From Thermodesulfovibrionales bacterium (GTDB lineage: Bacteria > Nitrospirota > Thermodesulfovibrionia > Thermodesulfovibrionales > Dissulfurispiraceae), in contig JASEGS010000004.1 of NCBI GenBank assembly GCA_030017995.1, forward strand, positions 1 through 61,994: DNA of 61,994 nt, given 5' to 3'. The translations under genes were made by a program, and so were the position numbers. Within the stretch, counting starts at the first letter, position 1. The number at the start of each line of letters is the position of its first letter. The notes beneath the pieces are model-generated. The model saw only the letters and a program-made list of their open reading frames with translations, did no database searches and had not been told where the DNA came from. This document shows positions 1 through 61,994 of the stretch, piece after piece.

Positions 1-35
1 TTAAGATTATGCAATCGGAGTCCTTCTTACTTCAA

Positions 36-452
36 CTAAAGAAAGGGACAATATCCTTCATCTTCGTTACCCTTCTTTTTGATCTTTATCGTGAGTTCCC
101 ATCTCCCTTCCCGTTTAAAATCAGGTTTCTCCGCAGTATATAACCCATCATCCTTTTCTTTAACAAGTAATGGGCGAATGCCTTCTGATGTTACAACAGT
201 GGCCTTAATCTCAGCCCCTTCCACATCTCTGTCTCTTTTATCGTGAATTACAATGCCAATGACATTTTCCCCTATCCTGTATTCTTTTTCGTCCATCAGG
301 ATTTCTACACTGAATTTTCCCTTCTCCATAATCTTAAAAAGGCTTTCATTGAAATGTTTCGTCAATGTTGTCTCTGCCGTTTCAGAGATGACATACGAAT
401 GGGTTGTCAAAACAACCACTGTTATAAAGAGCAACAGAGGTGCTGTCTTCAT
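36..452 (-). CDS. Secreted FixH/YtkA-like protein
   Basis: A 138-residue protein with a clear Sec signal peptide (basic start, hydrophobic residues ~5-20, then SETAETT). The remaining ~110 residues are rich in alternating hydrophobic and charged residues (EYRIGENVIGIVIHDKRDRDV, then DGLYTAEKPDFKREGRWELTI), the pattern of the immunoglobulin-like YtkA/FixH domain, in which a DGxY...PGxW-type motif is typical. It is probably periplasmic or membrane-facing. Function unknown; YtkA-like domains often accompany copper or respiratory-complex genes, but no such neighbour is visible because the contig begins 36 bases away. The fold call is by motif only. Confidence 0.55.
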   Translation of the reverse strand: MKTAPLLLFITVVVLTTHSYVISETAETTLTKHFNESLFKIMEKGKFSVEILMDEKEYRIGENVIGIVIHDKRDRDVEGAEIKATVVTSEGIRPLLVKEKDDGLYTAEKPDFKREGRWELTIKIKKKGNEDEGYCPFL

Positions 453-844
453 GTTTTAAAGCCTCTTAACCTCCCCACATAGGGGGCTTTTATAATTTTA
501 ATTAAATTTTATCACTAATTTACGAAAAATCAATAAAATTTATACGCCGGAGTCAATAGCAATATAATCAACCATAATCCATAGCCAAACATTTACAGAA
601 ACAAAGCAGGCATGGGTGAAAAGGCTTTATCAGCGATACCTTAGCGCCGAACCCTCCGACATTAGAGGCAATTTCAATATCACCCTTTGCATTCAGCAGT
701 ATAAACAGGCATTTAATAATCTTATCGCATTGATAAAGACTTTGAAGCCGTGCCTGCTTTGCTTGATTATGGTCAATAGCAATATAATCAAACACAAGAG
801 TATAATCAGGTGGTATAATTGGGAAAAATAAGCTGCTTTAAAAT
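453..844. other. Gene-free stretch holding MITE-like copy A
   Basis: This ~390-bp gap contains repeat copy A (below) bracketed by a 20-bp direct repeat, gtcaatagcaatataatcaa, at 552-571 and 772-791. An extended -10 hexamer (TGGTATAAT, 811-819) lies about 40 bp before the nth start. Short ORFs in it are repeat sequence, not genes. Confidence 0.7.
602..761 (+). mobile_element. MITE-like element, copy A (160 bp)
   Basis: The ends are inverted repeats: caaagcaggca at 602-612 pairs with tgcctgctttg at 751-761. The similarity continues inward through the CTTTATCA..GCGATA block, giving imperfect TIRs of ~38 bp. The interior is not a recognisable transposase. Copy B at 23062-23221 is the same 160 bp in reverse orientation with about 3 differences by eye. 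A 20-bp direct repeat flanks copy A. Confidence 0.8.
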
Positions 845-859
845 ATGCGGGGTGATGAT

Positions 860-1495
860 ATGTTAGTTGCTAAAGAAAAGGCGGTAGAGGTCATTAAAAG
901 GCTGAAAAAGCTCTATCCAGAACCAAAGACAGCCCTCAATTTCAAGACGCCCTTTGAACTCCTTGTTTCAACTATTCTTTCTGCACAGACTACTGACGCC
1001 CATGTAAATAAAGTGACGGCGGGACTTTTCAAAAAATATAAGTCTGTCGGAGATTTTGCAACTGCCTCGCTGGAGACTCTTCAGCAGGACATCAGTTCCA
1101 TTAATTTTTACAGGAACAAAGCGAAGAATATTCATGCTTCTGCAAAGATTATCGTAGAAAGATTTGCTTCAAAAGTGCCAAAGACAATGGATGAACTCAT
1201 AAGTCTTCCGGGTGTTGCCAGAAAGACTGCAAATATTATCCTTTTCTATGCTTACGGTATCAATGAGGGGATAGCAGTGGATACCCATGTAAGGCGTGTG
1301 GCATACAGACTTGGTCTCACAAAGAATGAGGACCCTGTGAAAATAGAGAAGGATTTAATGGCTGTGATCCCAAGAGAGGATTGGGGCAATATCACGCATT
1401 TTTTAATCTTTCACGGAAGAAATACCTGTCAGGCAAAAAAGCCAAGACATAGCGAGTGTGTGCTTTATGACATTTGTCCTTCGAGGAACATTTAA
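860..1495 (+). CDS. nth: Endonuclease III (DNA glycosylase/AP lyase)
   Basis: Base-excision repair enzyme removing oxidised pyrimidines. The start chosen is ATG 860 (211 aa) because GGGGTGA lies 6 nt before it; ATG 845 has no ribosome site. The helix-hairpin-helix LPGVARKTAN carries catalytic Lys122, and AVDTHVRR supplies catalytic Asp141. The C-terminal iron-sulfur loop should be C-X6-C-X2-C-X5-C. Here it reads C190-X6-H197-X2-C200-X5-C206 (codon cat at the second position), so one of the four cysteine ligands is histidine. Length and all other motifs are normal, so the protein looks functional. Whether the cluster is still 4Fe-4S is open. Confidence 0.95.
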   Translation: MLVAKEKAVEVIKRLKKLYPEPKTALNFKTPFELLVSTILSAQTTDAHVNKVTAGLFKKYKSVGDFATASLETLQQDISSINFYRNKAKNIHASAKIIVERFASKVPKTMDELISLPGVARKTANIILFYAYGINEGIAVDTHVRRVAYRLGLTKNEDPVKIEKDLMAVIPREDWGNITHFLIFHGRNTCQAKKPRHSECVLYDICPSRNI

Positions 1496-1499
1496 CCTC

Positions 1500-1784
1500 T
1501 TATATCCCTGTTAGTTCCTTTACTTCCTTTTTCCCTTCTTCCATCTCTTTTTTTTGCTCTTTGTCCAGAGATAGCAGCAATGCCTGAAATTCGCCTGTGT
1601 GGGTCTTCTCCTCCTTTGCTATGTCGAGCAGAATCTTTCGTATATTTTTGTTTGTAGTCAGCGCCGCCATCTGTTTATAGAGGTTTATGGCGTCCAGTTC
1701 AGCTATTATTCCTGTCCTTAAAATCTCTTTGTCAATGTCTTCTTTTCTTATTTTTTTAATGTCAAAGGGTATTTTTGAAAGCAT
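1500..1784 (-). CDS. Encapsulin-type ferritin-like protein (orphan cargo)
   Basis: A 94-residue ferritin-like helical hairpin. The motifs ELDAINLYKQMA (Glu29) and AKEEKTHTGEFQALL (Glu58/59, His62) are those of the short encapsulated ferritins, which dimerise to build a ferroxidase centre. By recall, residues ~26 to the KELTG end strongly resemble the ferritin-like N-terminal domain fused to the shell protein in Pyrococcus furiosus. Here the protein stops at that point and no shell gene adjoins it. AGGAGG precedes the ATG. A monocistronic promoter lies upstream (1816-1843). Probable role: iron storage or oxidative-stress defence inside an encapsulin encoded elsewhere. Confidence 0.8.
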   Translation of the reverse strand: MLSKIPFDIKKIRKEDIDKEILRTGIIAELDAINLYKQMAALTTNKNIRKILLDIAKEEKTHTGEFQALLLSLDKEQKKEMEEGKKEVKELTGI

Positions 1785-1815
1785 TTCCAGCCTCCTGATT
1801 TGGTTTTATATTTCA

Positions 1816-1843
1816 AGATTATCATATCAGACAATAATGTCAA
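1816..1843 (-). promoter_or_regulatory. Promoter for the ferritin gene
   Basis: On the minus strand TTGACA is followed after 16 nt by TAATCT, with an upstream TG (extended -10). It lies ~30-60 bp before the ferritin start. Confidence 0.5.
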
Positions 1844-1914
1844 GATATATTTAACGACATGCTGGGATTTATTGAGTCCGTCAAGCATGTGAGATGCAGG
1901 TAGCTGCAATTTAT

Positions 1915-3480
1915 CTACTCAACCATCTTTATCTCGAGTATCCGCTCTATATGAAACACCCTATTGTCCTTCCTCGCTGTGCAAAACGCCTGAACGCCAG
2001 TGAATTTCCTGCCATTATATTCAAGCTCTCCAACAAAGCGTGGAATGATAGTGCGTCTTGATTTCTCGTCCTTTGTCTTAAGGTAGGTAATTTCAAGCGG
2101 CCTTTTATCCTTTACAGCCTTCTCTATTATGGAAAATTTTTCATCAGACGGCAGATTCTTTTGCGCCTGTTTATACTGATATTTCGTAACAAAATCCACA
2201 ACCCGCCAATCCATAAAGATGTGCTTTTTTGCAATCGTTTTTTTGAGGACAATCCCCTCAAGGCTTGTGCATCTTGAAAGAGCAACATACAACTGCCCGT
2301 GCGAAAATGTTCCCCTGCCTATGTCTATTATCACCCTTTCAAAGGTCATGCCCTGTCCCTTGTGTATGGTTACCGCCCATGCGAGCTTGAGGGGATATTG
2401 CGTGAATGTGCCGACTACATCCGATATAACCGCGCCTGATTTTTTGTCGTAATGAAATTCATACATCCCCCATGTATAAGGCCCGACATCAACAATCTCT
2501 CCATCCTGAAGCTCCACATGGATCGCATCAGGCTCGCCCTTTATCTTTTCAATGCCCGTAACCTTGCCTATGCTTCCGTTGATCCAGCGCCCCATAGAGT
2601 CGTTATTCAGTAGCATCACCTGAGCGCCGATCTTGAGGGTGATGTCAAGCCCTGTTGGAAGGTCTTTTACATTAAAATCCCCTTCTATCAACCCGTGATA
2701 GCTATATTCTTTACCTTTGAGATCAGCGAGCCTTTTTGTGTTAATTGAGGCGGCAAGGTCGTTTGTTGTGGTGAGATAGATATAAAAGCCCTTGTCGTCA
2801 TGAAAGTCCGGCATATGCCGCGCATTGATCGCGGAAATATCCTCGTCAGTGGCGGTATTATTCCTTATCGCATTAAGGATGTTCAGAAATCTGTCATCCC
2901 TCTGGCGATAGACCTTTTCAAGCTCTATGAACTGCATATCAAAACTTCTGCCGAAGACCATTGCATCAAAGAAATACGGACTCTTATAAAGGCCTCCAAA
3001 CAGCGCCTTATCCCGTGATGTAACAACAGGCGGCAACTGGTAGAGGTCTCCGATAAATATCATCTGAAGACCGCCAAAGGGCTGGGTCTTACTTTTACCG
3101 TGAATGCGGAGGAATTCGGCGATACAGTCCATGAGGTCTGCGCGCACCATCGAGACCTCGTCAATCACAATAGCGTCAAGCTTTTTATAAATTACCTTTT
3201 CTCTCGGCCGCATCCCCTTCACCAGATCAGGAGTGATATCAGGTTTGAATCCGAAGAACGAATGGATGGTCTGTCCTTTCACATTCACTGCTGCAACGCC
3301 TGTGGGCGCAAGCACCGCGATGTTCTTCTCCGTAGTATTCCTGAAATGCTGAAGAAGCGTTGATTTGCCTGTCCCTGCCCTGCCGGTGATAAATACATTT
3401 TTATCAGTCTCCTCCATAATATGGAGGGAGTGAAGGAATTGTTCGTTGAAATCGAGGGAGGGTGAAGTTAAATTTTCCAT
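1915..3480 (-). CDS. Pif1-family helicase with C-terminal WYL domain
   Basis: A 521-residue SF1B helicase. Walker A is GRAGTGKST (residues ~33-41) and Walker B is VIDEVSMVRADLMD (~110). Later motifs include GDLYQLPPV, the LEKVYRQ motif and the TIHKGQGMTFERV motif with SRC near 400. Residues ~455-521 (KRPLEITYLK... through RVFHIERILEI) form a WYL domain, a ligand- or nucleic-acid-binding module known to occur fused to bacterial Pif1 proteins. Likely unwinds structured or stalled DNA. It starts 9 bp after the endoQ stop, so the two are probably co-transcribed, and the phzF promoter likely drives all three genes. Confidence 0.88.
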   Translation of the reverse strand: MENLTSPSLDFNEQFLHSLHIMEETDKNVFITGRAGTGKSTLLQHFRNTTEKNIAVLAPTGVAAVNVKGQTIHSFFGFKPDITPDLVKGMRPREKVIYKKLDAIVIDEVSMVRADLMDCIAEFLRIHGKSKTQPFGGLQMIFIGDLYQLPPVVTSRDKALFGGLYKSPYFFDAMVFGRSFDMQFIELEKVYRQRDDRFLNILNAIRNNTATDEDISAINARHMPDFHDDKGFYIYLTTTNDLAASINTKRLADLKGKEYSYHGLIEGDFNVKDLPTGLDITLKIGAQVMLLNNDSMGRWINGSIGKVTGIEKIKGEPDAIHVELQDGEIVDVGPYTWGMYEFHYDKKSGAVISDVVGTFTQYPLKLAWAVTIHKGQGMTFERVIIDIGRGTFSHGQLYVALSRCTSLEGIVLKKTIAKKHIFMDWRVVDFVTKYQYKQAQKNLPSDEKFSIIEKAVKDKRPLEITYLKTKDEKSRRTIIPRFVGELEYNGRKFTGVQAFCTARKDNRVFHIERILEIKMVE

Positions 3481-3489
3481 ATCACGTAT

Positions 3490-4761
3490 TCAGAACAGCA
3501 TTGACTGCCCTTTGATCTCTTTTCGCTCCACTGCTTCGAATATCTTTATCTTCCCGTATTCGCCGTCATATCCGGGCACGATATGCACATCGCCTTTGCG
3601 CATCCTCGATATCGCCTCTCTGATAAGCGGAGAACCCGCTCTTTCAATATCGCTAAGCGGGACATCCATGAGTATTTTAAATTCGCTGCCGAGCTTTTGA
3701 AGGAGGTTTTGATATTCCTTATCCACTGCCTTGCTGTTTGCTCCAACCTTCAGCACCTCGGAGATAATTTCCGGTAAAGGGATTATTGAATGATATGAAG
3801 GCATGCCCTTTGGTTTAAAGCCTTCCTTCCTGTCCGCTAATTTTTCAACCCTGTGCATAACACCGACAGTAACCCTCTTGCCGCAGACAGGACAGAGATA
3901 ATTATGCTCAATGGTTTCTTTTGGTGTCAGGCTTATGCCGCATGTCCTGTGCCCGTCATAATGGTATTTGCCCTCTTCTGGAAAAAACTCTATTGTCCCG
4001 ATAAATCCTTTTCTTGTCTTTATCGCTTCCATCATCGCCTTGTATGAAATCTCGGTATCGAATATATTAGCCTCGCGTCCTATCTTGGCTGGAGAATGCG
4101 CGTCCGAATTCGAGAGAAGGGTTATTTTATCGAGAGTAGAGAGCCTCCAGTTCATAAGCGGGTCTGATGATAGCCCTGTCTCTATCGCATGAATATGCGG
4201 AGTCAAATCCTCAAAGCATTCCTCAAAGGAATCGAATCCCGATTCCGCGCCGAATATCGAGAAGTGCGGCGTCCACGCATGGGCAGGCACGAGCATGCCG
4301 GCAGGCGCTTTGTTTAAAACAATCTTTAAAAGCTCTTTTGCATCAAGGCCGAGTATAGGCCTTCCGTCCGCATTGAGATTTCCTATCTTCGCGAGCGCTA
4401 TATTTATCTTTGCTGCGGCAGCAAAATCAGGCACAAACAAAATCGAGTGTATCTTTCTTGTTTTTCCGTTTTTAGTGTAGATACAGCTTATCTCAGATGT
4501 GAGCATAAAAGAGACATCGGAGCGGCAGGGATCGGGAATGTCATCCGTCATGAATTCTTTTTTTAATTTAAAAAACCCGTTGCCTGCTGGCTGGAGTTTT
4601 TCATTAAGCTCCTTGAACCACCTGGGATGCGTGAAGTCTCCTGTGCCGATTATTGAAATGCCTTTAAGCTGCGCCCATTTATAGATGCTTTCGGGCGACA
4701 TGTCTTTGCTGGTTGCCCTTGAATATTTTGAGTGGATGTGGAGATCTGCAATAAAACGCAT
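3490..4761 (-). CDS. endoQ: Endonuclease Q-like PHP-domain nuclease
   Basis: A 423-residue protein beginning MRFIADLHIHSKYSRATSK, the PHP metal motif (His7, His9). The order then is GTGDFTHPRWF, HSILFVPD, PAHAWTPHFSIFG, a SNSDAHS metal motif near residue 220, and a zinc-finger stretch (HRTCGISL...CPVCGKRVTVG, residues ~275-300) followed by HRVEKLADR. This arrangement is that of EndoQ, first described from Pyrococcus, which nicks 5' of deaminated bases (hypoxanthine, uracil, xanthine) and AP sites. It occurs in some archaea and scattered bacteria. Endonuclease V, which also acts at deoxyinosine, is encoded at 54034, so two alternative deamination-repair nucleases are present. Confidence 0.82.
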   Translation of the reverse strand: MRFIADLHIHSKYSRATSKDMSPESIYKWAQLKGISIIGTGDFTHPRWFKELNEKLQPAGNGFFKLKKEFMTDDIPDPCRSDVSFMLTSEISCIYTKNGKTRKIHSILFVPDFAAAAKINIALAKIGNLNADGRPILGLDAKELLKIVLNKAPAGMLVPAHAWTPHFSIFGAESGFDSFEECFEDLTPHIHAIETGLSSDPLMNWRLSTLDKITLLSNSDAHSPAKIGREANIFDTEISYKAMMEAIKTRKGFIGTIEFFPEEGKYHYDGHRTCGISLTPKETIEHNYLCPVCGKRVTVGVMHRVEKLADRKEGFKPKGMPSYHSIIPLPEIISEVLKVGANSKAVDKEYQNLLQKLGSEFKILMDVPLSDIERAGSPLIREAISRMRKGDVHIVPGYDGEYGKIKIFEAVERKEIKGQSMLF

Positions 4762-4768
4762 GGGAGGA

Positions 4769-5659
4769 TTATAACAGAATCCCTTTTGTGACCTCTATGA
4801 CTTTGCCACCAACATATATTTCAATGCTGCTCTTTGTTTTCTTTGCCTTCAAAAATATCAGCGAAGGCCTTCCTATCTCATATCCCTGTTCAACGCGAAT
4901 ATCTATGTTGCCTTGTCCGAAATAGTTATGTGTTAAAAGGTATCCAGCGAGACATCCATTTGCGCTTCCTGTTGCAGGGTCTTCATTTATTCCAAAATAT
5001 GGCGCAAACATCCTTGCATTGATATGATTTTCTTTTTTATATGTTTCAGGGCAGAAGACAAAAATCGCCTTTGCTTCTGCATTCTTGATTAACTCAAAGT
5101 AGTTCTCTTTATCGATTTTTGAATTCTTTACGGCTGCAAGATTCTTCAGCGGCACTATGATAAACGGCAGTCCTGTGGAAACCTCCTGTATGGGATAGTC
5201 TGAGTCAATATCCGAAGCAGGCAGTCCTAAGACTGCCGCGGCTTTATTATTATTGAATGTCCTTCCGAAAACAGGCTCTTTTTGCTTCATAGTAAGTCTG
5301 ATAATCTTGTTCCTTCTGAAAGCAGGCCTTACAGGTATCCGCCCTGTTTTCAGATTGAGAATTATTCTTCTGACAGGTTCTTTAATTATCTCTCTTTGTA
5401 TTACATAGGCAGTTCCGAGTACCGGATGACCTGCAAACGGAACTTCTCTTTCAGGCGTAAATATGCGGACATTGTAACCGCTGTTTTCTGGTTGGGTTGA
5501 GATGATGAATGTCGTTTCAGAGAAGTTGAACTCCTTTGCAATACGCTGCATTTTGGAGACAGAAAGCGCATTTTTAATAATCACGACAGCAAGTTGATTG
5601 CCTGAATATTTATCTTCAGCAAAGACATCGAGGATATAAAAATAATCATTGTTCTTCAT
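4769..5659 (-). CDS. PhzF-family isomerase/epimerase
   Basis: A 296-residue member of the PhzF/DapF-like fold. The GNQLAVVI and FNFSETTFI motifs (catalytic Glu48 by family alignment), AGHPVLGTA and DPATGSANGCLAGYL are all present. True phenazine genes are absent, so the substrate is unknown, as for most of the family. It is the first gene of phzF-endoQ-pif1 (gaps of 7 and 9 bp). The promoter at 5668-5695 would start transcription within a few bases of the ATG, and no Shine-Dalgarno is visible, so it may be translated from a leaderless message. Confidence 0.85.
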   Translation of the reverse strand: MKNNDYFYILDVFAEDKYSGNQLAVVIIKNALSVSKMQRIAKEFNFSETTFIISTQPENSGYNVRIFTPEREVPFAGHPVLGTAYVIQREIIKEPVRRIILNLKTGRIPVRPAFRRNKIIRLTMKQKEPVFGRTFNNNKAAAVLGLPASDIDSDYPIQEVSTGLPFIIVPLKNLAAVKNSKIDKENYFELIKNAEAKAIFVFCPETYKKENHINARMFAPYFGINEDPATGSANGCLAGYLLTHNYFGQGNIDIRVEQGYEIGRPSLIFLKAKKTKSSIEIYVGGKVIEVTKGILL

Positions 5660-5667
5660 TGTTTAGA

Positions 5668-5695
5668 ATATTAGCATATACAGTCTGTTTGTCAA
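5668..5695 (-). promoter_or_regulatory. Promoter for phzF-endoQ-pif1, probably leaderless
   Basis: TTGACA, 16 nt, TAATAT with upstream TG on the minus strand. The -10 ends 8 bases before the phzF ATG (5659), so the predicted +1 is at or 1-2 nt before the start codon. It is back to back with the modE-like promoter. Confidence 0.65.
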
Positions 5696-5721
5696 CCCGT
5701 TAAGGGCATTGAGGTTGACTA

Positions 5722-5751
5722 TTGACATTTCGTTATTCCCATCTGTATATT
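5722..5751 (+). promoter_or_regulatory. Promoter for modE-like gene, probably leaderless
   Basis: TTGACA at 5722-5727, an 18-nt spacer, then TATATT at 5746-5751. The ATG at 5758 is where transcription would begin. No ribosome-binding sequence lies before it. Confidence 0.6.
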
Positions 5752-5757
5752 ACGACT

Positions 5758-6126
5758 ATGAGCGGCAAGAGGGGAAAAAGTAAATCAGAAGGTTTCAGGC
5801 TTAAAGGCCGTGTATGGATCGAAGGCAGAGAGGGAACATTTCTCGGATATGGCAGGGTGGTTCTCCTTGAAAGGATTAAACAATTCGGCTCAATTTCAGA
5901 GGCTGCAAAGTCAATGAACATGTCATATCGCCACGCATGGGAGCTTGTTGATTCCATGAACAGGCAGGTAAAGAATCCGCTTGTTGAAACAGCTACGGGC
6001 GGCAAGGGGGGAGGCGGTGCGAGGCTTACAGAGGCTGGAGAAAAAGCAATAGAGGCATTCTGGAAATTATATAGAGACTTTAACGAATTTCTCGAAAAAA
6101 CGGACAAGAGTATAAAATTTACTTGA
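5758..6126 (+). CDS. ModE-like winged-helix regulator
   Basis: A 122-residue protein with the ModE N-terminal DNA-binding domain: LKGRVWIEGREGTFLGYGR, RIKQFGSISEAAKSMNMSYRHAWELVDSMN (helix-turn-helix, residues ~45-70), then KNPLVETATGGKGGGGARLTEAGEKAI. The C-terminal molybdate-binding (MOP) domains of full ModE are absent, as in many short family members. ATG 5758 is preferred over the TTG at 5722, which is the -35 element itself. It lies 7 bp upstream of a molybdate-type transporter, so it probably senses molybdate/tungstate status or controls that transporter. Confidence 0.85.
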   Translation: MSGKRGKSKSEGFRLKGRVWIEGREGTFLGYGRVVLLERIKQFGSISEAAKSMNMSYRHAWELVDSMNRQVKNPLVETATGGKGGGGARLTEAGEKAIEAFWKLYRDFNEFLEKTDKSIKFT

Positions 6127-6133
6127 AAATAGA

Positions 6134-7285
6134 ATGCGAGATTCATTAGATAAGACTAAGCAAAAATTCCCTCATCTCAAAAGTGCGCTCTGGGACGTAT
6201 CAGGCGCCTTTGGCGATATAGGTGTTTTATTTCCTTTGGCTATTGCATTAATAGCAAAAAACGGGTTTAACCCAACTGCTTTATTTTTAATGGCAGGGAT
6301 TTTCTATATAGCATCTGCCTATTATTTTAAAATTACGATGCCTGTTCAGCCTCTTAAGGCAATGTCGGCTATCGCAATTGCATCAGGAATTAACAGCAGC
6401 ACTATTAGTTCAGCAGGCATTGTTATGGGCGCTATCCTTGCTGTGATAGCATTTACAGGATTAGGCGTTAGGATCGGCAGAATATTCCCTGTATCAGTAA
6501 TAAGAGGGATACAATTGGGGCTGGGCATAATGCTGATAAAGGCGTCTGCAGTTCTTTCTGGAGACGATATTTTTATTGCCATAGTCGCAGGAATTGTCTT
6601 GATTTCCTGTCTTTGGGCAATTAAGAAAGTTCCGCCCCTTATCCCGATCATGATATTGGGGATAGCGCTTTCACTGAAAGAAATAAAAATGACTTCTCTC
6701 GGTCCTGTAGCCGTCTCCATCACTTTGCCTGAACCATGGCAATTATGGATCGGTTTTACAACGCTCGTCTTGCCTCAAATAGCTCTGACATTCGGCAATG
6801 CTATAGTAGCTACTGAGGCGACAGGTAAGCTTCTCTATGGCAAGAGAGCTGAAAAACTGAATCTTAAGAGCATCCCGATGAGTATGAGCATTGCCAATAT
6901 TGTGTCAGGCATAATAGGCGGTGTTCCTATGTGCCACGGCTGCGGAGGTCTGACCGCGCATCACAAATTTGGTTCAACAAACGAGAGGTCCGGATATATT
7001 ATAGGTTTTACTCTCATAGCCCTTGCCCTGCTTTTCGGTCATGCCGCTTTATCAATAATATCAGCCTTTCCAAAGGGCATTCTGGGCATTTTGCTCTTTT
7101 ATGTCGGAATACAACACTCGTTGTTTGTTAGAAATATACGGTCAGATAAGGCAGCTTTGTTTATTGCTTTTTCCACTGCAGTTTCAGGTTTTGTGCTGAA
7201 TAATCTAACTATAGGTTTTCTTATAGGCTTGGGTATTCACTACTTTCTGCTCAGCATGATGAAGACTCTGAATGCGTTGAAATGA
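6134..7285 (+). CDS. Molybdate/sulfate transporter (MOT1 type)
   Basis: A 383-residue integral membrane protein with about ten hydrophobic segments. FGDIGVLFPLAIALI near the start, MPVQPLKAMSAIAIA, and PMCHGCGGLTAHHKFG are the signatures of the MOT1-like molybdate branch related to SulP sulfate carriers. It follows the ModE-like regulator by 7 bp in the same operon, which favours molybdate as substrate. Transport specificity cannot be settled from sequence alone. Confidence 0.87.
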   Translation: MRDSLDKTKQKFPHLKSALWDVSGAFGDIGVLFPLAIALIAKNGFNPTALFLMAGIFYIASAYYFKITMPVQPLKAMSAIAIASGINSSTISSAGIVMGAILAVIAFTGLGVRIGRIFPVSVIRGIQLGLGIMLIKASAVLSGDDIFIAIVAGIVLISCLWAIKKVPPLIPIMILGIALSLKEIKMTSLGPVAVSITLPEPWQLWIGFTTLVLPQIALTFGNAIVATEATGKLLYGKRAEKLNLKSIPMSMSIANIVSGIIGGVPMCHGCGGLTAHHKFGSTNERSGYIIGFTLIALALLFGHAALSIISAFPKGILGILLFYVGIQHSLFVRNIRSDKAALFIAFSTAVSGFVLNNLTIGFLIGLGIHYFLLSMMKTLNALK

Positions 7286-7300
7286 GGATAATCAAAGATT

Positions 7301-8476
7301 TCATAATAAGCCGTATCTTTTCAGTTTTCTCCAGAGGGACACCCTGTCTATGCCGAGTATCTGCGCAGCGAGGGTCTTGTTGCCGCCCACTTCCTGCAAT
7401 ACCCATTTTATATAAGACATCTCCTGTTCATCCAGAGATGGCATCTTACCTTCTTTTTTTCTGAATATCCTTATGTTCAACTCCCTGAGGTCCTCGGGAA
7501 GATGAGCAAGCTCGATGGTGTTTCCATTGGCAAGGGCAACCCCTCTTTCTATGATATTTTCGAGTTCCCTTACATTCCCCGGAAAGTCATAGTTCAGCAA
7601 TACTGCGGTTACATCCGTGGATATCTCCGCAATATCCTTTTTCATCAGTGTGGAATATTTCTTCAGGAAATAATAACCCAACAGTGGGATGTCGTCCCTT
7701 CTTTCAGAAAGGGGCGGAATATAAAGCGAAACCACATTCAGCCTGTAGTAAAGATCCTGCCTGAATCGGCCGTTTTTTATAGAATCCTGTACATTTCTGT
7801 TGGTTGCTGCTATAAATCTCACATCTACCTTTACGGGCGCTGTTCCTCCAACCCTCAAAAGTTCCTTGTCCTGAATAACCCTTAACAGTTTTACCTGCAT
7901 TGACGGGGGCATCTCGGTTATCTCATCGAGGAACAATGTGCCTCCTGATGCCATTTCTATCAATCCTTTTTTCATTACAGTCGCGCCAGTGAATGCGCCT
8001 TTTTCATGGCCGAATAACTCATTGCTCAAAAGCTCTTCTGTGAACGCACTGCAGTTTATTGCAAAGAAGGGACCTTCTGACCGTTTGCTGTTAAAATGCA
8101 CATATCTTGCAAAGAGCTCCTTGCCTGTGCCGCTCTCTCCGTTTATCAGGACATTACAAACTGTGGGGGCAATCTGCCTTGCCGTATCAAGAAGCCTCTG
8201 CATGTTGGCATCCTGAGTGATTATTTTTACCCTGCCCTGATAGTTATCTATCTGCTCGCGGAGGGTTTGGTTCTTTTTTTTAAGGCGCACCTTTTCCGCA
8301 GCCTCATGCACGACCTTCCGCACTTCGTTCAGTTTGAAAGGCTTTGCTATATAGTAAAATGCCCCATACTTCATGGCGTTGACCGCAGAGTCGAGCGTGG
8401 CATAGCCGGTTATCATTATGACCTCTGTGTCCGGATAGAGATCCCGGCAGCGTTTGAGTATCTGCATGCCGTCCAC
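7301..8476 (-). pseudogene. Sigma-54 response regulator, receiver domain truncated
   Basis: NtrC-type activator lacking roughly the first 55 residues. The reading frame begins at VDGMQILKRCRDLYP, the segment that normally follows the phospho-accepting Asp, and a TAG stop lies just upstream in frame. The rest is intact: receiver remnants with MITGYA and AKPF, an AAA+ domain with GESGTGKE (Walker A), GAFTGA (sigma-54 contact), and a C-terminal Fis-type helix-turn-helix (NKTLAAQILGIDRVSLWRKLKRYG). No ribosome site precedes the GTG at 8476. It abuts the uspA gene head to head within ~20 bp. Either a deletion/rearrangement or an assembly join removed its 5' end. A GTG-started, unphosphorylatable activator is possible but unlikely. 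Confidence 0.8.
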
Positions 8477-8496
8477 CTTTGACTAGGTGCAAGAAA

Positions 8497-9333
8497 ATGA
8501 TAGTAGCGATTGACGGCTCAGAGTCTGGTTTTAATGCATTGAGGCAGTCATTCAAACTGGCTGCTGCTGAAAAAAGCTGGATCACGGTCGTATGTGTAGT
8601 TCCGTCATATGAGGGAGACCTCGATCTCGTTGGTGTCGGTAATATCATGGAGACCATGCACAAGCCATGCGAAGAAGCTCTTGCAAAGGCAAAAGAACTT
8701 GCAAGGACAGACGGCGCATTAATAAAGACCGTGTGCGAGGAAGGAGATCCGTACCAGAGGATAATTGACCTTGCCGAGGCAGAAAATGCAGAACTTATTA
8801 TAATGGGCAGACGCGGGTTAGCGCGCCTCGAACGGACGCTTATGGGAAGCGTTACTGCGCGTGTCATTGGTCACAGCCAGAGAGATATTCTTGTCGTTCC
8901 GAGGGACGGAGAGATCGGATGGAAGAAGATTCTTATTGCAACAGATGGCTCAAAGTACAGCAAGGCTGCTGTTGAGCGGGCAATAGACTTTGCAGAGGCA
9001 TACGGAGGGGAACTTAAAATCGTATCTATTGTTGATATGCCCGCTGAGTTTTATGCAGAGGCCCCGCAGGTGGTGGATGACCTGATCAATAAGGCAAAAG
9101 CCTATGTAGAGGATGCAAAGAAACTGGCTGAGTCCGCCGGAATAAAGGCAGAGACGCTCGTGAGAGAGGGAGAAAGCCACCGGATGATACTCGACATAGC
9201 CGAAGACCTGAGCATAAATGCCATCGTAATGGGCTCTCACGGAAGGACCGGGCTGAAAAGGCTTCTAATGGGAAGCGTTGTCGAAAAGGTCATAGGCTAT
9301 GCCCATTGTCCTGTGCTGATAGTAAAATCATAG
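8497..9333 (+). CDS. Tandem universal stress protein
   Basis: Two UspA domains in one chain, residues ~1-135 and ~143-278. Each carries the nucleotide-binding pattern G-2X-G-9X-G-S: MGRRGLARLERTLMGS, and MGSHGRTGLKRLLMGS. Start MIVAIDGSESG at 8497 has AGGTG 7 nt before it. The frame continues upstream to a TTG at 8479 giving RCKK before the Met, which resembles usual family N-termini, so a few residues may be missing at the junction with the truncated regulator. Likely a cytoplasmic ATP-binding stress protein. Confidence 0.88.
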   Translation: MIVAIDGSESGFNALRQSFKLAAAEKSWITVVCVVPSYEGDLDLVGVGNIMETMHKPCEEALAKAKELARTDGALIKTVCEEGDPYQRIIDLAEAENAELIIMGRRGLARLERTLMGSVTARVIGHSQRDILVVPRDGEIGWKKILIATDGSKYSKAAVERAIDFAEAYGGELKIVSIVDMPAEFYAEAPQVVDDLINKAKAYVEDAKKLAESAGIKAETLVREGESHRMILDIAEDLSINAIVMGSHGRTGLKRLLMGSVVEKVIGYAHCPVLIVKS

Positions 9334-9604
9334 AGTATCCTCGTCTGTAGCCAAAGCACATAAATGAAACTAAATAACAGGGATTAGCCATTCTGTCTGA
9401 TGGGCGACAGCATCTTATTGTTATCGCCGCCTGAGGCGACCAACATTCCTCCAGATTATTTTCTAACAATATTGTAGACTCATTACAAATTTGTCCCACA
9501 TTCGCACAACATCTTTTTGACAATTTCTTTATAAATCAACACCTCATAAACTGGCACAATTCTGGCTTTTAGTTAAAAGAAAGAATCGATTTGGAGGTGT
9601 TGAA
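9334..9604. promoter_or_regulatory. Upstream region of the nitrogen module
   Basis: A 270-bp non-coding region with a sigma-54 promoter near its end, a small inverted repeat (tcgcc..ggcga, ~9425-9440) and a 10-bp palindrome acaaatttgt at 9485-9494. No convincing NtrC enhancer site (TGCACC-N5-GGTGCA type) was found by eye. Confidence 0.5.
9552..9567 (+). promoter_or_regulatory. Sigma-54 promoter before porin-amtB1-glnK1
   Basis: TGGCACAATTCTGGCT has GG, exactly 10 nt, then GC (the -24/-12 rule). It lies ~38 bp before the porin start. Nitrogen-regulated transcription by an NtrC-type activator is expected. Confidence 0.8.
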
Positions 9605-10426
9605 ATGAAAGGATTAAGGATTTCGGCATTGGCAGTTGCTTTAGCGCTTAGTTTGTCAGTTGCCGGCGCTTATGCTGAGGACGAGGTAACCGGCAGCGCA
9701 TCGGTCGGCGCATTCAGCAAATACATATTCAGGGGATACGAGTTAAGCGCCAGAAGCTTTGTCGTTCAGCCCTCTATAAGCGTCTCCTACAAAGGATTTT
9801 CCGCATCTCTATGGAGCAACATTGACAGTAATGTCAACCCTACTCAGACCGTTACGAACGCGAACTATCTTTCAAGTCAGGGGAAAAAAGACCTTAACGA
9901 GACGGATTTGACGCTGAACTACACTTATGCCATAGACAAGCTGAGCCTTACAGGGGGCTATATCTATTACGGCACGGATTATACGGCTGAAACAGATGAG
10001 GTCTTCATTACCATAGCGTATGACACCCTATTGAAGCCTACTCTTTCGGTGTATAGGGACATAAACGAGTATGGAGGCACTTATTTCAACTTTTCGATAG
10101 CTCATTCAATGCCTTTATACAAGGAGATAACGCTCGACCTCGGAGCATCTGCGGGTTATTTTGCAGGAAGCAACAACTACTGGAAGACATATGAGGCATC
10201 AACAGGAGCGTACACTGGCAAAAAATATCAGACGTTTCATGACGGAATGGTGAAGGCAGGCCTTACAATACCTATTGCAAAGAATGTTTTGCTCCAGCCG
10301 ATAGCCCAGTACTGGTTCCCGCTTTCGGGCAAGGCTAAAAAGAGCATTAACGGCAATTCGTATAATCCGAATGGAAAGCTGGATGATACCTTTGTGACAG
10401 GTATAAATCTGACATTCAACTTTTAA
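9605..10426 (+). CDS. TorF-like putative outer-membrane porin
   Basis: A 273-residue protein with a signal peptide cleaved after AYA (residue ~24), then alternating aromatic beta strands ending in NLTFNF, a typical outer-membrane C-terminus. The opening GSASVGAFSKYIFRGYELSAR matches the TorF/putative porin family. GGAGGT lies 8 nt before the ATG. It heads the sigma-54-controlled amt/glnK transcript, suggesting it lets ammonium or another nitrogen compound cross the outer membrane. That role is inferred from position. Confidence 0.75.
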   Translation: MKGLRISALAVALALSLSVAGAYAEDEVTGSASVGAFSKYIFRGYELSARSFVVQPSISVSYKGFSASLWSNIDSNVNPTQTVTNANYLSSQGKKDLNETDLTLNYTYAIDKLSLTGGYIYYGTDYTAETDEVFITIAYDTLLKPTLSVYRDINEYGGTYFNFSIAHSMPLYKEITLDLGASAGYFAGSNNYWKTYEASTGAYTGKKYQTFHDGMVKAGLTIPIAKNVLLQPIAQYWFPLSGKAKKSINGNSYNPNGKLDDTFVTGINLTFNF

Positions 10427-10443
10427 AAACTATGGAGGTAAAC

Positions 10444-11670
10444 ATGGAACATTTAAAGATTGACACAGGGGATACCGCGTGGATGATCATTGCGACAGCG
10501 CTTGTCATGCTGATGACAATTCCGGGACTGGCGCTCTTTTACGGAGGGCTCTCAAAAAGAAAGGACACGCTTAATACCATCGCCATATCATTTGTAACAT
10601 TTTGCATCGTGAGTGTGCTCTGGGTAATTTACGGCTATACCTTTGCCTTTGGGAACGATATCTCTGGAATTATAGGAAGCCCCGCAAAGATTTTCCTTGC
10701 AGGTGTCGGTGTTAACAGCATTTCAGAGGCCGCAAAGACGATCCCTGAATACATATTCATAGTGTATCAGCTCACCTTTGCCGCAATAACGGTTTCGCTT
10801 GCAAGCGGCGCCTATATCGAGCGGATGAAGTTCTCTGCATGGCTATTTTTTTCCATACTCTGGATGACTTTTGCATATGTTCCAGTTGCGCACTGGGTAT
10901 GGGGAGGCGGGTTCCTCGCAAAACTCGGTGCGCTTGACTTCGCTGGCGGAACAGTAGTCCATATCAATGCAGGTATCGCAGCGCTTGTTGGAGCGCTCAT
11001 TCTCGGCAAAAGGCGCGAACCGAGTCTCATTCCTAATAATTTAACTATGGTCGTAACAGGCGCTGGTCTCCTCTGGTTTGGCTGGTTCGGATTCAATGCA
11101 GGCTCTGCCTTGGCAGCAAATGGACTTGCCGGAGCGGCATTTATCAACACAAATACAGCGACCGCCATTGCCGCTGTAGCATGGATGTTCACAGAGTGGA
11201 TACGCTCTAAAAAGCCTACTGTTTTGGGCCTCGCATCAGGCGCAGTCGCAGGTCTCGTTGCAATAACTCCGGCAGCCGGTTTTGTGAATATAACCGGTGC
11301 TCTAATCATAGGGATCGCGGCAGGCATTGTCTCGTTCATGTCGGTTGCGGTGCTTAAACCGAAGTTAGGGTATGACGATACACTCGACGCATTCGGAATA
11401 CATGGAGTAGCCGGAACACTCGGTGCGATCCTGACAGGAGTGTTCGCCGACCCCTCGATCAATGAGGCAGGCAAAGGGCTCCTTTACGGCAATCCGGGAC
11501 AGCTTTGGACCCAGATCATAGCTGTTGGGGTGACAATTGTTTATACTGCTGTTGTTACCGCTGTAATTTTCATGATAATAAAGGCATTTGTCGGACTCAG
11601 GGTTGATGTTGAAGAAGAGATAGAAGGGCTTGATGAGAGCCAGCACGGTGAAAGGGCGTATAACTTATGA
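10444..11670 (+). CDS. amtB: Ammonium transporter AmtB (copy 1)
   Basis: A 408-residue Amt channel with eleven expected membrane helices. Signatures: FYGGLSKRKDTLNT, VAHWVWGGGFLAKLGALDFAGG, the twin-His region (TVVHINAG; FGIHGVAGTLGA) and the cytoplasmic tail DVEEEIEGLDESQHGE that binds GlnK. The ATG at 10444 is the true start; the upstream ATG at 10432 overlaps the GGAGGT ribosome site. It lacks the cleaved signal peptide seen in copy 2. It is followed by an inverted-repeat element and then glnK1. Confidence 0.95.
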   Translation: MEHLKIDTGDTAWMIIATALVMLMTIPGLALFYGGLSKRKDTLNTIAISFVTFCIVSVLWVIYGYTFAFGNDISGIIGSPAKIFLAGVGVNSISEAAKTIPEYIFIVYQLTFAAITVSLASGAYIERMKFSAWLFFSILWMTFAYVPVAHWVWGGGFLAKLGALDFAGGTVVHINAGIAALVGALILGKRREPSLIPNNLTMVVTGAGLLWFGWFGFNAGSALAANGLAGAAFINTNTATAIAAVAWMFTEWIRSKKPTVLGLASGAVAGLVAITPAAGFVNITGALIIGIAAGIVSFMSVAVLKPKLGYDDTLDAFGIHGVAGTLGAILTGVFADPSINEAGKGLLYGNPGQLWTQIIAVGVTIVYTAVVTAVIFMIIKAFVGLRVDVEEEIEGLDESQHGERAYNL

Positions 11671-11681
11671 TCCATGGGTAG

Positions 11682-11812
11682 ACCTGATAAGGATAGCATT
11701 TTCGCTCATTCTCGACAGGCTTCCAGCCTGTCTCTGAGGTTTTCGCCTGCTTGGACATCCATGTCCTCGCTGATCGCCGAAAAAAACCGCTCAAAAGCTA
11801 TCCCTATCAGGT
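11682..11812. repeat. 131-bp inverted-repeat element between amtB1 and glnK1
   Basis: The outer arms acctgataaggatagc (11682-11697) and gctatccctatcaggt (11797-11812) pair at 15 of 16 positions. Two inner hairpins are gacaggct-tcc-agcctgtc (11714-11732) and ggacat-cc-atgtcc (11753-11766). TA dinucleotides flank both sides. It may be a MITE remnant or a structured RNA element in the amtB-glnK transcript. Confidence 0.65.
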
Positions 11813-11820
11813 TGTAATAA

Positions 11821-12180
<360 letters not shown>

Positions 12181-12256
12181 CCTACAAAGATGTAGTTGCA
12201 ACAAAAATGTAATCAATCTCTAAGTCCTTGTTTTGAAGGGATAAAAAACTTATTTT

Positions 12257-12294
12257 AAACATGGGGTCATACAAAATTGTATGACCCCATGTTT
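12257..12294 (+). terminator. Perfect 18-bp hairpin after glnK1
   Basis: Arms aaacatggggtcatacaa and ttgtatgaccccatgttt pair without mismatch around a 2-nt centre. It is followed by a loosely T-rich stretch. It probably ends the amtB1-glnK1 transcript; the unusually perfect arms also fit a short mobile palindrome. Confidence 0.6.
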
Positions 12295-12336
12295 CTATTT
12301 GTTCTGGATTCCCTTGGAAATCAAGGGCATATTTTC

Positions 12337-12352
12337 TGGCATGTTTCTGGCT
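12337..12352 (+). promoter_or_regulatory. Sigma-54 promoter before amtB2
   Basis: TGGCATGTTTCTGGCT has GG-N10-GC spacing. It leaves a leader of ~110 nt containing the 16-bp palindrome atccttaattaaggat (12433-12448) before amtB2. A short inverted repeat cccttg-gaaat-caaggg lies just upstream (12311-12327). Confidence 0.72.
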
Positions 12353-12475
12353 ATTAATTCAGTTTCATAAGCTGCGTCTGGGCTGTTAAAACTGCTCAAA
12401 TACTTTATCCGCTGCTTTTTTATTTTAGATAAATCCTTAATTAAGGATAAAACTTATATTAGCAAGAGGTTGGAT

Positions 12476-13774
12476 ATGAAAAAATTATCTTTAGTCTTTA
12501 CAATGGCTATGCTGGGATTTCCATTCTATGCATATGCAGAAACAGGCAGCAGCATAAATTCTGCTGACACTGCCTTTGTTCTTATGTCTGCGGCATTTGT
12601 AATGCTCATGACACCCGGTCTTGCCTTGTTTTACGGCGGAATGGTCAGGAGAAAAAATGTCCTCGGCACAATCATGCAGAGCTTTGTAGCTATTGCTGTG
12701 GTAAGCCTACAGTGGGTATTGTTCGGGTATAGCCTTTCATTTGGTCCTGATATGGGTGGTGTTATAGGCAGTCTTGATTGGCTTGGGCTGAATGGCGTGT
12801 CAGTTGAGCCTAATGCCAATTATGCTGCAACTATTCCTCATATAGCTTTCATGATATATCAGGCTATGTTTGCCGTAATAACGCCTGCGCTGATTACAGG
12901 GGCGTTTGCTGAAAGGATGAAGTTTTCAGCATTCTTGCTGTTCACCGTATTATGGTCAACTCTTGTTTATAACCCTGTCGCTCATTGGGTATGGGGTGAC
13001 GGAGGCTGGTTGAAAGGTTTGGGCGTACTGGATTTTGCAGGAGGCATTGTAGTACATATAACATCAGGAATATCCGCTCTCGCAGCCGCGTTGATAATTG
13101 GTAAGAGAAAGGGCTATATGCATGATGCTATGACCCCCCATGATCTTCCAATGACGGTCTTGGGCGCTGGGATCCTCTGGTTTGGTTGGTTTGGTTTTAA
13201 TGCTGGAAGCGCTCTTTCTTCAGGCGCATTGAGCGCCATGACATTTGTCGTTACACATATATCGGCTGTCTCTGCAACCATTATTTGGGTAATTATTGAA
13301 TGGCTTCACAGGGGAAAGCCTACTATGTTTGGCGCGGCCACAGGCTCTATCGCAGGACTTGCAACGATAACGCCGGCATCTGGATTTGTTGGTCCTATGT
13401 CAGCGCTTCTTATAGGGTTAGCTGCAGGTAGCATATGTTACATATCATTGAACATGAAGACCCGTCTTGGTTATGATGACTCCCTCGATGCCTTCGGGGT
13501 TCATGGAATTGGCGGCATACTCGGTTCTCTTGCGCTTGGCATTTTTGCTCAAAAGGCAATAAATCCTTCTGGCGCTGATGGCTGGTTCTTTGGAAATTTT
13601 AAACTTTTTTCTACACAACTTATAGGGGTAATAATCACTGTTGTCTATTCTTTTGTCGTTACCGTTGTAATCTTAAAAGTCCTTGACAAGATTGTCGGCT
13701 TAAGGGTTGACGAGGAATCGGAGGTTGAAGGGCTGGATATATCACAACATGGAGAAAGCGGTTATACGCATTGA
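12476..13774 (+). CDS. amtB: Ammonium transporter AmtB (copy 2, with signal peptide)
   Basis: A 432-residue Amt protein starting MKKLSLVF with a signal sequence ending near YAYAETG, as in E. coli-type AmtB. Signatures: FYGGMVRRKNVLGT, VAHWVWGDGGWLKGLGVLDFAGG, IVVHITSG, FGVHGIGGILGSL, and the tail DEESEVEGLDISQHGESGY. ATG 12476 is chosen over TTG 12470 because AGAGG is correctly spaced. It has its own sigma-54 promoter, followed by an amidotransferase, glnK2 and glnA. Confidence 0.95.
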   Translation: MKKLSLVFTMAMLGFPFYAYAETGSSINSADTAFVLMSAAFVMLMTPGLALFYGGMVRRKNVLGTIMQSFVAIAVVSLQWVLFGYSLSFGPDMGGVIGSLDWLGLNGVSVEPNANYAATIPHIAFMIYQAMFAVITPALITGAFAERMKFSAFLLFTVLWSTLVYNPVAHWVWGDGGWLKGLGVLDFAGGIVVHITSGISALAAALIIGKRKGYMHDAMTPHDLPMTVLGAGILWFGWFGFNAGSALSSGALSAMTFVVTHISAVSATIIWVIIEWLHRGKPTMFGAATGSIAGLATITPASGFVGPMSALLIGLAAGSICYISLNMKTRLGYDDSLDAFGVHGIGGILGSLALGIFAQKAINPSGADGWFFGNFKLFSTQLIGVIITVVYSFVVTVVILKVLDKIVGLRVDEESEVEGLDISQHGESGYTH

Positions 13775-13785
13775 TTGCCTCATTA

Positions 13786-13826
13786 GCAGGCATCTCCTGC
13801 CTACTTTTTAGGCATGAGATGCCTGC
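13786..13826 (+). terminator. Long hairpin after amtB2
   Basis: gcaggcatctc pairs with gagatgcctgc, extended inward by tgccta/taggca around a 5-nt loop, with one internal mismatch. No U-tract follows, so it may be a processing or partial-termination site rather than a strong terminator. Confidence 0.5.
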
Positions 13827-13864
13827 CCAAAATAAATAATCCTTGTTTTTCAATGATAGCAATT

Positions 13865-13880
13865 TGGCACAATATTTGAT
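13865..13880 (+). promoter_or_regulatory. Weak sigma-54-like site before the amidotransferase
   Basis: TGGCACAATATTTGAT has a good -24 half and correct spacing, but the -12 GC is GA. The palindrome tttgatt-t-aatcaaa (13875-13889) overlaps it and sits just before the ATG at 13897. Confidence 0.35.
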
Positions 13881-13896
13881 TTAATCAAATCAATTT

Positions 13897-14598
13897 ATGA
13901 CAGTTTTAATTTGCAAAAATATCGAATCAGAAGGGCCTGGAACGATAGAAGATTTCCTTATCTCAAAAGGGATTGCATACAAAATTATAGATCTCTCAAA
14001 AGGAGAGGATATTTCAGGGGCAGAAGTATATGATGGCCTCATTATGATGGGCGGGCCAATGAGTGTGAATGAGGATGATGTCTATCCTTATATTAAGAAA
14101 GAATATGAGCTTGTAAAAGATTTTATCAAGGAAGATAAAAAGATTTTAGGAATCTGTCTTGGCGCTCAGATAATGGCAAAGGCTCTCGGTGCGCAGGTGT
14201 ACAAAGGGGGCGAAAAGGAAATCGGCTGGTATGATATAGAACTTACAGAAGAAGGGATAAGAGACCCATTAATGCGCAAACTGGCATTTCATCCTCATGC
14301 AGGAGACCTGTGGAGGAAATTTAAGGTATTTCACTGGCATGGCGAGACTTATGATATTCCAGAGGGAGCTGTCAGACTTGCGAGTTCCTCACTTTATCCG
14401 AATCAGGCATTCAGACATGGCAATAAAGCATATGCTTTTCAGTTTCATATTGAGGTGACAAAGAATATGATTTATGACTGGCTGAAGAATGAGGATGTTG
14501 ATCTTGACAAACTGAAGACAGAGACAGAAAAGCTTTATGAAGTTTATAATGGAAGGGCGCAGAATTTTTATGAGGCATTTTTTAAAAAAAGTGAATGA
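13897..14598 (+). CDS. Class I glutamine amidotransferase
   Basis: A 233-residue stand-alone GATase domain (GuaA-like). The nucleophile elbow is GICLGAQIMAKALG (Cys near residue 90), with DGLIMMGGPMSVNED before it and the His-Glu pair in FQFHIEVTK. It hydrolyses glutamine; no synthase domain is attached, so the ammonia acceptor or gamma-glutamyl substrate is unknown. Its position between amtB2 and glnK2-glnA suggests a nitrogen-status role rather than GMP synthesis. No clear ribosome site precedes the ATG. Confidence 0.85.
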   Translation: MTVLICKNIESEGPGTIEDFLISKGIAYKIIDLSKGEDISGAEVYDGLIMMGGPMSVNEDDVYPYIKKEYELVKDFIKEDKKILGICLGAQIMAKALGAQVYKGGEKEIGWYDIELTEEGIRDPLMRKLAFHPHAGDLWRKFKVFHWHGETYDIPEGAVRLASSSLYPNQAFRHGNKAYAFQFHIEVTKNMIYDWLKNEDVDLDKLKTETEKLYEVYNGRAQNFYEAFFKKSE

Positions 14599-14616
14599 AT
14601 GGATGAGTAAATGGGT
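14593..14616. repeat. Octad-like tandem tract before glnK2
   Basis: Units gaatgaat, ggatgagt, aaatgggt (period 8), overlapping the end of the amidotransferase gene. The first ten bases also pair with ccattcattc at 14626-14635. Confidence 0.5.
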
Positions 14617-14656
14617 GAAATCTGCCCATTCATTCATTAACCGAAACAGGAGGTGA

Positions 14657-14998
<342 letters not shown>

Positions 14999-15002
14999 AG
15001 CA

Positions 15003-15077
15003 GTATATGAGTATATGGGTAAATGAGTGTATTTAGAGGCTTCATTCACCCTTTAACTCATTAACTCATCAACTAAA
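15003..15077. repeat. Period-8 tracts between glnK2 and glnA
   Basis: gtatatga, gtatatgg, gtaaatga, gtgtattt at 15003-15034, then taactcat, taactcat, caactaaa at 15054-15077. The second set is roughly the inverted complement of the first, so the leader of glnA could fold on itself. Confidence 0.65.
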
Positions 15078-15093
15078 TAAAGGAGGAAAAGGA

Positions 15094-16506
15094 ATGACAC
15101 CAAAGGATGTAATCAGGATGGCGGAGGAAAACAAGGCGGTGATGGCGAATTTCAAGTTCCTTGATTTTCCAGGAATCTGGCAGCACTTCGCAGTGCCTAT
15201 CGCAGAGATGAAGGAGGAGATTTTCGAGGAGGGGCTCGGTTTTGACGGCTCATCCATCAGGGGATGGCAGGCGATCCATACCTCAGACATGCTCATTATC
15301 CCTGACCCCACAACAGCATTTATGGACCCGTTTATGGAGTATCCAACCATAAGCCTTATATGTAATGTTGTTGACCCTATTACAAAAGAGTTTTACTCAA
15401 GAGACCCCCGCTATATCGCTCAGAAGGCAGAGGCATATCTCAAATCAACAGGCATTGGAGATACCGCATATTTCGGCCCGGAGGCTGAGTTCTTTATTTT
15501 TGACGGCATTCGCTTCGACCAGAATGCTCACAGCGGATATTATTTTATTGATTCTGTGGAAGGCATCTGGAATTCAGGCCGTGAAGAGAATCCTAACTTA
15601 GGCTATAAACCGAGACACAAGGAAGGATATTTCCCTGTGCCGCCCACAGACAGTCTGGTAAACATCAGGACAGAGATGGTCATGGAGATGCAGAAGGTCG
15701 GCATTTATGTGGAAAGGGAGCATCATGAGGTCGCCACAGCAGGACAGGCCGAGATCGATATGAGGTTCGACTCGCTTGTGAGGATGGCGGACAAGAACAT
15801 GCTCTTTAAATACATAATCAAGAATGTGGCAAGAAGGCATGGCAAGACCGTAACCTTTATGCCTAAGCCACTTTTCGGAGACAACGGCTCAGGCATGCAC
15901 TGCCACCAGTCCATTTGGAAGGGCGGAAAGCCGCTTTTCGCAGGAAACGGCTATGCAGGGATGAGCGAGCTTGCCATGTATTATATCGGTGGCATATTGA
16001 AACATGCCAAATCCCTCGCAGCGTTTACAAACCCGACAACCAACTCTTACAAGAGGCTTACACCGGGATTTGAGGCCCCTGTCAATCTTGCATACTCCGC
16101 AAGAAACCGCTCGGCTTCGATAAGAATCCCGACATATTCCGCGAGCCCCAAGGCAAAGAGGGTAGAGGTCAGATTCCCGGATCCTTCATGCAATACATAC
16201 CTCGCATTCACAGCAATGCTCATGGCTGGATTGGATGGAATCGAGAACAAGATACATCCGGGCGAGCCTCTTGATAAGGACATCTACGAACTCGGTCCCG
16301 AGGAGCTCGCATCTGTCCCGACAATGCCGGGAAGTCTTGATGAGGCGCTCAACCACCTCGAGGAAGACCATGAGTACCTTCTGAAGGGCAATGTCTTTAC
16401 AGAGGATGCTATCGAGACATGGATAAACTACAAGAGGACAAGGGAAGTCGACCAGCTTAGGCTGAGGCCGCATCCGTACGAGTTTTTCCTGTATTATGAT
16501 ATTTAA
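15094..16506 (+). CDS. glnA: Glutamine synthetase type I
   Basis: A 470-residue GSI. Signatures: [24 protein letters not shown], the [12 protein letters not shown]/metal segment, the [10 protein letters not shown] flap, NRSASIRIP, and [17 protein letters not shown]. The C-terminal [10 protein letters not shown] carries the Tyr expected for adenylylation in the GSI-beta type. AAGGAGG precedes the ATG. It makes glutamine from ammonium brought in by the Amt proteins and closes the cluster, followed by a bidirectional terminator. Confidence 0.97.
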
Positions 16507-16531
16507 AACTGGATTGACTTTAGAGAGAAAA

Positions 16532-16562
16532 AAGAAGGGGACATGTTTCATGTCCCCTTCTT
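16532..16562. terminator. Bidirectional terminator between glnA and rfaE2
   Basis: aagaaggggacatg, loop ttt, catgtccccttctt: 14 perfect pairs with an A-rich 5' side and a T-rich 3' side. It overlaps the rfaE2 stop codon and serves both convergent genes. Confidence 0.85.
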
Positions 16563-17022
16563 AGTCTTTCAAGTTCTTTATCTTTTTAATTATGTCTGTT
16601 GTGGATATGCCTTCAATAAATGAAAGGCTGTGGATCTCTGGTACGATATCTGAGCCGACAATATCTTCCTTTTTCCAGTCCCCTCCTTTTACAAGGATAT
16701 CCGGTTTGATGTCTTTGATTAATTCATGAGGCGTGTCCTCACTGAATATTGCCACATAATCTACCATTTCAAGGGATGCCAGCACCTCTGCCCTTTGCAT
16801 CTCAGGAATTATTGGCCTGTGAGGCTTAAGTCTTTTAATGGAAGAATCAGAGTTTAACCCTATTACAAGGATATCTCCTAATTTCTTAGCCTCTTTTAAG
16901 TATCTGATATGTCCTATGTGAATGAGATCAAAGCAGCCGTTGGTGAAGACGATTTTCATGCCAGCAGCTTTGAGTCTGTCAATCTTCGCTTTTAATTCAT
17001 TCCAATCTAATATCTGTCCCAT
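16561..17022 (-). CDS. rfaE2: Heptose 1-phosphate adenylyltransferase (RfaE domain II)
   Basis: A 153-residue nucleotidyltransferase. FTNGCFDLIHIGHIRYL is the HIGH-type motif, followed by LNSDSSIKRLKPHRPI and KGGDW. It corresponds to the C-terminal half of HldE, a separate gene here, activating heptose for LPS core. It would need a separate heptose kinase encoded elsewhere. Confidence 0.88.
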   Translation of the reverse strand: MGQILDWNELKAKIDRLKAAGMKIVFTNGCFDLIHIGHIRYLKEAKKLGDILVIGLNSDSSIKRLKPHRPIIPEMQRAEVLASLEMVDYVAIFSEDTPHELIKDIKPDILVKGGDWKKEDIVGSDIVPEIHSLSFIEGISTTDIIKKIKNLKD

Positions 17023-17053
17023 AATCGTTATTAGAGCAGCAGCAAAAGAAAAA

Positions 17054-17527
17054 CTACTGCTCTGCTGCGCTGTTGCTCTGCTCTAATCTCTCCTTTGCCT
17101 TTTCCAGTATTTCTTTGTCGCGTTTATATGAGACCAGTTTTACAGCTTCATCAATAGGGAACCACTTTGCTTCATCAACTTCCGAGCAGTAATTTTCTGT
17201 GTTTCCACTTATGTGCCTCAATAAAAAATATGTAACTGTTTTCTTGCATCTGATGTTTTTTTCCTTAAGGTAAAACCAATATGACTTTTCGCCTATGGCA
17301 TCAATAATCTCTCCTTTTAATCCTGTTTCTTCTTCTATTTCCCTCGCGGCAGTTGTCTCAGGAGACTCGCCTCTGTCTATTATGCCCTTTGGGAGTGTCC
17401 ATACAGTTTTGTTTTTAGTCGCAATGAGCGCTACCTCGGGTTTGGCGTCTGTCTTTTTGAAGATAACCCCGCCTGATGAGCGGAGGTATTTTATTGAGGC
17501 AGGTTTTTTATGGAACGGGTTTTCCAT
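17054..17527 (-). CDS. NUDIX hydrolase
   Basis: A 157-residue protein with a complete Nudix box (GIIDRGESPETTAAREIEEE followed by TGL). MENPFHKK at 17527 is taken as the start; it overlaps the end of rseP by 20 bp. The last residues (LEQSNSAAEQ) come from a period-7 repeat tract, so the tail is probably recent and unstructured. Substrate unknown; similarity to MutT/Ap4A-type enzymes is plausible. Confidence 0.85.
   Translation of the reverse strand: MENPFHKKPASIKYLRSSGGVIFKKTDAKPEVALIATKNKTVWTLPKGIIDRGESPETTAAREIEEETGLKGEIIDAIGEKSYWFYLKEKNIRCKKTVTYFLLRHISGNTENYCSEVDEAKWFPIDEAVKLVSYKRDKEILEKAKERLEQSNSAAEQ
17055..17086. repeat. Heptad tract at the nudix 3' end
   Basis: On the coding strand: agagcag, agcaaca, gcgcagc, agagcag, then the stop. 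The same GAGCAG motif inverted at 17031-17045 lets the nudix-rfaE2 gap form a hairpin. Confidence 0.55.
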
Positions 17528-18578
17528 TGAAAAGCCTGAATATGTCGTTATACATCGCAAAAGCCATCAGGGCGATTATTATGACAATCCCTATGCGGTG
17601 GGCTATAGCTATAGCCTTTTCGCTTAATGGTTTTTTCCTTATCAATTCGATTCCGAGGAACATGAGGTGTCCGCCGTCAAGGATTGGTATGGGCAGAAGG
17701 TTAAGCACCCCCAAGTTTATGCTTATAACTGCTGCAAACACAAAGAAATTAAGCGCTCCTGTTGAAGCCTGCTTTTCAGCTAACTGGAATATGAGTATAG
17801 GACCTCCGATTGTCTCGATTGGGATTATTCTCTGAATCAGCTTTATTACACCTATCACTGTCAGTGCAGATAGTTCCCATGTCTTTAGAAAGGCATCTTT
17901 AACTGAATTAAAAAGACTCTCTCGTATTATAATAGTCTCATCGGCTGGTTTTATTCCTATAAGCCCTGTCTCTACTTCTTGTCCAAATATGTCTTTAACC
18001 CTTTTTTTGTCAGGCGTAATAGCGATAACCATTGATTCTGAGTTTCGCTGCACTTTTAAAACAAGGGGTTTTCCAGCGCTTTTATGAATTATTTCTGTCA
18101 TCTCTGCCCATAGTTTTATTTGTTTGCCGTCGATCTCTGTTATCCTGTCTCCCTTTTGGAGCATCGCCCCTGCAGCAGGAGAATCAGGCATTATCTCACC
18201 TATTACAGGAAGCAGGTTTGGTATGCCTATGAGGAATGCAAAGAAGAATATAACCACTGCTGTCATGAGGTTGAACAAAGGGCCTGCGAATACTATGGAA
18301 GCCTTTTTGCGCACACTCTGATTTTTGTATGAACGTTCTTTTTCTGAACTATCAATCTCTTCTTCGGGGTCTTCTCCCAGCATCTTTACATATCCGCCAA
18401 GCGGCACCGCGGATATCATATATTCTGTTTCGCCAATCTTTTTACTGATAATTCTTGGTCCGAAACCGAGAGAGAACTTAAGCACTTTAACATTGCTAAT
18501 TTTAGCAAATATGAAATGTCCTAATTCATGAATGAATATCAGAAAGCCGAATAAGAGTATTGCTGAAATTATTGTCAT
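17508..18578 (-). CDS. rseP: Site-2 zinc protease RseP
   Basis: A 356-residue inner-membrane metalloprotease. FIHELGHF near residue 15 is the HExxH zinc motif. A single PDZ domain (residues ~120-200, MLQKGDRITEIDGKQI) follows, and NLLPIPILDGGHL is the LDG motif supplying the third ligand. It cleaves anti-sigma factors or signal peptides within the membrane. Standard neighbours dxr, cdsA and uppS lie upstream with 4-bp or 10-bp overlaps, so the four are one operon. Confidence 0.93.
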   Translation of the reverse strand: MTIISAILLFGFLIFIHELGHFIFAKISNVKVLKFSLGFGPRIISKKIGETEYMISAVPLGGYVKMLGEDPEEEIDSSEKERSYKNQSVRKKASIVFAGPLFNLMTAVVIFFFAFLIGIPNLLPVIGEIMPDSPAAGAMLQKGDRITEIDGKQIKLWAEMTEIIHKSAGKPLVLKVQRNSESMVIAITPDKKRVKDIFGQEVETGLIGIKPADETIIIRESLFNSVKDAFLKTWELSALTVIGVIKLIQRIIPIETIGGPILIFQLAEKQASTGALNFFVFAAVISINLGVLNLLPIPILDGGHLMFLGIELIRKKPLSEKAIAIAHRIGIVIIIALMAFAMYNDIFRLFNGKPVP

Positions 18579-19744
18579 TTATTTAGTTCCTCCTGTGTTT
18601 TTCTCCTTGCCCAGCCGTCAGCTTCCAGTATTGTATTAATATCATCGGCAGGTTGAAGTTTGTGGACATCCATTACTTTTTTTATTATAACAGGTATATC
18701 ACTAAAACCGATAACACCGCCAAGGAAGGCTGCTACAGCAATTTCATTGGAGGCATTGAGAACAGCAGGCATTGTCCCTCCTGCCTCTATTGCATCATAT
18801 GCAAAGGAGAGGCAAGGGAATGTTTTTGTATCAGGTTTTTTAAATGTCAATCCGGATATTTCTTCCCAGTTGATAGGTTCAATGACATTTGCCAGCCTTT
18901 CAGGATAAGAGAGGGCATAGGCAATGGGCGCTTTCATGTCCGGCATTGAGAGTTGGGCAAGGTAGCTGCCGTCTTTGAACTCCACAATGGAGTGGATAAT
19001 GCTCTGGGGATGTATGAGGACATCTATTTTCTCGACAGGCATGTTAAACAGATGATATGCCTCGATAACTTCAAGACCTTTATTCATCAGGGTTGCAGAG
19101 TCAATTGTTATCTTTCTGCCCATGCTCCAATTCGGATGGTTAAGCGCCTCTCTGGGCGAAACATTATTGAGGTCTTCAGCGGTCATATTTATAAACGGCC
19201 CTCCGGATGCTGTGAGAATGAGCTTCTTTATATTGTCTTTAGTCTGTTTCTCCAGACATTGAAACAGGGCGCTGTGTTCACTGTCTACAGGAAGGATATG
19301 AGCATTATGCTTTTCTGCCATTGACATTACCATTTCTCCTGCTGTTACAAGTGTCTCTTTGTTTGCGAGGGCAATGGTTTTTCCTGCCCTGATTGCGGCG
19401 ATAGTCGGAAGAAGTCCAGCTGAACCTACAATAGAAGATAATATAATGTCAGCCTGCAGCATGGATGCAACGGCGCATATTCCATCTGTGCCGGAAAGCA
19501 TTTCCGGTAAATTTTGTATTTTGTATTTTGTATTTTGTATTTCGGACTTTAAATCCCTGTAAGCTTTTTCATCTGATACTGCAACAACTTTTGGCTGAAA
19601 CTTTTTTATCTGCTCAGCTAAAAGTGAAATATTTTTCCCGGCAGCAAGTCCAACAACCCTGAATCTCTCCTGAAATTTAGAGATTACCTCGAGGGCATTC
19701 CTGCCTATGGAGCCGGTGGAGCCTAAAATTACAATATTTTTCAT
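18575..19744 (-). CDS. dxr: 1-deoxy-D-xylulose 5-phosphate reductoisomerase
   Basis: A 389-residue MEP-pathway enzyme. ILGSTGSIGRNALEVI is the NADPH site, and ALANKETLV, PVDSEHSALFQCL, ASGGPF and the SMGRKITIDSATLMNKG motif are present. Residues around 65-80 (QNTKYKIQN) are an insert encoded by five tandem 7-bp units (19511-19545), at a surface-loop position between the NADPH-domain strands. IspH of the same pathway is at 56511. Confidence 0.96.
   Translation of the reverse strand: MKNIVILGSTGSIGRNALEVISKFQERFRVVGLAAGKNISLLAEQIKKFQPKVVAVSDEKAYRDLKSEIQNTKYKIQNLPEMLSGTDGICAVASMLQADIILSSIVGSAGLLPTIAAIRAGKTIALANKETLVTAGEMVMSMAEKHNAHILPVDSEHSALFQCLEKQTKDNIKKLILTASGGPFINMTAEDLNNVSPREALNHPNWSMGRKITIDSATLMNKGLEVIEAYHLFNMPVEKIDVLIHPQSIIHSIVEFKDGSYLAQLSMPDMKAPIAYALSYPERLANVIEPINWEEISGLTFKKPDTKTFPCLSFAYDAIEAGGTMPAVLNASNEIAVAAFLGGVIGFSDIPVIIKKVMDVHKLQPADDINTILEADGWARRKTQEELNK
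19511..19545. repeat. Heptad tract inside dxr
   Basis: Four exact attttgt units and one atttcgg on the plus strand. The coding strand reads (acaaaat)n, translating as a TKYKIQN heptapeptide cycle. Confidence 0.9.
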
Positions 19745-20535
19745 AAGACTAAGGTTATCCAGTAAAGCACCGGTCCTGCAAAAAGCACCCCGTCTATCTT
19801 GTCAAGAATGCCGCCATGCCCTGGGATTATAGAGCTTGAATCCTTTACCCCTGCATCTCTTTTAAACATAGATTCAATGAGGTCTCCTGCAATGGTTACA
19901 GCGCCTATAATCGCCCCAATGAGTATTAATTTTAACGGAGAGAGCATAAATTTCTGGATGATTTCCAAAAGGCTTCCAAGCAGCAGAGAAGATAGAATCC
20001 CTCCGACTATTGAGCCAAAGGCGCCTGCTATGGTTTTGTTCGGGCTTACCTTTTCATAAAGCTTTCTTTTCCCAATTCTTTTGCCAACATAATATGCAAG
20101 ACTGTCTGACGCCCAGACACAGCCATACAAAAAGATTATCCATTCATATCCCTGCAGTCTCAGATGCCACTGAGCAAGCAGGAGATTTGGGATATACAAT
20201 AGGCTAATGATAGCAGGAGATATGTCTTTAAGCGAAGAGACCGGGTCTTTAACAAGGAGCAAACGGGCTGTTGCTATTAGTATAAAAGCTATTATAAAGG
20301 GCTGAATGTTGAAGGTTAAAGGCTGACTTCCTGATAAGATAAAGAGCAGTATGCCGAGTATTATTCCAATGAGTGATATTGTCTTTTTTGTCTTATACAT
20401 GGAATGAAATTCGATCTGTGCGAGCACAGATGCTGTGGTCAAAAGGATGAGAAAGAAAAGAGGAGGTAATTTTGTTACATACAGATAGAAGAGTGGCAGG
20501 GCGATAACGGCCACGATAAAGCGTTTCAGGTGCAT
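19741..20535 (-). CDS. cdsA: Phosphatidate cytidylyltransferase
   Basis: A 264-residue multi-pass membrane enzyme making CDP-diacylglycerol for phospholipid synthesis. The C-terminal signature is GDLIESMFKRDAGVKDSS...PGHGGILDKIDG. The loop LSGSQPLTFNIQPF is written by a degenerate heptad tract (20300-20327). It overlaps uppS by 10 bp and dxr by 4 bp. Confidence 0.95.
   Translation of the reverse strand: MHLKRFIVAVIALPLFYLYVTKLPPLFFLILLTTASVLAQIEFHSMYKTKKTISLIGIILGILLFILSGSQPLTFNIQPFIIAFILIATARLLLVKDPVSSLKDISPAIISLLYIPNLLLAQWHLRLQGYEWIIFLYGCVWASDSLAYYVGKRIGKRKLYEKVSPNKTIAGAFGSIVGGILSSLLLGSLLEIIQKFMLSPLKLILIGAIIGAVTIAGDLIESMFKRDAGVKDSSSIIPGHGGILDKIDGVLFAGPVLYWITLVL
20300..20327. repeat. Heptad tract inside cdsA
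   Basis: Plus-strand units ggctgaa, tgttgaa, ggttaaa, ggctgac. The plus strand has stops; the coding strand does not. Confidence 0.6.
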
Positions 20536-21236
20536 TTGACCGCTCCATTTGTCAGCTTCCCAAAGCGTCTGTCTCTTGTCTGATAATTATAGATCGCTTC
20601 CAGCAGCTCTTCTTTAGTAAAGTCAGGCCATAATGTGCTGGTAAAATAAAATTCTGAATATGCCGATTGCCAGAGCAGGAAGTTGCTCAACCTCTGTTCG
20701 CCGCTTGTTCTTATTATTAGATCTAGATCCGGTATGCCCGAGGTATCCAGCAGTTGGCTTATCCTTTCCTCAGAAATATCCTCAGGGGACAGCCCAATGC
20801 TTATAGCCCTTTTAACTGCTCTTATAATCTCATCCCTTCCACTGTAACTGAGGGCACATTGCAGAGTAAATTTATCATTATTTTCGGTTAGGCGCTCTAC
20901 GCTTTCAACTATTTCCCTTGTGTTGTCCGACAATCTGTCCCTGTTGCCGATAACCTTGAATTTTATCCCTTCCTTCATAAAGTTCAAGGATTTCCCCTTT
21001 AATGTTGATTCCAAAAGACTCATAATTACAGAGATCTCATCTTCCGGCCTCCTCCAGTTTTCTATTGAAAAAGCATAGAGGGACAGGACTTTTATCCCTG
21101 TGCCCAGAGCCGCTTCAGTAATTTCCATGGCCCTCTCTACGCCTCTTCTGTGACCTTCAAATCGCGGCAATCCTCTCATCTCTGCCCATCGGCCATTGCC
21201 GTCCATTATTATTCCTATGTGTAGCGGAATGCTCAT
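20526..21236 (-). CDS. uppS: Undecaprenyl diphosphate synthase
   Basis: A 236-residue cis-prenyltransferase. IIMDGNGRWAEMRGLPRFEGH carries the catalytic Asp and phosphate-binding residues. SFIENWRRP-like (YAFSIENWRRP), DLIIRTSGEQRLSNF and LWPDF follow. It makes the lipid carrier for peptidoglycan and LPS. First gene of uppS-cdsA-dxr-rseP-nudix. Confidence 0.96.
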   Translation of the reverse strand: MSIPLHIGIIMDGNGRWAEMRGLPRFEGHRRGVERAMEITEAALGTGIKVLSLYAFSIENWRRPEDEISVIMSLLESTLKGKSLNFMKEGIKFKVIGNRDRLSDNTREIVESVERLTENNDKFTLQCALSYSGRDEIIRAVKRAISIGLSPEDISEERISQLLDTSGIPDLDLIIRTSGEQRLSNFLLWQSAYSEFYFTSTLWPDFTKEELLEAIYNYQTRDRRFGKLTNGAVKCT

Positions 21237-21264
21237 TTTTACAGTAGTGACGGGAATTTCTTTT

Positions 21265-22971
21265 TTAGATTCCTTTCAATGAAAATATATACAGCATTGT
21301 GCCGAAGGGATTTTCTCCTTTAAGTATATTGCCTGCCCTTATACCGAACAAGGGTTTTGACAGCACTACTATTCTGTCGCCTACGATGGCATAATCAAGG
21401 ATTTCACCGCCTATTTCTTTGAGCAGGGAACCCTCTTCGATTGTGATCCCATTCCACCAAAAACTCTTTATCTCTGAGCTTTTGTATCCCAGTCCCTTTG
21501 CAATTCCGAGTAAGGGTTTGCGTTTTACTGCAAGGACTTCATTCCCGCTTAACAGGACAAGTCTGTCTTTTACTGACCAACTCCCCCTGTCGATCATCAC
21601 AATTGGGGACTCTTTTTTAAATTGCGTCAAAAAACCTCCAAATTCCTGCGCACTTACCCACACCCTTATTCCTTTTTCGTCGTAGAGGTGCAAATAGCCT
21701 GCCTCATCCCAGGCCAGAATTGTCTGTTTTCCTTCAGTGGAACTGATGCGCTGAAAGTCATAAATATTGACCCCTTGCGGCAGTTTAAGGGAATCGCTGC
21801 TTTTATATGTTCCATTGCTATAGAGAATCGTAAATACATTTCCGTCATAGCCGTCACTCTTCGTGTATTTTTGACCGATCAGGTTATTGTCGATTCTTCT
21901 TAGGAAGGTGTCCTGGAATTTATGTATTTGTACAAAGTCAGAACCGCGCAGCTCGTAAATAAATGATATTATGTCTGTATCGTATAAAGAAGTGATAAGC
22001 ACCTCGTCTCTTTTGTTTTTATTGCTGTCTGCTGTATCTACCCACAGGACCTCAGTTGTTGAAGGGATTTTGAAATCCCACAATAATTTGAGGTCAACCC
22101 CTGCAGCATAAACCTTTATATGGTCGCCTGATGCGAGGATTATCTCAGGATTGCCGTCTCCGTCAATGTCTCCTATAGCAAGGCGTCTGGCGCCAAAGGG
22201 CAGTTGGAATGACAGGATGGCCTCTCCTTCTTTTGCACTAAAGAGTCCTGCCTTGAACCTCAGTTCTTTAACATGAGCAATATCAACCTTAGACTTTGTT
22301 TCTGAAAACTGTTTTGAATCATTGACCATCAAGATCTTTTGCGTAAGATTTATATGATCCTTGGATTCTGAGGATGATAGGATCAATGCTATATCTGCGC
22401 CTTTTGCCTTTGCTTCAGAAATTATTTTCTGGACGTCATCCGTTTGAATCCCTGTATCTATCAACTCAAACCTGCCGCTTTCTTTAAGCATCTGGTAATA
22501 ACTATCTCCTAAGAACCAATCAACATTCCCCTGATAAAATAAGACCTTCACCTTCGTGCCCGGGATTTTAACTTTTGCGTCTTTAAAATCATCAACTTTC
22601 CCCTTGATTATTTTGCCTGTAGAATCATTTTCGCTTATTGATATGATTTCGATATTGCCGACAGGGATCTCTATTTTGCCGAGGGGTTCTTTTGTTACAG
22701 GATGGACGAAACTTGCCCCTTCCTTGAATGCATTAAGCCTCATCCCGACTTTAATCAATTGCTTTTGCCCAGCGTCTATTTTAACTGTGTCTCCATTCGC
22801 AGCAACAATGCTTCCTGCAACAGGCTTGAAATAGGATATTAATTCTTCTTTTAGGATGGTTAAAGACTTTTCATGCTCTTTTTTTGATTCCTTATTCTGT
22901 GCGCTGGCTGAAAATGACAAAAATGTCATAAGATAAAGTGTAAATGCAAATATTATGATGTTTCTGAACAT
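21265..22971 (-). CDS. Secreted FG-GAP/FlgT-like repeat protein
   Basis: A 568-residue protein with a signal peptide (cleavage after SASA, ~residue 24). Residues ~25-125 resemble a FlgT-type C-terminal module (GSIVAANGDTVKIDAGQ, KVGMRLNAF). Residues ~140-200 resemble a TolB-like segment (FYQGNVDWFLGDSYYQMLK). The C-terminal ~330 residues contain beta-propeller FG-GAP signatures, clearest in IGDIDGDGNPEIILASGDH. Probably periplasmic or outer-membrane associated; function unknown. Its neighbours are envelope genes. Confidence 0.65.
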   Translation of the reverse strand: MFRNIIIFAFTLYLMTFLSFSASAQNKESKKEHEKSLTILKEELISYFKPVAGSIVAANGDTVKIDAGQKQLIKVGMRLNAFKEGASFVHPVTKEPLGKIEIPVGNIEIISISENDSTGKIIKGKVDDFKDAKVKIPGTKVKVLFYQGNVDWFLGDSYYQMLKESGRFELIDTGIQTDDVQKIISEAKAKGADIALILSSSESKDHINLTQKILMVNDSKQFSETKSKVDIAHVKELRFKAGLFSAKEGEAILSFQLPFGARRLAIGDIDGDGNPEIILASGDHIKVYAAGVDLKLLWDFKIPSTTEVLWVDTADSNKNKRDEVLITSLYDTDIISFIYELRGSDFVQIHKFQDTFLRRIDNNLIGQKYTKSDGYDGNVFTILYSNGTYKSSDSLKLPQGVNIYDFQRISSTEGKQTILAWDEAGYLHLYDEKGIRVWVSAQEFGGFLTQFKKESPIVMIDRGSWSVKDRLVLLSGNEVLAVKRKPLLGIAKGLGYKSSEIKSFWWNGITIEEGSLLKEIGGEILDYAIVGDRIVVLSKPLFGIRAGNILKGENPFGTMLYIFSLKGI

Positions 22972-23061
22972 ATATACATCCTCCTAAACAAACAGTTTAA
23001 ATTATAGGTTATGTATAAGTCAAAAATAATGGTGTTAAGCTGTCCATAATCCGTAATCAAA

Positions 23062-23221
23062 CAAAGCAGTCACGCCTTCAAAGTCTTTATCAATGCGATA
23101 AGATTATTAAATGCCTGTTTATACTGCTGAATGCAAAGGGTGATATTGAAATTGCCTCTAATGTCGGAGAGTTCGGCGCTAAGGTATCGCTGATAAAGCC
23201 TTTTCACCCATGCCTGCTTTG
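23062..23221 (-). mobile_element. MITE-like element, copy B (160 bp)
   Basis: Reverse-orientation copy of the element at 602-761, same length, about three mismatches by eye. The wider flanks also carry an inverted pair, ccataatccgta (23044-23055) and tacggattatgg (23240-23251). It sits between two divergent genes, upstream of bamD. Confidence 0.85.
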
Positions 23222-23292
23222 TTTCTGTAAATGTTTGGCTACGGATTATGGGCTATTGACTAAAAAAGGGATTAAAGGTTTTAATAAACGCT

Positions 23293-24093
23293 ATGAAAAT
23301 TGGAGTCACAGAAGTTAGAAGTCAGAACACAGAAAATAGAGGACAAGTGTTGTTTTTTATATGTGTTATGTTCTCTGTCATCTGTCTTCTGTCTTCATGT
23401 AGGGGCGGGAAAGAAGTAAAAAAGGAAGACGTTTTTGATCCTGAAAAATATATGTCAAAGGCAGATAGTCTGCTGAATGACAAGGAGTATGAAGAGGCGA
23501 GAAAAATTCTTTTTGAGGTGAAGAACAGGGATATTGCAAAGAAATATGCTCCTCTGGCGCATCTTAAAACGGCTGATTCTTATGTTAGGGAAGGAGATCC
23601 CGATATCGGCATTGAGGAATACAGGAAGTTTCTTGAGTTTTATCCTGACAACCAGTACGCACCTTATGCCCAGTATCAAATTGCAATGGCATATTTTTCG
23701 CAGATTGAATCTTCGGAGAGGGGGACTGGCGAAGCGCAAAAGGCGCTCAAGGAATTCATAAAATTAAAAGAATTATATCCGAGAAACCCATACAGGGAAG
23801 TAGTGGAACTCAGGATAGAGAAGTGCAAGAATATAATTGCCGATGGGGAGTTCATAATCGGACAATTTTATTATAAAAAAGATTCATATAATTCTGCCAT
23901 AAACAGGTTTGAGAGATTGCTTAAAGAATTCCCTGAATATAAGAGAGGTGATGAAGCACTGCTGCTTTTGGCCAAGTCATACAAGGCAATGAAGTTGGAA
24001 GATAAAGCGAAAGAAACGTTCAGAAAATTGATTGATAAATACCCTTCCAGCAGATTTGCGTCAGAAGCGAAGAAGGAAATAGAAAAGCGGTGA
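23293..24093 (+). CDS. bamD: Outer-membrane assembly lipoprotein BamD
   Basis: A 266-residue TPR lipoprotein. A lipobox LLSSC ends the signal peptide near residue 36. TPR-type helices follow, e.g. YEEARKILFEVK, PDIGIEEYRKFLEFYPDNQYAPYAQYQIA, and SAINRFERLLKEFPEYKRGDEALLLLAKSY. It scaffolds BamA in beta-barrel insertion. The first ~20 residues (TEVRSQNTENRG) and much of the signal sequence (FSVICLLSS) are written by two heptad tracts, so the true start may be internal, for example at a Met nearer the hydrophobic core. It overlaps the next gene by 4 bp. Confidence 0.88.
   Translation: MKIGVTEVRSQNTENRGQVLFFICVMFSVICLLSSCRGGKEVKKEDVFDPEKYMSKADSLLNDKEYEEARKILFEVKNRDIAKKYAPLAHLKTADSYVREGDPDIGIEEYRKFLEFYPDNQYAPYAQYQIAMAYFSQIESSERGTGEAQKALKEFIKLKELYPRNPYREVVELRIEKCKNIIADGEFIIGQFYYKKDSYNSAINRFERLLKEFPEYKRGDEALLLLAKSYKAMKLEDKAKETFRKLIDKYPSSRFASEAKKEIEKR
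23304..23398. repeat. Two heptad tracts in the bamD signal region
   Basis: Tract 1 (23304-23345): agtcaca, gaagtta, gaagtca, gaacaca, gaaaata, gaggaca. Tract 2 (23371-23398): ttctctg, tcatctg, tcttctg, tcttcat. They are approximately inverse complements and could pair. Confidence 0.75.
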
Positions 24094-24743
24094 GACTTTG
24101 CCATTACTATCCTGCCTTTATAAACCTGCTTGATAAACAGTGTGTTGTTGTGGGAGGCGGAAGGGTTGCAGAAAGAAAGGTTTTATCCCTCCTTAAATCC
24201 GGAGCTCGCGTTAAGATAATAAGTCCTGTCCTTACCAGCGCTCTTGAAAAAAAGAAGATAGAAGGCAAGATAAAGCATATAAAAAGGAATTACAGGAATG
24301 GAGATTTGAAAAAGGCTTTTCTGGTTATTGCAGCGACATCTGATGATAGGATAAACAGAAAGGTTTCTGCAGATGCCCCGTGTCTTGTAAATGTAGTTGA
24401 CCAGCCGTCAATGGCCAATTTCATTGTGCCGTCAGTCATAAAGAGGGGGCCGTTGACTGTTGCCATATCCACATCCGGCGCTAGCCCAGCTGTGGCCAGA
24501 AAGATGCGGATTGAACTGGAGTCATTGTATAAAGAAGACTTCGGAAGGTACCTAAATTTTTTATCAAGAATGCGTAAGGTGGCAATAAAAGAAGTAAAAG
24601 ACAAAAAAATAAGGGAAAATTTTTTAAAGGATGCTGCATCAGAAGAGATTTTTCATATTCTTCGCACTGATGGTTTTAAAAAGGCAAAGGAAAGAGTGAT
24701 GAGTAAAATGCAAGAAACAAAATGCGGAGTGCAAAATGATTAA
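24090..24743 (+). CDS. Precorrin-2 dehydrogenase/siroheme synthase (Met8-type)
   Basis: A 217-residue protein corresponding to the N-terminal half of CysG. YYPAFINLLDKQCVVVGGGRVAERKV is the NAD site, followed by AATSDDRINRKV, CLVNVVDQPSMANFIVPSVIKRG, and TSGASPAVARKMR. It oxidises precorrin-2 to sirohydrochlorin and may insert iron, for siroheme or haem d1-type pathways. GTG start at 24090 overlaps the bamD stop. Its C-terminal tail (MQETKCGVQND) comes from a heptad tract. Confidence 0.9.
   Translation: MRLCHYYPAFINLLDKQCVVVGGGRVAERKVLSLLKSGARVKIISPVLTSALEKKKIEGKIKHIKRNYRNGDLKKAFLVIAATSDDRINRKVSADAPCLVNVVDQPSMANFIVPSVIKRGPLTVAISTSGASPAVARKMRIELESLYKEDFGRYLNFLSRMRKVAIKEVKDKKIRENFLKDAASEEIFHILRTDGFKKAKERVMSKMQETKCGVQND
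24705..24739. repeat. Heptad tract at siroheme gene / gnnA boundary
   Basis: Units aaaatgc, aagaaac, aaaatgc, ggagtgc, aaaatga; the last unit supplies the gnnA ATG (24736). Confidence 0.7.
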
Positions 24744-25668
24744 TGTGGCTGTAATAGGGGTTGGTTATTTAGGACAGCATCATGCCCGTATTTTTTCGGA
24801 GCTTGCCGAAGAATCCAATGATGTCAGACTTGCAGCTATTATTGATTCAGACAGAAAACGTGCTGAAGATATAGCGAGGAATTATGAATGCGAATTTTAC
24901 AATGATTACAGAGATATTCCGAGCGACATTAATGCTGTAAGCATAGTCACACCTACCACAACTCATTATGGGATAGCCATGGACTGCATAGAGGCAGGAA
25001 GGGATGTTCTGATTGAAAAGCCCATTACAACCAGTGTTGAAGATGCGGATAGATTAATTGAGATGGCAGAAAAAAAAGGAAGCATAATACAGGTGGGACA
25101 TCTTGAGAGATTTAATCCGGCTCTGACAGCAGTCTATCCCATGCTGGACAAACCTGTGTTTATTGAGGCAGAGAGGCTGTCTCCGTTCCTCGGCAGGGGC
25201 ATTGATGTGGATGTGACCCTTGATCTGATGATACACGATATTGATATAGTCCTTGCAATTATAGGGCAGAAGACAGACATAAAAGACATTAAGGCAACCG
25301 GGGCAAAACTGCTTACAGGCAATATTGACATAGCAAAGGCGTGGATTGAATTTGACAGCGGCATTCAGGCGCTGATGACATCCGGAAGAATTTTCTCCGA
25401 AAGATCGAGAAAGCTTAAAATATTCCAGAAAGGGTCGTATCTTCTTGTTGATTATCACAACATGGAAGTCAAGAAATTTTCACGAAAAGGAAACGAACTG
25501 TTGCAGGAAACAATCAGATTAGAAAGAAAAGAGCCGCTGAAAGAAGAATTAGAGGATTTTATAAGATGTGTAATAACAAGGCAGAAGCCTTTAGTTTCAG
25601 CTATTGAGGGGAGAAACGCCTTAGGGATTGCGCTGCAAATAAATGATATTATTAAGTCAGCAGAATAA
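24736..25668 (+). CDS. gnnA: Gfo/Idh/MocA oxidoreductase, likely UDP-GlcNAc 3-dehydrogenase
   Basis: A 310-residue NAD(P)-dependent sugar oxidoreductase. The Rossmann motif is VIGVGYLGQHHARIF, then VLIEKPITT (EKP motif), GHLERFNPA, and the catalytic DLMIHDID. The next genes are a DegT-type aminotransferase and lpxB, the order seen for gnnA-gnnB in Acidithiobacillus. There the pair converts UDP-GlcNAc to UDP-2,3-diamino sugar so that lipid A carries amide-linked acyl chains at position 3. The assignment rests on family plus context. Confidence 0.78.
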   Translation: MINVAVIGVGYLGQHHARIFSELAEESNDVRLAAIIDSDRKRAEDIARNYECEFYNDYRDIPSDINAVSIVTPTTTHYGIAMDCIEAGRDVLIEKPITTSVEDADRLIEMAEKKGSIIQVGHLERFNPALTAVYPMLDKPVFIEAERLSPFLGRGIDVDVTLDLMIHDIDIVLAIIGQKTDIKDIKATGAKLLTGNIDIAKAWIEFDSGIQALMTSGRIFSERSRKLKIFQKGSYLLVDYHNMEVKKFSRKGNELLQETIRLERKEPLKEELEDFIRCVITRQKPLVSAIEGRNALGIALQINDIIKSAE

Positions 25669-25688
25669 TTGGCGATTAAGAGGAATCT

Positions 25689-26786
25689 ATGAAACCGATG
25701 ATTGATTTAAGAAAACAGTATTTGGAAATAAAGGATGAAATCTCCGTTATATTGGACGATATACTAAGAAGTTCCCAGTATATCTTAGGCAGAAAGGTCT
25801 CTGAACTTGAGGAAAACATCAGGGCATACCACGCAGTAGAGGAGGCTATAGGAGTGGCTTCCGGAACAGACGCCATACACCTTTCTTTAAAGGCAGTCGG
25901 GATAGGCGAAGGCGATGAGGTTATAACAACCCCATTTACATTTTTTGCGACAGCAGAGGCGGTCTTGTACACAGGGGCAAAGCCTGTGTTTGTGGACATC
26001 GAGCCAGAGACTTATAACATTGATGTTTCGCTTATTGAAAAGAAGATTACCAAAAAAACAAAGGCCATCCTTCCTGTCCACATCTTTGGCCATCCTGCAG
26101 ACATGAATGCAATAATGGATATTGCAAGGGAATATAACCTCAAGGTAATAGAGGATTGTGCCCAGTCATTCGGCGCGTCATTGAATGGTAGGAAAACCGG
26201 AAGTTTTGGTGATGCAGGTTGTTTCAGCTTTTATCCAAGCAAGAATTTAGGTGCGTATGGCGACGGCGGCATGATAATCCTGCATGATAAGAAGGTGGCT
26301 AATGATATAAGGAAATTCAGGAATCACGGATCAAGCGGAGGTTACAGGCATGAATGTCTTGGCTATAACAGCAGGCTTGACGAGATACAGGCAGGAATAC
26401 TCCTTGTAAAGTTTAAACGGATTGACGAGTATAACAGGATGAGACGTGATAAGGCATCTATTTATAACAGTTTGCTTTCTGATGTGGTTGGATGTCCTGT
26501 TGAGAAATCAGAAGCTTTTCATGTTTATCATCAATATACCATAAGAAGTGATAAGAGAGATTTCATTCGGCAGAAGTTAAGTGATAGCGGTTTGCCCTCG
26601 GTAGTATATTACCCCATCCCTTTACATCTGCAGGAGGCACTGAGATTCATGGAACATAGGGAAGGGGACTTCCCTGTGGCGGAAAGAGTCTCACGAGAAG
26701 TTTTATCATTGCCCATATATCCAGAACTGGATGAGGATGATATGCGCGCTACCTGTGAGATAATCATAAGGGCAGTAACACAGTAG
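25689..26786 (+). CDS. gnnB: DegT-family aminotransferase, likely UDP-3-keto-GlcNAc transaminase
   Basis: A 365-residue PLP enzyme of the DegT/DnrJ/EryC1 family. Motifs: GVASGTDAIHLSLKAVGIG, TTPFTFFATAEAV, PVHIFGHPADM, EDCAQSFGA, and the Schiff-base Lys in SFYPSKNLGAYGDGG, then GYNSRLDEIQAGIL. Positioned 20 bp after gnnA and before lpxB, it fits GnnB. Other DegT enzymes modify O-antigen sugars, so the specific role is inferred. Confidence 0.78.
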   Translation: MKPMIDLRKQYLEIKDEISVILDDILRSSQYILGRKVSELEENIRAYHAVEEAIGVASGTDAIHLSLKAVGIGEGDEVITTPFTFFATAEAVLYTGAKPVFVDIEPETYNIDVSLIEKKITKKTKAILPVHIFGHPADMNAIMDIAREYNLKVIEDCAQSFGASLNGRKTGSFGDAGCFSFYPSKNLGAYGDGGMIILHDKKVANDIRKFRNHGSSGGYRHECLGYNSRLDEIQAGILLVKFKRIDEYNRMRRDKASIYNSLLSDVVGCPVEKSEAFHVYHQYTIRSDKRDFIRQKLSDSGLPSVVYYPIPLHLQEALRFMEHREGDFPVAERVSREVLSLPIYPELDEDDMRATCEIIIRAVTQ

Positions 26787-26799
26787 TTAAGAGTTAAGA
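26786..26799. repeat. Two-unit heptad between gnnB and lpxB
   Basis: gttaaga twice, immediately before the lpxB start region. Too short to be significant alone. Confidence 0.4.
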
Positions 26800-26802
26800 A
26801 TT

Positions 26803-28044
26803 ATGGTTCAAAACTCTGAGTTGAAGCGCGTTATGATAATTACAGGGGAAAGCTCTGGAGAGTTGTATGGCTCACTCCTTGCAAAGGAACTAAAGGCTCA
26901 AAACCCTGAATTGAGCGTAATCGGTGTTGGCGGAGAAAGGATGGAGGCATCAGGTGTTCATCTGATCTCAAGGATTTCGAGCGCCTTCGGGATTTCAGAA
27001 GCTGTAAAAACTTACAGCGAGATTAAAAGGACATTCCAGAAAGTTACCGTTTCTCTTAGATCATTCAGACCCCAGGTTATTGTGTTAATAGATTACCCTG
27101 ATTTTAATATCAGAGTGGCAAGAGAGGCTAAAAAACTGGGGATAAAAGTCCTTTATTATGTAAGCCCTCAAGTGTGGGCATGGAGAAGAAAGAGGGTAAA
27201 GGTGATCGGCAGGTTGGTTGACAGAATGGCGGTAATATTGCCTTTTGAAGAAGAAATATATAAACAGCATGACATCCCCTGTGAATTTGTCGGACATCCT
27301 GTTCTGGATGAGATACGGGAAATTATTTCAGAAGTCAGAAGCCAGAAGTCAGAAGCCGGGAATTTGGATATAGACCGCCAAGAAACGAAAATAAAAGTCA
27401 GAAAAGAACTTGGGCTGATTTCTGATAGGCCTGTGTTGGCATTAATGCCGGGAAGCAGGGAACATGAAATAAAAAAACTTCTGCCTGTTATGTTTGATGC
27501 AGCGGACAGCATAAGAAAACGATACCCTGATTATCAATTTGTCCTGCCGATAGCCCCAAATCTAAACAATAGCAGTTTATCCGCAATAAACAGCGAATTA
27601 AAGAGATTTGACCACCTCCATCTGCGTATTGCCGGCAGCTCCATAAAATCACTTCTTGCATCTGATGTTGCAGTTATAGCGTCAGGCACATCGACTCTTC
27701 AGGCAGCGATTCTTGGTGTCCCTATGGTTGTTGTTTATAAACTCTCCCCTTTGACTTATTTGGCAGGCAGGCTTATTGTTAAGGTAAGGCATATATCTCT
27801 TGTAAATATTCTTCTGGAGCGGTCAATCAGAGACGAGTCCGGCCCGCGAGTGAAAGAAATGTTACAAAATGATGTAAATAAAGAAAATATTATGAAGGAA
27901 CTTTCAAGAATCATTGAGGATTCTGCATACAACAATATGATGAGATCACAATTTGAAAAGGTCAAAGGCCTTTTTACAGACAGAAGAGCATCATTTCGGG
28001 TGGCTGAAATTATTCGGGGATTAGGGGTTAGCGCAAATGTTTAA
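26803..28044 (+). CDS. lpxB: Lipid A disaccharide synthase
   Basis: A 413-residue GT19 glycosyltransferase. Motifs: IITGESSGELYGSLLAKEL, VGVGGERMEASGV, LIDYPDFNIRVA, VLYYVSPQVWAW, LPFEEEIYK, FVGHPVLDE, LMPGSREHEIKKLLP and ASGTSTLQAAILG. Just after GHPVLDE, the stretch SEVRSQKSEAG is written by a heptad tract (27329-27356) in the surface loop joining the two domains. Joins the lipid A precursors; overlaps msbA by 8 bp. Confidence 0.96.
   Translation: MVQNSELKRVMIITGESSGELYGSLLAKELKAQNPELSVIGVGGERMEASGVHLISRISSAFGISEAVKTYSEIKRTFQKVTVSLRSFRPQVIVLIDYPDFNIRVAREAKKLGIKVLYYVSPQVWAWRRKRVKVIGRLVDRMAVILPFEEEIYKQHDIPCEFVGHPVLDEIREIISEVRSQKSEAGNLDIDRQETKIKVRKELGLISDRPVLALMPGSREHEIKKLLPVMFDAADSIRKRYPDYQFVLPIAPNLNNSSLSAINSELKRFDHLHLRIAGSSIKSLLASDVAVIASGTSTLQAAILGVPMVVVYKLSPLTYLAGRLIVKVRHISLVNILLERSIRDESGPRVKEMLQNDVNKENIMKELSRIIEDSAYNNMMRSQFEKVKGLFTDRRASFRVAEIIRGLGVSANV
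27329..27356. repeat. Heptad tract inside lpxB
   Basis: cagaagt, cagaagc, cagaagt, cagaagc. In frame it gives SEVRSQKSEA. Confidence 0.85.
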
Positions 28045-29770
28045 ACGGCTTGTATTGCTTGTAAGACCTTATTGGGGGAGGATAGCTGTTGCTGCAATAT
28101 TAAGTCTTCTGATTTCCGGTGTAAACGGCGGACTTGCATGGCTTGTAAAACCAGCGCTTGACGGAATATTTCTAAAGAAAGACACAAGTCTTTTGGCGCT
28201 TTTGCCCCTCGGAATTCTTATCCTGTATCTTTTCAAAGGTCTTTTTAGTTTTTTTCAGGCGTATCTTATGAAATCCACAAGTTTTAAGGTTGCAAGGGAT
28301 CTCAGAAACTCGCTGTATAATCACACGCTTCTTCTGCCTGTTAATGACTTTAAGCGTGAGTCAACAGGAGCGATGCTTTCAAGATTAATAAACGATGCCG
28401 GACAACTTCAGGGGCTTATATCATATGCGATAAAAGACATCTTTGTGGAAGGCGCAACAATAATCGCTTTGATTTTTGTGGCATTTTACAGGAGATGGGA
28501 CCTCGCATTATTAGCAGTTGTAGTTCTGCCTTTCGCAATTTACAGGGCAAAGAAACTCGGCATTAAGGTGAGAAAAATCACAAAAGAGGCCCAGAAAAAT
28601 ATTTCCTTGATAACAGAATTTCTTTCAGAGTCTTTTTCCGGAATAAAGATGATCAAGGTTTATGGCCGCGGGAGCTCGCTGAGCAAAGTCTTTAAGAAAA
28701 AAAATCAGAATTATTACCGCAATATGGTGCGCGCTACAAGGCTTACAGAATTTACATCCCTGATGATGGATGTAATAGGGGGTCTTGGCATAGCTTCTGT
28801 TTTATGGTATGGAGGGAGTCTTGTTATTAAGGATGTAATCACTGCCGGCGAATTGTTTTCATTCATAACAGCAATCTTTATGATATATACACCTGCCAGG
28901 AGGCTTGCCTCAGCAAATAACAGCATTCAGCAGGCAAAGGCATCAATGGAAAGGCTTGACGAACTGTTTGACAGGCAGCCTGAGGCAGAAGGAGAAGAGA
29001 AACTTAATCCTTTTACAGACAGCATTGAATTCAGGAACGTATCTTTCAGATATCCAACGTCAAAGCACAGCGTTTTAAATGGGATAAACTTGAAGATTAG
29101 AAGGGGTGAAATCGTCGCAATAGTCGGGAGAAGCGGCGCAGGGAAAACAAGCCTATGCGACCTAATACCAAGATTTTATGAGCCTACGGACGGCGCAATC
29201 TATATTGATGGAGTAAATATTGCCAATGTAAGCCTGAAATCACTTAGAGAGCAGGTAGGTCTTGTCAGTCAGGACATTATACTCTTTAACGATACAGTAA
29301 TGGCCAATATAATGTTCGGCAATCCTGATGCATCAGATGAAGATATAGTAAAGGCAGCAAAGGCGTCTTATGCTCATGAATTTATACTTGAATTGCCGGA
29401 TGGCTATGATACAGTTATAGGCGAGAGGGGTGTTATGATCTCCGGCGGACAGAGACAGAGGCTTTCCATAGCAAGGGCAATCTTGAAGAATCCGCCTATA
29501 CTTATACTCGATGAAGCAACTTCATCTCTTGATACAGAATCGGAGATGATAGTGCAGTCAGCGCTTGATATACTTATGAAGGACAGGACTACATTTGTTA
29601 TTGCCCACAGGTTGTCGACGGTGCAGAAATCTGACAGGATTGTGGTCTTAGAAAAGGGTAGAATAGCGGAAACCGGAAGCCGGGAAGAGCTGATGCAGAA
29701 AAACGGCATTTATAAACGGTTTTATGATCTGCAGCTTTCATCAGCAGAAATAAATGTATCTCATCTATAG
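28037..29770 (+). CDS. msbA: Lipid A export ABC transporter MsbA
   Basis: A 577-residue half-transporter. Six membrane helices occupy residues 1-310; the nucleotide-binding domain has VGRSGAGKTSL (Walker A), the ABC signature ISGGQRQRLSIARA, and ILDEATSSLD (Walker B). Flips core-lipid A across the inner membrane. Placement between lpxB and waaA supports MsbA over other exporters. Overlaps waaA by ~17 bp. Confidence 0.93.
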   Translation: MFKRLVLLVRPYWGRIAVAAILSLLISGVNGGLAWLVKPALDGIFLKKDTSLLALLPLGILILYLFKGLFSFFQAYLMKSTSFKVARDLRNSLYNHTLLLPVNDFKRESTGAMLSRLINDAGQLQGLISYAIKDIFVEGATIIALIFVAFYRRWDLALLAVVVLPFAIYRAKKLGIKVRKITKEAQKNISLITEFLSESFSGIKMIKVYGRGSSLSKVFKKKNQNYYRNMVRATRLTEFTSLMMDVIGGLGIASVLWYGGSLVIKDVITAGELFSFITAIFMIYTPARRLASANNSIQQAKASMERLDELFDRQPEAEGEEKLNPFTDSIEFRNVSFRYPTSKHSVLNGINLKIRRGEIVAIVGRSGAGKTSLCDLIPRFYEPTDGAIYIDGVNIANVSLKSLREQVGLVSQDIILFNDTVMANIMFGNPDASDEDIVKAAKASYAHEFILELPDGYDTVIGERGVMISGGQRQRLSIARAILKNPPILILDEATSSLDTESEMIVQSALDILMKDRTTFVIAHRLSTVQKSDRIVVLEKGRIAETGSREELMQKNGIYKRFYDLQLSSAEINVSHL

Positions 29771-31043
29771 TCTCATTTATCTTCTATTTTTATTTTTTTT
29801 GCTGCCATTCGAGTATTTGAAACGACATCGGGATTTAAGAAGGAGATGGCTAAAGGAGAGATTCGGTAAGCATAGTGCGGAAGTGTGGAAGAGCAGAAGT
29901 GCAGAAGTAAAGACTTCCGAGCTTCCGATCTTCCGAGCTTCCGAACTAAAAACTGTCTGGATTCATGCGGTCTCTGTTGGAGAGGTAATAGCAGCGGTAT
30001 CGTTAATAAGGAAGATAAAGGAAAGACATCCTACTGCAGAGATTATAGTTTCAACTGTTACGGATACAGGACAGAAGGTTGCAAGGGAAAGAATCGGCGA
30101 TATTGCAAGAATTGTCTATGTCCCTTTCGATCTCCCATTTGCTGTAAACAGTGCGTTAAAAAAATTTAAACCGTCTCTTTTTATCATCATGGAAACGGAA
30201 TTATGGCCGAATGCCATCAGGATTCTGGGTGGGAACGGTGTTCCTGTTTTGTTGATGAATGGCAGGATATCCGGAAAGTCATTTAGCGGATATAAGAAAC
30301 TAAGGTTTTTTATAAAGGATGTTTTGAAGAATGTGAGCATTTTCTGCATGCAGAATGAGTTGTACTCAGAAAGGATCAGGGAATTAGGTGCAGAACCTGA
30401 TAAAATCAAGACAATAGGCAATTTAAAGTTCGATACAAGGCCGTCTTCTACTGTTCCCGAATGGACAAGGATATTGCAAGGGACTACGATGATTGCGGGA
30501 AGCACGCACGGGACAGAAGAAGACATTATTCTCGATGCATATGTGAAGCTTAAATCCGATTTTCCGATGCTCAATCTTATTGTCGCTCCTCGGCATCCCG
30601 AAAGGTTTAAGGAAGTTGAAGAATTGATTAAAAAAAGAGGGGTGAAATATTTTAAAAGGTCAGAGCTTGCGGAGGGCATTATGTCGGGAGTCGTTATCCT
30701 TCTCGATGTCATAGGAGAGCTTGCCTCGGTTTACGGCGCGTGCGCCATTGCGGTAATTGGCGGAAGTTTTATCGAACACGGAGGGCAGAATCCGCTTGAG
30801 CCGGCGTATTGGAGCAAGGCCATTGTATGCGGCCCGCACATGGAGAATTTTCCGTTTATTGACGAATTTTACAAAAGCGGCGGCGCATTAAGGGTGGAAG
30901 AGGGCAATCTCTATCAGGCATTGAAAGATATTCTGAATTCTCCAGAAAAAATGTCTGCGATGGGCAAAACAGCAAAGGATTTGCATGACAAAAATTCAGG
31001 CGCAGTAGAAAGGGCGATGGAGGAGATAAAAAAATATTTATGA
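29754..31043 (+). CDS. waaA: Kdo transferase
   Basis: A 429-residue GT30 enzyme: an N-terminal membrane anchor, FGK near residue 40, WIHAVSVGEVIAA, STVTDTGQ, ETELWPNAIR, NGRIS, GNLKFD, AGSTHGTEEDIIL, APRHPER and GSFIEHGGQNPLEPAYWSK. Residues ~42-65 (AEVWKSRSAEVKTSELPIF...) form an insert written by nine period-8 units that can fold into a long hairpin (29874-29945). Adds Kdo to lipid A. Overlaps lpxK by 4 bp. Confidence 0.95.
   Translation: MYLIYSLIYLLFLFFLLPFEYLKRHRDLRRRWLKERFGKHSAEVWKSRSAEVKTSELPIFRASELKTVWIHAVSVGEVIAAVSLIRKIKERHPTAEIIVSTVTDTGQKVARERIGDIARIVYVPFDLPFAVNSALKKFKPSLFIIMETELWPNAIRILGGNGVPVLLMNGRISGKSFSGYKKLRFFIKDVLKNVSIFCMQNELYSERIRELGAEPDKIKTIGNLKFDTRPSSTVPEWTRILQGTTMIAGSTHGTEEDIILDAYVKLKSDFPMLNLIVAPRHPERFKEVEELIKKRGVKYFKRSELAEGIMSGVVILLDVIGELASVYGACAIAVIGGSFIEHGGQNPLEPAYWSKAIVCGPHMENFPFIDEFYKSGGALRVEEGNLYQALKDILNSPEKMSAMGKTAKDLHDKNSGAVERAMEEIKKYL
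29874..29945. repeat. Octad tract and hairpin inside waaA
   Basis: Five units like agtgcgga/agtgcaga (29874-29913) are followed by four like cttccgag (29914-29945). The two halves are approximate inverse complements around aaag, giving a ~34-bp imperfect stem inside the coding region. Confidence 0.85.
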
Positions 31044-32068
31044 CGCTTCCTGAATTTATTTATTACATAGGCTATTCTCTCGATAAGCGCTATAAGCTGA
31101 AAAGACAGCAGCGTCTTCCCCATACTGTTATCAGCATAGGCAATGTTACTATCGGAGGCACTGGGAAGACCCCGGCGACAATAGATGTTGCGGAAGAGGC
31201 AAAGAAGAGAGGTTTTAGTCCGATAATTTTGACGAGAGGGTATAAAGGGAATGCGAAAGGGCCGTGTCTTGTCCAGAGGTCAGAAGTCAGAAGTCAGAAA
31301 TCAGAAGGAAAAAGCTCAAAGCAAGACTCATCACTTCTTTTCGGCGACGAGCCTGTATTAATGGCAGATAGACTGAAAGATGTCCCGATAGTTAAATGCG
31401 CCGACAGATACGAAGGCGCAATGTTTTTTTTACAAAACTATGAGCCATCAGCTATGAACTATGAGCCAATCTTCATCCTTGACGACGGCTTTCAGCACTG
31501 GAGGCTTTACCGAGATATGGACATTGTTTTAATTGACGGTTCTAATCCATTCGGCAATAGAAGACTGCTTCCTGTCGGGCCTTTGAGAGAGCCGCTTTCC
31601 GAGCTTAAACGGGCTGGCATGTTTGTCATAACAAAGACGAAGAATGAGTCATTAATAAATGAGCTTAAAGGATTTAATTCTGCTGCGCCTGTGTATTTTT
31701 CTGAATATGAAATTCGCAGGCTTAAAAACGCATCGGGAAAAGAGTTCCCTGTCGAAGTGTTAAAGCACAAAAGAGTTTACGCCTTTTGCGGCCTTGCAAA
31801 TCCGGAGTCGTTTAAGCAGACTGCCTTGTCTGTTTGCGGTGAACTGTCCGGTTTTAAGGCTTACAGAGATCATCATAGTTATACAATATCTGACATGCGT
31901 TATCTCGAAGAACAGTCCAAAAAGACAGAATGCGACTTTCTGCTTACGACAGAGAAAGACATGGTGAAGATCAAAGGAATGAATATCCCTGAAAATCTTT
32001 TATGCGTCGAGATTGATTTTTCGATAGACAGGGGATTTTTCGATTCGGTTTTTAAAAATATTTCCTGA
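31040..32068 (+). CDS. lpxK: Tetraacyldisaccharide 4'-kinase
   Basis: A 342-residue P-loop kinase: SIGNVTIGGTGKTPATIDVA (Walker A), ILTRGYKG, GDEPVLMADRL, ILDDGFQHWRLYRDMDIVLIDG and LLPVGPLREPLSELKRA. Two heptad tracts add SEVRSQKSEGKSSKQ and NYEPSAMNYEPIF within the first half, the second directly before the conserved DDGFQHW. The 3' end overlaps the convergent uvrA by 17 bp. Confidence 0.94.
   Translation: MTLPEFIYYIGYSLDKRYKLKRQQRLPHTVISIGNVTIGGTGKTPATIDVAEEAKKRGFSPIILTRGYKGNAKGPCLVQRSEVRSQKSEGKSSKQDSSLLFGDEPVLMADRLKDVPIVKCADRYEGAMFFLQNYEPSAMNYEPIFILDDGFQHWRLYRDMDIVLIDGSNPFGNRRLLPVGPLREPLSELKRAGMFVITKTKNESLINELKGFNSAAPVYFSEYEIRRLKNASGKEFPVEVLKHKRVYAFCGLANPESFKQTALSVCGELSGFKAYRDHHSYTISDMRYLEEQSKKTECDFLLTTEKDMVKIKGMNIPENLLCVEIDFSIDRGFFDSVFKNIS
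31274..31308. repeat. Heptad tract a inside lpxK
   Basis: cagaggt, cagaagt, cagaagt, cagaaat, cagaagg. Confidence 0.88.
31437..31471. repeat. Heptad tract b inside lpxK
   Basis: actatga, gccatca, gctatga, actatga, gccaatc; a different unit from tract a only ~130 bp away. Confidence 0.75.
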
Positions 32069-34844
32069 GATATTGCCCTGTATACGAATGTGCCGCGTTC
32101 TTTAGTTCTTCAGGAATTCCTTCAAATATTATATTCCCTCCCTTTTCTCCGCCCTCAGGCCCTAAATCTATAACCCAGTCCGCCTGTCCTATCACATCGA
32201 GGTTGTGCTCGATGATCAGCACCGTGTTCACAGAGTCAACGAGCTTTTTTATTATTTTTATGAACATCAGCACATCATTGTGATGCAGCCCTACCGTAGG
32301 CTCATCGAGAATATAGAGCATGCCTTTTCCCATAGGGGGTTCTCGTAAGGGGGACGCAGTCCCCCTTACGCTTAGCTCGGCGCATATTTTTAGGCGCTGT
32401 GCCTCGCCCCCTGAAAGGGTTGTGGCAGACTGCCCGAGCCTAAGATAACCGAGTCCTATATCTCTCATGAGACCGAGTTTTGATTTTATCTCGGCAATGC
32501 CTGAGAAAAACTCATACGCCTCGTCAACTGTCATCTCGAGGATGTCGCTTATATTTTTGCCCTTGTATGTAACCCTCAGAGCGTCTTCCTTATATCTTCT
32601 TCCCTTACAGTCCTCGCATTTAATGAATATGTCTTCAAAAAAATACATTTCCATTTTTTGATAACCTTCTCCCTTGCACGTCTCGCATCTTCCGCCCGGC
32701 ACATTGAACGAGAAAAAGCCGGGGGTATAGCTGTGCGCCTTTGCCTCCATCTGCTGGGAAAAGAGTTTTCTTATGGGATCGAATATCTTGAGGTATGTAA
32801 TGGGATTTGACCTCGGTGTCTTTCCGATAGGCGTCTGGTCTATAAGCCTTGTTCCCTTTATCCTTTCAATCCCTTCAATTTTTCTATAAGGGAGCGGATG
32901 TTCTGGTTCTGTCCTGAAATGGTGCGCCAGCGCAAGATACAGCGTTTCGACAACAAGGCTGCTTTTGCCCGAGCCTGATACGCCTGTGACAACTGTCAAT
33001 GCGTTAAGCGGAATTTTAAGGTCTATGTTTTTGAGATTATTTCCGGCAGCACCGAAAAGGCTAATAAACGGAGGACATATTATTTTTTTTCTGACTCCTG
33101 ACTCCCCGATGCGGGTCTCCGCTGAGGGTCGCTTCGACTGACTTCTGACTTCTGACTTTTTTATATACCTTGCCGTTAATGTATCGGTTTTCAAGAATTC
33201 ATCCATCGGTCCTGAAAATACGACCTCTCCGCCTAAATACCCGCCTCCGGTCCCCATCTCCACGACCCAGTCAGCCGATGAGATTATATCTTTGTCGTGC
33301 TCGACAACGATTATAGTGTTGCCGAGAGATGAAAGCTCTCTCATTATTTCAGCGATCCGCTGCGTGTCCCTCGGGTGCAGCCCTATGGTGGGCTCATCGA
33401 GCACATAAAGGGTTCCGGTAAGAGCAGATGCGAGTTGATTGGAAAGATTAACCCTCTGATATTCACCGCCTGACAATGTCTTGGCCTGCCTGCTGAGCGT
33501 GAGGTAATCGAGGCCGACCCTCTCAAGGAACTGCAGCTTTAAAGATATTTGACGTATTGCCTCCTTTGCAATGTCGCGCTGCATCGGAGATAAGTGTAAA
33601 TTTTTAAACCACTGCGCAAGCTGCGATATCGGCAGATTGGATAATTCCGCTATATCGAGGCCGTTTATTTTATAAGAGAGGGCACTCTCGCAGAGCCTCC
33701 TCCCTCCGCATTTGGGACAGACCACGGGGCTCCTGTACCTGCTCAGCAATACCCTTACATGGAGCTTGTATCTCTTGGACTCCATCTCTTCAAAGAAATC
33801 GTTAATGCCGTAAAAATGCTGATTGCCTTTGAATATTGCATCTTTTTCTTCCTTTGTCAGTTTGTTATAAGGCATGTTTACATCAATTCCGCTTTTTTTT
33901 GCCCCTTTTATCATCTGCTCTTTCCACCATATGTATCCCGGCTTTTCCCATAAGTCTATCGCTCCCTCAGAGAGGGAGAAGTATTTGTCTGACACTATGA
34001 TATCTTCGTCATATATAAGGATGTTGCCGAACCCCTTGCATTCAGGACACGCGCATACCGGATGGTTGAAGGAGAACATGATCGGAGAAGGCTCGGGCAG
34101 CTTTATGTTGCAGTCCTCGCAGAGATTTTTTGAAGAGAATCCGAGCGGCAGTTTTCCGGTTTCTTTGAAGATAATGACCTTCAGGCTTTCCCTGCCCTCT
34201 TTCCATGCCATTTCTATGGAGTCTGACAGACGGGGCTCGTCCCTTATAATAAGCCTGTCGAGGACGATTTCCTTTAAATTCGCAATTCGCAATTCGCAAT
34301 TCGCAATTTCTTTGATCTCTTCATCAACCCATAGCCTGTGAAATCCTCTTTGTCTCAGGTTTTCCAGAGATTCTTCTGTTTCGAATATGATAACGGCCTT
34401 TTCGTTCTCATGTTTTTCAAGCAGCTCCGAGACTATCTGCGAAGCATCCCATTTCCTTATCTCTTTCCTGCATCGGGGGCAGTATGGAGCAGCGATTCTC
34501 GAGTATAAAACCCGCAGAAGATCGTATATCTCCGTAAGCGTTCCTACGGTTGAGCGCGAGCCCTTGACCGGATTTTTTTGCTCAAGAGCAATTGCAGGCC
34601 TGATGTTGTGAATGGCGTCCACATCCGGCCTGTCGAGTTTTTCTATAAAGAGTCTTGCGTAAGTGGAGAGAGATTCTATGAATCTCCACTGCCCTTCCGC
34701 GAATATAGTGTCAAAAGCTAAAGACGACTTGCCCGATCCTGATACGCCTGTTACGGCGATTACCTTATTGTGGGGTAGACGGAGGTTAATGTTTTTGAGG
34801 TTGTTCTGTCTGGCGCCTTCTATTATTAATTCCCTGATTGGCAT
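32052..34844 (-). CDS. uvrA: Excinuclease ABC subunit A
   Basis: A 930-residue nucleotide-excision repair ATPase with two ABC modules: GVSGSGKSSLAFDT and GVSGSGKSSLVVETL (Walker A), LSGGEYQRV and LSGGEAQRLK signatures, YVLDEPTIGLHPRD and YILDEPTVGLHHND (Walker B). Zinc fingers CPRCRKEI, CPKCGGRRL and CETCKGEG...CEDCKGRR. Three inserts are unusual. One is a heptad tract at 34278-34305 (IANCELRIAN), a second a split tract in the inter-module linker (33091-33158), and the third a palindromic insert just before the second Walker B (32344-32370). Reading frame is intact throughout. Confidence 0.97.
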   Translation of the reverse strand: MPIRELIIEGARQNNLKNINLRLPHNKVIAVTGVSGSGKSSLAFDTIFAEGQWRFIESLSTYARLFIEKLDRPDVDAIHNIRPAIALEQKNPVKGSRSTVGTLTEIYDLLRVLYSRIAAPYCPRCRKEIRKWDASQIVSELLEKHENEKAVIIFETEESLENLRQRGFHRLWVDEEIKEIANCELRIANLKEIVLDRLIIRDEPRLSDSIEMAWKEGRESLKVIIFKETGKLPLGFSSKNLCEDCNIKLPEPSPIMFSFNHPVCACPECKGFGNILIYDEDIIVSDKYFSLSEGAIDLWEKPGYIWWKEQMIKGAKKSGIDVNMPYNKLTKEEKDAIFKGNQHFYGINDFFEEMESKRYKLHVRVLLSRYRSPVVCPKCGGRRLCESALSYKINGLDIAELSNLPISQLAQWFKNLHLSPMQRDIAKEAIRQISLKLQFLERVGLDYLTLSRQAKTLSGGEYQRVNLSNQLASALTGTLYVLDEPTIGLHPRDTQRIAEIMRELSSLGNTIIVVEHDKDIISSADWVVEMGTGGGYLGGEVVFSGPMDEFLKTDTLTARYIKKSEVRSQSKRPSAETRIGESGVRKKIICPPFISLFGAAGNNLKNIDLKIPLNALTVVTGVSGSGKSSLVVETLYLALAHHFRTEPEHPLPYRKIEGIERIKGTRLIDQTPIGKTPRSNPITYLKIFDPIRKLFSQQMEAKAHSYTPGFFSFNVPGGRCETCKGEGYQKMEMYFFEDIFIKCEDCKGRRYKEDALRVTYKGKNISDILEMTVDEAYEFFSGIAEIKSKLGLMRDIGLGYLRLGQSATTLSGGEAQRLKICAELSVRGTASPLREPPMGKGMLYILDEPTVGLHHNDVLMFIKIIKKLVDSVNTVLIIEHNLDVIGQADWVIDLGPEGGEKGGNIIFEGIPEELKNAAHSYTGQYLRKYF
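32344..32370. repeat. Palindrome inserted in frame in uvrA
   Basis: cgtaagggggac and gtcccccttacg pair perfectly around gca. It encodes VRGTASPLRE, absent from the usual UvrA spacing between the signature helix and LYILDEPT. Confidence 0.75.
33091..33158. repeat. Split heptad tract in the uvrA linker
   Basis: ctgactc twice, a 33-bp non-repeat segment (encoding RPSAETRIG), then ctgactt three times. The coding strand is agtcaga-type and stop-free. Confidence 0.85.
34278..34305. repeat. Heptad tract near the uvrA 5' end
   Basis: Four exact attcgca units on the plus strand; the coding strand is (gaattgc)n, the same unit as in mqnE. Confidence 0.92.
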
Positions 34845-34900
34845 CCCGATATTTTAACATTTGGGCATCTTTGTTTTATAATGATTATAATTAGCAATCA

Positions 34901-35061
34901 TAGATGGCAGGCATTCCTCAAAGCTTTAATAATGCGATAGGATTATTGGGTAGCCTGTTTATCTGCTTAATTGGTAGGTAATAGTCAAATTGCCCTTAAA
35001 CAGTGGGAGGGTTCGGCATAAGGTATCGCTATTAAAGTCTTTTCGGAACCCCTGCCATCTA
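34901..35061 (-). mobile_element. MITE-like element, copy C (diverged)
   Basis: Ends tagatggcagg (34901-34911) and cctgccatcta (35051-35061) are exact inverted repeats. The interior follows copies A/B (aatgcgata, tagcctgttta, gggttcggc, aaggtatcgc). Fills the uvrA-mqnE divergent gap. Confidence 0.75.
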
Positions 35062-35071
35062 TGTTAAAAAT

Positions 35072-36139
35072 GTGGAAATGTCTGAGTTTATAAAAAATAA
35101 AGTTCTCGCCGGAGAAAGGCTCACAAAGCAGGATGCCGTTTCATTATTCAAAAGCGATGATATTTTTTCCCTTGGAAGGCTTGCAAATAATATTGCAGAA
35201 AAGAAAAACGACAAAAGCGCGTATTTTATAGTCAACCGTCATATAAATCCCACGAACATATGCGTCAATAGGTGCAAGTTCTGCGCCTTCAGTCGCTCAA
35301 AGGGAGAGTTTGGAGCTTATGAATTGACGATTGAAGAGATTATCGAAAAATTGCGAGTTGCGAATTGCGAGCTGCGAATTTCTGAAGTTCACATGGTAGG
35401 CGGGCTTCATCCGGATTGGCCTTTTGAATACTACATCAATATGCTTTCAGAGATTAAAAAGGAATTTTCTGCTATTGCGATCAAGGCATTTACAGCGGTT
35501 GAGATTGATTATCTCTCAAAGATCAGCGGCCTGAGCCTTGCAGATACCATGGTGAAGCTTAAAAAAAACGGTCTCGATCTTATGCCCGGTGGCGGCGCGG
35601 AGATATTCGTGGAGGATGTAAGAAATAAATTGTGCCCTGAAAAGATTTCCGGAGACAGATGGCTTGAGGTAATGGAAGCGGCGCATATGGCTGGAATAAA
35701 GACGAACGCAACAATGCTCTATGGTCACCTCGAAAGCATCGAGGACAGGGTTGACCATCTTTTGAGATTGCGCGAATTGCAGGACAGGACAGGAGGATTT
35801 CAGGCATTCATTCCTCTTTCATATCATCCGAGGAATACTGAGATAGGCGGTTTTTATTCTTCGGGAATTGACGACTTAAAGACAATTGCAATAAGCAGGC
35901 TCGTTCTCGATAATTTCGATCATATAAAGGCTTACTGGATAATGCTTGGAGAAAAGATTTCTCAGGTCGCGCTTTTGTTCGGAGCCGACGATCTTGACGG
36001 CACGATAATCGAAGAGAAGATAACTCATTCCGCGGGCGCAATGAGCGAAGAGGGAATGACGAGAGAGGAGTTGACGCATCTCATCAGGAAGGCTGGGAAG
36101 ATCCCGGTGCAGAGGGATGCGTTTTATAATGCGATATGA
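35072..36139 (+). CDS. mqnE: Aminofutalosine synthase
   Basis: A 355-residue radical SAM enzyme. NPTNICVNRCKFCAFSRSKG holds the C-X3-C-X2-C cluster motif; HMVGGLHPDWP, LMPGGGAEIFV and ATMLYGHLES are MqnE/CofH-family signatures. First committed radical step of futalosine menaquinone synthesis. ATG 35078 is an equally possible start. A heptad tract at 35351-35378 writes LRVANCELRIS directly before the conserved EVHMVGG strand. Overlaps mqnC by 4 bp. Confidence 0.94.
   Translation: MEMSEFIKNKVLAGERLTKQDAVSLFKSDDIFSLGRLANNIAEKKNDKSAYFIVNRHINPTNICVNRCKFCAFSRSKGEFGAYELTIEEIIEKLRVANCELRISEVHMVGGLHPDWPFEYYINMLSEIKKEFSAIAIKAFTAVEIDYLSKISGLSLADTMVKLKKNGLDLMPGGGAEIFVEDVRNKLCPEKISGDRWLEVMEAAHMAGIKTNATMLYGHLESIEDRVDHLLRLRELQDRTGGFQAFIPLSYHPRNTEIGGFYSSGIDDLKTIAISRLVLDNFDHIKAYWIMLGEKISQVALLFGADDLDGTIIEEKITHSAGAMSEEGMTREELTHLIRKAGKIPVQRDAFYNAI
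35351..35378. repeat. Heptad tract inside mqnE
   Basis: ttgcgag, ttgcgaa, ttgcgag, ctgcgaa. Confidence 0.9.
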
Positions 36140-37185
36140 AGAGAATAGATAAAGATACGGCATTAAGACTTCTCAAAAATTCCGATATTCTTGATCTCGG
36201 CGAGAAGGCCGACAATATCAGGAAAACCCTTCATCCCAAAGCCGTTGTCACCTTTATAGTTGACCGCAATATCAATTACACGAATGTCTGCATAAATAAA
36301 TGCAGGTTCTGCGCTTTTTACCGTGATGCGGAAAGCCCTGACGCTTATCTTTTAGGAAAGGATGAGATATTTAAAAAAATAGACGAGACCATTGCCCTTG
36401 GAGGTACACAGATACTCCTTCAGGGAGGCATACATCCTGAATTGGAAATGGACTATTATATTGACCTGCTTAAATCCATAAAGGACCGCTATTCGATAAA
36501 CTTGCACGGCTTTTCTCCGCCGGAAATATCATATCTTGCAGATAAGCATGACCTCACGATCAGGGAGACACTGGTAATATTGAGACAGTCCGGTCTGGAT
36601 TCGATTCCCGGCGGCGGCGCCGAGATACTTTCAGACAGGGTTAGAGAAATCCTGAGTCCTAAAAAAATAAAGTCTTCAACATGGCTTAAGGTAATGGAAG
36701 AGGCGCACAACATCGGCATGAGGACGACAGCGACCATGATGTTCGGAAGTGTTGAGGAGCCGGAAGACATTATCGAACACCTCGACGCCGTAAGAAACCT
36801 GCAGGATAAGACAGGCGGATTTACCGCATTTATACCTTGGTCTTTTCAGCCGGGAAATACTGAATTAATTCGGAATTCGGAATTCGGAATCCGAAATTCT
36901 GCTACGGCTGTTGACTATCTTAGGGCGCTTGCGGTTTCGAGGATATATTTCGACAATATCAAAAACATTCAGGCATCGTGGGTTACTCAGGGACTGAAGC
37001 TTGCGCAAGTGGCTTTGAGATTCGGAGCAAATGATTTCGGCTCCACAATGATTGAAGAGAATGTTGTTCGCGCTGCAGGCGTAAATTTTTGCGTTTCTAA
37101 AGAAGATATAATACAGGCAATTAAGAGCGCAGGATTCAAGGCGGCTCAAAGGGATACATATTATAATATTATTGCAGACATATGA
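36136..37185 (+). CDS. mqnC: Cyclic dehypoxanthinyl futalosine synthase
   Basis: A 349-residue radical SAM enzyme. NYTNVCINKCRFCAFYRDAE carries C-X3-C-X2-C; LLQGGIHPELEMDYY, LHGFSPPEISYLA and SIPGGGAEIL are MqnC signatures. It cyclises dehypoxanthine futalosine. A heptad tract (36867-36901) adds RNSEFGIRNSATA after the conserved FIPWSFQPGNTEL. ATGA overlap couples it to mqnE. Confidence 0.94.
   Translation: MKRIDKDTALRLLKNSDILDLGEKADNIRKTLHPKAVVTFIVDRNINYTNVCINKCRFCAFYRDAESPDAYLLGKDEIFKKIDETIALGGTQILLQGGIHPELEMDYYIDLLKSIKDRYSINLHGFSPPEISYLADKHDLTIRETLVILRQSGLDSIPGGGAEILSDRVREILSPKKIKSSTWLKVMEEAHNIGMRTTATMMFGSVEEPEDIIEHLDAVRNLQDKTGGFTAFIPWSFQPGNTELIRNSEFGIRNSATAVDYLRALAVSRIYFDNIKNIQASWVTQGLKLAQVALRFGANDFGSTMIEENVVRAAGVNFCVSKEDIIQAIKSAGFKAAQRDTYYNIIADI
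36867..36901. repeat. Heptad tract inside mqnC
   Basis: aattcgg three times, aatccga, aattctg. Confidence 0.92.
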
Positions 37186-37210
37186 TTTAAGATTTATGAT
37201 TAAATAATGA
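37183..37210. repeat. Heptad tract before the four-helix gene
   Basis: tgattta, agattta, tgattaa, ataatga, starting at the mqnC stop and ending in the next start codon. This tract contains stops, as allowed between genes. Confidence 0.7.
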
Positions 37211-37569
37211 ATAGTGAACAATTAAAACAGAGAGTAAAAAAAATTGCATTAGATATCATAAAAATAGTTGAAGAATTTCCAAAAACTAAAATAGCCGATA
37301 TTATTGCAAGACAACTTGTAAGATCAGCCTCATCTGTAGGAGCAAATTATCGTGCTGCATGCAGGGCTCGTTCAAGTGCAGACTTTATTTCAAAAATAGG
37401 TATTGTTATAGAAGAAGCCGACGAATCTGAATATTGGCTTGAGCTTGCTGAAGAATCAGGATTAATAACTAAAGACAAAATTAAGGACTTAATAAAAGAA
37501 GTTAACGAATTGCTTGCAATATTTGTAGCTTCTTCTAAAACAGCAAAAACTCATCAATCATCAATCTGA
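37207..37569 (+). CDS. Four-helix bundle protein (23S rRNA intervening-sequence type)
   Basis: A 120-residue all-helical protein of the S23/IVP family: RVKKIALDIIKIVEEFPKTKIADI, QLVRSASSVGANYRAACRARSSADFISKIGIVIEEADESEYWLEL, then KDLIKEVNELLAIFVAS. The family is encoded in 23S rRNA intervening sequences of Leptospira and widely in environmental genomes, and shares its fold with the Avd accessory protein of diversity-generating retroelements. Function unknown. Heptad tracts abut both ends, the 3' one forming the tail and stop. Base use is more AT-rich than in its neighbours, suggesting it arrived separately. Confidence 0.85.
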   Translation: MNSEQLKQRVKKIALDIIKIVEEFPKTKIADIIARQLVRSASSVGANYRAACRARSSADFISKIGIVIEEADESEYWLELAEESGLITKDKIKDLIKEVNELLAIFVASSKTAKTHQSSI

Positions 37570-37585
37570 AATCATAAATAGAAAA
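37551..37585. repeat. Heptad tract at the end of the four-helix gene
   Basis: tcatcaa, tcatcaa, tctgaaa, tcataaa, tagaaaa; it supplies the tail (HQSSI) and stop. Confidence 0.7.
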
Positions 37586-37597
37586 TATGGAGGTCTT

Positions 37598-38539
37598 ATG
37601 TCAGAACTATACGATGTGATTATAATCGGAGGAGGCCCTGCCGGACTCAGCGCTGCACAATATGCATCGAGGGCGAAGTTAAAAACAGTTGTGCTTGATA
37701 AGTCAGCCACAGCAGGCGCCCTTGCATTTGCAAGTTTGATTGAAAACTATCCTGGGATATGTCAGCCCATGACAGGAAAGGAGTTGCTGGACATCTTCCG
37801 CAGGCAGGCTGTTGAGTTTGGCGCTGAGCATGTTGAAACACAAGTTATCGGTGTTATGTTGGAAGGCGAGGTGAAGCAGGTTTTTACTATGGAAAAGACA
37901 TACGAAGGGAAAACTATTATCATCGCCACAGGCTCTATGGGAAGGAAGCCTACAATAAAAGGCGAGGCAGAATTTTTAGGCAGGGGAGTAAGTTATTGTG
38001 CAATATGCGATGCGGCATTTTTTAAAGGGAAGATTGTATGCGTTATAGGCGACTCAGAAGAGGCGGTAAAAGAGGCAGGTGTTCTAACGAGGTTTGCCGA
38101 GACTGTTTATCTGGTATCGCCCTCCAAAAAATTAAAAGTAAGCGATGATTATCCTGCCCTGCAGATTCAGAATCTGAGGGTTATCTACGGGCAGACCGTC
38201 ACTTCCATTGAAGGCAGTGAGACTGTTGAGAGGATAAGAATTAGAGATGTGCAGGGCAATGAAAGCGCTGTCGAGCTTTCAGGCGTTTTTGTTTATCTTC
38301 ATGGAAGCAAACCTGTTATTGATTACCTTCAGGGAACGATTGAGATTTCTGAAGATGAGTGCGTAATTTCCAATAAAATGGCTGAGACAAACATCTCAGG
38401 TGTATTTAGTGCTGGCGATGTGACCTGCACGGAGGTCAGGCAGGTTGTGGTTGCTGCAGCGCAGGGATGTATAGCAGCCCTTTCTGCTGAAAAATATGTT
38501 TTTCACAGAAGGAGAAGAAGATACGACTGGCATGGATAA
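37598..38539 (+). CDS. Thioredoxin reductase-like flavoprotein
   Basis: A 313-residue FAD/NAD(P) oxidoreductase. DVIIIGGGPAGLSAAQYASRA (FAD site), TAGALAFASLIENYPG, GVSYCAICDAAFFKGK (redox CxxC), VCVIGDSEEAVKEA (NADP site, with a GDSEEA variant of GGGDSA), SGVFSAGDV. AGGTCTT precedes the ATG. The altered nucleotide-binding loop and basic tail HRRRRR suggest its partner may not be a standard thioredoxin. Overlaps the next gene by 8 bp. Confidence 0.87.
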   Translation: MSELYDVIIIGGGPAGLSAAQYASRAKLKTVVLDKSATAGALAFASLIENYPGICQPMTGKELLDIFRRQAVEFGAEHVETQVIGVMLEGEVKQVFTMEKTYEGKTIIIATGSMGRKPTIKGEAEFLGRGVSYCAICDAAFFKGKIVCVIGDSEEAVKEAGVLTRFAETVYLVSPSKKLKVSDDYPALQIQNLRVIYGQTVTSIEGSETVERIRIRDVQGNESAVELSGVFVYLHGSKPVIDYLQGTIEISEDECVISNKMAETNISGVFSAGDVTCTEVRQVVVAAAQGCIAALSAEKYVFHRRRRRYDWHG

Positions 38540-38921
38540 TGAATTAAAGACAATGATCCTCGATCATATGAAAAAGGGCTTTCTCGAAAATATTATTGAT
38601 ATGTTCAAGCATGATGAGAGCTTGTATCCATTGATAATTGACATGATAAAGGATGAGAGAATGAGGGTAAGGCTTGGAGCCACAGCGCTTGTGGAAGAGC
38701 TAATAAAGGCGAGACCTGAGCCGCTCATAAAACTTATCCCTGGTATTGGGGAGCTTTTAAAGCATGAGAGTCCGACTGTCAGAGGCGATGTTGTAAATAT
38801 CTTTGAAATTATAAACCATAAAGACGCATTGCCTTTTCTTTTGAACGCCAGCAATGATGCGGATGCGAATGTCAGAGATATGGTAAAAGATGCGATTAAT
38901 AGGATAATAGGTATTGACTAA
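38532..38921 (+). CDS. Small HEAT-repeat protein
   Basis: A 129-residue helical repeat protein. ATG 38532 lies inside the end of the preceding gene, giving MDNELKTMILDHMKKGF. Paired helices such as RVRLGATALVEELIKARPE and TVRGDVVNIFEIINHKDALPFLLNASND are HEAT-like. Probably a protein-binding adaptor coupled to the flavoprotein; function unknown. Confidence 0.75.
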   Translation: MDNELKTMILDHMKKGFLENIIDMFKHDESLYPLIIDMIKDERMRVRLGATALVEELIKARPEPLIKLIPGIGELLKHESPTVRGDVVNIFEIINHKDALPFLLNASNDADANVRDMVKDAINRIIGID

Positions 38922-38974
38922 TTACCATTGAAAGTGTTACTCTTACATAGAGTTTCAGAAGTTTTTGAACTGGT

Positions 38975-39010
38975 AAGGCCACAAAGACTTTTAGCTTTGT
39001 GGCCTTTTTT
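38975..39010 (+). terminator. Rho-independent terminator before csp
   Basis: aaggccacaaag, 8-nt loop, ctttgtggcctt, then six T in total. Ends the flavoprotein/HEAT transcript, or regulates read-through into csp. Confidence 0.9.
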
Positions 39011-39062
39011 ATTACGACCTCAGTTTCTGAGACTTCAGTTTTCATATGAGGAGGTAAAAGAA

Positions 39063-39263
39063 ATGGCTAATGGAACAGTGAAGTGGTTCAACGAATCCAA
39101 GGGTTTTGGCTTTATCACAAGCGAAGACGGAAGCGATGTTTTTGTCCACTATTCTTCCATCCAAGGCAATGGATTTAAGTCCCTTGCCGAGGGTGACACA
39201 GTCAGCTTTGATACTGAAAAGGGACCTAAAGGCCCCAAGGCAATCAATGTTGTAAAACTGTAA
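39063..39263 (+). CDS. Cold shock protein
   Basis: A 66-residue single-stranded nucleic acid chaperone. [20 protein letters not shown] (RNP1) and DVFVHYSSI (RNP2) are intact. The start is set by GAGGAGG before ATG 39063; the open frame upstream is untranslated leader. A terminator lies on each side, so it is probably transcribed alone. Confidence 0.97.
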
Positions 39264-39273
39264 TTGACCGGTA

Positions 39274-39310
39274 ATATCCCCCCTGCTTTTGCAGGGGGGA
39301 TATCTATTTT
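39274..39310 (+). terminator. Terminator after csp
   Basis: atatcccccctgc, loop tttt, gcaggggggatat: 13 perfect pairs followed by ctatttt. Confidence 0.88.
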
Positions 39311-39320
39311 AGAGGGAATA

Positions 39321-39701
39321 ATGACTAACAGACATAATTATGCCGCAAAGATGACATTGAAAAAGCAGATTAGATCTGCTGCCGGTCTGGTTTCAGAACA
39401 TTTCCCTCGTGTTTCAGGAATTGTAATTCATATGACCTACTATCAGAAAGGACCAAATCCGGTTCTTATGGTGCGCACTGTTAATGTCTTCCCTGCCTCT
39501 CATGCCTATTTTAAGATGGATTGTATGATAAAAGGCTGTGACGGAGGCGGTTTTGACCTAACTTCTATAATTGCCGATATGGTTAAAACCCGCAAGAAGG
39601 TGAAAAAAGGGGCTCTCGTCTGTCGTGGGAAAATAGATGCCCTTGTCTCTGACCACGCAAGCATTGACTATGATATTGATATAAAGTATAAGAAAGCATA
39701 G
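39321..39701 (+). CDS. Conserved-looking protein of unknown function
   Basis: A 126-residue protein starting at ATG 39321 after AGAGGGA. It is basic and compact, with a central MDCMIKGCDGGGFDLTSIIADMVK segment (two Cys four residues apart) and an alternating hydrophobic C-terminus (HASIDYDIDIKYK). No signal peptide or membrane segment. I do not recognise a family. It is between csp and a small basic protein. Confidence 0.7.
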   Translation: MTNRHNYAAKMTLKKQIRSAAGLVSEHFPRVSGIVIHMTYYQKGPNPVLMVRTVNVFPASHAYFKMDCMIKGCDGGGFDLTSIIADMVKTRKKVKKGALVCRGKIDALVSDHASIDYDIDIKYKKA

Positions 39702-39738
39702 ACAAACTTAAAGATGAGTCTGACCAAAAGGGGGATAC

Positions 39739-39909
39739 TTGGCAAGGGCTGGAGCATATAAGAGCGAAAAGAGAAAAAAGGAATTGTTGCGCCATAAAAA
39801 ACAGGAAGAAAAGAGGCAGCGGCGTTTTAAAAAGGACGCGACAACAAACGAGGAAGACGAACTGAAGACAACCGAAGAAAAAGAGAGCAGCAGCCATGTC
39901 CCGGAGTAA
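39739..39909 (+). CDS. Small basic lysine/glutamate-rich protein (56 aa)
   Basis: Starts at TTG 39739 with AGGGGGA 5-6 nt before it. The protein (LARAGAYKSEKRKKELLRHKK..., then EDELKTTEEKE) is a charged, probably helical peptide with a basic first half and an acidic tail. It resembles short conserved KRxKELxRxxKQ-type hypothetical proteins of Deltaproteobacteria and Nitrospirota. Function unknown, perhaps RNA or ribosome associated. Confidence 0.6.
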   Translation: MARAGAYKSEKRKKELLRHKKQEEKRQRRFKKDATTNEEDELKTTEEKESSSHVPE

Positions 39910-39921
39910 TCATTTTCTCTT

Positions 39922-40818
39922 TTAAATCCGCGCCTTCGCGGATTTAACTGTATTTTCGAGAAGCATTGCAATTGTTACAGGGCCTACGCCGCCGGGCACA
40001 GGCGTAATAAGCGATGCCTTTGTTGAGACGCTCTCAAAATCTATATCCCCTACAACACAGCCATTTGGCAGGACATTTATTCCTATGTCAACAACGACAA
40101 CCCCTTCCTTTACCATGTCTGCATTAATGAGATTAGGCTTTCCTGCGGCCACGCACAAAATATCGGCTTGCCGGGTCATCTCTGCAAGATTTCTTGTCTC
40201 TCTATGACATATGGTCACTGTTGCCTCCTTTGTCAGAAGCATGAGAGAGAGAGGTTTGCCTACCGCGAGGCTTTTGCCTATCACCACGGCATGTTTGCCT
40301 TTTATATCAACATTGTAATATTCGAGGAGCCGTATCACTCCGAACGGTGTGCAGGGGAGAAAACCAAGGTGGTGTGTTATTGAAGGGTCATATTGTTTTG
40401 AATAAAGCTGCAGGGTTGATTCCTCTGCAGCGAATTTGCCTATGGGTATGGAACCGAGCCCGTCTACGTCCTTTTCCGGCAAAATAGAGTTTACGATTTT
40501 ACGGCTGTCTATCCTCTTTGGAAGAGGGAAAAATATAAGGGCGCCATGTATCCGTTCGTCATTATTGATGTCTCTCACAGAGTTTAGGAGTTCATTCATT
40601 GTCACATTTTCCGGGAATCTAAACTCATAAGGTTTTATGCCTGTTTTTTTGCAAGCCTTAAGAGTTGCTGACAGATATTGCTTTGATGACAGGTTTTCGC
40701 CAGCAAGTATCAGCGCAAGCCCAACATCTATGCCTTTATTGTTTAATGAAATAACCTTTTCGCGCACATTTTCTTTTATTTTCTCTGCCAGTTTTTTCCC
40801 TTCTATGATTTTTGACAT
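39922..40818 (-). CDS. folD: Bifunctional methylenetetrahydrofolate dehydrogenase/cyclohydrolase
   Basis: A 298-residue one-carbon enzyme. Signatures: VGLALILAGENLSSKQYLSATLKACKK (catalytic Lys region), DVDGLGSIPIGK, PCTPFGVIRLL, VVIGKSLAVGKPLSLML (NADP site) and TPVPGGVGPVTIAMLLENT. ATG 40818 is preferred because the earlier GTG belongs to the AGAGGTG ribosome site. Confidence 0.95.
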   Translation of the reverse strand: MSKIIEGKKLAEKIKENVREKVISLNNKGIDVGLALILAGENLSSKQYLSATLKACKKTGIKPYEFRFPENVTMNELLNSVRDINNDERIHGALIFFPLPKRIDSRKIVNSILPEKDVDGLGSIPIGKFAAEESTLQLYSKQYDPSITHHLGFLPCTPFGVIRLLEYYNVDIKGKHAVVIGKSLAVGKPLSLMLLTKEATVTICHRETRNLAEMTRQADILCVAAGKPNLINADMVKEGVVVVDIGINVLPNGCVVGDIDFESVSTKASLITPVPGGVGPVTIAMLLENTVKSAKARI

Positions 40819-40840
40819 GCTCACCTCTTTAGAGTTGTAG

Positions 40841-41524
40841 TCACAACCCGTATAAAATATTTAAAAAAGCATCTGTATCTGACATATCATCCAGTACAGC
40901 ATCTGCCTTTGCATTCAAAAGACTTTCCCTCGGATAGGGGCCTGTGGCTACAGCAATACAGGCTGCGCCATAGGGCTTCGAGCAATATACATCACGGGGC
41001 GTGTCTCCTACTATGATGCAATTATTGTAGTCTATTCTTCCTCTGTACAATGCCTCGAATCTTTTGACAGCTACGGGGAGCAGCTTGTTTCTATCTTCGT
41101 CATCGCTGCCAAATGCCCCAAAGGGGAAGTATGAATTTAAAGCAAAGGGATCTAATTTTATCCTCGCTCCCTTTTCTATATTCCCAGTGAGCAGTCCAAG
41201 ATAATAACCATTTTTTCCCCGGCTGAGGGCATCGAGAATATCCGTTACCCCGGTTTTGATATGTTTCCTGTCATTATTTATCTCGACCATGAGGTTTTTA
41301 AGGTAGGTATTCACAACCCTTGGAAGCATTCCATTAGTGTCAGGGATATTATGAACAGAAAGTCCTTCCTTCATAATCTGTGTATCTGTCTTCCCCGCCA
41401 TACTTATGCCTTTAAATGCGTTATCAATGGAAAAAAGCTCTCTGAATGCGAGGTTAAGGGAACGGCTGCCTGCCTCGCCTGAGTCAATGAGGGTTCCATC
41501 GATGTCAAACAGGATAAGTTTCAT
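40841..41524 (-). CDS. HAD-family phosphatase (phosphoglycolate phosphatase-like)
   Basis: A 227-residue HAD hydrolase. ILFDIDGTLIDSG is the nucleophile motif DxDGT, LGLLTGNIEKGARIKL is motif II, and IIVGDTPRDVYCSKPYGAACIAVATG is motif IV. The alpha-helical cap of type C1 fits Gph-like enzymes. Substrate unproven. It lies 22 bp upstream of folD on the same strand, so the two may be co-transcribed. Confidence 0.85.
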   Translation of the reverse strand: MKLILFDIDGTLIDSGEAGSRSLNLAFRELFSIDNAFKGISMAGKTDTQIMKEGLSVHNIPDTNGMLPRVVNTYLKNLMVEINNDRKHIKTGVTDILDALSRGKNGYYLGLLTGNIEKGARIKLDPFALNSYFPFGAFGSDDEDRNKLLPVAVKRFEALYRGRIDYNNCIIVGDTPRDVYCSKPYGAACIAVATGPYPRESLLNAKADAVLDDMSDTDAFLNILYGL

Positions 41525-41528
41525 TTTC

Positions 41529-41567
41529 TAAAATAAAAGTTATTTTGCCTGTAAGTCAACTTTTATG
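41529..41567. promoter_or_regulatory. Hairpin in the HAD/lipoprotein divergent gap
   Basis: ataaaagtt pairs with aacttttat across ~17 nt. It lies between two divergent starts; may be an operator or structural only. Confidence 0.3.
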
Positions 41568-41630
41568 AGATCAAGTTTGAAAGACAGGCATCCCTATGTT
41601 AAAATTTAAAAAAATGGACAGGAGGTAAAG

Positions 41631-42068
41631 ATGTTTATTGGCAGAAAGGTTATAACATCCATTTTGGTGCTTGTGATTTTTGTCGTGAGCGCTTGTGCTA
41701 CCCGTTATCAATATGAAGGCGCTGTGACAGGAGGCGCAATAGGCGGCGTTGCCGGAGCCCTTCTTGACAGAAGGAATCCATGGCGCGGAGGTGTTATTGG
41801 CGCAGCCCTTGGGGCTATAGCAGGTGCAACCATCGCTGATATATCAACCCGTGGCTCAAGGGAAGTATATACTGTTGGAAGACCGGTAGAGTATAGGACA
41901 GAAGACGGCCGCGGCAGGTATCGCGCGGAACCGGAAGGCGAATACTACCGCCCTAATGAGTATACAAAGTGCAGGAAGGTTCGCGAAAGAGTTTGGGAAG
42001 AAGGGCGTCTTGTTAAGGACACCGTGCGAGAGGTTTGTGAAAGCACAAGATACGAAAGAGGATATTAA
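41631..42068 (+). CDS. Glycine-zipper lipoprotein
   Basis: A 145-residue protein with lipobox VVSAC (Cys at ~22) and a glycine-zipper segment (GAVTGGAIGGVAGALLDRRNPWRGGVIGAALGAIAGATIADI) of the YMGG/SlyB type. An Arg/Tyr-rich tail ends with two Cys. AGGAGGT precedes the ATG. Probably anchored in the outer membrane and embedded through the glycine-rich helices. Confidence 0.82.
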   Translation: MFIGRKVITSILVLVIFVVSACATRYQYEGAVTGGAIGGVAGALLDRRNPWRGGVIGAALGAIAGATIADISTRGSREVYTVGRPVEYRTEDGRGRYRAEPEGEYYRPNEYTKCRKVRERVWEEGRLVKDTVREVCESTRYERGY

Positions 42069-42095
42069 CGTTAAGTGATGCTCAGAGAATTAGAT

Positions 42096-42128
42096 CAAGG
42101 GGGATGATAAGGTTTCTCATTCCCCTTG
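42096..42128 (+). terminator. Hairpin between lipoprotein gene and pyrE
   Basis: caagggggatga pairs with tcattccccttg (one mismatch). No strong T-run follows; may be a terminator for the lipoprotein gene or an attenuator for pyrE. Confidence 0.45.
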
Positions 42129-42153
42129 AATTATGTGTAGCCAAGGGAGAGTG

Positions 42154-42726
42154 ATGAGAGATAGACTTATTCAATTAATTTATGACAAGGCGTTTAGATA
42201 CAGCGAAAAGCCAATATTCAAGCTCGTTTCCGGAAGGATGAGCAATTATTATTTCAACTGTAAGACAGTGACCCTTCATCCTGAAGGCATGTATCTTATA
42301 GGGAATATAATTTTTGATATGATTAAAGACCTGTCAGTCAGTGGGATTGGCGGCCTTACCCTCGGAGCAGACCCTGTTGCTAATGCAGTAGCTTATACAT
42401 CTTATTTAAAGCAGAAACCAATTGAGGCTTTTGTGGTGAGAAAGACTGCAAAGGCTCACGGCACGATGCAGTGGATAGAAGGAAATGTAAAGGCAGGAGA
42501 CAATGTCATAATTGTTGACGATGTGATTACAACAGGCAAGTCCACTATCGAGGCAATAGCGAGAGCGCGTGAGGCAGGGCTTAATATTATTAAGGTAATT
42601 GCCCTTGTTGACAGACAGGAAGGCGGATTTGAAAACATCATGGAGAATTTAAAGGGCATTAAAGTTGACTATAAGCTTGTGGAAGTGGTTGTGACACGGG
42701 ACGATGTGATGGCATTGTATAGATAA
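42154..42726 (+). CDS. pyrE: Orotate phosphoribosyltransferase
   Basis: A 190-residue pyrimidine enzyme. FKLVSGRMSNYYFNCK, GLTLGADPVANAVAY, FVVRKTAKAHGT and the PRPP motif VIIVDDVITTGKST are present. ATG 42154 is chosen for AAGGGAGAG at the right distance; upstream Mets have none. Confidence 0.95.
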   Translation: MRDRLIQLIYDKAFRYSEKPIFKLVSGRMSNYYFNCKTVTLHPEGMYLIGNIIFDMIKDLSVSGIGGLTLGADPVANAVAYTSYLKQKPIEAFVVRKTAKAHGTMQWIEGNVKAGDNVIIVDDVITTGKSTIEAIARAREAGLNIIKVIALVDRQEGGFENIMENLKGIKVDYKLVEVVVTRDDVMALYR

Positions 42727-42730
42727 ATTG

Positions 42731-42900
42731 GGTTGAGCAGGATAGAGCTGACTTTCGTAAAATTAATTAGTCCCCTGTGGTTTATAAAAACTAAAACAGA
42801 ATACAAAGATTTTTCTAAGTGTAGAGCATGGGGGCAGTCGTTACTTTGCCCCTCAGAGAACCCAGAAATTTTACTTCAAGTCAGCCCCATCCTGCTCACC
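42731..42900. mobile_element. 170-bp TIR element between pyrE and mqnB
   Basis: The left end ggttgagcaggatagagctg and the inverted right end ggtgagcaggatggggctga continue as actt..gtaaaatt, giving ~32-bp TIRs with about 80% match. No transposase inside. Likely a MITE or decayed insertion sequence of a family different from copies A-D. Confidence 0.7.
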
Positions 42901-42906
42901 TGCCTG

Positions 42907-43653
42907 TCATATGCCGGACAAATAATTATCTAAAAAAAATCTTTGCGCATTTTTCGCGGCCTTGACAATATCAGATTTGTTAAGCGGCGCCGCTGTCCTG
43001 TCCTCGATAATATTGCTTATGCCCCTTATCTCAACAGTCGGAATCCCTGATAATGAACAGACATGCGCTATCGCAGCTCCTTCCATGTTCTCGCAAAGGG
43101 CATTAAATCTCTTTTCTATCTCACTGCCCTTTTCAAGTGTTCCTGTGCATGTCGAGACCGTAATAAAATTGCCTTTTGCAGCATCCTTTAGTTTTTCAGG
43201 AATGAACAGCGGGAATTCATTGTAATAATTATTCCCGCTGATTGCAGCTAAAGGGAGATTAAGTTTATCCATTGTACAGAAGTTTATTTCGTCTTTTTCT
43301 CTGACTTCTGACTCCTGACTTCTGACTTCTGTTTTTATAGCCAGTCCTTCATCGCCGTATATCTCCTTTTCTGCAACGGCGATGTCCCCAATGTTCAAAC
43401 CTGATGATGGATAAGCCCCTGCAACGCCGATGATATAGAGTAAGCCGGGCTTAAATCTCTCTATTAGAAGCGCTGTGCCGTGTGCAGCATTGGCCTTGCC
43501 GATTCCGCATATACAGATTGTGGTTTCTCTGTCGCCTAAAAATCCTCTATAAAAATTTTTGCCTTGAATTGTGGATAATTCTTTTTGTGAAAGCCGGCCT
43601 ATGATCAGGCCGGCCTCTATCTCAGTTGATGCAATGATTCCTAACAGGCTCAA
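42907..43653 (-). CDS. mqnB: Futalosine hydrolase
   Basis: A 248-residue nucleosidase. CGIGKANAAHGTALLI, IGVAGAYPSSGLNIGDIAVAEKEIYGDEG, CENMEGAAIAHVC and EIRGISNIIEDR match MqnB. With mqnE and mqnC present it releases hypoxanthine from futalosine or aminofutalosine in menaquinone synthesis rather than acting as a general MTA/SAH nucleosidase. After DEGLAI an insert TEVRSQESEVREKDE is written by a heptad tract (43300-43334). Overlaps osmC-like gene by 4 bp. Confidence 0.88.
   Translation of the reverse strand: MSLLGIIASTEIEAGLIIGRLSQKELSTIQGKNFYRGFLGDRETTICICGIGKANAAHGTALLIERFKPGLLYIIGVAGAYPSSGLNIGDIAVAEKEIYGDEGLAIKTEVRSQESEVREKDEINFCTMDKLNLPLAAISGNNYYNEFPLFIPEKLKDAAKGNFITVSTCTGTLEKGSEIEKRFNALCENMEGAAIAHVCSLSGIPTVEIRGISNIIEDRTAAPLNKSDIVKAAKNAQRFFLDNYLSGI
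43300..43334. repeat. Heptad tract inside mqnB
   Basis: Plus-strand tctgact, tctgact, cctgact, tctgact, tctgttt; coding strand stop-free. Confidence 0.9.
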
Positions 43654-44156
43654 TCCGCTATCTCTTTTGCCGGATGTTTTGGCGGCTCTTTTTCTTCAAG
43701 GATGTATTTAACCTTCACATCCATGTCTTTCCTCAAAGAATTATAAACAGAGCAGTACTTTTCGTGCGAAAGAGATATTGCCCGCTCCACTTTTTTGGGA
43801 TCGAGATTTTTGCCTGCGATATACAGGATCATCTCCACTGTCTTATAGTATTGGGGCGGCGTCTGATTTCTCTCGCCGATAATATCAATCTTGAAATTCG
43901 CTATCTTCATCCTCATCTTTTGGAGAAAGCTTACTATGTCAATTCCCATGCAGCCCGCAAGGCTTAATAGAAGCGCATCCGTGGGTTTGCAGCCCCACTG
44001 CACATGGGCGTCGAATTCTATCTCGTATCCCTGCTGCGTCCTGCCGACAAATATCAGGTCCCTGTCCCATGAAAGGGTTGCCTTTGTAACCGGAGCAACG
44101 CCTTCTTTATAACCCTTCAATGATTCTTCAAGTTCGTCCTTTATTTTTTCTGACAT
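43650..44156 (-). CDS. OsmC/Ohr-family protein
   Basis: A 168-residue OsmC-like protein. The two redox cysteines are in LLLSLAGCMGIDIVSFL and HEKYCSVYNSL. DAHVQWGCKPTDALL is the conserved middle. Likely a thiol peroxidase for organic hydroperoxides, acting in the cytoplasm. A role in sulfur metabolism is known for some relatives. Confidence 0.85.
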   Translation of the reverse strand: MSEKIKDELEESLKGYKEGVAPVTKATLSWDRDLIFVGRTQQGYEIEFDAHVQWGCKPTDALLLSLAGCMGIDIVSFLQKMRMKIANFKIDIIGERNQTPPQYYKTVEMILYIAGKNLDPKKVERAISLSHEKYCSVYNSLRKDMDVKVKYILEEKEPPKHPAKEIAD

Positions 44157-44463
44157 CTAAAAAGCCTCCTTTATTGATTAGGTATCGTGTATGAATTTTA
44201 TTGAATCGCCCGATATGCAGTCAAGGCGATAAGCCGAAGCCATGCATTTATAAGGCAAGGCAGGTATGGATGAAAAGTCTTTATCAGCGATACCTTAACG
44301 CCGAACCCTCGCACCGTTTAAGGGCAACTTCAATATCACCTTTCAATTAAACAATAAAAACAGGCTCTAATAATATCATCGCATTGATAAAGACTTTGAA
44401 GCCGTGCCTGCTTTGCCTTGATTACATATTAAGGACAGGAATTTGTGGTAAAATCTAAGCGAT
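44157..44463. other. Gene-free stretch holding MITE-like copy D
   Basis: About 300 bp between the divergent osmC-like gene and nadB. It contains repeat copy D and, at 44446-44454, an extended -10 (TGTGGTAAAAT) that would start nadB transcription ~3 nt before its ATG. No convincing -35 is seen. Confidence 0.6.
44252..44419 (+). mobile_element. MITE-like element, copy D
   Basis: Ends aaggcaaggcagg and cctgctttgcctt are near-perfect inverted repeats. The interior matches copy A (cagcgatacct, gccgaaccctc, caatatcacc, aaacaggc, atcgcattgataaagac), with a different flank. Roughly 80% similar to copies A/B by eye. Confidence 0.82.
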
Positions 44464-46080
44464 ATGCAGAGCATAGCCACAGATTTTCTCATTATCGGAA
44501 GCGGAATCGCAGGCCTCAGGGCAGCTATGGAACTCGCCAAACATGGCAATGTCCTTGTCGTAACAAAAGACCTGCCGACAGAAAGCAGCACCGAATACGC
44601 ACAGGGAGGGGTTGCGGTAGCGCTCAGCGATGAAGACGAAGTGGGAATTCATTTTGAAGACACAATAAAGGCAGGCGACGGACTTTGCAGGGAAGATGCG
44701 GTGAAGGTCCTTGTTGAGGAAGGCCCCGCAAGAATCCTCGATCTTATTGACTGGGGCGCTGAATTCGATAAAGAAGGCACAAAACTGGCGTTCACGATGG
44801 AGGCTGCTCATACGAAAAGGCGAATCCTGCATGCCCATGGCGACTCTACAGGCAGGGAGCTGATGAGGGTCTTAACTAACAAAGTCGCGTCTCTTTCGAC
44901 TGTTCGGCGACTGCAGTTCTCTACGGCGGTTGACCTTATAATTCAGGACGGAAGTTGCGGAGGCGCATATGTCTTAAAAGATAATGAGATTATCACTATT
45001 TATGCAAAGGCTACGCTTCTTTCGACAGGCGGGGCAGGACAGGTTTATTCGAGGACGACAAATCCGGCAGTCGCAACCGGAGACGGAATGGCGATCGCAT
45101 ACAGGGCAGGCGCAGTCCTTGAGGATATGGAATTCGTTCAGTTTCATCCGACCGTTCTTTTCGCTCCGTCCGCTCCTCAATTTTTATTAAGCGAGGCTAT
45201 GAGGGGAGAAGGAGCGGTTTTGAGAAATATATTTAAAGAGTCGTTCATGAAAAATTACCACCCTGACGCGGAGCTCGCTCCGAGGGATGTTGTATCACGC
45301 GCCATTATATCCGAAATGGTAAGGACAAGCAGCAATCATGTATTTCTCGATCTGACCCATCGGGATGCCGAATTCGTAAAAAACAGATTTCCGAGAATTT
45401 ACTCCACATGCCTTCAATATGACCTGAACATAACAAAGGATATGATACCGGTCTCTCCTGCTGCTCATTACATGATGGGCGGAGTGAAGACTGATATTAA
45501 TGGGGCTACAAACATAAAGGGACTCTATGCAGCAGGAGAGGTTGCCTGTACAGGTGTTCATGGTGCTAACAGACTGGCGAGCAACAGCCTGCTCGAGGGG
45601 CTTGTTTACGGCTATAGGGCGGGAGTTGCGGCAGCACAGCAAGGAGCAGAAGTCAGAGAAGGGACTGTCCCAGATTTACGGACTGGTTCATCAATAGCTT
45701 TGAGCGAAGTCGTAGAATCGGGACTGTCCCTGCGGGGCAGCAATCTTTCAAATCTTCGGTCTTCTGAACTTGAGGAAATACGGACTTCTCTCCGCAGGCT
45801 TATGTGGGATCGGGTTGGGATCATAAGATGCGGAGAATCGCTGAATGACGCGATGAAAAATCTTTTAAAATGGAAATATATTCTGGATATGGACTTTAAC
45901 ACAAGGCGCGGGCTTGAGTTAAAGAATATGCTTACAGTCGCATTCATGATCACGGAGTCGGCTCTTGCAAGAAAGGGCAGCGTTGGCGCGCACTATCGTT
46001 CGGATTTCAAGGAGAAAGACGAAAACTGGCAGAGGCATATAAGTGTAGTAAAAACATCCGAAGGGATGAAGGTGTCATAA
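44464..46080 (+). CDS. nadB: L-aspartate oxidase
   Basis: A 538-residue flavoprotein starting NAD synthesis. ATDFLIIGSGIAGLRAAMELA (FAD site), TEYAQGGVAVAL, GEDT-type DTIKAGDGLCREDAVK, HTKRRILHAHGDSTGREL, STGGAGQVYSRTTNP, EFVQFHPT, DVVSRAI, YMMGGVKTD and GANRLASNSLLEGL are present. The linker after that (~residues 395-440) is repeat-derived: two GGGACTGTCCC palindromes 59 bp apart and degenerate heptads. An anaerobic organism would use fumarate or a quinone as acceptor. Confidence 0.95.
   Translation: MQSIATDFLIIGSGIAGLRAAMELAKHGNVLVVTKDLPTESSTEYAQGGVAVALSDEDEVGIHFEDTIKAGDGLCREDAVKVLVEEGPARILDLIDWGAEFDKEGTKLAFTMEAAHTKRRILHAHGDSTGRELMRVLTNKVASLSTVRRLQFSTAVDLIIQDGSCGGAYVLKDNEIITIYAKATLLSTGGAGQVYSRTTNPAVATGDGMAIAYRAGAVLEDMEFVQFHPTVLFAPSAPQFLLSEAMRGEGAVLRNIFKESFMKNYHPDAELAPRDVVSRAIISEMVRTSSNHVFLDLTHRDAEFVKNRFPRIYSTCLQYDLNITKDMIPVSPAAHYMMGGVKTDINGATNIKGLYAAGEVACTGVHGANRLASNSLLEGLVYGYRAGVAAAQQGAEVREGTVPDLRTGSSIALSEVVESGLSLRGSNLSNLRSSELEEIRTSLRRLMWDRVGIIRCGESLNDAMKNLLKWKYILDMDFNTRRGLELKNMLTVAFMITESALARKGSVGAHYRSDFKEKDENWQRHISVVKTSEGMKVS
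45661..45775. repeat. Repeat-derived linker in nadB
   Basis: gggactgtccc at 45661-45671 and again at 45720-45730, then weak heptads caatctt, tcaaatc, ttcggtc, ttctgaa, cttgagg (45741-45775). Confidence 0.5.
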
Positions 46081-46082
46081 GC

Positions 46083-47492
46083 ATGCGTAAAGCCAAGATA
46101 GTCTGCACAATAGGTCCTGCGTCAAGTGATAGAAAAGCAATCAGCGCTTTGATTAAAAACGGCATGAATGTGGCGCGGCTCAACTTCTCTCACGGAAACC
46201 ACGAGACACACAGAAAAGTCGCAATGCTTGTGAGGGAGGAATCATTAAAACAAAAAAAAGTAGTAGCTATCCTTCAGGACCTGCAGGGAATAAAGATCAG
46301 GACAGGCTTGGTTAAAGACGATTCCATGATGCTTAAAACAGGAGATGATGTCTATCTTTATTCCGGAGACGATGTGAGCGATAACGAGTCCATTTATATT
46401 ACATATCCTGCTTTGCTTAAAGATGTTAAATCAGGAGACAGGATATTTATTGACGACGGGCTTATAAAGATTGAAGTGAAGGGGAAGACGAAAAATGCAT
46501 TGCGCGCAAAGGTTGTTGAAGGAGGGTTTTTAAAATCAAAGAAAGGCGTAAACTTTCCGTTTACGAAGACGACACTCCCGGCATTTACAGAGAAAGACAG
46601 GAGGGACCTCGAATTAGGTCTTAAGTTAGGAGTTGATTATGTGGCTATATCATTTGTAAGGACAGCGGAAGATATTGAGCGTGTGCTTCAATGGGCCAAA
46701 GGGAAAAAACTAAAACTGCCTCCATTAATTGCAAAAATAGAAAAACCAGAGGCATTGGAAAATATTAATGATATTATGGGAACAGTTGACGGGATTATGG
46801 TGGCGAGGGGCGATCTGGGCGTAGAAATGCCTGCTGAGGAGGTGCCGTTGATTCAGAAAAAGCTCATTGACCTTGCGAATAAAAAAGGCAAACTTGTGAT
46901 AACAGCAACCCAGATGCTTGAATCAATGACCCAGCACACGCGGCCTACAAGGGCAGAGGCCTCTGATGTTGCAAATGCGGTTTTGGATGGAACTGATGCC
47001 TTGATGTTGTCGGCTGAGACTGCATCAGGAAGATACCCTGTTGACTCAGTGAAGATGATGGATACCATCATAAGACATACTGAGAGAGGCTTTCCCCGTA
47101 AGCTCGTGTCTTCATATGAAATAGGCAGAACTTTTCCTGAAGCTATTTCAGACAGCGCATGCAAGGCAGCACATGATATAAATGCAAAGGCGATTGTTGT
47201 CTTTACCCATTCTGGATTTACTGCCGGACTCATTTCCAAACTGAGACCTCAAGTGCCTGTAATTGCCTTTACCCCTGATGGGGATGTGCTCAGAAAGATG
47301 GCTCTATATTGGAATGTAGTTCCGATGTTGATAGAAAGAAGCAATACAGAAGACATTGATTCATATTTCATGGCAGATATGGAAAAGAAGCTTCTGAAAG
47401 AAATGCAGTTTAAAAAAGGCGACAGCATTGTTTTTGTTGCGAGCTCTTCTTTTTTAGGCAAGCCGAATATTATAAGACTGCATAAGCTCTAA
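46083..47492 (+). CDS. pyk: Pyruvate kinase
   Basis: A 469-residue glycolytic enzyme. IVCTIGPASSDRKAI, NGMNVARLNFSHGNHETH, DLQGIKIRTG, IAKIEKPEAL (catalytic Lys), GIMVARGDLGVEMP, ITATQMLESM, TRAEASDVANAVLDGTDALMLSAETASGRYP. The C-terminal effector domain (AIVVFTHSGFTAGLIS) is complete. PEP balance links it to the aromatic genes that follow. Starts 2 bp after nadB. Confidence 0.97.
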   Translation: MRKAKIVCTIGPASSDRKAISALIKNGMNVARLNFSHGNHETHRKVAMLVREESLKQKKVVAILQDLQGIKIRTGLVKDDSMMLKTGDDVYLYSGDDVSDNESIYITYPALLKDVKSGDRIFIDDGLIKIEVKGKTKNALRAKVVEGGFLKSKKGVNFPFTKTTLPAFTEKDRRDLELGLKLGVDYVAISFVRTAEDIERVLQWAKGKKLKLPPLIAKIEKPEALENINDIMGTVDGIMVARGDLGVEMPAEEVPLIQKKLIDLANKKGKLVITATQMLESMTQHTRPTRAEASDVANAVLDGTDALMLSAETASGRYPVDSVKMMDTIIRHTERGFPRKLVSSYEIGRTFPEAISDSACKAAHDINAKAIVVFTHSGFTAGLISKLRPQVPVIAFTPDGDVLRKMALYWNVVPMLIERSNTEDIDSYFMADMEKKLLKEMQFKKGDSIVFVASSSFLGKPNIIRLHKL

Positions 47493-47506
47493 AATAATCG
47501 TTCGCT

Positions 47507-47664
47507 GGCAAATGACAGGCAGATTCATGCCTTTATAATCGACAACGTCCTATTATTTATCCGTTCTGCCTTTATCTATTTAGTGTTAATCTGTTGTTGA
47601 TTATGCCTCATAGGTTTTCTTTATAAGGTGTCGTATAAAGTCATTCACCTGCCTGTCATTTGCC
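47507..47664. mobile_element. 158-bp TIR element between pyk and pheA
   Basis: ggcaaatgacaggcag (47507-47522) and ctgcctgtcatttgcc (47649-47664) are exact inverse repeats. The match continues inward (CTTTATA..CGACA) to ~38 bp. Same length and end pattern (caaa..gcagg..ctttata..cga) as copies A-D, so probably a distant relative, fifth in the window. Confidence 0.7.
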
Positions 47665-47685
47665 TTTTATGGTTCGCTTTAACCG

Positions 47686-47715
47686 TTGAAAAAATAAGGA
47701 ATATTCCTGTATCAT
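47686..47715 (+). promoter_or_regulatory. Promoter for pheA-hisC-aroF-tyrA-aroA, probably leaderless
   Basis: TTGAAA, 18-nt spacer, TATCAT ending 8 nt before ATG 47724, with no ribosome site. The spacer contains the 12-bp palindrome aggaatattcct (47697-47708), a candidate operator. Confidence 0.55.
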
Positions 47716-47723
47716 TAAAAACA

Positions 47724-48815
47724 ATGTCTGAAAATAAAGAGATAAATGCCCTAAGAAATGCGATAGACTCTATTGATTCTCAGATAGTCGAGCTTTTGAA
47801 TAAACGGGCAAGTGTGGCTATAGAGATAGCCAATATAAAGAGAAAGGCCAATCTCAACTTTCATGCGCCTGAACGTGAGAGGGCGATTCTTGAACGCATT
47901 GTGGCGCTGAACAAAGGACAGTTCCCAAATGACGCATTAAAAGTGATATTCAGAGAAATTATGTCAGCATCACTATCGCTTGAGGAACCTTTGAAAGTGG
48001 CTTACTTTGGACCCGAGGGCACATTCACTAACCTTGCTGCACTAAGGCACTTTGGATCTTCAGCCAAATATATTCCTATTGAAGGCATAAAGGGTGTTTT
48101 TGACGCAGTAGAAGGCGGCAAAGCAGATTACGGGGTAGTGCCTATAGAAAATTCCAATGAAGGTGTTGTCAGTTACACGCTGGACATGTTTATGGATTAT
48201 GACCTCAAAATATATGCAGAAGTGATGTTGGAGGTTTCCCATAATCTCCTTTCAAAGAGCGGGGACCGGTCAATAATTAAGCGCATATATTCATTCCCTC
48301 AGGCCACTGCCCAGTGCAGGGTATGGCTTGAATCCAATATGCCTCACATTCCAATTGTTGAATCCACGAGTACTGCGAGGGCAGCGGAACTCGCATCCAG
48401 CGATGAGGACGGCGCTGCTATTGCCAGTGAACTTGCAGCCCGATTATATGACCTCCAGTTTATTGAAAGGCATATAGAGGACAACAAGAACAACTATACA
48501 AGATTTCTGGTTATAGCAAAGAATTATCCATCAAAAAGCGGCAAGGACAAAACATCTATATTATTTTCAGTTAAAGACAAGCCCAGTGCCCTTTATGAGG
48601 TGCTTCTTCCGTTCAGGAAAGCAAAGATAAATCTCACAAAGATAGAGTCGAGGCCTTCCAAAAAGAGGGCATGGGAGTATATATTCTTTGTTGATATGGA
48701 AGGCCATATTGAAGACAAAAAAGTCAAAAAGGCAATAGACGAGATAAGGGATGCCTGTCTTTATCTAAAAAATCTTGGCTCATATCCTGTTGATGAAATG
48801 ACCGGGAAGGAATAG
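47724..48815 (+). CDS. pheA: Chorismate mutase/prephenate dehydratase
   Basis: A 363-residue bifunctional P-protein. Residues ~5-85 are the AroQ mutase (LRNAIDSIDSQIVELLNKRASVAIEIANIKR). Residues ~92-265 are the dehydratase (VAYFGPEGTFTNLAAL, VPIENSNEGVV, NKNNYTRFLVI). A C-terminal ACT domain (TSILFSVKDKPSALYEVL, KIESRPSK) gives phenylalanine feedback. ATG 47724 is used; the longer frame runs back into the TIR element. Confidence 0.95.
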   Translation: MSENKEINALRNAIDSIDSQIVELLNKRASVAIEIANIKRKANLNFHAPERERAILERIVALNKGQFPNDALKVIFREIMSASLSLEEPLKVAYFGPEGTFTNLAALRHFGSSAKYIPIEGIKGVFDAVEGGKADYGVVPIENSNEGVVSYTLDMFMDYDLKIYAEVMLEVSHNLLSKSGDRSIIKRIYSFPQATAQCRVWLESNMPHIPIVESTSTARAAELASSDEDGAAIASELAARLYDLQFIERHIEDNKNNYTRFLVIAKNYPSKSGKDKTSILFSVKDKPSALYEVLLPFRKAKINLTKIESRPSKKRAWEYIFFVDMEGHIEDKKVKKAIDEIRDACLYLKNLGSYPVDEMTGKE

Positions 48816-48818
48816 GTT

Positions 48819-49946
48819 GTGTCTATGATTGAACCGCTGGGGTATGTATCAGAGATTAAACCTTATGTGCCCGGGAAACCTCTGAAAGAGCTTGAACGCG
48901 AACTGGGCATAAGTGAAAGCATAAAACTGGCTTCCAATGAAAATCCACTTGGCCCATCAAAAAAGGCCATAGATGCATTGCGAGATTATCTTTTAAATGG
49001 ATGCGAACTCAACCGTTATCCTGATGGCAGTGGATATTATCTGAAAAATGCCCTCGTTGATAAACTCAGGATTTTGGGTTCAGAATCCGAAAATCGAAAA
49101 CCGAAAATTGAAATTGATAATATCATTCTCGGCAATGGTTCCAATGAGTTGATTGACATTGCAGTTAGGACTTACATGGGGACAGGAGATGAGGCTATAA
49201 TGGCAAACCCATCTTTTGTAGTCTATTCCATGGCTATCAGATCGGTTGGCGGAAAGGCGGTAGAAATCCCTCTCACCGACCACAGACATGACCTGATGAA
49301 AATGGCGGATGTCATAACTGACAAGACAAAGATGGTTTTTATAGCAAACCCCAACAACCCCACCGGGACCATGAACAAAAGGGATGAGTTTAAAAGGTTT
49401 ATGGACAGAATCAGGGATGGTATCCTTGTGGTTGTTGATGAGGCTTATTATGAATATGTATCTGATAATGAATATCCCGAGACTATCAGATATTTTATGG
49501 ACGGCAGGGATATTCTTATTCTGAGGACATTTTCAAAGGCGTACGGCCTTGCAGGGCTTAGGATAGGATATGGCTTTGCAAGGAAGGATATCATAAATGA
49601 AATGAATAAAATAAGGGAGCCATTTAATTCCAATACAATGGCTCAAGTAGCAGCAATGCATGCATTAGAAGATGAAGATCATGTGAAAAAATCAATTGAA
49701 ATAAACGAACAGGGCAAACAGTTCCTTTACAGAGAGCTTGATTCCATGGGTCTGACATATGTGCCAACAGAGGCAAACTTTATATATGTGTCCTTAGATA
49801 TGCAGGCGGATGAGGTCTATAATGCTCTGTTAAGAGGGGGCGTTATAGTAAGACCTGTGGGACCAAGGGAAATAAGAGTAACAATCGGTTTGCCGGAGGA
49901 AAATAAACGCTTTATTGAAGCGATAAAAACAGTCATAAGCAATTAA
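48819..49946 (+). CDS. hisC: Histidinol-phosphate/aromatic aminotransferase
   Basis: A 375-residue class I/II PLP aminotransferase. [53 protein letters not shown] and the Schiff-base Lys in [17 protein letters not shown] are present. In this operon (pheA-hisC-aroF-tyrA) it probably also aminates phenylpyruvate and hydroxyphenylpyruvate. GTG 48819 has AAGGA 7 nt before it; ATG 48825 is possible. A heptad tract at 49081-49115 adds [13 protein letters not shown] in the loop before IILGNGSNE. Confidence 0.92.
49081..49115. repeat. Heptad tract inside hisC
   Basis: cagaatc, cgaaaat, cgaaaac, cgaaaat, tgaaatt. Confidence 0.85.
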
Positions 49947-49960
49947 ATGGATAGCGAGCG

Positions 49961-49989
49961 TCTTCCCCGTGGTCTTGCCACAGGGAAGA
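49961..49989 (+). promoter_or_regulatory. Hairpin before aroF
   Basis: tcttccccgtgg and ccacagggaaga pair (11 of 12) around a 5-nt loop, 5-10 nt before the aroF GAGGAGG. It could affect translation or protect the mRNA. Confidence 0.45.
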
Positions 49990-50007
49990 TCAATAGAGGA
50001 GGAAGTC

Positions 50008-51033
50008 ATGGATATTATAGTCTTAAAGCCTGATACATCTGAGTATGACGTCAGGCATATTCTTAAGAAACTCGAGAGCAAAGGTCTTAAAGCCACGGTA
50101 TCTTCAGGTACAGAGAGGACTATCATCGGTGTAATCGGAGATACATCCAAAGTAACAGAAGAGGAAGAGGATGCAATCCGTGCTATGACAGGCGTGGAGA
50201 ATGTAGTCAGGATATTAAAGCCGTATAAGCTTGCAAGTCGGGAATTCAAGAAAGAAGATACAGAAATAGATGTTAAGGGGAATGTAATCGGCGGCAAAAA
50301 AATTCATGTGATAGCAGGACCGTGTGCTGTTGAGAACAAGACAATCATGATGCATATAGCAGAGGAAGTTAAAAGAGCGGGCGCTACCTTTTTGAGGGGC
50401 GGCGCTTATAAGCCGAGGACATCACCTTATTCATTTCAGGGGCTTGGTGAGGAAGGGCTCAAATATCTATCGGCGGCAAGAGAGAAGACAGGATTGCCGA
50501 TCGTTACAGAGATAATGGATCCGAGGGATTTAGATGTAATCACGAAATACGCGGATGTGATTCAGATAGGCGCGCGTAATATGCAGAATTTCAGACTGCT
50601 TCTTGAGGTCGGCAAGGTCGATAAACCAGTTTTGCTTAAGCGGGGACTTTCTGCCACCATTAAGGAATGGCTCATGTCTGCAGAATATATAATGTCACAG
50701 GGCAATCAAAAGGTGATGCTTTGCGAAAGGGGCATCAGAACATTTGAGACAGCAACAAGGAATACACTCGATCTTAGCGCAGTGCCTGTGCTGAAAAGAT
50801 TGACACATCTTCCTGTTGTGGTTGATCCGAGTCATGGAGTCGGCAAGTGGGATCTTGTAGCGCCCATGGCAAAGGCTGCTGTCGCTGTAGGCGCGGATGC
50901 TCTAATAATAGAAGTACATACAAATCCAGCAGAGGCGCTTTCTGACGGTGAGCAGTCTTTGAAACCTGACCTGTTTATGAAATTAATGAAGGAATTAGCG
51001 CCAGTTGCTGAAGCTGTCGGAAGAGAAATATAA
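50008..51033 (+). CDS. aroF: 3-deoxy-7-phosphoheptulonate synthase (type I-beta)
   Basis: A 341-residue DAHP synthase. Residues 1-70 form a ferredoxin-like regulatory domain ([21 protein letters not shown]). The catalytic barrel has [69 protein letters not shown] and [15 protein letters not shown] sets ATG 50008. First step of the shikimate route. Confidence 0.96.
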
Positions 51034-51038
51034 AAACA

Positions 51039-51094
51039 GTCAAGAGTTATGAGTCAAGAGTTATGAGTCAAGAGTTATGAGTCAAGAGTTAAAG
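51039..51094 (+). repeat. 14-bp tandem repeat forming the tyrA leader
   Basis: Three exact copies of gtcaagagttatga (51039, 51053, 51067) and a partial fourth (gtcaagagttaaag). Each full copy carries an ATG; the first two open five-codon frames (MSQEL) whose TGA overlaps the next ATG by ATGA. The third ATG is the tyrA start. Confidence 0.95.
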
Positions 51095-51949
51095 AAGGAA
51101 GTTTTTTTTAATAAAGCAACTATCATCGGCGTGGGTCTTTTAGGCGCATCTTTTGCACTTGCCCTGAGAGAAAAAAATCTTTGCAAGACCATATGCGGAT
51201 ACGGCAGGAAAGAGGAGAATTTAAAAAGGGCGAAAGATCGAAAAATAATTGACGACTACAGCCTCGATGCGGCAAAGGCATGCGAGGACGCAGACTTGGT
51301 AATCCTGTCCACGCCTGTAGGACTATTTAAAGAGATTGCTGAGAATATAAAAGGAGTCCTAAAAAAAGGAGCGATAGTAACGGATGTAGGAAGCGTAAAA
51401 GGAAGGCTCGTTTATGAATTGGAGTCGGCGATGCCTGATGGGGTTTATTATATCGGCTCACATCCGATAGCAGGCAGCGATAAGTCTGGAATCGACGATG
51501 CGAGAGCAGATTTGTTCAATAGTGCGAGGTGCATTATTACGCCGACAGAAAATTCCGGTGAATCCGCAAAGAAAAAGGTTGCGTCTCTATGGGAAGCCTT
51601 GGGAGCAAAGATTGAGCTGATGGATCCGATGAAGCATGACGAGATTTACGCTATAGTCAGCCATTTCCCTCATGTAATAGCATACGCTATAGTGAACACC
51701 GTAGGAGAGATAGATTCGAAATACATAGAATATGCGGGCAAGGGTTTTAAGGATACGACGAGGATTGCATTGAGCTCCCCTGAGATGTGGCGCGATATAT
51801 CTGTTTTCAATAAAGACAATATAATTAAGGTCATAGATGTCTTCAGGAAGAACCTCGATAAGATCGAAAATATGCTTAACTCTTCAGATGCCTCCAGGAT
51901 TGAAGATGAATTTACAACGGCTCAGGAACTGAGGAAGAAGCTGAAGTAA
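51077..51949 (+). CDS. tyrA: Prephenate dehydrogenase
   Basis: A 290-residue NAD-dependent enzyme of tyrosine synthesis. ATIIGVGLLGASFALALRE (NAD site), ADLVILSTPVGLFKEIA, VTDVGSVKGRLV, GSHPIAGSDKSGIDDARADLF, VSHFPHVIAYAIVN and GFKDTTRIALSSPEMWRDI are present. Its start ATG 51077 lies in a 14-bp tandem repeat with no normal Shine-Dalgarno, suggesting translation by coupling through the mini-ORFs. Three bases separate it from aroA. Confidence 0.94.
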   Translation: MSQELKKEVFFNKATIIGVGLLGASFALALREKNLCKTICGYGRKEENLKRAKDRKIIDDYSLDAAKACEDADLVILSTPVGLFKEIAENIKGVLKKGAIVTDVGSVKGRLVYELESAMPDGVYYIGSHPIAGSDKSGIDDARADLFNSARCIITPTENSGESAKKKVASLWEALGAKIELMDPMKHDEIYAIVSHFPHVIAYAIVNTVGEIDSKYIEYAGKGFKDTTRIALSSPEMWRDISVFNKDNIIKVIDVFRKNLDKIENMLNSSDASRIEDEFTTAQELRKKLK

Positions 51950-51952
51950 TTC

Positions 51953-53254
51953 ATGAAACAGGCAGAGATCACAAAAGTCAAATCCCTTAAGGGCGAGATA
52001 ATACCGCCTCCTGACAAATCAATATCCCACAGGGCAGTGATGTTTGCCTCTATTGCCAAAGGCAGGAGCATTGTCAGAAATTTTTTGAGGGCTGAAGACC
52101 CGATAAGCACCATGAATGCCTTTCGCTCGATGGGGACCGAGATAGAAGAAAAGGCAGGCAATGCGCTGATTATTCACGGCAAAGGACTGCATGGGATCAA
52201 AGAGCCGTTCGATGTTATAAACTGCGGGAATTCCGGAACGACTGTAAGGCTTATTTCAGGCATACTTTCGGGCAATCCATTTTTTTCCGTCCTCACAGGA
52301 GACGATTCATTAAAGCAGAGGCCGATGGCGAGGGTTATCGCCCCATTGAAAGATATGGGGGCTGAGATCTCCGCGCGGAATGGAGATAAATATCTGCCGA
52401 TGGCAATAAATGGCAGGCGACTGAAGGCGATAGATTACAAGATGCCTGTCGCGTCGGCTCAGGTGAAGTCATGCCTGATACTCGCCGGGCTTTATGCTGA
52501 CGGCACAACCGCAATAACGGAACTCCAAAAATCCCGGGACCACACAGAGAGAATGCTCAGATCAATGGGAGCAAATATTGAAGTTGACGGGCTTGTTATA
52601 AAGGTAAAAGGTCAGGCAGGCCAAAGCGAATTAACTCCTATTGATGTTACGGTTCCAGCGGATTTTTCTTCAGCTGCTTTTTTCATAGCAGCGGCGCTGA
52701 TGGTTCCTAATTCGGAGATTTTGATAAAAGATGTATGCGTCAACCCGACAAGAACAGGCATGCTTGATGTAGTAAAAAATATGGGCGCCAATGTGAGGAT
52801 AGAAAACATAAGGGACGCCTCTGGAGAGCCTGTGGCAGACATTTATTGCAAAAACTCAGGCAGCTTAAAGGCTGTAAAAATAAGCGGAGACATAATGCCT
52901 TCTTTGATAGATGAATTCCCGATCCTCTGCGTACTCGCTACACAGGCTGAAGGTGTTACCGAAATCAGAGGCGCTGAAGAGCTGAGAGTTAAAGAATCAG
53001 ACCGTATAAAAGCGATGTCAGTGGAACTGAAAAAGCTCGGCGTTGAGCTTGAAGAATATCCAGACGGAATTTCGATCAAAGGCAAGGCGTCTCTGAAAGG
53101 CGCTGTAGTTGAAAGCTATCATGACCACAGAATAGCAATGTCCCTCGCAATAGCCGCGCTCGCGGCACAAGGCACAACCATCATCAATAACTCATCCTGC
53201 GTTGACATATCATTTCCGGGGTTTTTTGAAGAATTAAAAAGAATAACAAGCTGA
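51953..53254 (+). CDS. aroA: EPSP synthase
   Basis: A 433-residue 3-phosphoshikimate 1-carboxyvinyltransferase: GEIIPPPDKSISHRAVMFAS, CGNSGTTVRLISGIL, DSLKQRPMARVI, ASAQVKSCLILAGLYA, VPADFSSAAFFIAAA, RVKESDRIKAM and HDHRIAMSLAIAAL. Last gene of the aromatic cluster; a hairpin follows. Confidence 0.96.
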   Translation: MKQAEITKVKSLKGEIIPPPDKSISHRAVMFASIAKGRSIVRNFLRAEDPISTMNAFRSMGTEIEEKAGNALIIHGKGLHGIKEPFDVINCGNSGTTVRLISGILSGNPFFSVLTGDDSLKQRPMARVIAPLKDMGAEISARNGDKYLPMAINGRRLKAIDYKMPVASAQVKSCLILAGLYADGTTAITELQKSRDHTERMLRSMGANIEVDGLVIKVKGQAGQSELTPIDVTVPADFSSAAFFIAAALMVPNSEILIKDVCVNPTRTGMLDVVKNMGANVRIENIRDASGEPVADIYCKNSGSLKAVKISGDIMPSLIDEFPILCVLATQAEGVTEIRGAEELRVKESDRIKAMSVELKKLGVELEEYPDGISIKGKASLKGAVVESYHDHRIAMSLAIAALAAQGTTIINNSSCVDISFPGFFEELKRITS

Positions 53255-53281
53255 AGGTTTAAGAAATTTAATTAGGTAATA

Positions 53282-53312
53282 CCCAAATCCAGCGATAAAC
53301 GCTGGATTTGGG
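53282..53312 (+). terminator. Hairpin after aroA
   Basis: cccaaatccagcg, loop ataaa, cgctggatttggg: 13 perfect pairs, but the following bases are A-rich rather than T-rich. Confidence 0.6.
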
Positions 53313-53377
53313 AAATTAAAAGAATTGAAACTGTTGAAAAAATTGATACTTGCTGAGGCACAGGCAAGCGCAATAGC

Positions 53378-53587
53378 TCAGAAGCGCTGAAGAATAGAAT
53401 TTCTGCCGAGTTTCTCCATCTTATCCCTTATGCCTTCAAGCGTCATGTCTGCAGGGGTTATCTTTACAGGCTGAAGTATTATCTTCATGTCTTTTACGGA
53501 AATGTCGAAATATTTTGTGTCGGGGAATGCCTTAACTATCTCCTTCGGCAGTGTCAGCTGATTCTTTGATGTCTTTTTTGCGAGCAT
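53378..53587 (-). CDS. AbrB/MazE-type DNA-binding protein
   Basis: A 69-residue protein with a swapped-hairpin AbrB motif (AKKTSKNQLTLPKEIVKAFPDTKYFDISVKD). Usually an antitoxin or transition-state regulator. No toxin gene is next to it: the flanks are aroA and a broken Mth938-like gene. AGGTAAGG precedes the start on its strand. Confidence 0.75.
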   Translation of the reverse strand: MLAKKTSKNQLTLPKEIVKAFPDTKYFDISVKDMKIILQPVKITPADMTLEGIRDKMEKLGRNSILQRF

Positions 53588-53671
53588 ATCCTTACCTCCT
53601 TACAATAAGGATACATTGCTAAGGTTCTTTTGTCACATCAGAGAGCGAAATAAAAATGATAAAATTTAAAC

Positions 53672-54014
53672 ATGAAGATCGATCACTATTCTTTCGGCAG
53701 GATAACTATCGAGAATAAGACATACACCTCTGATGTGATCATTTACCGTGACCGTGTAGATCCTTCGTGGTGGAGGAAGGAGGGACACTATCTGCATGTT
53801 GAGGATTTGAGCGATGTTATTAATGCAAAACCGGATGTTCTTGTGATAGGCACTGGTTATTCGGGGGTGATGGTAGTGCCAAAAGAGACCTTCGAGTTCA
53901 TTAAATCAAAAGACTATAGAGGTTCGAGTCGAAAAGACAGAAAAGGCTGTCGAGCTTTATAACATTTTTCAAAAAGATAGAAAGGTCATAGCCGCCCTTC
54001 ATCTCACATGCTGA
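53672..54014 (+). pseudogene. Mth938-like (DUF498) gene with a frameshift
   Basis: Residues 1-80 match the Mth938-like fold (HYSFGRITIENKTYTSDVIIYRD, DVLVIGTGYSGVMVVPKET). After FIKSKD the frame shifts and stops at 53962. Removing one T at ~53915 restores the normal family ending: DIEVRVEKTEKAVELYNIF, then KVIAALHLTC and a stop at 54014. It is therefore a one-base insertion in the genome or a sequencing/assembly error. Function of the family is unknown; relatives take part in respiratory complex assembly. Confidence 0.82.
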
Positions 54015-54033
54015 TCTGTAATTTTACAGTCCC

Positions 54034-54693
54034 ATGAAAACATATATCTGGCCTTCAAACATAAAAGACGCAAAGGCTATTCAGGAAGAACTCAGGCATA
54101 AGGTAAAGATCTCTCCTTTAAGCAGACAACCGAAATATATCGCGGCTGCGGACGCGGCCTTTGCTGGTGATAAAATCATAGCCGCGGTCTGTGTTTATAA
54201 GTATCAAAGCCTTGAATATCTCGATCATGAGATTGTAATAAGGAAGATAATCTTTCCTTATGTCCCCGGTTTTCTGACATTCAGAGAAGGGCCTGCAATC
54301 ATCGAGGCGATTAAAAGACTGAAGATAACTCCGGATGTGATAATATTCGACGGGCAGGGCATAGCGCATCCAAAAGGGCTCGGGATCGCGTCTCATATTG
54401 GAGTGCTCCTCGATACGCCGACCATAGGCTGCGCGAAGTCAAGGCTGATAGGGACTTTTAAAGAGCCCGGCAAAAGAAAAGGAGAGTGGTCGCGGTTGAT
54501 GCATGATGGAAAGACTATCGGCGCTGTTTTAAGGACAAGAGATAATGTAAGACCGGTATTTGTTTCTCCCGGACATAAGATGGATCTTAAGACCTCGGTC
54601 GATATGATCATTCATTGTACGGGAAAATACAGGATTCCTTTGCCGCAGAGATGCGCGGATATGCTCACAAAAGAGGTTAAGCAAAGGACTTAG
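54034..54693 (+). CDS. nfi: Endonuclease V
   Basis: A 219-residue deoxyinosine-specific endonuclease. YIAAADAAF (metal Asp), [18 protein letters not shown] (Tyr wedge PYVPG; metal Glu), [21 protein letters not shown] (metal Asp), GCAKSRLIG and SPGHKMDL are present. It nicks one base 3' of deaminated adenine. Works in the same lesion class as the EndoQ-like enzyme at 3490. Confidence 0.93.
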
Positions 54694-54712
54694 GCAAGCA
54701 GGTGTGGCAGAA

Positions 54713-55777
54713 ATGATAGAGATAGACGGCAGCTTTGGAGAAGGTGGAGGGCAGATATTAAGGACGGCTCTAAGCCTTTCGTGCCTTCTTAACAAACCCT
54801 TTCGGATCGTAAATATCAGAAAGGGCAGGAAGAATCCCGGTCTCATGCCACAGCACCTGACCTCCGTAAAAGCCCTCCAACTCCTTTCGGATGCTGCGGT
54901 AAGCGGAGATTATAAAGGCTCTACTGAGCTGACTTTTTCGCCTCGAAAAATAAGAGAAGGAGACTTTTCTTTCGACATAGGCACCGCAGGTTCTACAATG
55001 CTGGTTCTCCAGACGGCTATTCCGGCCCTGATGCGGGCCGACAGGCAATCCAGCCTTATGCTGCGCGGCGGGACCCATGTGCCGTTCAGCCCGTCGTTTC
55101 ATTATGTATCTGAGGTATTTGCTCCTGTCATAGCGAGAATAGGCGTAAATGTAAAAATGTCTATAGAGTCGTATGGATTCTATCCCAAGGGAGGCGGAAT
55201 AATAAGAGCGGATATAATGCCCGCGAATAAACTCAGGCCGTTGCGTATTCCCCAAAGGGGCAGGATATTAAGGATAAATGGGTATTCGCGCGCTGTAAAT
55301 CTCCCTCTTTCGATTGCCGAAAGGCAGAAAAATTCTGCATTGGAAAGAATATCCTCCGGCCTGCCTGACCTTAGTTGTCCGGTCGATATAGAGGCTGCTG
55401 CGTCAAAGGCATTCGGAACCGGAACATTCATTTTTATAAAGGCCGAATCCGAGCATTCAATTGCGGGCTTTACCTGCCTCGGCGAAAGGGGTAAAAAGGC
55501 GGAGAGCGTCGGGGAAGACGCTGCAATAGAATTTATCGAATATTACAGGAGCGATGGGGCTCTGGATCCATATTTGTCGGATCAGATCGTTTTGTATCTT
55601 TCGATGTGCGAAGGAGAGTCCATCTTCACGACAAGCCGCATAACTGATCACCTTATGACGAACCTGTGGGTAATCGGCCTGTTCCATCAATTCGAGTGGT
55701 TCATAGAAGGAGAAAAGGGAAAACCGGGAAGGGTTGCGATCTGGGGAAATCCGCCTTACATAAATCGCTCAATTTAA
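54713..55777 (+). CDS. rtcA: RNA 3'-terminal phosphate cyclase
   Basis: A 354-residue cyclase converting RNA 3'-phosphate to 2',3'-cyclic phosphate. [61 protein letters not shown] and [10 protein letters not shown] (the catalytic His motif HLxTN) are present. Common in archaea and some bacteria. The ligase partner rtcB and regulator rtcR are not in the window. GTG 54704 is an alternative start. Confidence 0.9.
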
Positions 55778-55800
55778 GTTAGTATATCAATACGTTATTT

Positions 55801-56469
55801 ATGGGTAAGGTAATTGCCATAGACGGCCCTTCCGGGGCGGGCAAAAGCACAGTGTCTAAGCTTATAGCAGAGAGACTCGGATTTGAGTTCCTCGACACAG
55901 GAGCTCTTTACCGGGCTGCAGCTCTTCATTTGAGGAGAATGAACATGCTGGATGAAAGTCCTGATGCGGATATTTCAAGGGTGCTCGACGGAGTTGTTAT
56001 AAACTTTAAAAACGGCAAGGTTTTTCTTAACGATGAGGATGTGTCCGAGGCCATAAGGACTACAGAGGCAGGACACTATGCATCCGTTTTTTCTGCGAGA
56101 AAGGTCGTGAGGGATTTTCTTCTGCATTCTCAGCAAGACATGGCAATAAATAATAATATTGTAGCTGAGGGCAGGGATATGACTACAGTTGTTTTTCCTA
56201 ACGCATGGAAGAAGTTTTTCCTTGATGCTTCAGAGGAAGGCAGGGCTAAGAGGCGCTATCTTCAGCTAAAAGAAAAGGGTGTGAATGTAACAATGGAAGA
56301 GGCGTTGCGAGATGTCAGGGAAAGAGATGAAAGAGACAGCAGCAGGGATATTGCGCCACTGAGACGGGCGGATGATGCTTCTTATATAGATACTACACAT
56401 TTAGGTCTTGAGGAGGTTATCAATAAAATATTGGAGGCAATAGGAGGAGGATGTCAGCCTATTGCCTGA
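55801..56469 (+). CDS. cmk: Cytidylate kinase
   Basis: A 222-residue nucleotide kinase: VIAIDGPSGAGKSTVSKLIAERLGFEFLDTGALYRA (P-loop), AEGRDMTTVVFPNAWKKFFLDAS, RDERDSSRDIAPLRRADDA. Followed by ispH and rpsA, a conserved gene order. Confidence 0.95.
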   Translation: MGKVIAIDGPSGAGKSTVSKLIAERLGFEFLDTGALYRAAALHLRRMNMLDESPDADISRVLDGVVINFKNGKVFLNDEDVSEAIRTTEAGHYASVFSARKVVRDFLLHSQQDMAINNNIVAEGRDMTTVVFPNAWKKFFLDASEEGRAKRRYLQLKEKGVNVTMEEALRDVRERDERDSSRDIAPLRRADDASYIDTTHLGLEEVINKILEAIGGGCQPIA

Positions 56470-56510
56470 ATGGCTAAAAATCCTGTATCCTATGTTTTTG
56501 AGAGCATTGT

Positions 56511-57347
56511 ATGGAAACAATAGTCGCTAAACGAGCAGGTTTTTGTTTTGGAGTTAAACGGGCTGTGGATATGGCATTTAATGCCGGCAAAAAGGGAGGC
56601 GATGTCTATACGCTTGGCCCTATAATCCATAACCCTCAGGTGATAGAACAATTGAAAAAAGAGGGTGTGCTGCCCACAGATGAAATAGACAATTCTAAAA
56701 TAAAGACACTTATAATAAGGACTCATGGCGTCCCCCTCCAGATTTCTGAAAGATTGGCAGACAAGGGATATGAAGTTGTAGATGCTACCTGTCCCTTTGT
56801 CAAAAAGGCACAAGAATATGCGAGACTTCTTAAAGAAGACGGGTATCAGGTTGTTATTATAGGGGATAAGGAGCATCCAGAGGTAAAGGGGTTAATAAGT
56901 TATGCTGGTGATGACGCAGTTGTGGTTAATGAAGGAAATGGACTCCCAAGATTAAGGAGCAGGGTAGGTTTTGTGGTACAGACAACCCAGCCGGTGGGTG
57001 TTCTTAAGAGATTTGTATCTGAAGCGGTGGGACAGGCAAAGGAGATCAAAGTATTCAATACCATTTGTAATTCCACAGCTCTGAGGCTTAAAGAGACAAA
57101 AGAGCTGGCTGATAGCGTGGATGTCATGGTTGTGGTTGGCGGAAAGAACAGTGCGAATACAACTCAGCTCGCACAACTGAGCAGTTCCATGTCTATACAA
57201 ACGTATCATATAGAGACATCTGAGGAAATAGAGGGTGACTGGTTTTTAAATGCGAGCAAGGTCGGGATAACCGCAGGGGCATCAACTCCTGACTGGATTA
57301 TAAAGGAAGTGGAAAAAAGAATTAAGGATATAGGAGGCAAGGGATAG
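56511..57347 (+). CDS. ispH: HMBPP reductase (IspH/LytB)
   Basis: A 278-residue Fe-S enzyme finishing the MEP pathway. AGFCFGVKRAVDMA, LGPIIHNPQV, IRTHGVP, DATCPFVKK, TTQPVGVLK, NTICNSTALR and ITAGASTPDWIIKEV contain the three cluster Cys (C12, and those in TCPF and TICNST). Confidence 0.96.
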   Translation: METIVAKRAGFCFGVKRAVDMAFNAGKKGGDVYTLGPIIHNPQVIEQLKKEGVLPTDEIDNSKIKTLIIRTHGVPLQISERLADKGYEVVDATCPFVKKAQEYARLLKEDGYQVVIIGDKEHPEVKGLISYAGDDAVVVNEGNGLPRLRSRVGFVVQTTQPVGVLKRFVSEAVGQAKEIKVFNTICNSTALRLKETKELADSVDVMVVVGGKNSANTTQLAQLSSSMSIQTYHIETSEEIEGDWFLNASKVGITAGASTPDWIIKEVEKRIKDIGGKG

Positions 57348-57349
57348 GG

Positions 57350-58972
57350 ATGAATATGGAAACAAAAGAGGAAATAAAGGATATCGAAAGACTTTATGCT
57401 GAGACAGTGCATAGAGTAGAAAGAGGAGGGATAATAAAAGGGAAGGTTGTTGCTGTCAAGAGCGATGGTATAGTTGTGGATGTCGGATATAAATCAGAGG
57501 GGATAATCCCGACCTCGGAATTTACGGAGGATGAAATTGCCAACCTGAAGGAAGGCAGTGATATAGAAGTATGCGTTGAAAAGATAAATGACAGGGAAGG
57601 AGTTGTCACCATTTCCAGGGAGAGGGCATCGAGGATGAGGGCATGGGAATCCTTAATCGCTGCCTATAGCACTAATTCCATAGTAGAGGGGAAGGCTGTT
57701 GGGAAGATAAAGGGAGGATTGATGGTAGAAATAACCGGAATAAAGGCGTTCCTTCCAGCTTCTCAGATCGATATCAAGCTTGTAAAAGATCTGGATTCGT
57801 TTATAGGTCAGACAATGCCTTTGAGAATATTAAGGTTTAATACGGCAAAGGGTTATCCTAACGTATTGTCCGGGCAAAACTCAGGGACTTCCCTTGTCGT
57901 TTCAAGGCGCTCAATTATAGAGGAACAAAGAGGCAGGAAAAAGGAAGAGGCCGTCAAAAAATTAAAAGTAGGCTCTGCAGTCAACGGGATTGTGAAGAAT
58001 ATAACTGATTACGGAGTGTTTGTTGACCTTGGAGGGATTGACGGACTGCTCCACATATCAGATATATCATGGAGGAGGGTCAACCATCCATCAGAGTTTT
58101 TTTCTCTTGGAGATGAGAACGAATTTGTTGTGCTCAAATATGATGAGGTAGCAGAGAAAGTTACGCTCGGTTACAAGCAGAGAAAGGCAGATCCATGGTT
58201 ATCTGTTGACGAAAAGTATAAACCGGGCATGGTAGTTAAAGGAAGGGTTGTAAACATTGCAGACTATGGGATATTTGTTGAGATCGAAGAAGGCCTTGAA
58301 GGACTTGTCCATGTATCAGAACTGGAGTGGTCTGCGAAGGCAAAACATCCATCAAAATATGCTGGTCTTGGAGATGAAATAGAGGCCATGGTTATTCATG
58401 CGAATAGAGATGAAAGGAGATTATCCCTTAGCCTTAGACAGCTTAAACCCAAGCCGTGGGAACTTATAGGAGATAGGTATAAGATAGGACAAAAGATAGT
58501 TGGCAGGGTGAAAACACTTGCCGACTTTGGAGCCTTTATAAGGCTGCCTGAGGGAGTTGATGGACTGATACATATCTCTGACCTCTCATGGACAAGACAT
58601 ATAAAACATCCAGCGGAGCTTTTAAAGAAAGGACAGAAAGTGGAGGCAGTTATCCTCAACCTTGAGCCTGACAAAGAGAGAATGGCCCTTGGCATTAAAC
58701 AATTGACGCCGGATCCATGGCAAAGTGAGATCCCTGCAAAGTTTAAGCTTGGAGATGAATTAAGAGGCAAAGTTCTGAAGAATACTGACTTTGGGATTTT
58801 TGTGGAACTTGACGGAGGCGTTGAAGGGCTTGTGTACTCCTCAGAAATGGATTCATCTAAAGAGGTTAAGGAAGGCGGCGAAATATTGGTAAGGATTATA
58901 AATATGAATATAGAAGATAGAAAAATAGGTTTGAGCATGAAGAACTTAAAGACAGCGCCGCAGGAAGAGTAA
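57350..58972 (+). CDS. rpsA: 30S ribosomal protein S1
   Basis: A 540-residue protein with six S1 RNA-binding domains starting near residues 24, 107, 199, 285, 372 and 459. The last four carry clear motifs such as TDYGVFVDLGGIDGLLHISD and ADYGIFVEIEEGLEGLVHVSELEW. Domain 2 is the diverged ribosome-binding domain. ATG 57356 is an alternative start. Its presence next to leaderless-type promoters is notable, since leaderless messages do not need S1. Confidence 0.95.
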   Translation: MNMETKEEIKDIERLYAETVHRVERGGIIKGKVVAVKSDGIVVDVGYKSEGIIPTSEFTEDEIANLKEGSDIEVCVEKINDREGVVTISRERASRMRAWESLIAAYSTNSIVEGKAVGKIKGGLMVEITGIKAFLPASQIDIKLVKDLDSFIGQTMPLRILRFNTAKGYPNVLSGQNSGTSLVVSRRSIIEEQRGRKKEEAVKKLKVGSAVNGIVKNITDYGVFVDLGGIDGLLHISDISWRRVNHPSEFFSLGDENEFVVLKYDEVAEKVTLGYKQRKADPWLSVDEKYKPGMVVKGRVVNIADYGIFVEIEEGLEGLVHVSELEWSAKAKHPSKYAGLGDEIEAMVIHANRDERRLSLSLRQLKPKPWELIGDRYKIGQKIVGRVKTLADFGAFIRLPEGVDGLIHISDLSWTRHIKHPAELLKKGQKVEAVILNLEPDKERMALGIKQLTPDPWQSEIPAKFKLGDELRGKVLKNTDFGIFVELDGGVEGLVYSSEMDSSKEVKEGGEILVRIINMNIEDRKIGLSMKNLKTAPQEE

Positions 58973-59006
58973 TGCTCTTCGAATTGCGAATAATAATGAG
59001 AAGATT

Positions 59007-59867
59007 ATGAAGACAAAAAAGATCTGCATTCTTATAACCCTGTTCTTTGTATTGCTGATAGCCGTCAGCGCTGTTTTTACAATTTTCCAGAGCGAGATGT
59101 CTTTTAAGGAAAAAGTGGCGCTGGTCAGGATTGAAGGGCCAATACTGCAATCAAAAGACATAGTAGATGAACTCAAAGATTATGAAAAAGACAAGTTCAT
59201 TAAGGCCGTAGTATTAAGGATTAACAGCCCGGGCGGAGGAGTTGTTCCTTCTCAGGAGATATATGAGGAGGTAAGAAGGATTGCTATAAAAAAGAAGATT
59301 GTTGTATCTATGGGTTCCGTTGCTGCATCAGGAGGTTATTATATAGCATCTCCAGCCACTAAGATTATCGCAAACCCGGGCAGCATCACAGGGTCAATAG
59401 GAGTAATAATGGAGATACCTAATCTTAAAGGTCTTATGGATAAAGTAGGAGTCAAGACAGAGGTTGTAAAAAGCGGGAAATATAAAGACATGGCTTCAAT
59501 GTTTAGGGGGATGGGACACGAGGAGAGAAAGCTTATTCAGGATGTTATGGATGATGTGCATGGTCAGTTTATAACTGCTGTATCAGAGGGCAGAAAGATG
59601 CCGGCAGGGGATGTGAAAAAGATAGCGGATGGAAGGATATTTTCAGGGAGACAGGCATTAAAAGCCGGGCTTGTGGATGAATTAGGAGACCTTGAATATG
59701 CAATTAAAGCTGCCGCTAAATTGGCAGGCATAAAAGGAGAGCCGGAAGTGGTTACCAAAAAGGAACGTTCTGTGATCTTTGATCTGCTCAAAGGGAAGGT
59801 TCCGGAAAGTATATGGAAAGTTTTATACGGAGTAGAATTGAAGTATATGTTGACAGTTGGTCAATAG
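59007..59867 (+). CDS. sppA: Signal peptide peptidase SppA
   Basis: A 286-residue membrane-anchored serine protease (N-terminal helix ~6-26). VVLRINSPGGGVVPSQEIYEEVRR, MGSVAASGGYYIASPATKIIANPGSITGSIGVIM (nucleophile Ser in the first motif set of ASGGYYIA), and a Lys in SGKYKDMAS for the Ser-Lys dyad. Degrades cleaved signal peptides. Short form of the family. Confidence 0.93.
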   Translation: MKTKKICILITLFFVLLIAVSAVFTIFQSEMSFKEKVALVRIEGPILQSKDIVDELKDYEKDKFIKAVVLRINSPGGGVVPSQEIYEEVRRIAIKKKIVVSMGSVAASGGYYIASPATKIIANPGSITGSIGVIMEIPNLKGLMDKVGVKTEVVKSGKYKDMASMFRGMGHEERKLIQDVMDDVHGQFITAVSEGRKMPAGDVKKIADGRIFSGRQALKAGLVDELGDLEYAIKAAAKLAGIKGEPEVVTKKERSVIFDLLKGKVPESIWKVLYGVELKYMLTVGQ

Positions 59868-59899
59868 GCAAGTAACGAAACAAGGGAGGGGAGGTATTT

Positions 59900-60187
59900 A
59901 TGACTAAATCACTATTAATAGAAAAGGTAACAGACAGGGTGGAAGGTCTCACAAAGAAACAGGTGGAGACAATTATCAGTGCGGTTTTTGACGGCATGAA
60001 GGAAGCCCTTGCAAGAGGAGAAAAAATAGAGATAAGGGGCTTTGGGAAGTTCAGACTCAAGCAGAGAGAGGCAAAGACAGCGAGGAATCCAAGAACAGGC
60101 GAGAAGGTACAGGTGCCGCCGAGGAAGGCATTGCATTTCAAGATTGGCAGACCATTTCATGAAGCGCTTAATTCAGCTAATAAGTAA
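59900..60187 (+). CDS. HU/IHF-family DNA-bending protein
   Basis: A 95-residue histone-like protein: MTKSLLIEKVTDRVEGLTKKQVETIISAVFDGM, EKIEIRGFGKFRLKQREAKTARNPRTGEKVQVPPRKALHFK (the arm with RNPRTGE and Pro). The IHF-type arm motif suggests site-specific bending, relevant to sigma-54 promoters. GGAGGGGAGG precedes the start. Confidence 0.94.
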   Translation: MTKSLLIEKVTDRVEGLTKKQVETIISAVFDGMKEALARGEKIEIRGFGKFRLKQREAKTARNPRTGEKVQVPPRKALHFKIGRPFHEALNSANK

Positions 60188-60237
60188 ATGGGCTTCGCAC
60201 CAATTTGTTCATCTGCTCATTCCCTCGTTTGCTGAAT

Positions 60238-60681
60238 ATGAACCGAAGATATTTTCTGAAAAGGGTAATAAAGGTTTTCTTTTTAATTTTAATTCTTGCT
60301 GTTTTGTCTGTCATTGTTTATATTTACCCGTCCAGTATAAAGAAGCGAAGGCTTCAATATGTCTATGTTCTGGATGAGGACGACCTTCCAAAAAGGGGCG
60401 TGAGGAAGGTCGAGTTTGAATATAAATCAGATGATAAGACGGTTGCCGCCAGAGTCTATATTGTAATGAGAGATAAAGGATTGGTTGTCTTTTCTCCTGT
60501 GTGCACCCATCTCGGCTGTCTCGTTTACTGGGATAATAATAAAAAGGAGTTTCTCTGTCCGTGTCACGGCGGAAGATACGATATTAATGGAGATGTAATA
60601 TCAGGCCCGCCTCCGAGATCATTGACAAGGCTGCCGATAGAGATCAAGGATGGGAAGGTTTATATAGGGATTAAGGTTTAA
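60238..60681 (+). CDS. Rieske iron-sulfur protein
   Basis: A 147-residue protein with one N-terminal membrane helix and the Rieske motifs CTHLGC and CPCHGGRYD (Cys/His ligands, residues ~97-121). ATG 60238 (MNRRYFLKR, Tat-like) is preferred. It is the high-potential iron-sulfur subunit of a quinol:cytochrome c oxidoreductase-like complex; its stop overlaps the next ATG. Confidence 0.92.
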   Translation: MNRRYFLKRVIKVFFLILILAVLSVIVYIYPSSIKKRRLQYVYVLDEDDLPKRGVRKVEFEYKSDDKTVAARVYIVMRDKGLVVFSPVCTHLGCLVYWDNNKKEFLCPCHGGRYDINGDVISGPPPRSLTRLPIEIKDGKVYIGIKV

Positions 60682-61328
60682 TGGGTAAAATATTCGATTG
60701 GGTAGGCAGTCGTTTTGGCGTCAAAGAGCCGCATAAGAGGTTTCTGCAAAGACCTGTTCCGTTGAACCTTAATTACTCATATTGTTTAGGAGGAATGGCC
60801 TTCACATATTTTTTAATGCTCGTGTCTACAGGCTTGCTACTGTCCATTTATTATGTGCCCTCAGAAAAAGAGGCTTTTAAAAGTGTCGTTATGATTACCA
60901 ATGAAGTGACAATGGGCTGGCTTATAAGGAGCCTTCATAAATGGTCTGCAAATCTCTTTATAATATTCATAATCCTTCACACCATCAGGGTATTTGTATC
61001 AAAGGCATACAAGCCGCCGAGAGAACTTAACTGGATTGTGGGCGTCTTTGGTTTTATTTCAGCAATGGCATCAGGTTTTACAGGCTATCTTCTACCATGG
61101 GACCAGAAGGCATACTGGGCCACAGAGGTCGGAACATCCATGTTTGGAATAGTTCCTTTTATAGGGGAATATCTTGTGTACGCTGTCAGAGGAGGTCTTG
61201 ATATCAGCGGTGCAACACTCATTAGATTCTACAGTTTTCATGTGCTATATTTACCAATATCCATGGCAATAATCCTCTGGGCGCATTTCCATATGGTTAA
61301 AAGGCAGGGAATAGCAGAAAAGTTGTGA
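60681..61328 (+). CDS. Cytochrome b N-terminal part (b6-like)
   Basis: A 215-residue four-helix membrane subunit with haem-binding His pairs: RSLHKWSANLFIIFIILHTIRVF and YSFHVLYLPISMAIILWAHFH. GYLLPWDQKAYWA is the Qo-side motif. Splitting from the C-terminal part resembles b6f and the complexes of Nitrospirota/Firmicutes. Confidence 0.93.
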   Translation: MGKIFDWVGSRFGVKEPHKRFLQRPVPLNLNYSYCLGGMAFTYFLMLVSTGLLLSIYYVPSEKEAFKSVVMITNEVTMGWLIRSLHKWSANLFIIFIILHTIRVFVSKAYKPPRELNWIVGVFGFISAMASGFTGYLLPWDQKAYWATEVGTSMFGIVPFIGEYLVYAVRGGLDISGATLIRFYSFHVLYLPISMAIILWAHFHMVKRQGIAEKL

Positions 61329-61354
61329 GTTTAGAGTCATGAGCGATGAGTTAA
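61327..61354. repeat. Heptad tract at the cytochrome b gap
   Basis: gagttta, gagtcat, gagcgat, gagttaa; the start ATG of the next gene (61339) is inside it. Confidence 0.75.
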
Positions 61355-61716
61355 ATAGAGAGAAAACATTTTATCCGGATTATCTATCGGAAATAATAGC
61401 CGCTATTTTAATTGCCTTTGAGATGCTGATAATTTTAGCCCTGCTTGACCCTCCTTCAATAGGCAGGCAGATTGATTTTACGAGGCAGTTTCAGCCCGCG
61501 CCTGAGTGGTATTTCCTCTGGCTCTATCAGCTTGTAAGGTATTTCCCCGGCAGGAGTGCGTTTTTGGGCGCTGTTGTAATTCCGTTATTTTCTATCTTCC
61601 TGCTTTTATTGATCCCGTACATTGACAGTGGTAAATATGGAAGATTGAAAGCAATAGCAGTCGGCAGCGCAATTTTGCTTGCCTTTATAATTTTTACGCT
61701 GCTCAGCTTGCTATAA
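61339..61716 (+). CDS. Cytochrome b C-terminal part (subunit IV-like)
   Basis: A 125-residue protein with three membrane helices. FQPAPEWYFLWLYQLVRYFPG contains the quinol-site PEWY motif. Completes the split cytochrome b with the preceding subunit. No cytochrome c1 or f gene is seen before the contig ends. Confidence 0.9.
   Translation: MSDELNREKTFYPDYLSEIIAAILIAFEMLIILALLDPPSIGRQIDFTRQFQPAPEWYFLWLYQLVRYFPGRSAFLGAVVIPLFSIFLLLLIPYIDSGKYGRLKAIAVGSAILLAFIIFTLLSLL

Positions 61717-61994
<278 letters not shown>

Follow-up and report, generated by a model that had tools for sequence, protein, structure and literature searches.

The window analysed here is a stretch of 61,994 bp from the draft genome of a Thermodesulfovibrionales bacterium. 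An aroF-like DAHP synthase gene (49969–51033, forward strand; an ORF matching Pfam DAHP_synth_1 at 3e-85) is followed in the same operon by tyrA, coding for a 290-residue prephenate dehydrogenase (51077–51949, forward strand; PDH_N 1.6e-38, PDH_C 9.1e-27), and by an ORF recognised through Pfam as aroA (EPSP synthase; 51953–53254, forward strand). The tyrA gene at 51077 is the sole tyrA match in the genome. The aroF–tyrA junction, and the first codons of tyrA itself, are occupied by a tandem array (51038–51093, forward strand), which TRF reports as a perfect period-14 repeat at 51038–51091 (AGTCAAGAGTTATG × 3.9, 100% matches, score 108). Lag analysis gives a basic unit of 7 bp, with the leader matching itself at 0.63 for lag 7 and 0.77 for lag 14, and at 0.17–0.29 for the other lags from 3 to 13. 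The array thus reads as eight heptamers, AGTCAAG and AGTTATG alternating three times and then AGTCAAG AGTTAAA; the unit number is that of the draft assembly. There are no period-14 arrays in a dinucleotide-model shuffle of 763 kb, and the array at tyrA is not a product of chance.

The array contains three ATG codons, at 51049, 51063 and 51077. The first lies 15 nt past the aroF stop (TAA, ending at 51033) and the third at +43 nt, with two ATGA steps between them. As read from the sequence, the first two ATGs open mini-ORFs (51049–51066 and 51063–51080, both forward strand), each encoding MSQEL and ending in a TGA that overlaps the next ATG as ATGA. The third ATG opens tyrA, such that the array supplies both the start codon and the residues MSQEL; there is no other ATG, GTG or TTG in the tyrA frame upstream of the conserved domain, which leaves 51077 as the sole position from which tyrA could start. 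The original prediction had described the 14-bp repeat with its three ATGs, the two overlapping mini-ORFs and the opening of prephenate dehydrogenase by the third ATG, and all of these are present as it described them. The MSQEL chain is not, however, independent evidence of design, since any ATGA recurring every 14 bp produces it arithmetically (14 = 2 mod 3).

An in-silico series of unit numbers illustrates how the leader responds to changes in length. With one unit the tyrA ATG is at +15 and there is no mini-ORF, and every further 14 bp adds one more MSQEL and keeps tyrA in frame; only the loss of single heptamers 6, 7 or 8 would abolish the tyrA start. Within this series a 14-bp change affects nothing but the number of mini-ORFs and the distance. 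The related suggestion of a contingency switch does not survive, at least as an on/off device for such changes, because tyrA stays in frame however many complete 14-bp units are gained or lost.

The repeat at tyrA is one of many in this genome. In a sample of 763 kb of stretches, about 45% of the 1.7-Mb draft genome, there are 56 arrays of period 7 and 50 of period 14, together 69 distinct arrays, with 0–12 arrays for each of the other periods from 5 to 21, and none in shuffles of the 763 kb (one per period); by extrapolation from the 69 arrays we estimate about 150 period-7 arrays in the whole genome. There is thus a genome-wide excess of 7-bp tandem units over other unit lengths, of the kind described for SSR/STRR heptanucleotide repeats. 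Sixty-five of the 69 arrays are inside ORFs, as random placement predicts at a coding fraction of 0.90, and a few of these may be spurious since the ORFs (at least 100 codons) were called mechanically. The remaining four, the tyrA array among them, are in spacers. The in-gene arrays have the stop-rich strand antisense, with all three antisense frames stopped in 31 arrays and all three sense frames in none, and the spacer arrays, including that of tyrA, have stops in all three frames in four of four cases. This is most simply read as purifying selection that determines in which places a given type of heptamer can persist.

The carriers examined belong to recognisable protein families, with strong Pfam matches for all 20 array-bearing ORFs tested. 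They include Dxr, LpxB, LpxK, UvrA, two CofH/MqnC-like radical-SAM proteins, a nucleoside phosphorylase-family protein, alanine racemase, ferrochelatase, a heavy-metal ATPase, LpxI, PheT and others. With arrays distributed genome-wide and mostly in housekeeping genes, the presence of one at tyrA does not in itself imply regulation of tyrosine synthesis. Arrays of the AGTYANR type are patchily distributed through the phylum, in 72 of 296 genomes, and a reversed control pattern has few matches in most of these. We note that one relative of the same class, G280, has the triple AGTYANR pattern at 277 places, far above any other genome scanned, and that heptamer arrays cluster in a hotspot, roughly a dozen of them within 12 kb, near a tetrapyrrole-methylase gene in the genome studied here (L048; G000:C8:1-20000). 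At the end of the window (61933–61994) a different repeat, an (AGAC)15.5 tetranucleotide tract, runs into an N gap between scaffolded pieces (L274 1995–2092), upstream of a secreted-looking 305-aa ORF with a TTG start (L274 2136–3053); as a candidate for variation in length, this tract is more classical than the tyrA array.

Arrays lie inside the following genes of the window: dxr (19508–19546, reverse strand; the SEIQNTKYKIQNL segment), lpxB (27328–27355, forward; SEVRSQKSEA), lpxK (31273–31307, forward), uvrA (34275–34310, reverse), two radical-SAM CofH/MqnC-like genes (35348–35382 and 36865–36897, both forward) and the nucleoside phosphorylase-family gene (43300–43332, reverse). The start of lpxB at 26803 is also in a 7-bp periodic stretch. 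Alignment to family relatives identifies the array-coded segments of MqnC-like, Dxr and AlaS as lineage-specific in-frame insertions, and in relatives the corresponding point is taken by different repeat-like insertions, as at the site in the second radical-SAM gene (36865–36897); for AlaS, the match to PDB ended ahead of the array and relatives were compared instead. As dxr and alaS have one match each in the genome, it is presumably the copy with the array that functions. The UvrA array lies where the protein is variable but differs little in length from the PDB homologue, and it is ruled out as a clean insertion. In five MqnC-like orthologues (L116, L133, L134, L136 and L137) the same insertion site also holds other repeat-like segments (EGTVPDLRT..., HPPLLPPLSRGGIGG), and a single MqnC-like loop thus seems to collect several repeat families. 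Elsewhere, arrays read on the CTTCTGT strand encode hydrophobic stretches, SLFSVFCFLSSA and CSLFSVFCLLFFV (L044 8808–9329, reverse; L059 17587–18624, forward), that resemble the signal-peptide cores of a TPR lipoprotein and a SpoIID-like protein, both named by eye except for TPR, which Pfam recognises. In the relative G017, aroA contains an in-gene ACAGAAG/ACAGACA heptamer-like stretch (L007, about 3005–3060) that is missing from the aroA of the window.

Gene starts made from arrays are not confined to tyrA. A second in the window (61321–61355, forward strand) reads AGTTGTG AGTTTAG AGTCATG AGCGATG AGTTAAA, and its ATG at 61339 begins the MSDEL... of an ORF with a cytochrome b C-terminal domain. 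Also in this genome, an array opens a 116-aa ORF (MSEEL) after an argJ-like gene, and similar arrays, with gene names given by reading of the sequence, open a tsaD-like gene of G046 and, in three relatives, recombinase-like genes, all beginning MSYEL. Across the genome sample 13 ORF starts have a 7-bp periodic context, with 0–2 at lags other than 7 and 14. The absence of a Shine–Dalgarno sequence at tyrA, which the original prediction had noted, proves to be ordinary in this genome: of 88 genes whose start is unambiguous, only 20% have an SD 4-mer ahead of it, against a background of 12.6%, and the anti-SD energy upstream of tyrA, for an assumed anti-SD sequence, equals the median of those 88 genes.

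The aroF–tyrA junction was compared among close relatives in the Thermodesulfovibrionales/Nitrospirae. The genome studied here (G000) and relatives G017 and G022 share AGTCAAGAG...GARTTAAAGAA, with 8, 4 and 5 heptamers, respectively; G017 and G022 have arrays of the AGTCAAG/AGTTATG type, and their flanks are similar to those of G000. Heptamers of the AGTGAAT/AGTGGAT/AGCGAAT type are present in the same AGT register in G044, G045, G046 and G002. The junction array of G012 is degenerate, and there is no clear array at the junction in G005, G008 or G010. In seven genomes (G000, G017, G022, G044, G045, G046 and G002) it is the array that provides the ATG or GTG at which tyrA starts. The proposed variability of the leader thus holds between species, in both unit number and sequence. 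Register and flanks are the grounds for taking AGTTATG-type and AGTGAAT-type arrays as probably homologous, and recurrent replacement of junction arrays is possible since the array types differ even within a genus.

The relatives also place the mini-ORFs in context. In G017, tyrA starts at the first array ATG, 15 nt past the aroF stop, with no upstream mini-ORF, and in G022 a single mini-ORF overlaps the tyrA start. Among 230 genomes of the class, the exact pattern of three ATGs at 14-bp spacing is found in one other genome, where it is a plain heptamer run. A conserved MSQEL chain, considered as a candidate, is essentially absent both from the junctions of relatives and from the 230 class genomes, and two MSQEL ORFs linked in a chain are a peculiarity of the genome studied here. 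Of the proposed reinitiation chain, the mini-ORF geometry is real and is compatible with termination–reinitiation, the sequence having an ATGA stop-start overlap downstream of another ORF, but the chain is not conserved in relatives.

From the array and its genome-wide class, the similar arrays at the same place in relatives, the array-derived start codon and the geometry of the overlaps, we infer the order of capture, the slippage and the ribosome relay. We regard as probable, although not strongly so, an account in which an array of the dispersed heptamers was captured as the tyrA start and later expanded by 14-bp slippage, with the ATGA-linked mini-ORFs relaying ribosomes. A heptamer array would have been present at the aroF–tyrA junction in an ancestor that this genome shares with at least three other genera, and would have been captured as the translation start and N-terminus of tyrA, as its units carry a start codon (the ATG in AGTTATG or the GTG in AGTGAAT). 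Slippage would then have expanded the 14-bp double unit from a G017-like arrangement, in which the tyrA ATG is 15 nt past the aroF stop, and would have moved the tyrA start to +43 nt. Ribosomes terminating at aroF would restart 15 nt on and step from ATGA to ATGA onto tyrA, and tyrA expression would survive the expansion because each added unit makes a five-codon ORF with its TGA overlapping the next ATG. ATGA overlaps are known to couple strictly or strongly, and in E. coli gene pairs the loss of reinitiation is 40–80% at +14 and nearly complete at +38 (PMC6728339, PMC10666635); the suggested relay rests by analogy on E. coli and Haloferax data. The coupling distances together with the in-silico unit series favour capture followed by tolerated expansion.

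An unlikely, but by no means negligible, alternative is that the array is a neutral passenger that provides a start codon, with ATG3 initiated directly and independently of Shine–Dalgarno pairing and the mini-ORFs without effect. Direct initiation at ATG3 could indeed be how tyrA starts, being normal for a genome in which SD motifs are rare, and this alternative also accommodates the mini-ORF chain as an arithmetic consequence of the repeat and the occurrence of arrays everywhere in the genome. It sits less well with the two earlier ATGs within the 43-nt gap, the first of which is at +15, exactly the position of the tyrA start in G017, and with the over-representation of array-made starts at lag 7, which argues that start-site arrays are not only passengers. 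It is distinctly improbable that the leader is a translational tuner, the quantitative form of the original prediction, in which the number of MSQEL ORFs sets how many ribosomes reach tyrA and 14-bp slippage gives a population TyrA levels that vary heritably. The perfect units do suggest recent slippage, species vary in the number of units, the effect of a 14-bp change is confined to the count of mini-ORFs and the distance, and heptanucleotide tracts that tune expression are known from the hmw1A and hmw2A promoters of H. influenzae (PMC2651432). Yet the MSQEL chain is not shared by relatives and its only other exact three-ATG match in the class is that plain heptamer run, the same repeats are present in core genes without contingency logic, and tyrA is a housekeeping gene.

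That the repeat number results from short-read misassembly is very improbable: the genome is a draft of 55 contigs, but similar arrays are found at the same junction in independently assembled relatives, and 54 bp is shorter than common read lengths. An amino-acid attenuator or riboregulator, with MSQEL as a leader peptide sensing tyrosine or chorismate products, is hardly credible and we reject it, for although there are leader ORFs ahead of an amino-acid biosynthetic gene and the leader RNA folds slightly better than shuffles (z −2.1), MSQEL contains no Tyr or Phe codon, no terminator-like site was found, no Rfam family matches anywhere in the window, and the leader lies inside an operon 15 nt past aroF.

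Capture of an array followed by tolerated expansion at tyrA could be one case of something more general. Tentatively, and with more doubt than confidence, we suggest that lineages of the Nitrospirota have a dispersing heptamer-array system that, at any place where it settles, builds in-frame segments of single-copy core enzymes and ready-made, length-tolerant gene starts at which the hand-over of ribosomes is preserved; such starts would tolerate length change because each unit or unit pair carries a start codon and ATGA-linked mini-ORFs. If this is true, tyrA is the clearest start-site case. The arrays, as parts of core enzymes and as gene start codons, provide a concrete route from repeat DNA to protein and translation signals. 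The 14-bp repeat leader also offers a simple experimental system for asking if ribosomes can be brought across a gap by ATGA-linked mini-ORFs.

Core protein genes that accommodate dispersed repeats in frame are also familiar from the Rickettsia palindromic elements, which are longer and palindromic, whereas the repeats here are heptamer arrays. Bacterial heptamer repeats are known mainly as intergenic sequences of unknown use, and here they form in-frame enzyme segments and gene start codons. Our literature search turned up no account of such arrays within genes of the Nitrospirota, a weak negative as subscription papers lay outside it. It is known that 7-bp units are in excess among the repeats of bacteria, as are long SSR or STRR heptanucleotides from the Mrazek survey and from Calothrix (as cited in PMC4679880 and PMC4692102), and Xanthomonas has GGGAATC heptamer repeats (PMC4692102). 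Judging from those citing papers, SSR/STRR heptanucleotides resemble the arrays here in their 7-bp excess over other lengths, variable number and degenerate units. The described cases are over-represented in intergenic DNA, a usual though not defining property, whereas here placement follows the coding fraction (65 of 69 arrays in ORFs) and arrays within genes keep their sense strand open.

In ATGA termination–reinitiation (PMC6728339, PMC10666635) a stop and a start likewise share ATGA, with an upstream gene in the same operon, but the known coupling joins two genes, and the relay proposed here would pass through two repeat-made five-codon ORFs. The hmw1A and hmw2A tracts (PMC2651432) similarly have a 7-bp repeat of varying number upstream of a gene; they act in the promoters of surface adhesins, however, and the tyrA array belongs to an operon-internal leader that precedes a housekeeping gene. 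The nearest published parallel is the TAACTGA direct repeats of marine Beggiatoaceae, Cyanobacteria and Bacteroidetes, which are mostly intergenic (MacGregor 2015, PMC4679880). They are reminiscent of the arrays here as short tandem heptamers that recur many times in a genome, often only nucleotides away from a start codon and usually without a Shine–Dalgarno sequence, and they are also alike in their patchy phylogeny and 7-nt indels between close strains (PMC4679880). The tyrA array shares the location at an SD-less start codon; its units, AGTCAAG and AGTTATG, are not TAACTGA. Those repeats are built from a single heptamer, which for the most part lies between genes, ahead of the start, and outside conserved protein regions; the copies within genes are found chiefly in hypothetical proteins or at the ends of proteins. 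Here there are many heptamers, largely within ORFs, they form internal segments of core enzymes too, and the arrays contain the start codon itself. The random-like density within core genes and the arrays that contain the start codon are what sets this genome apart.
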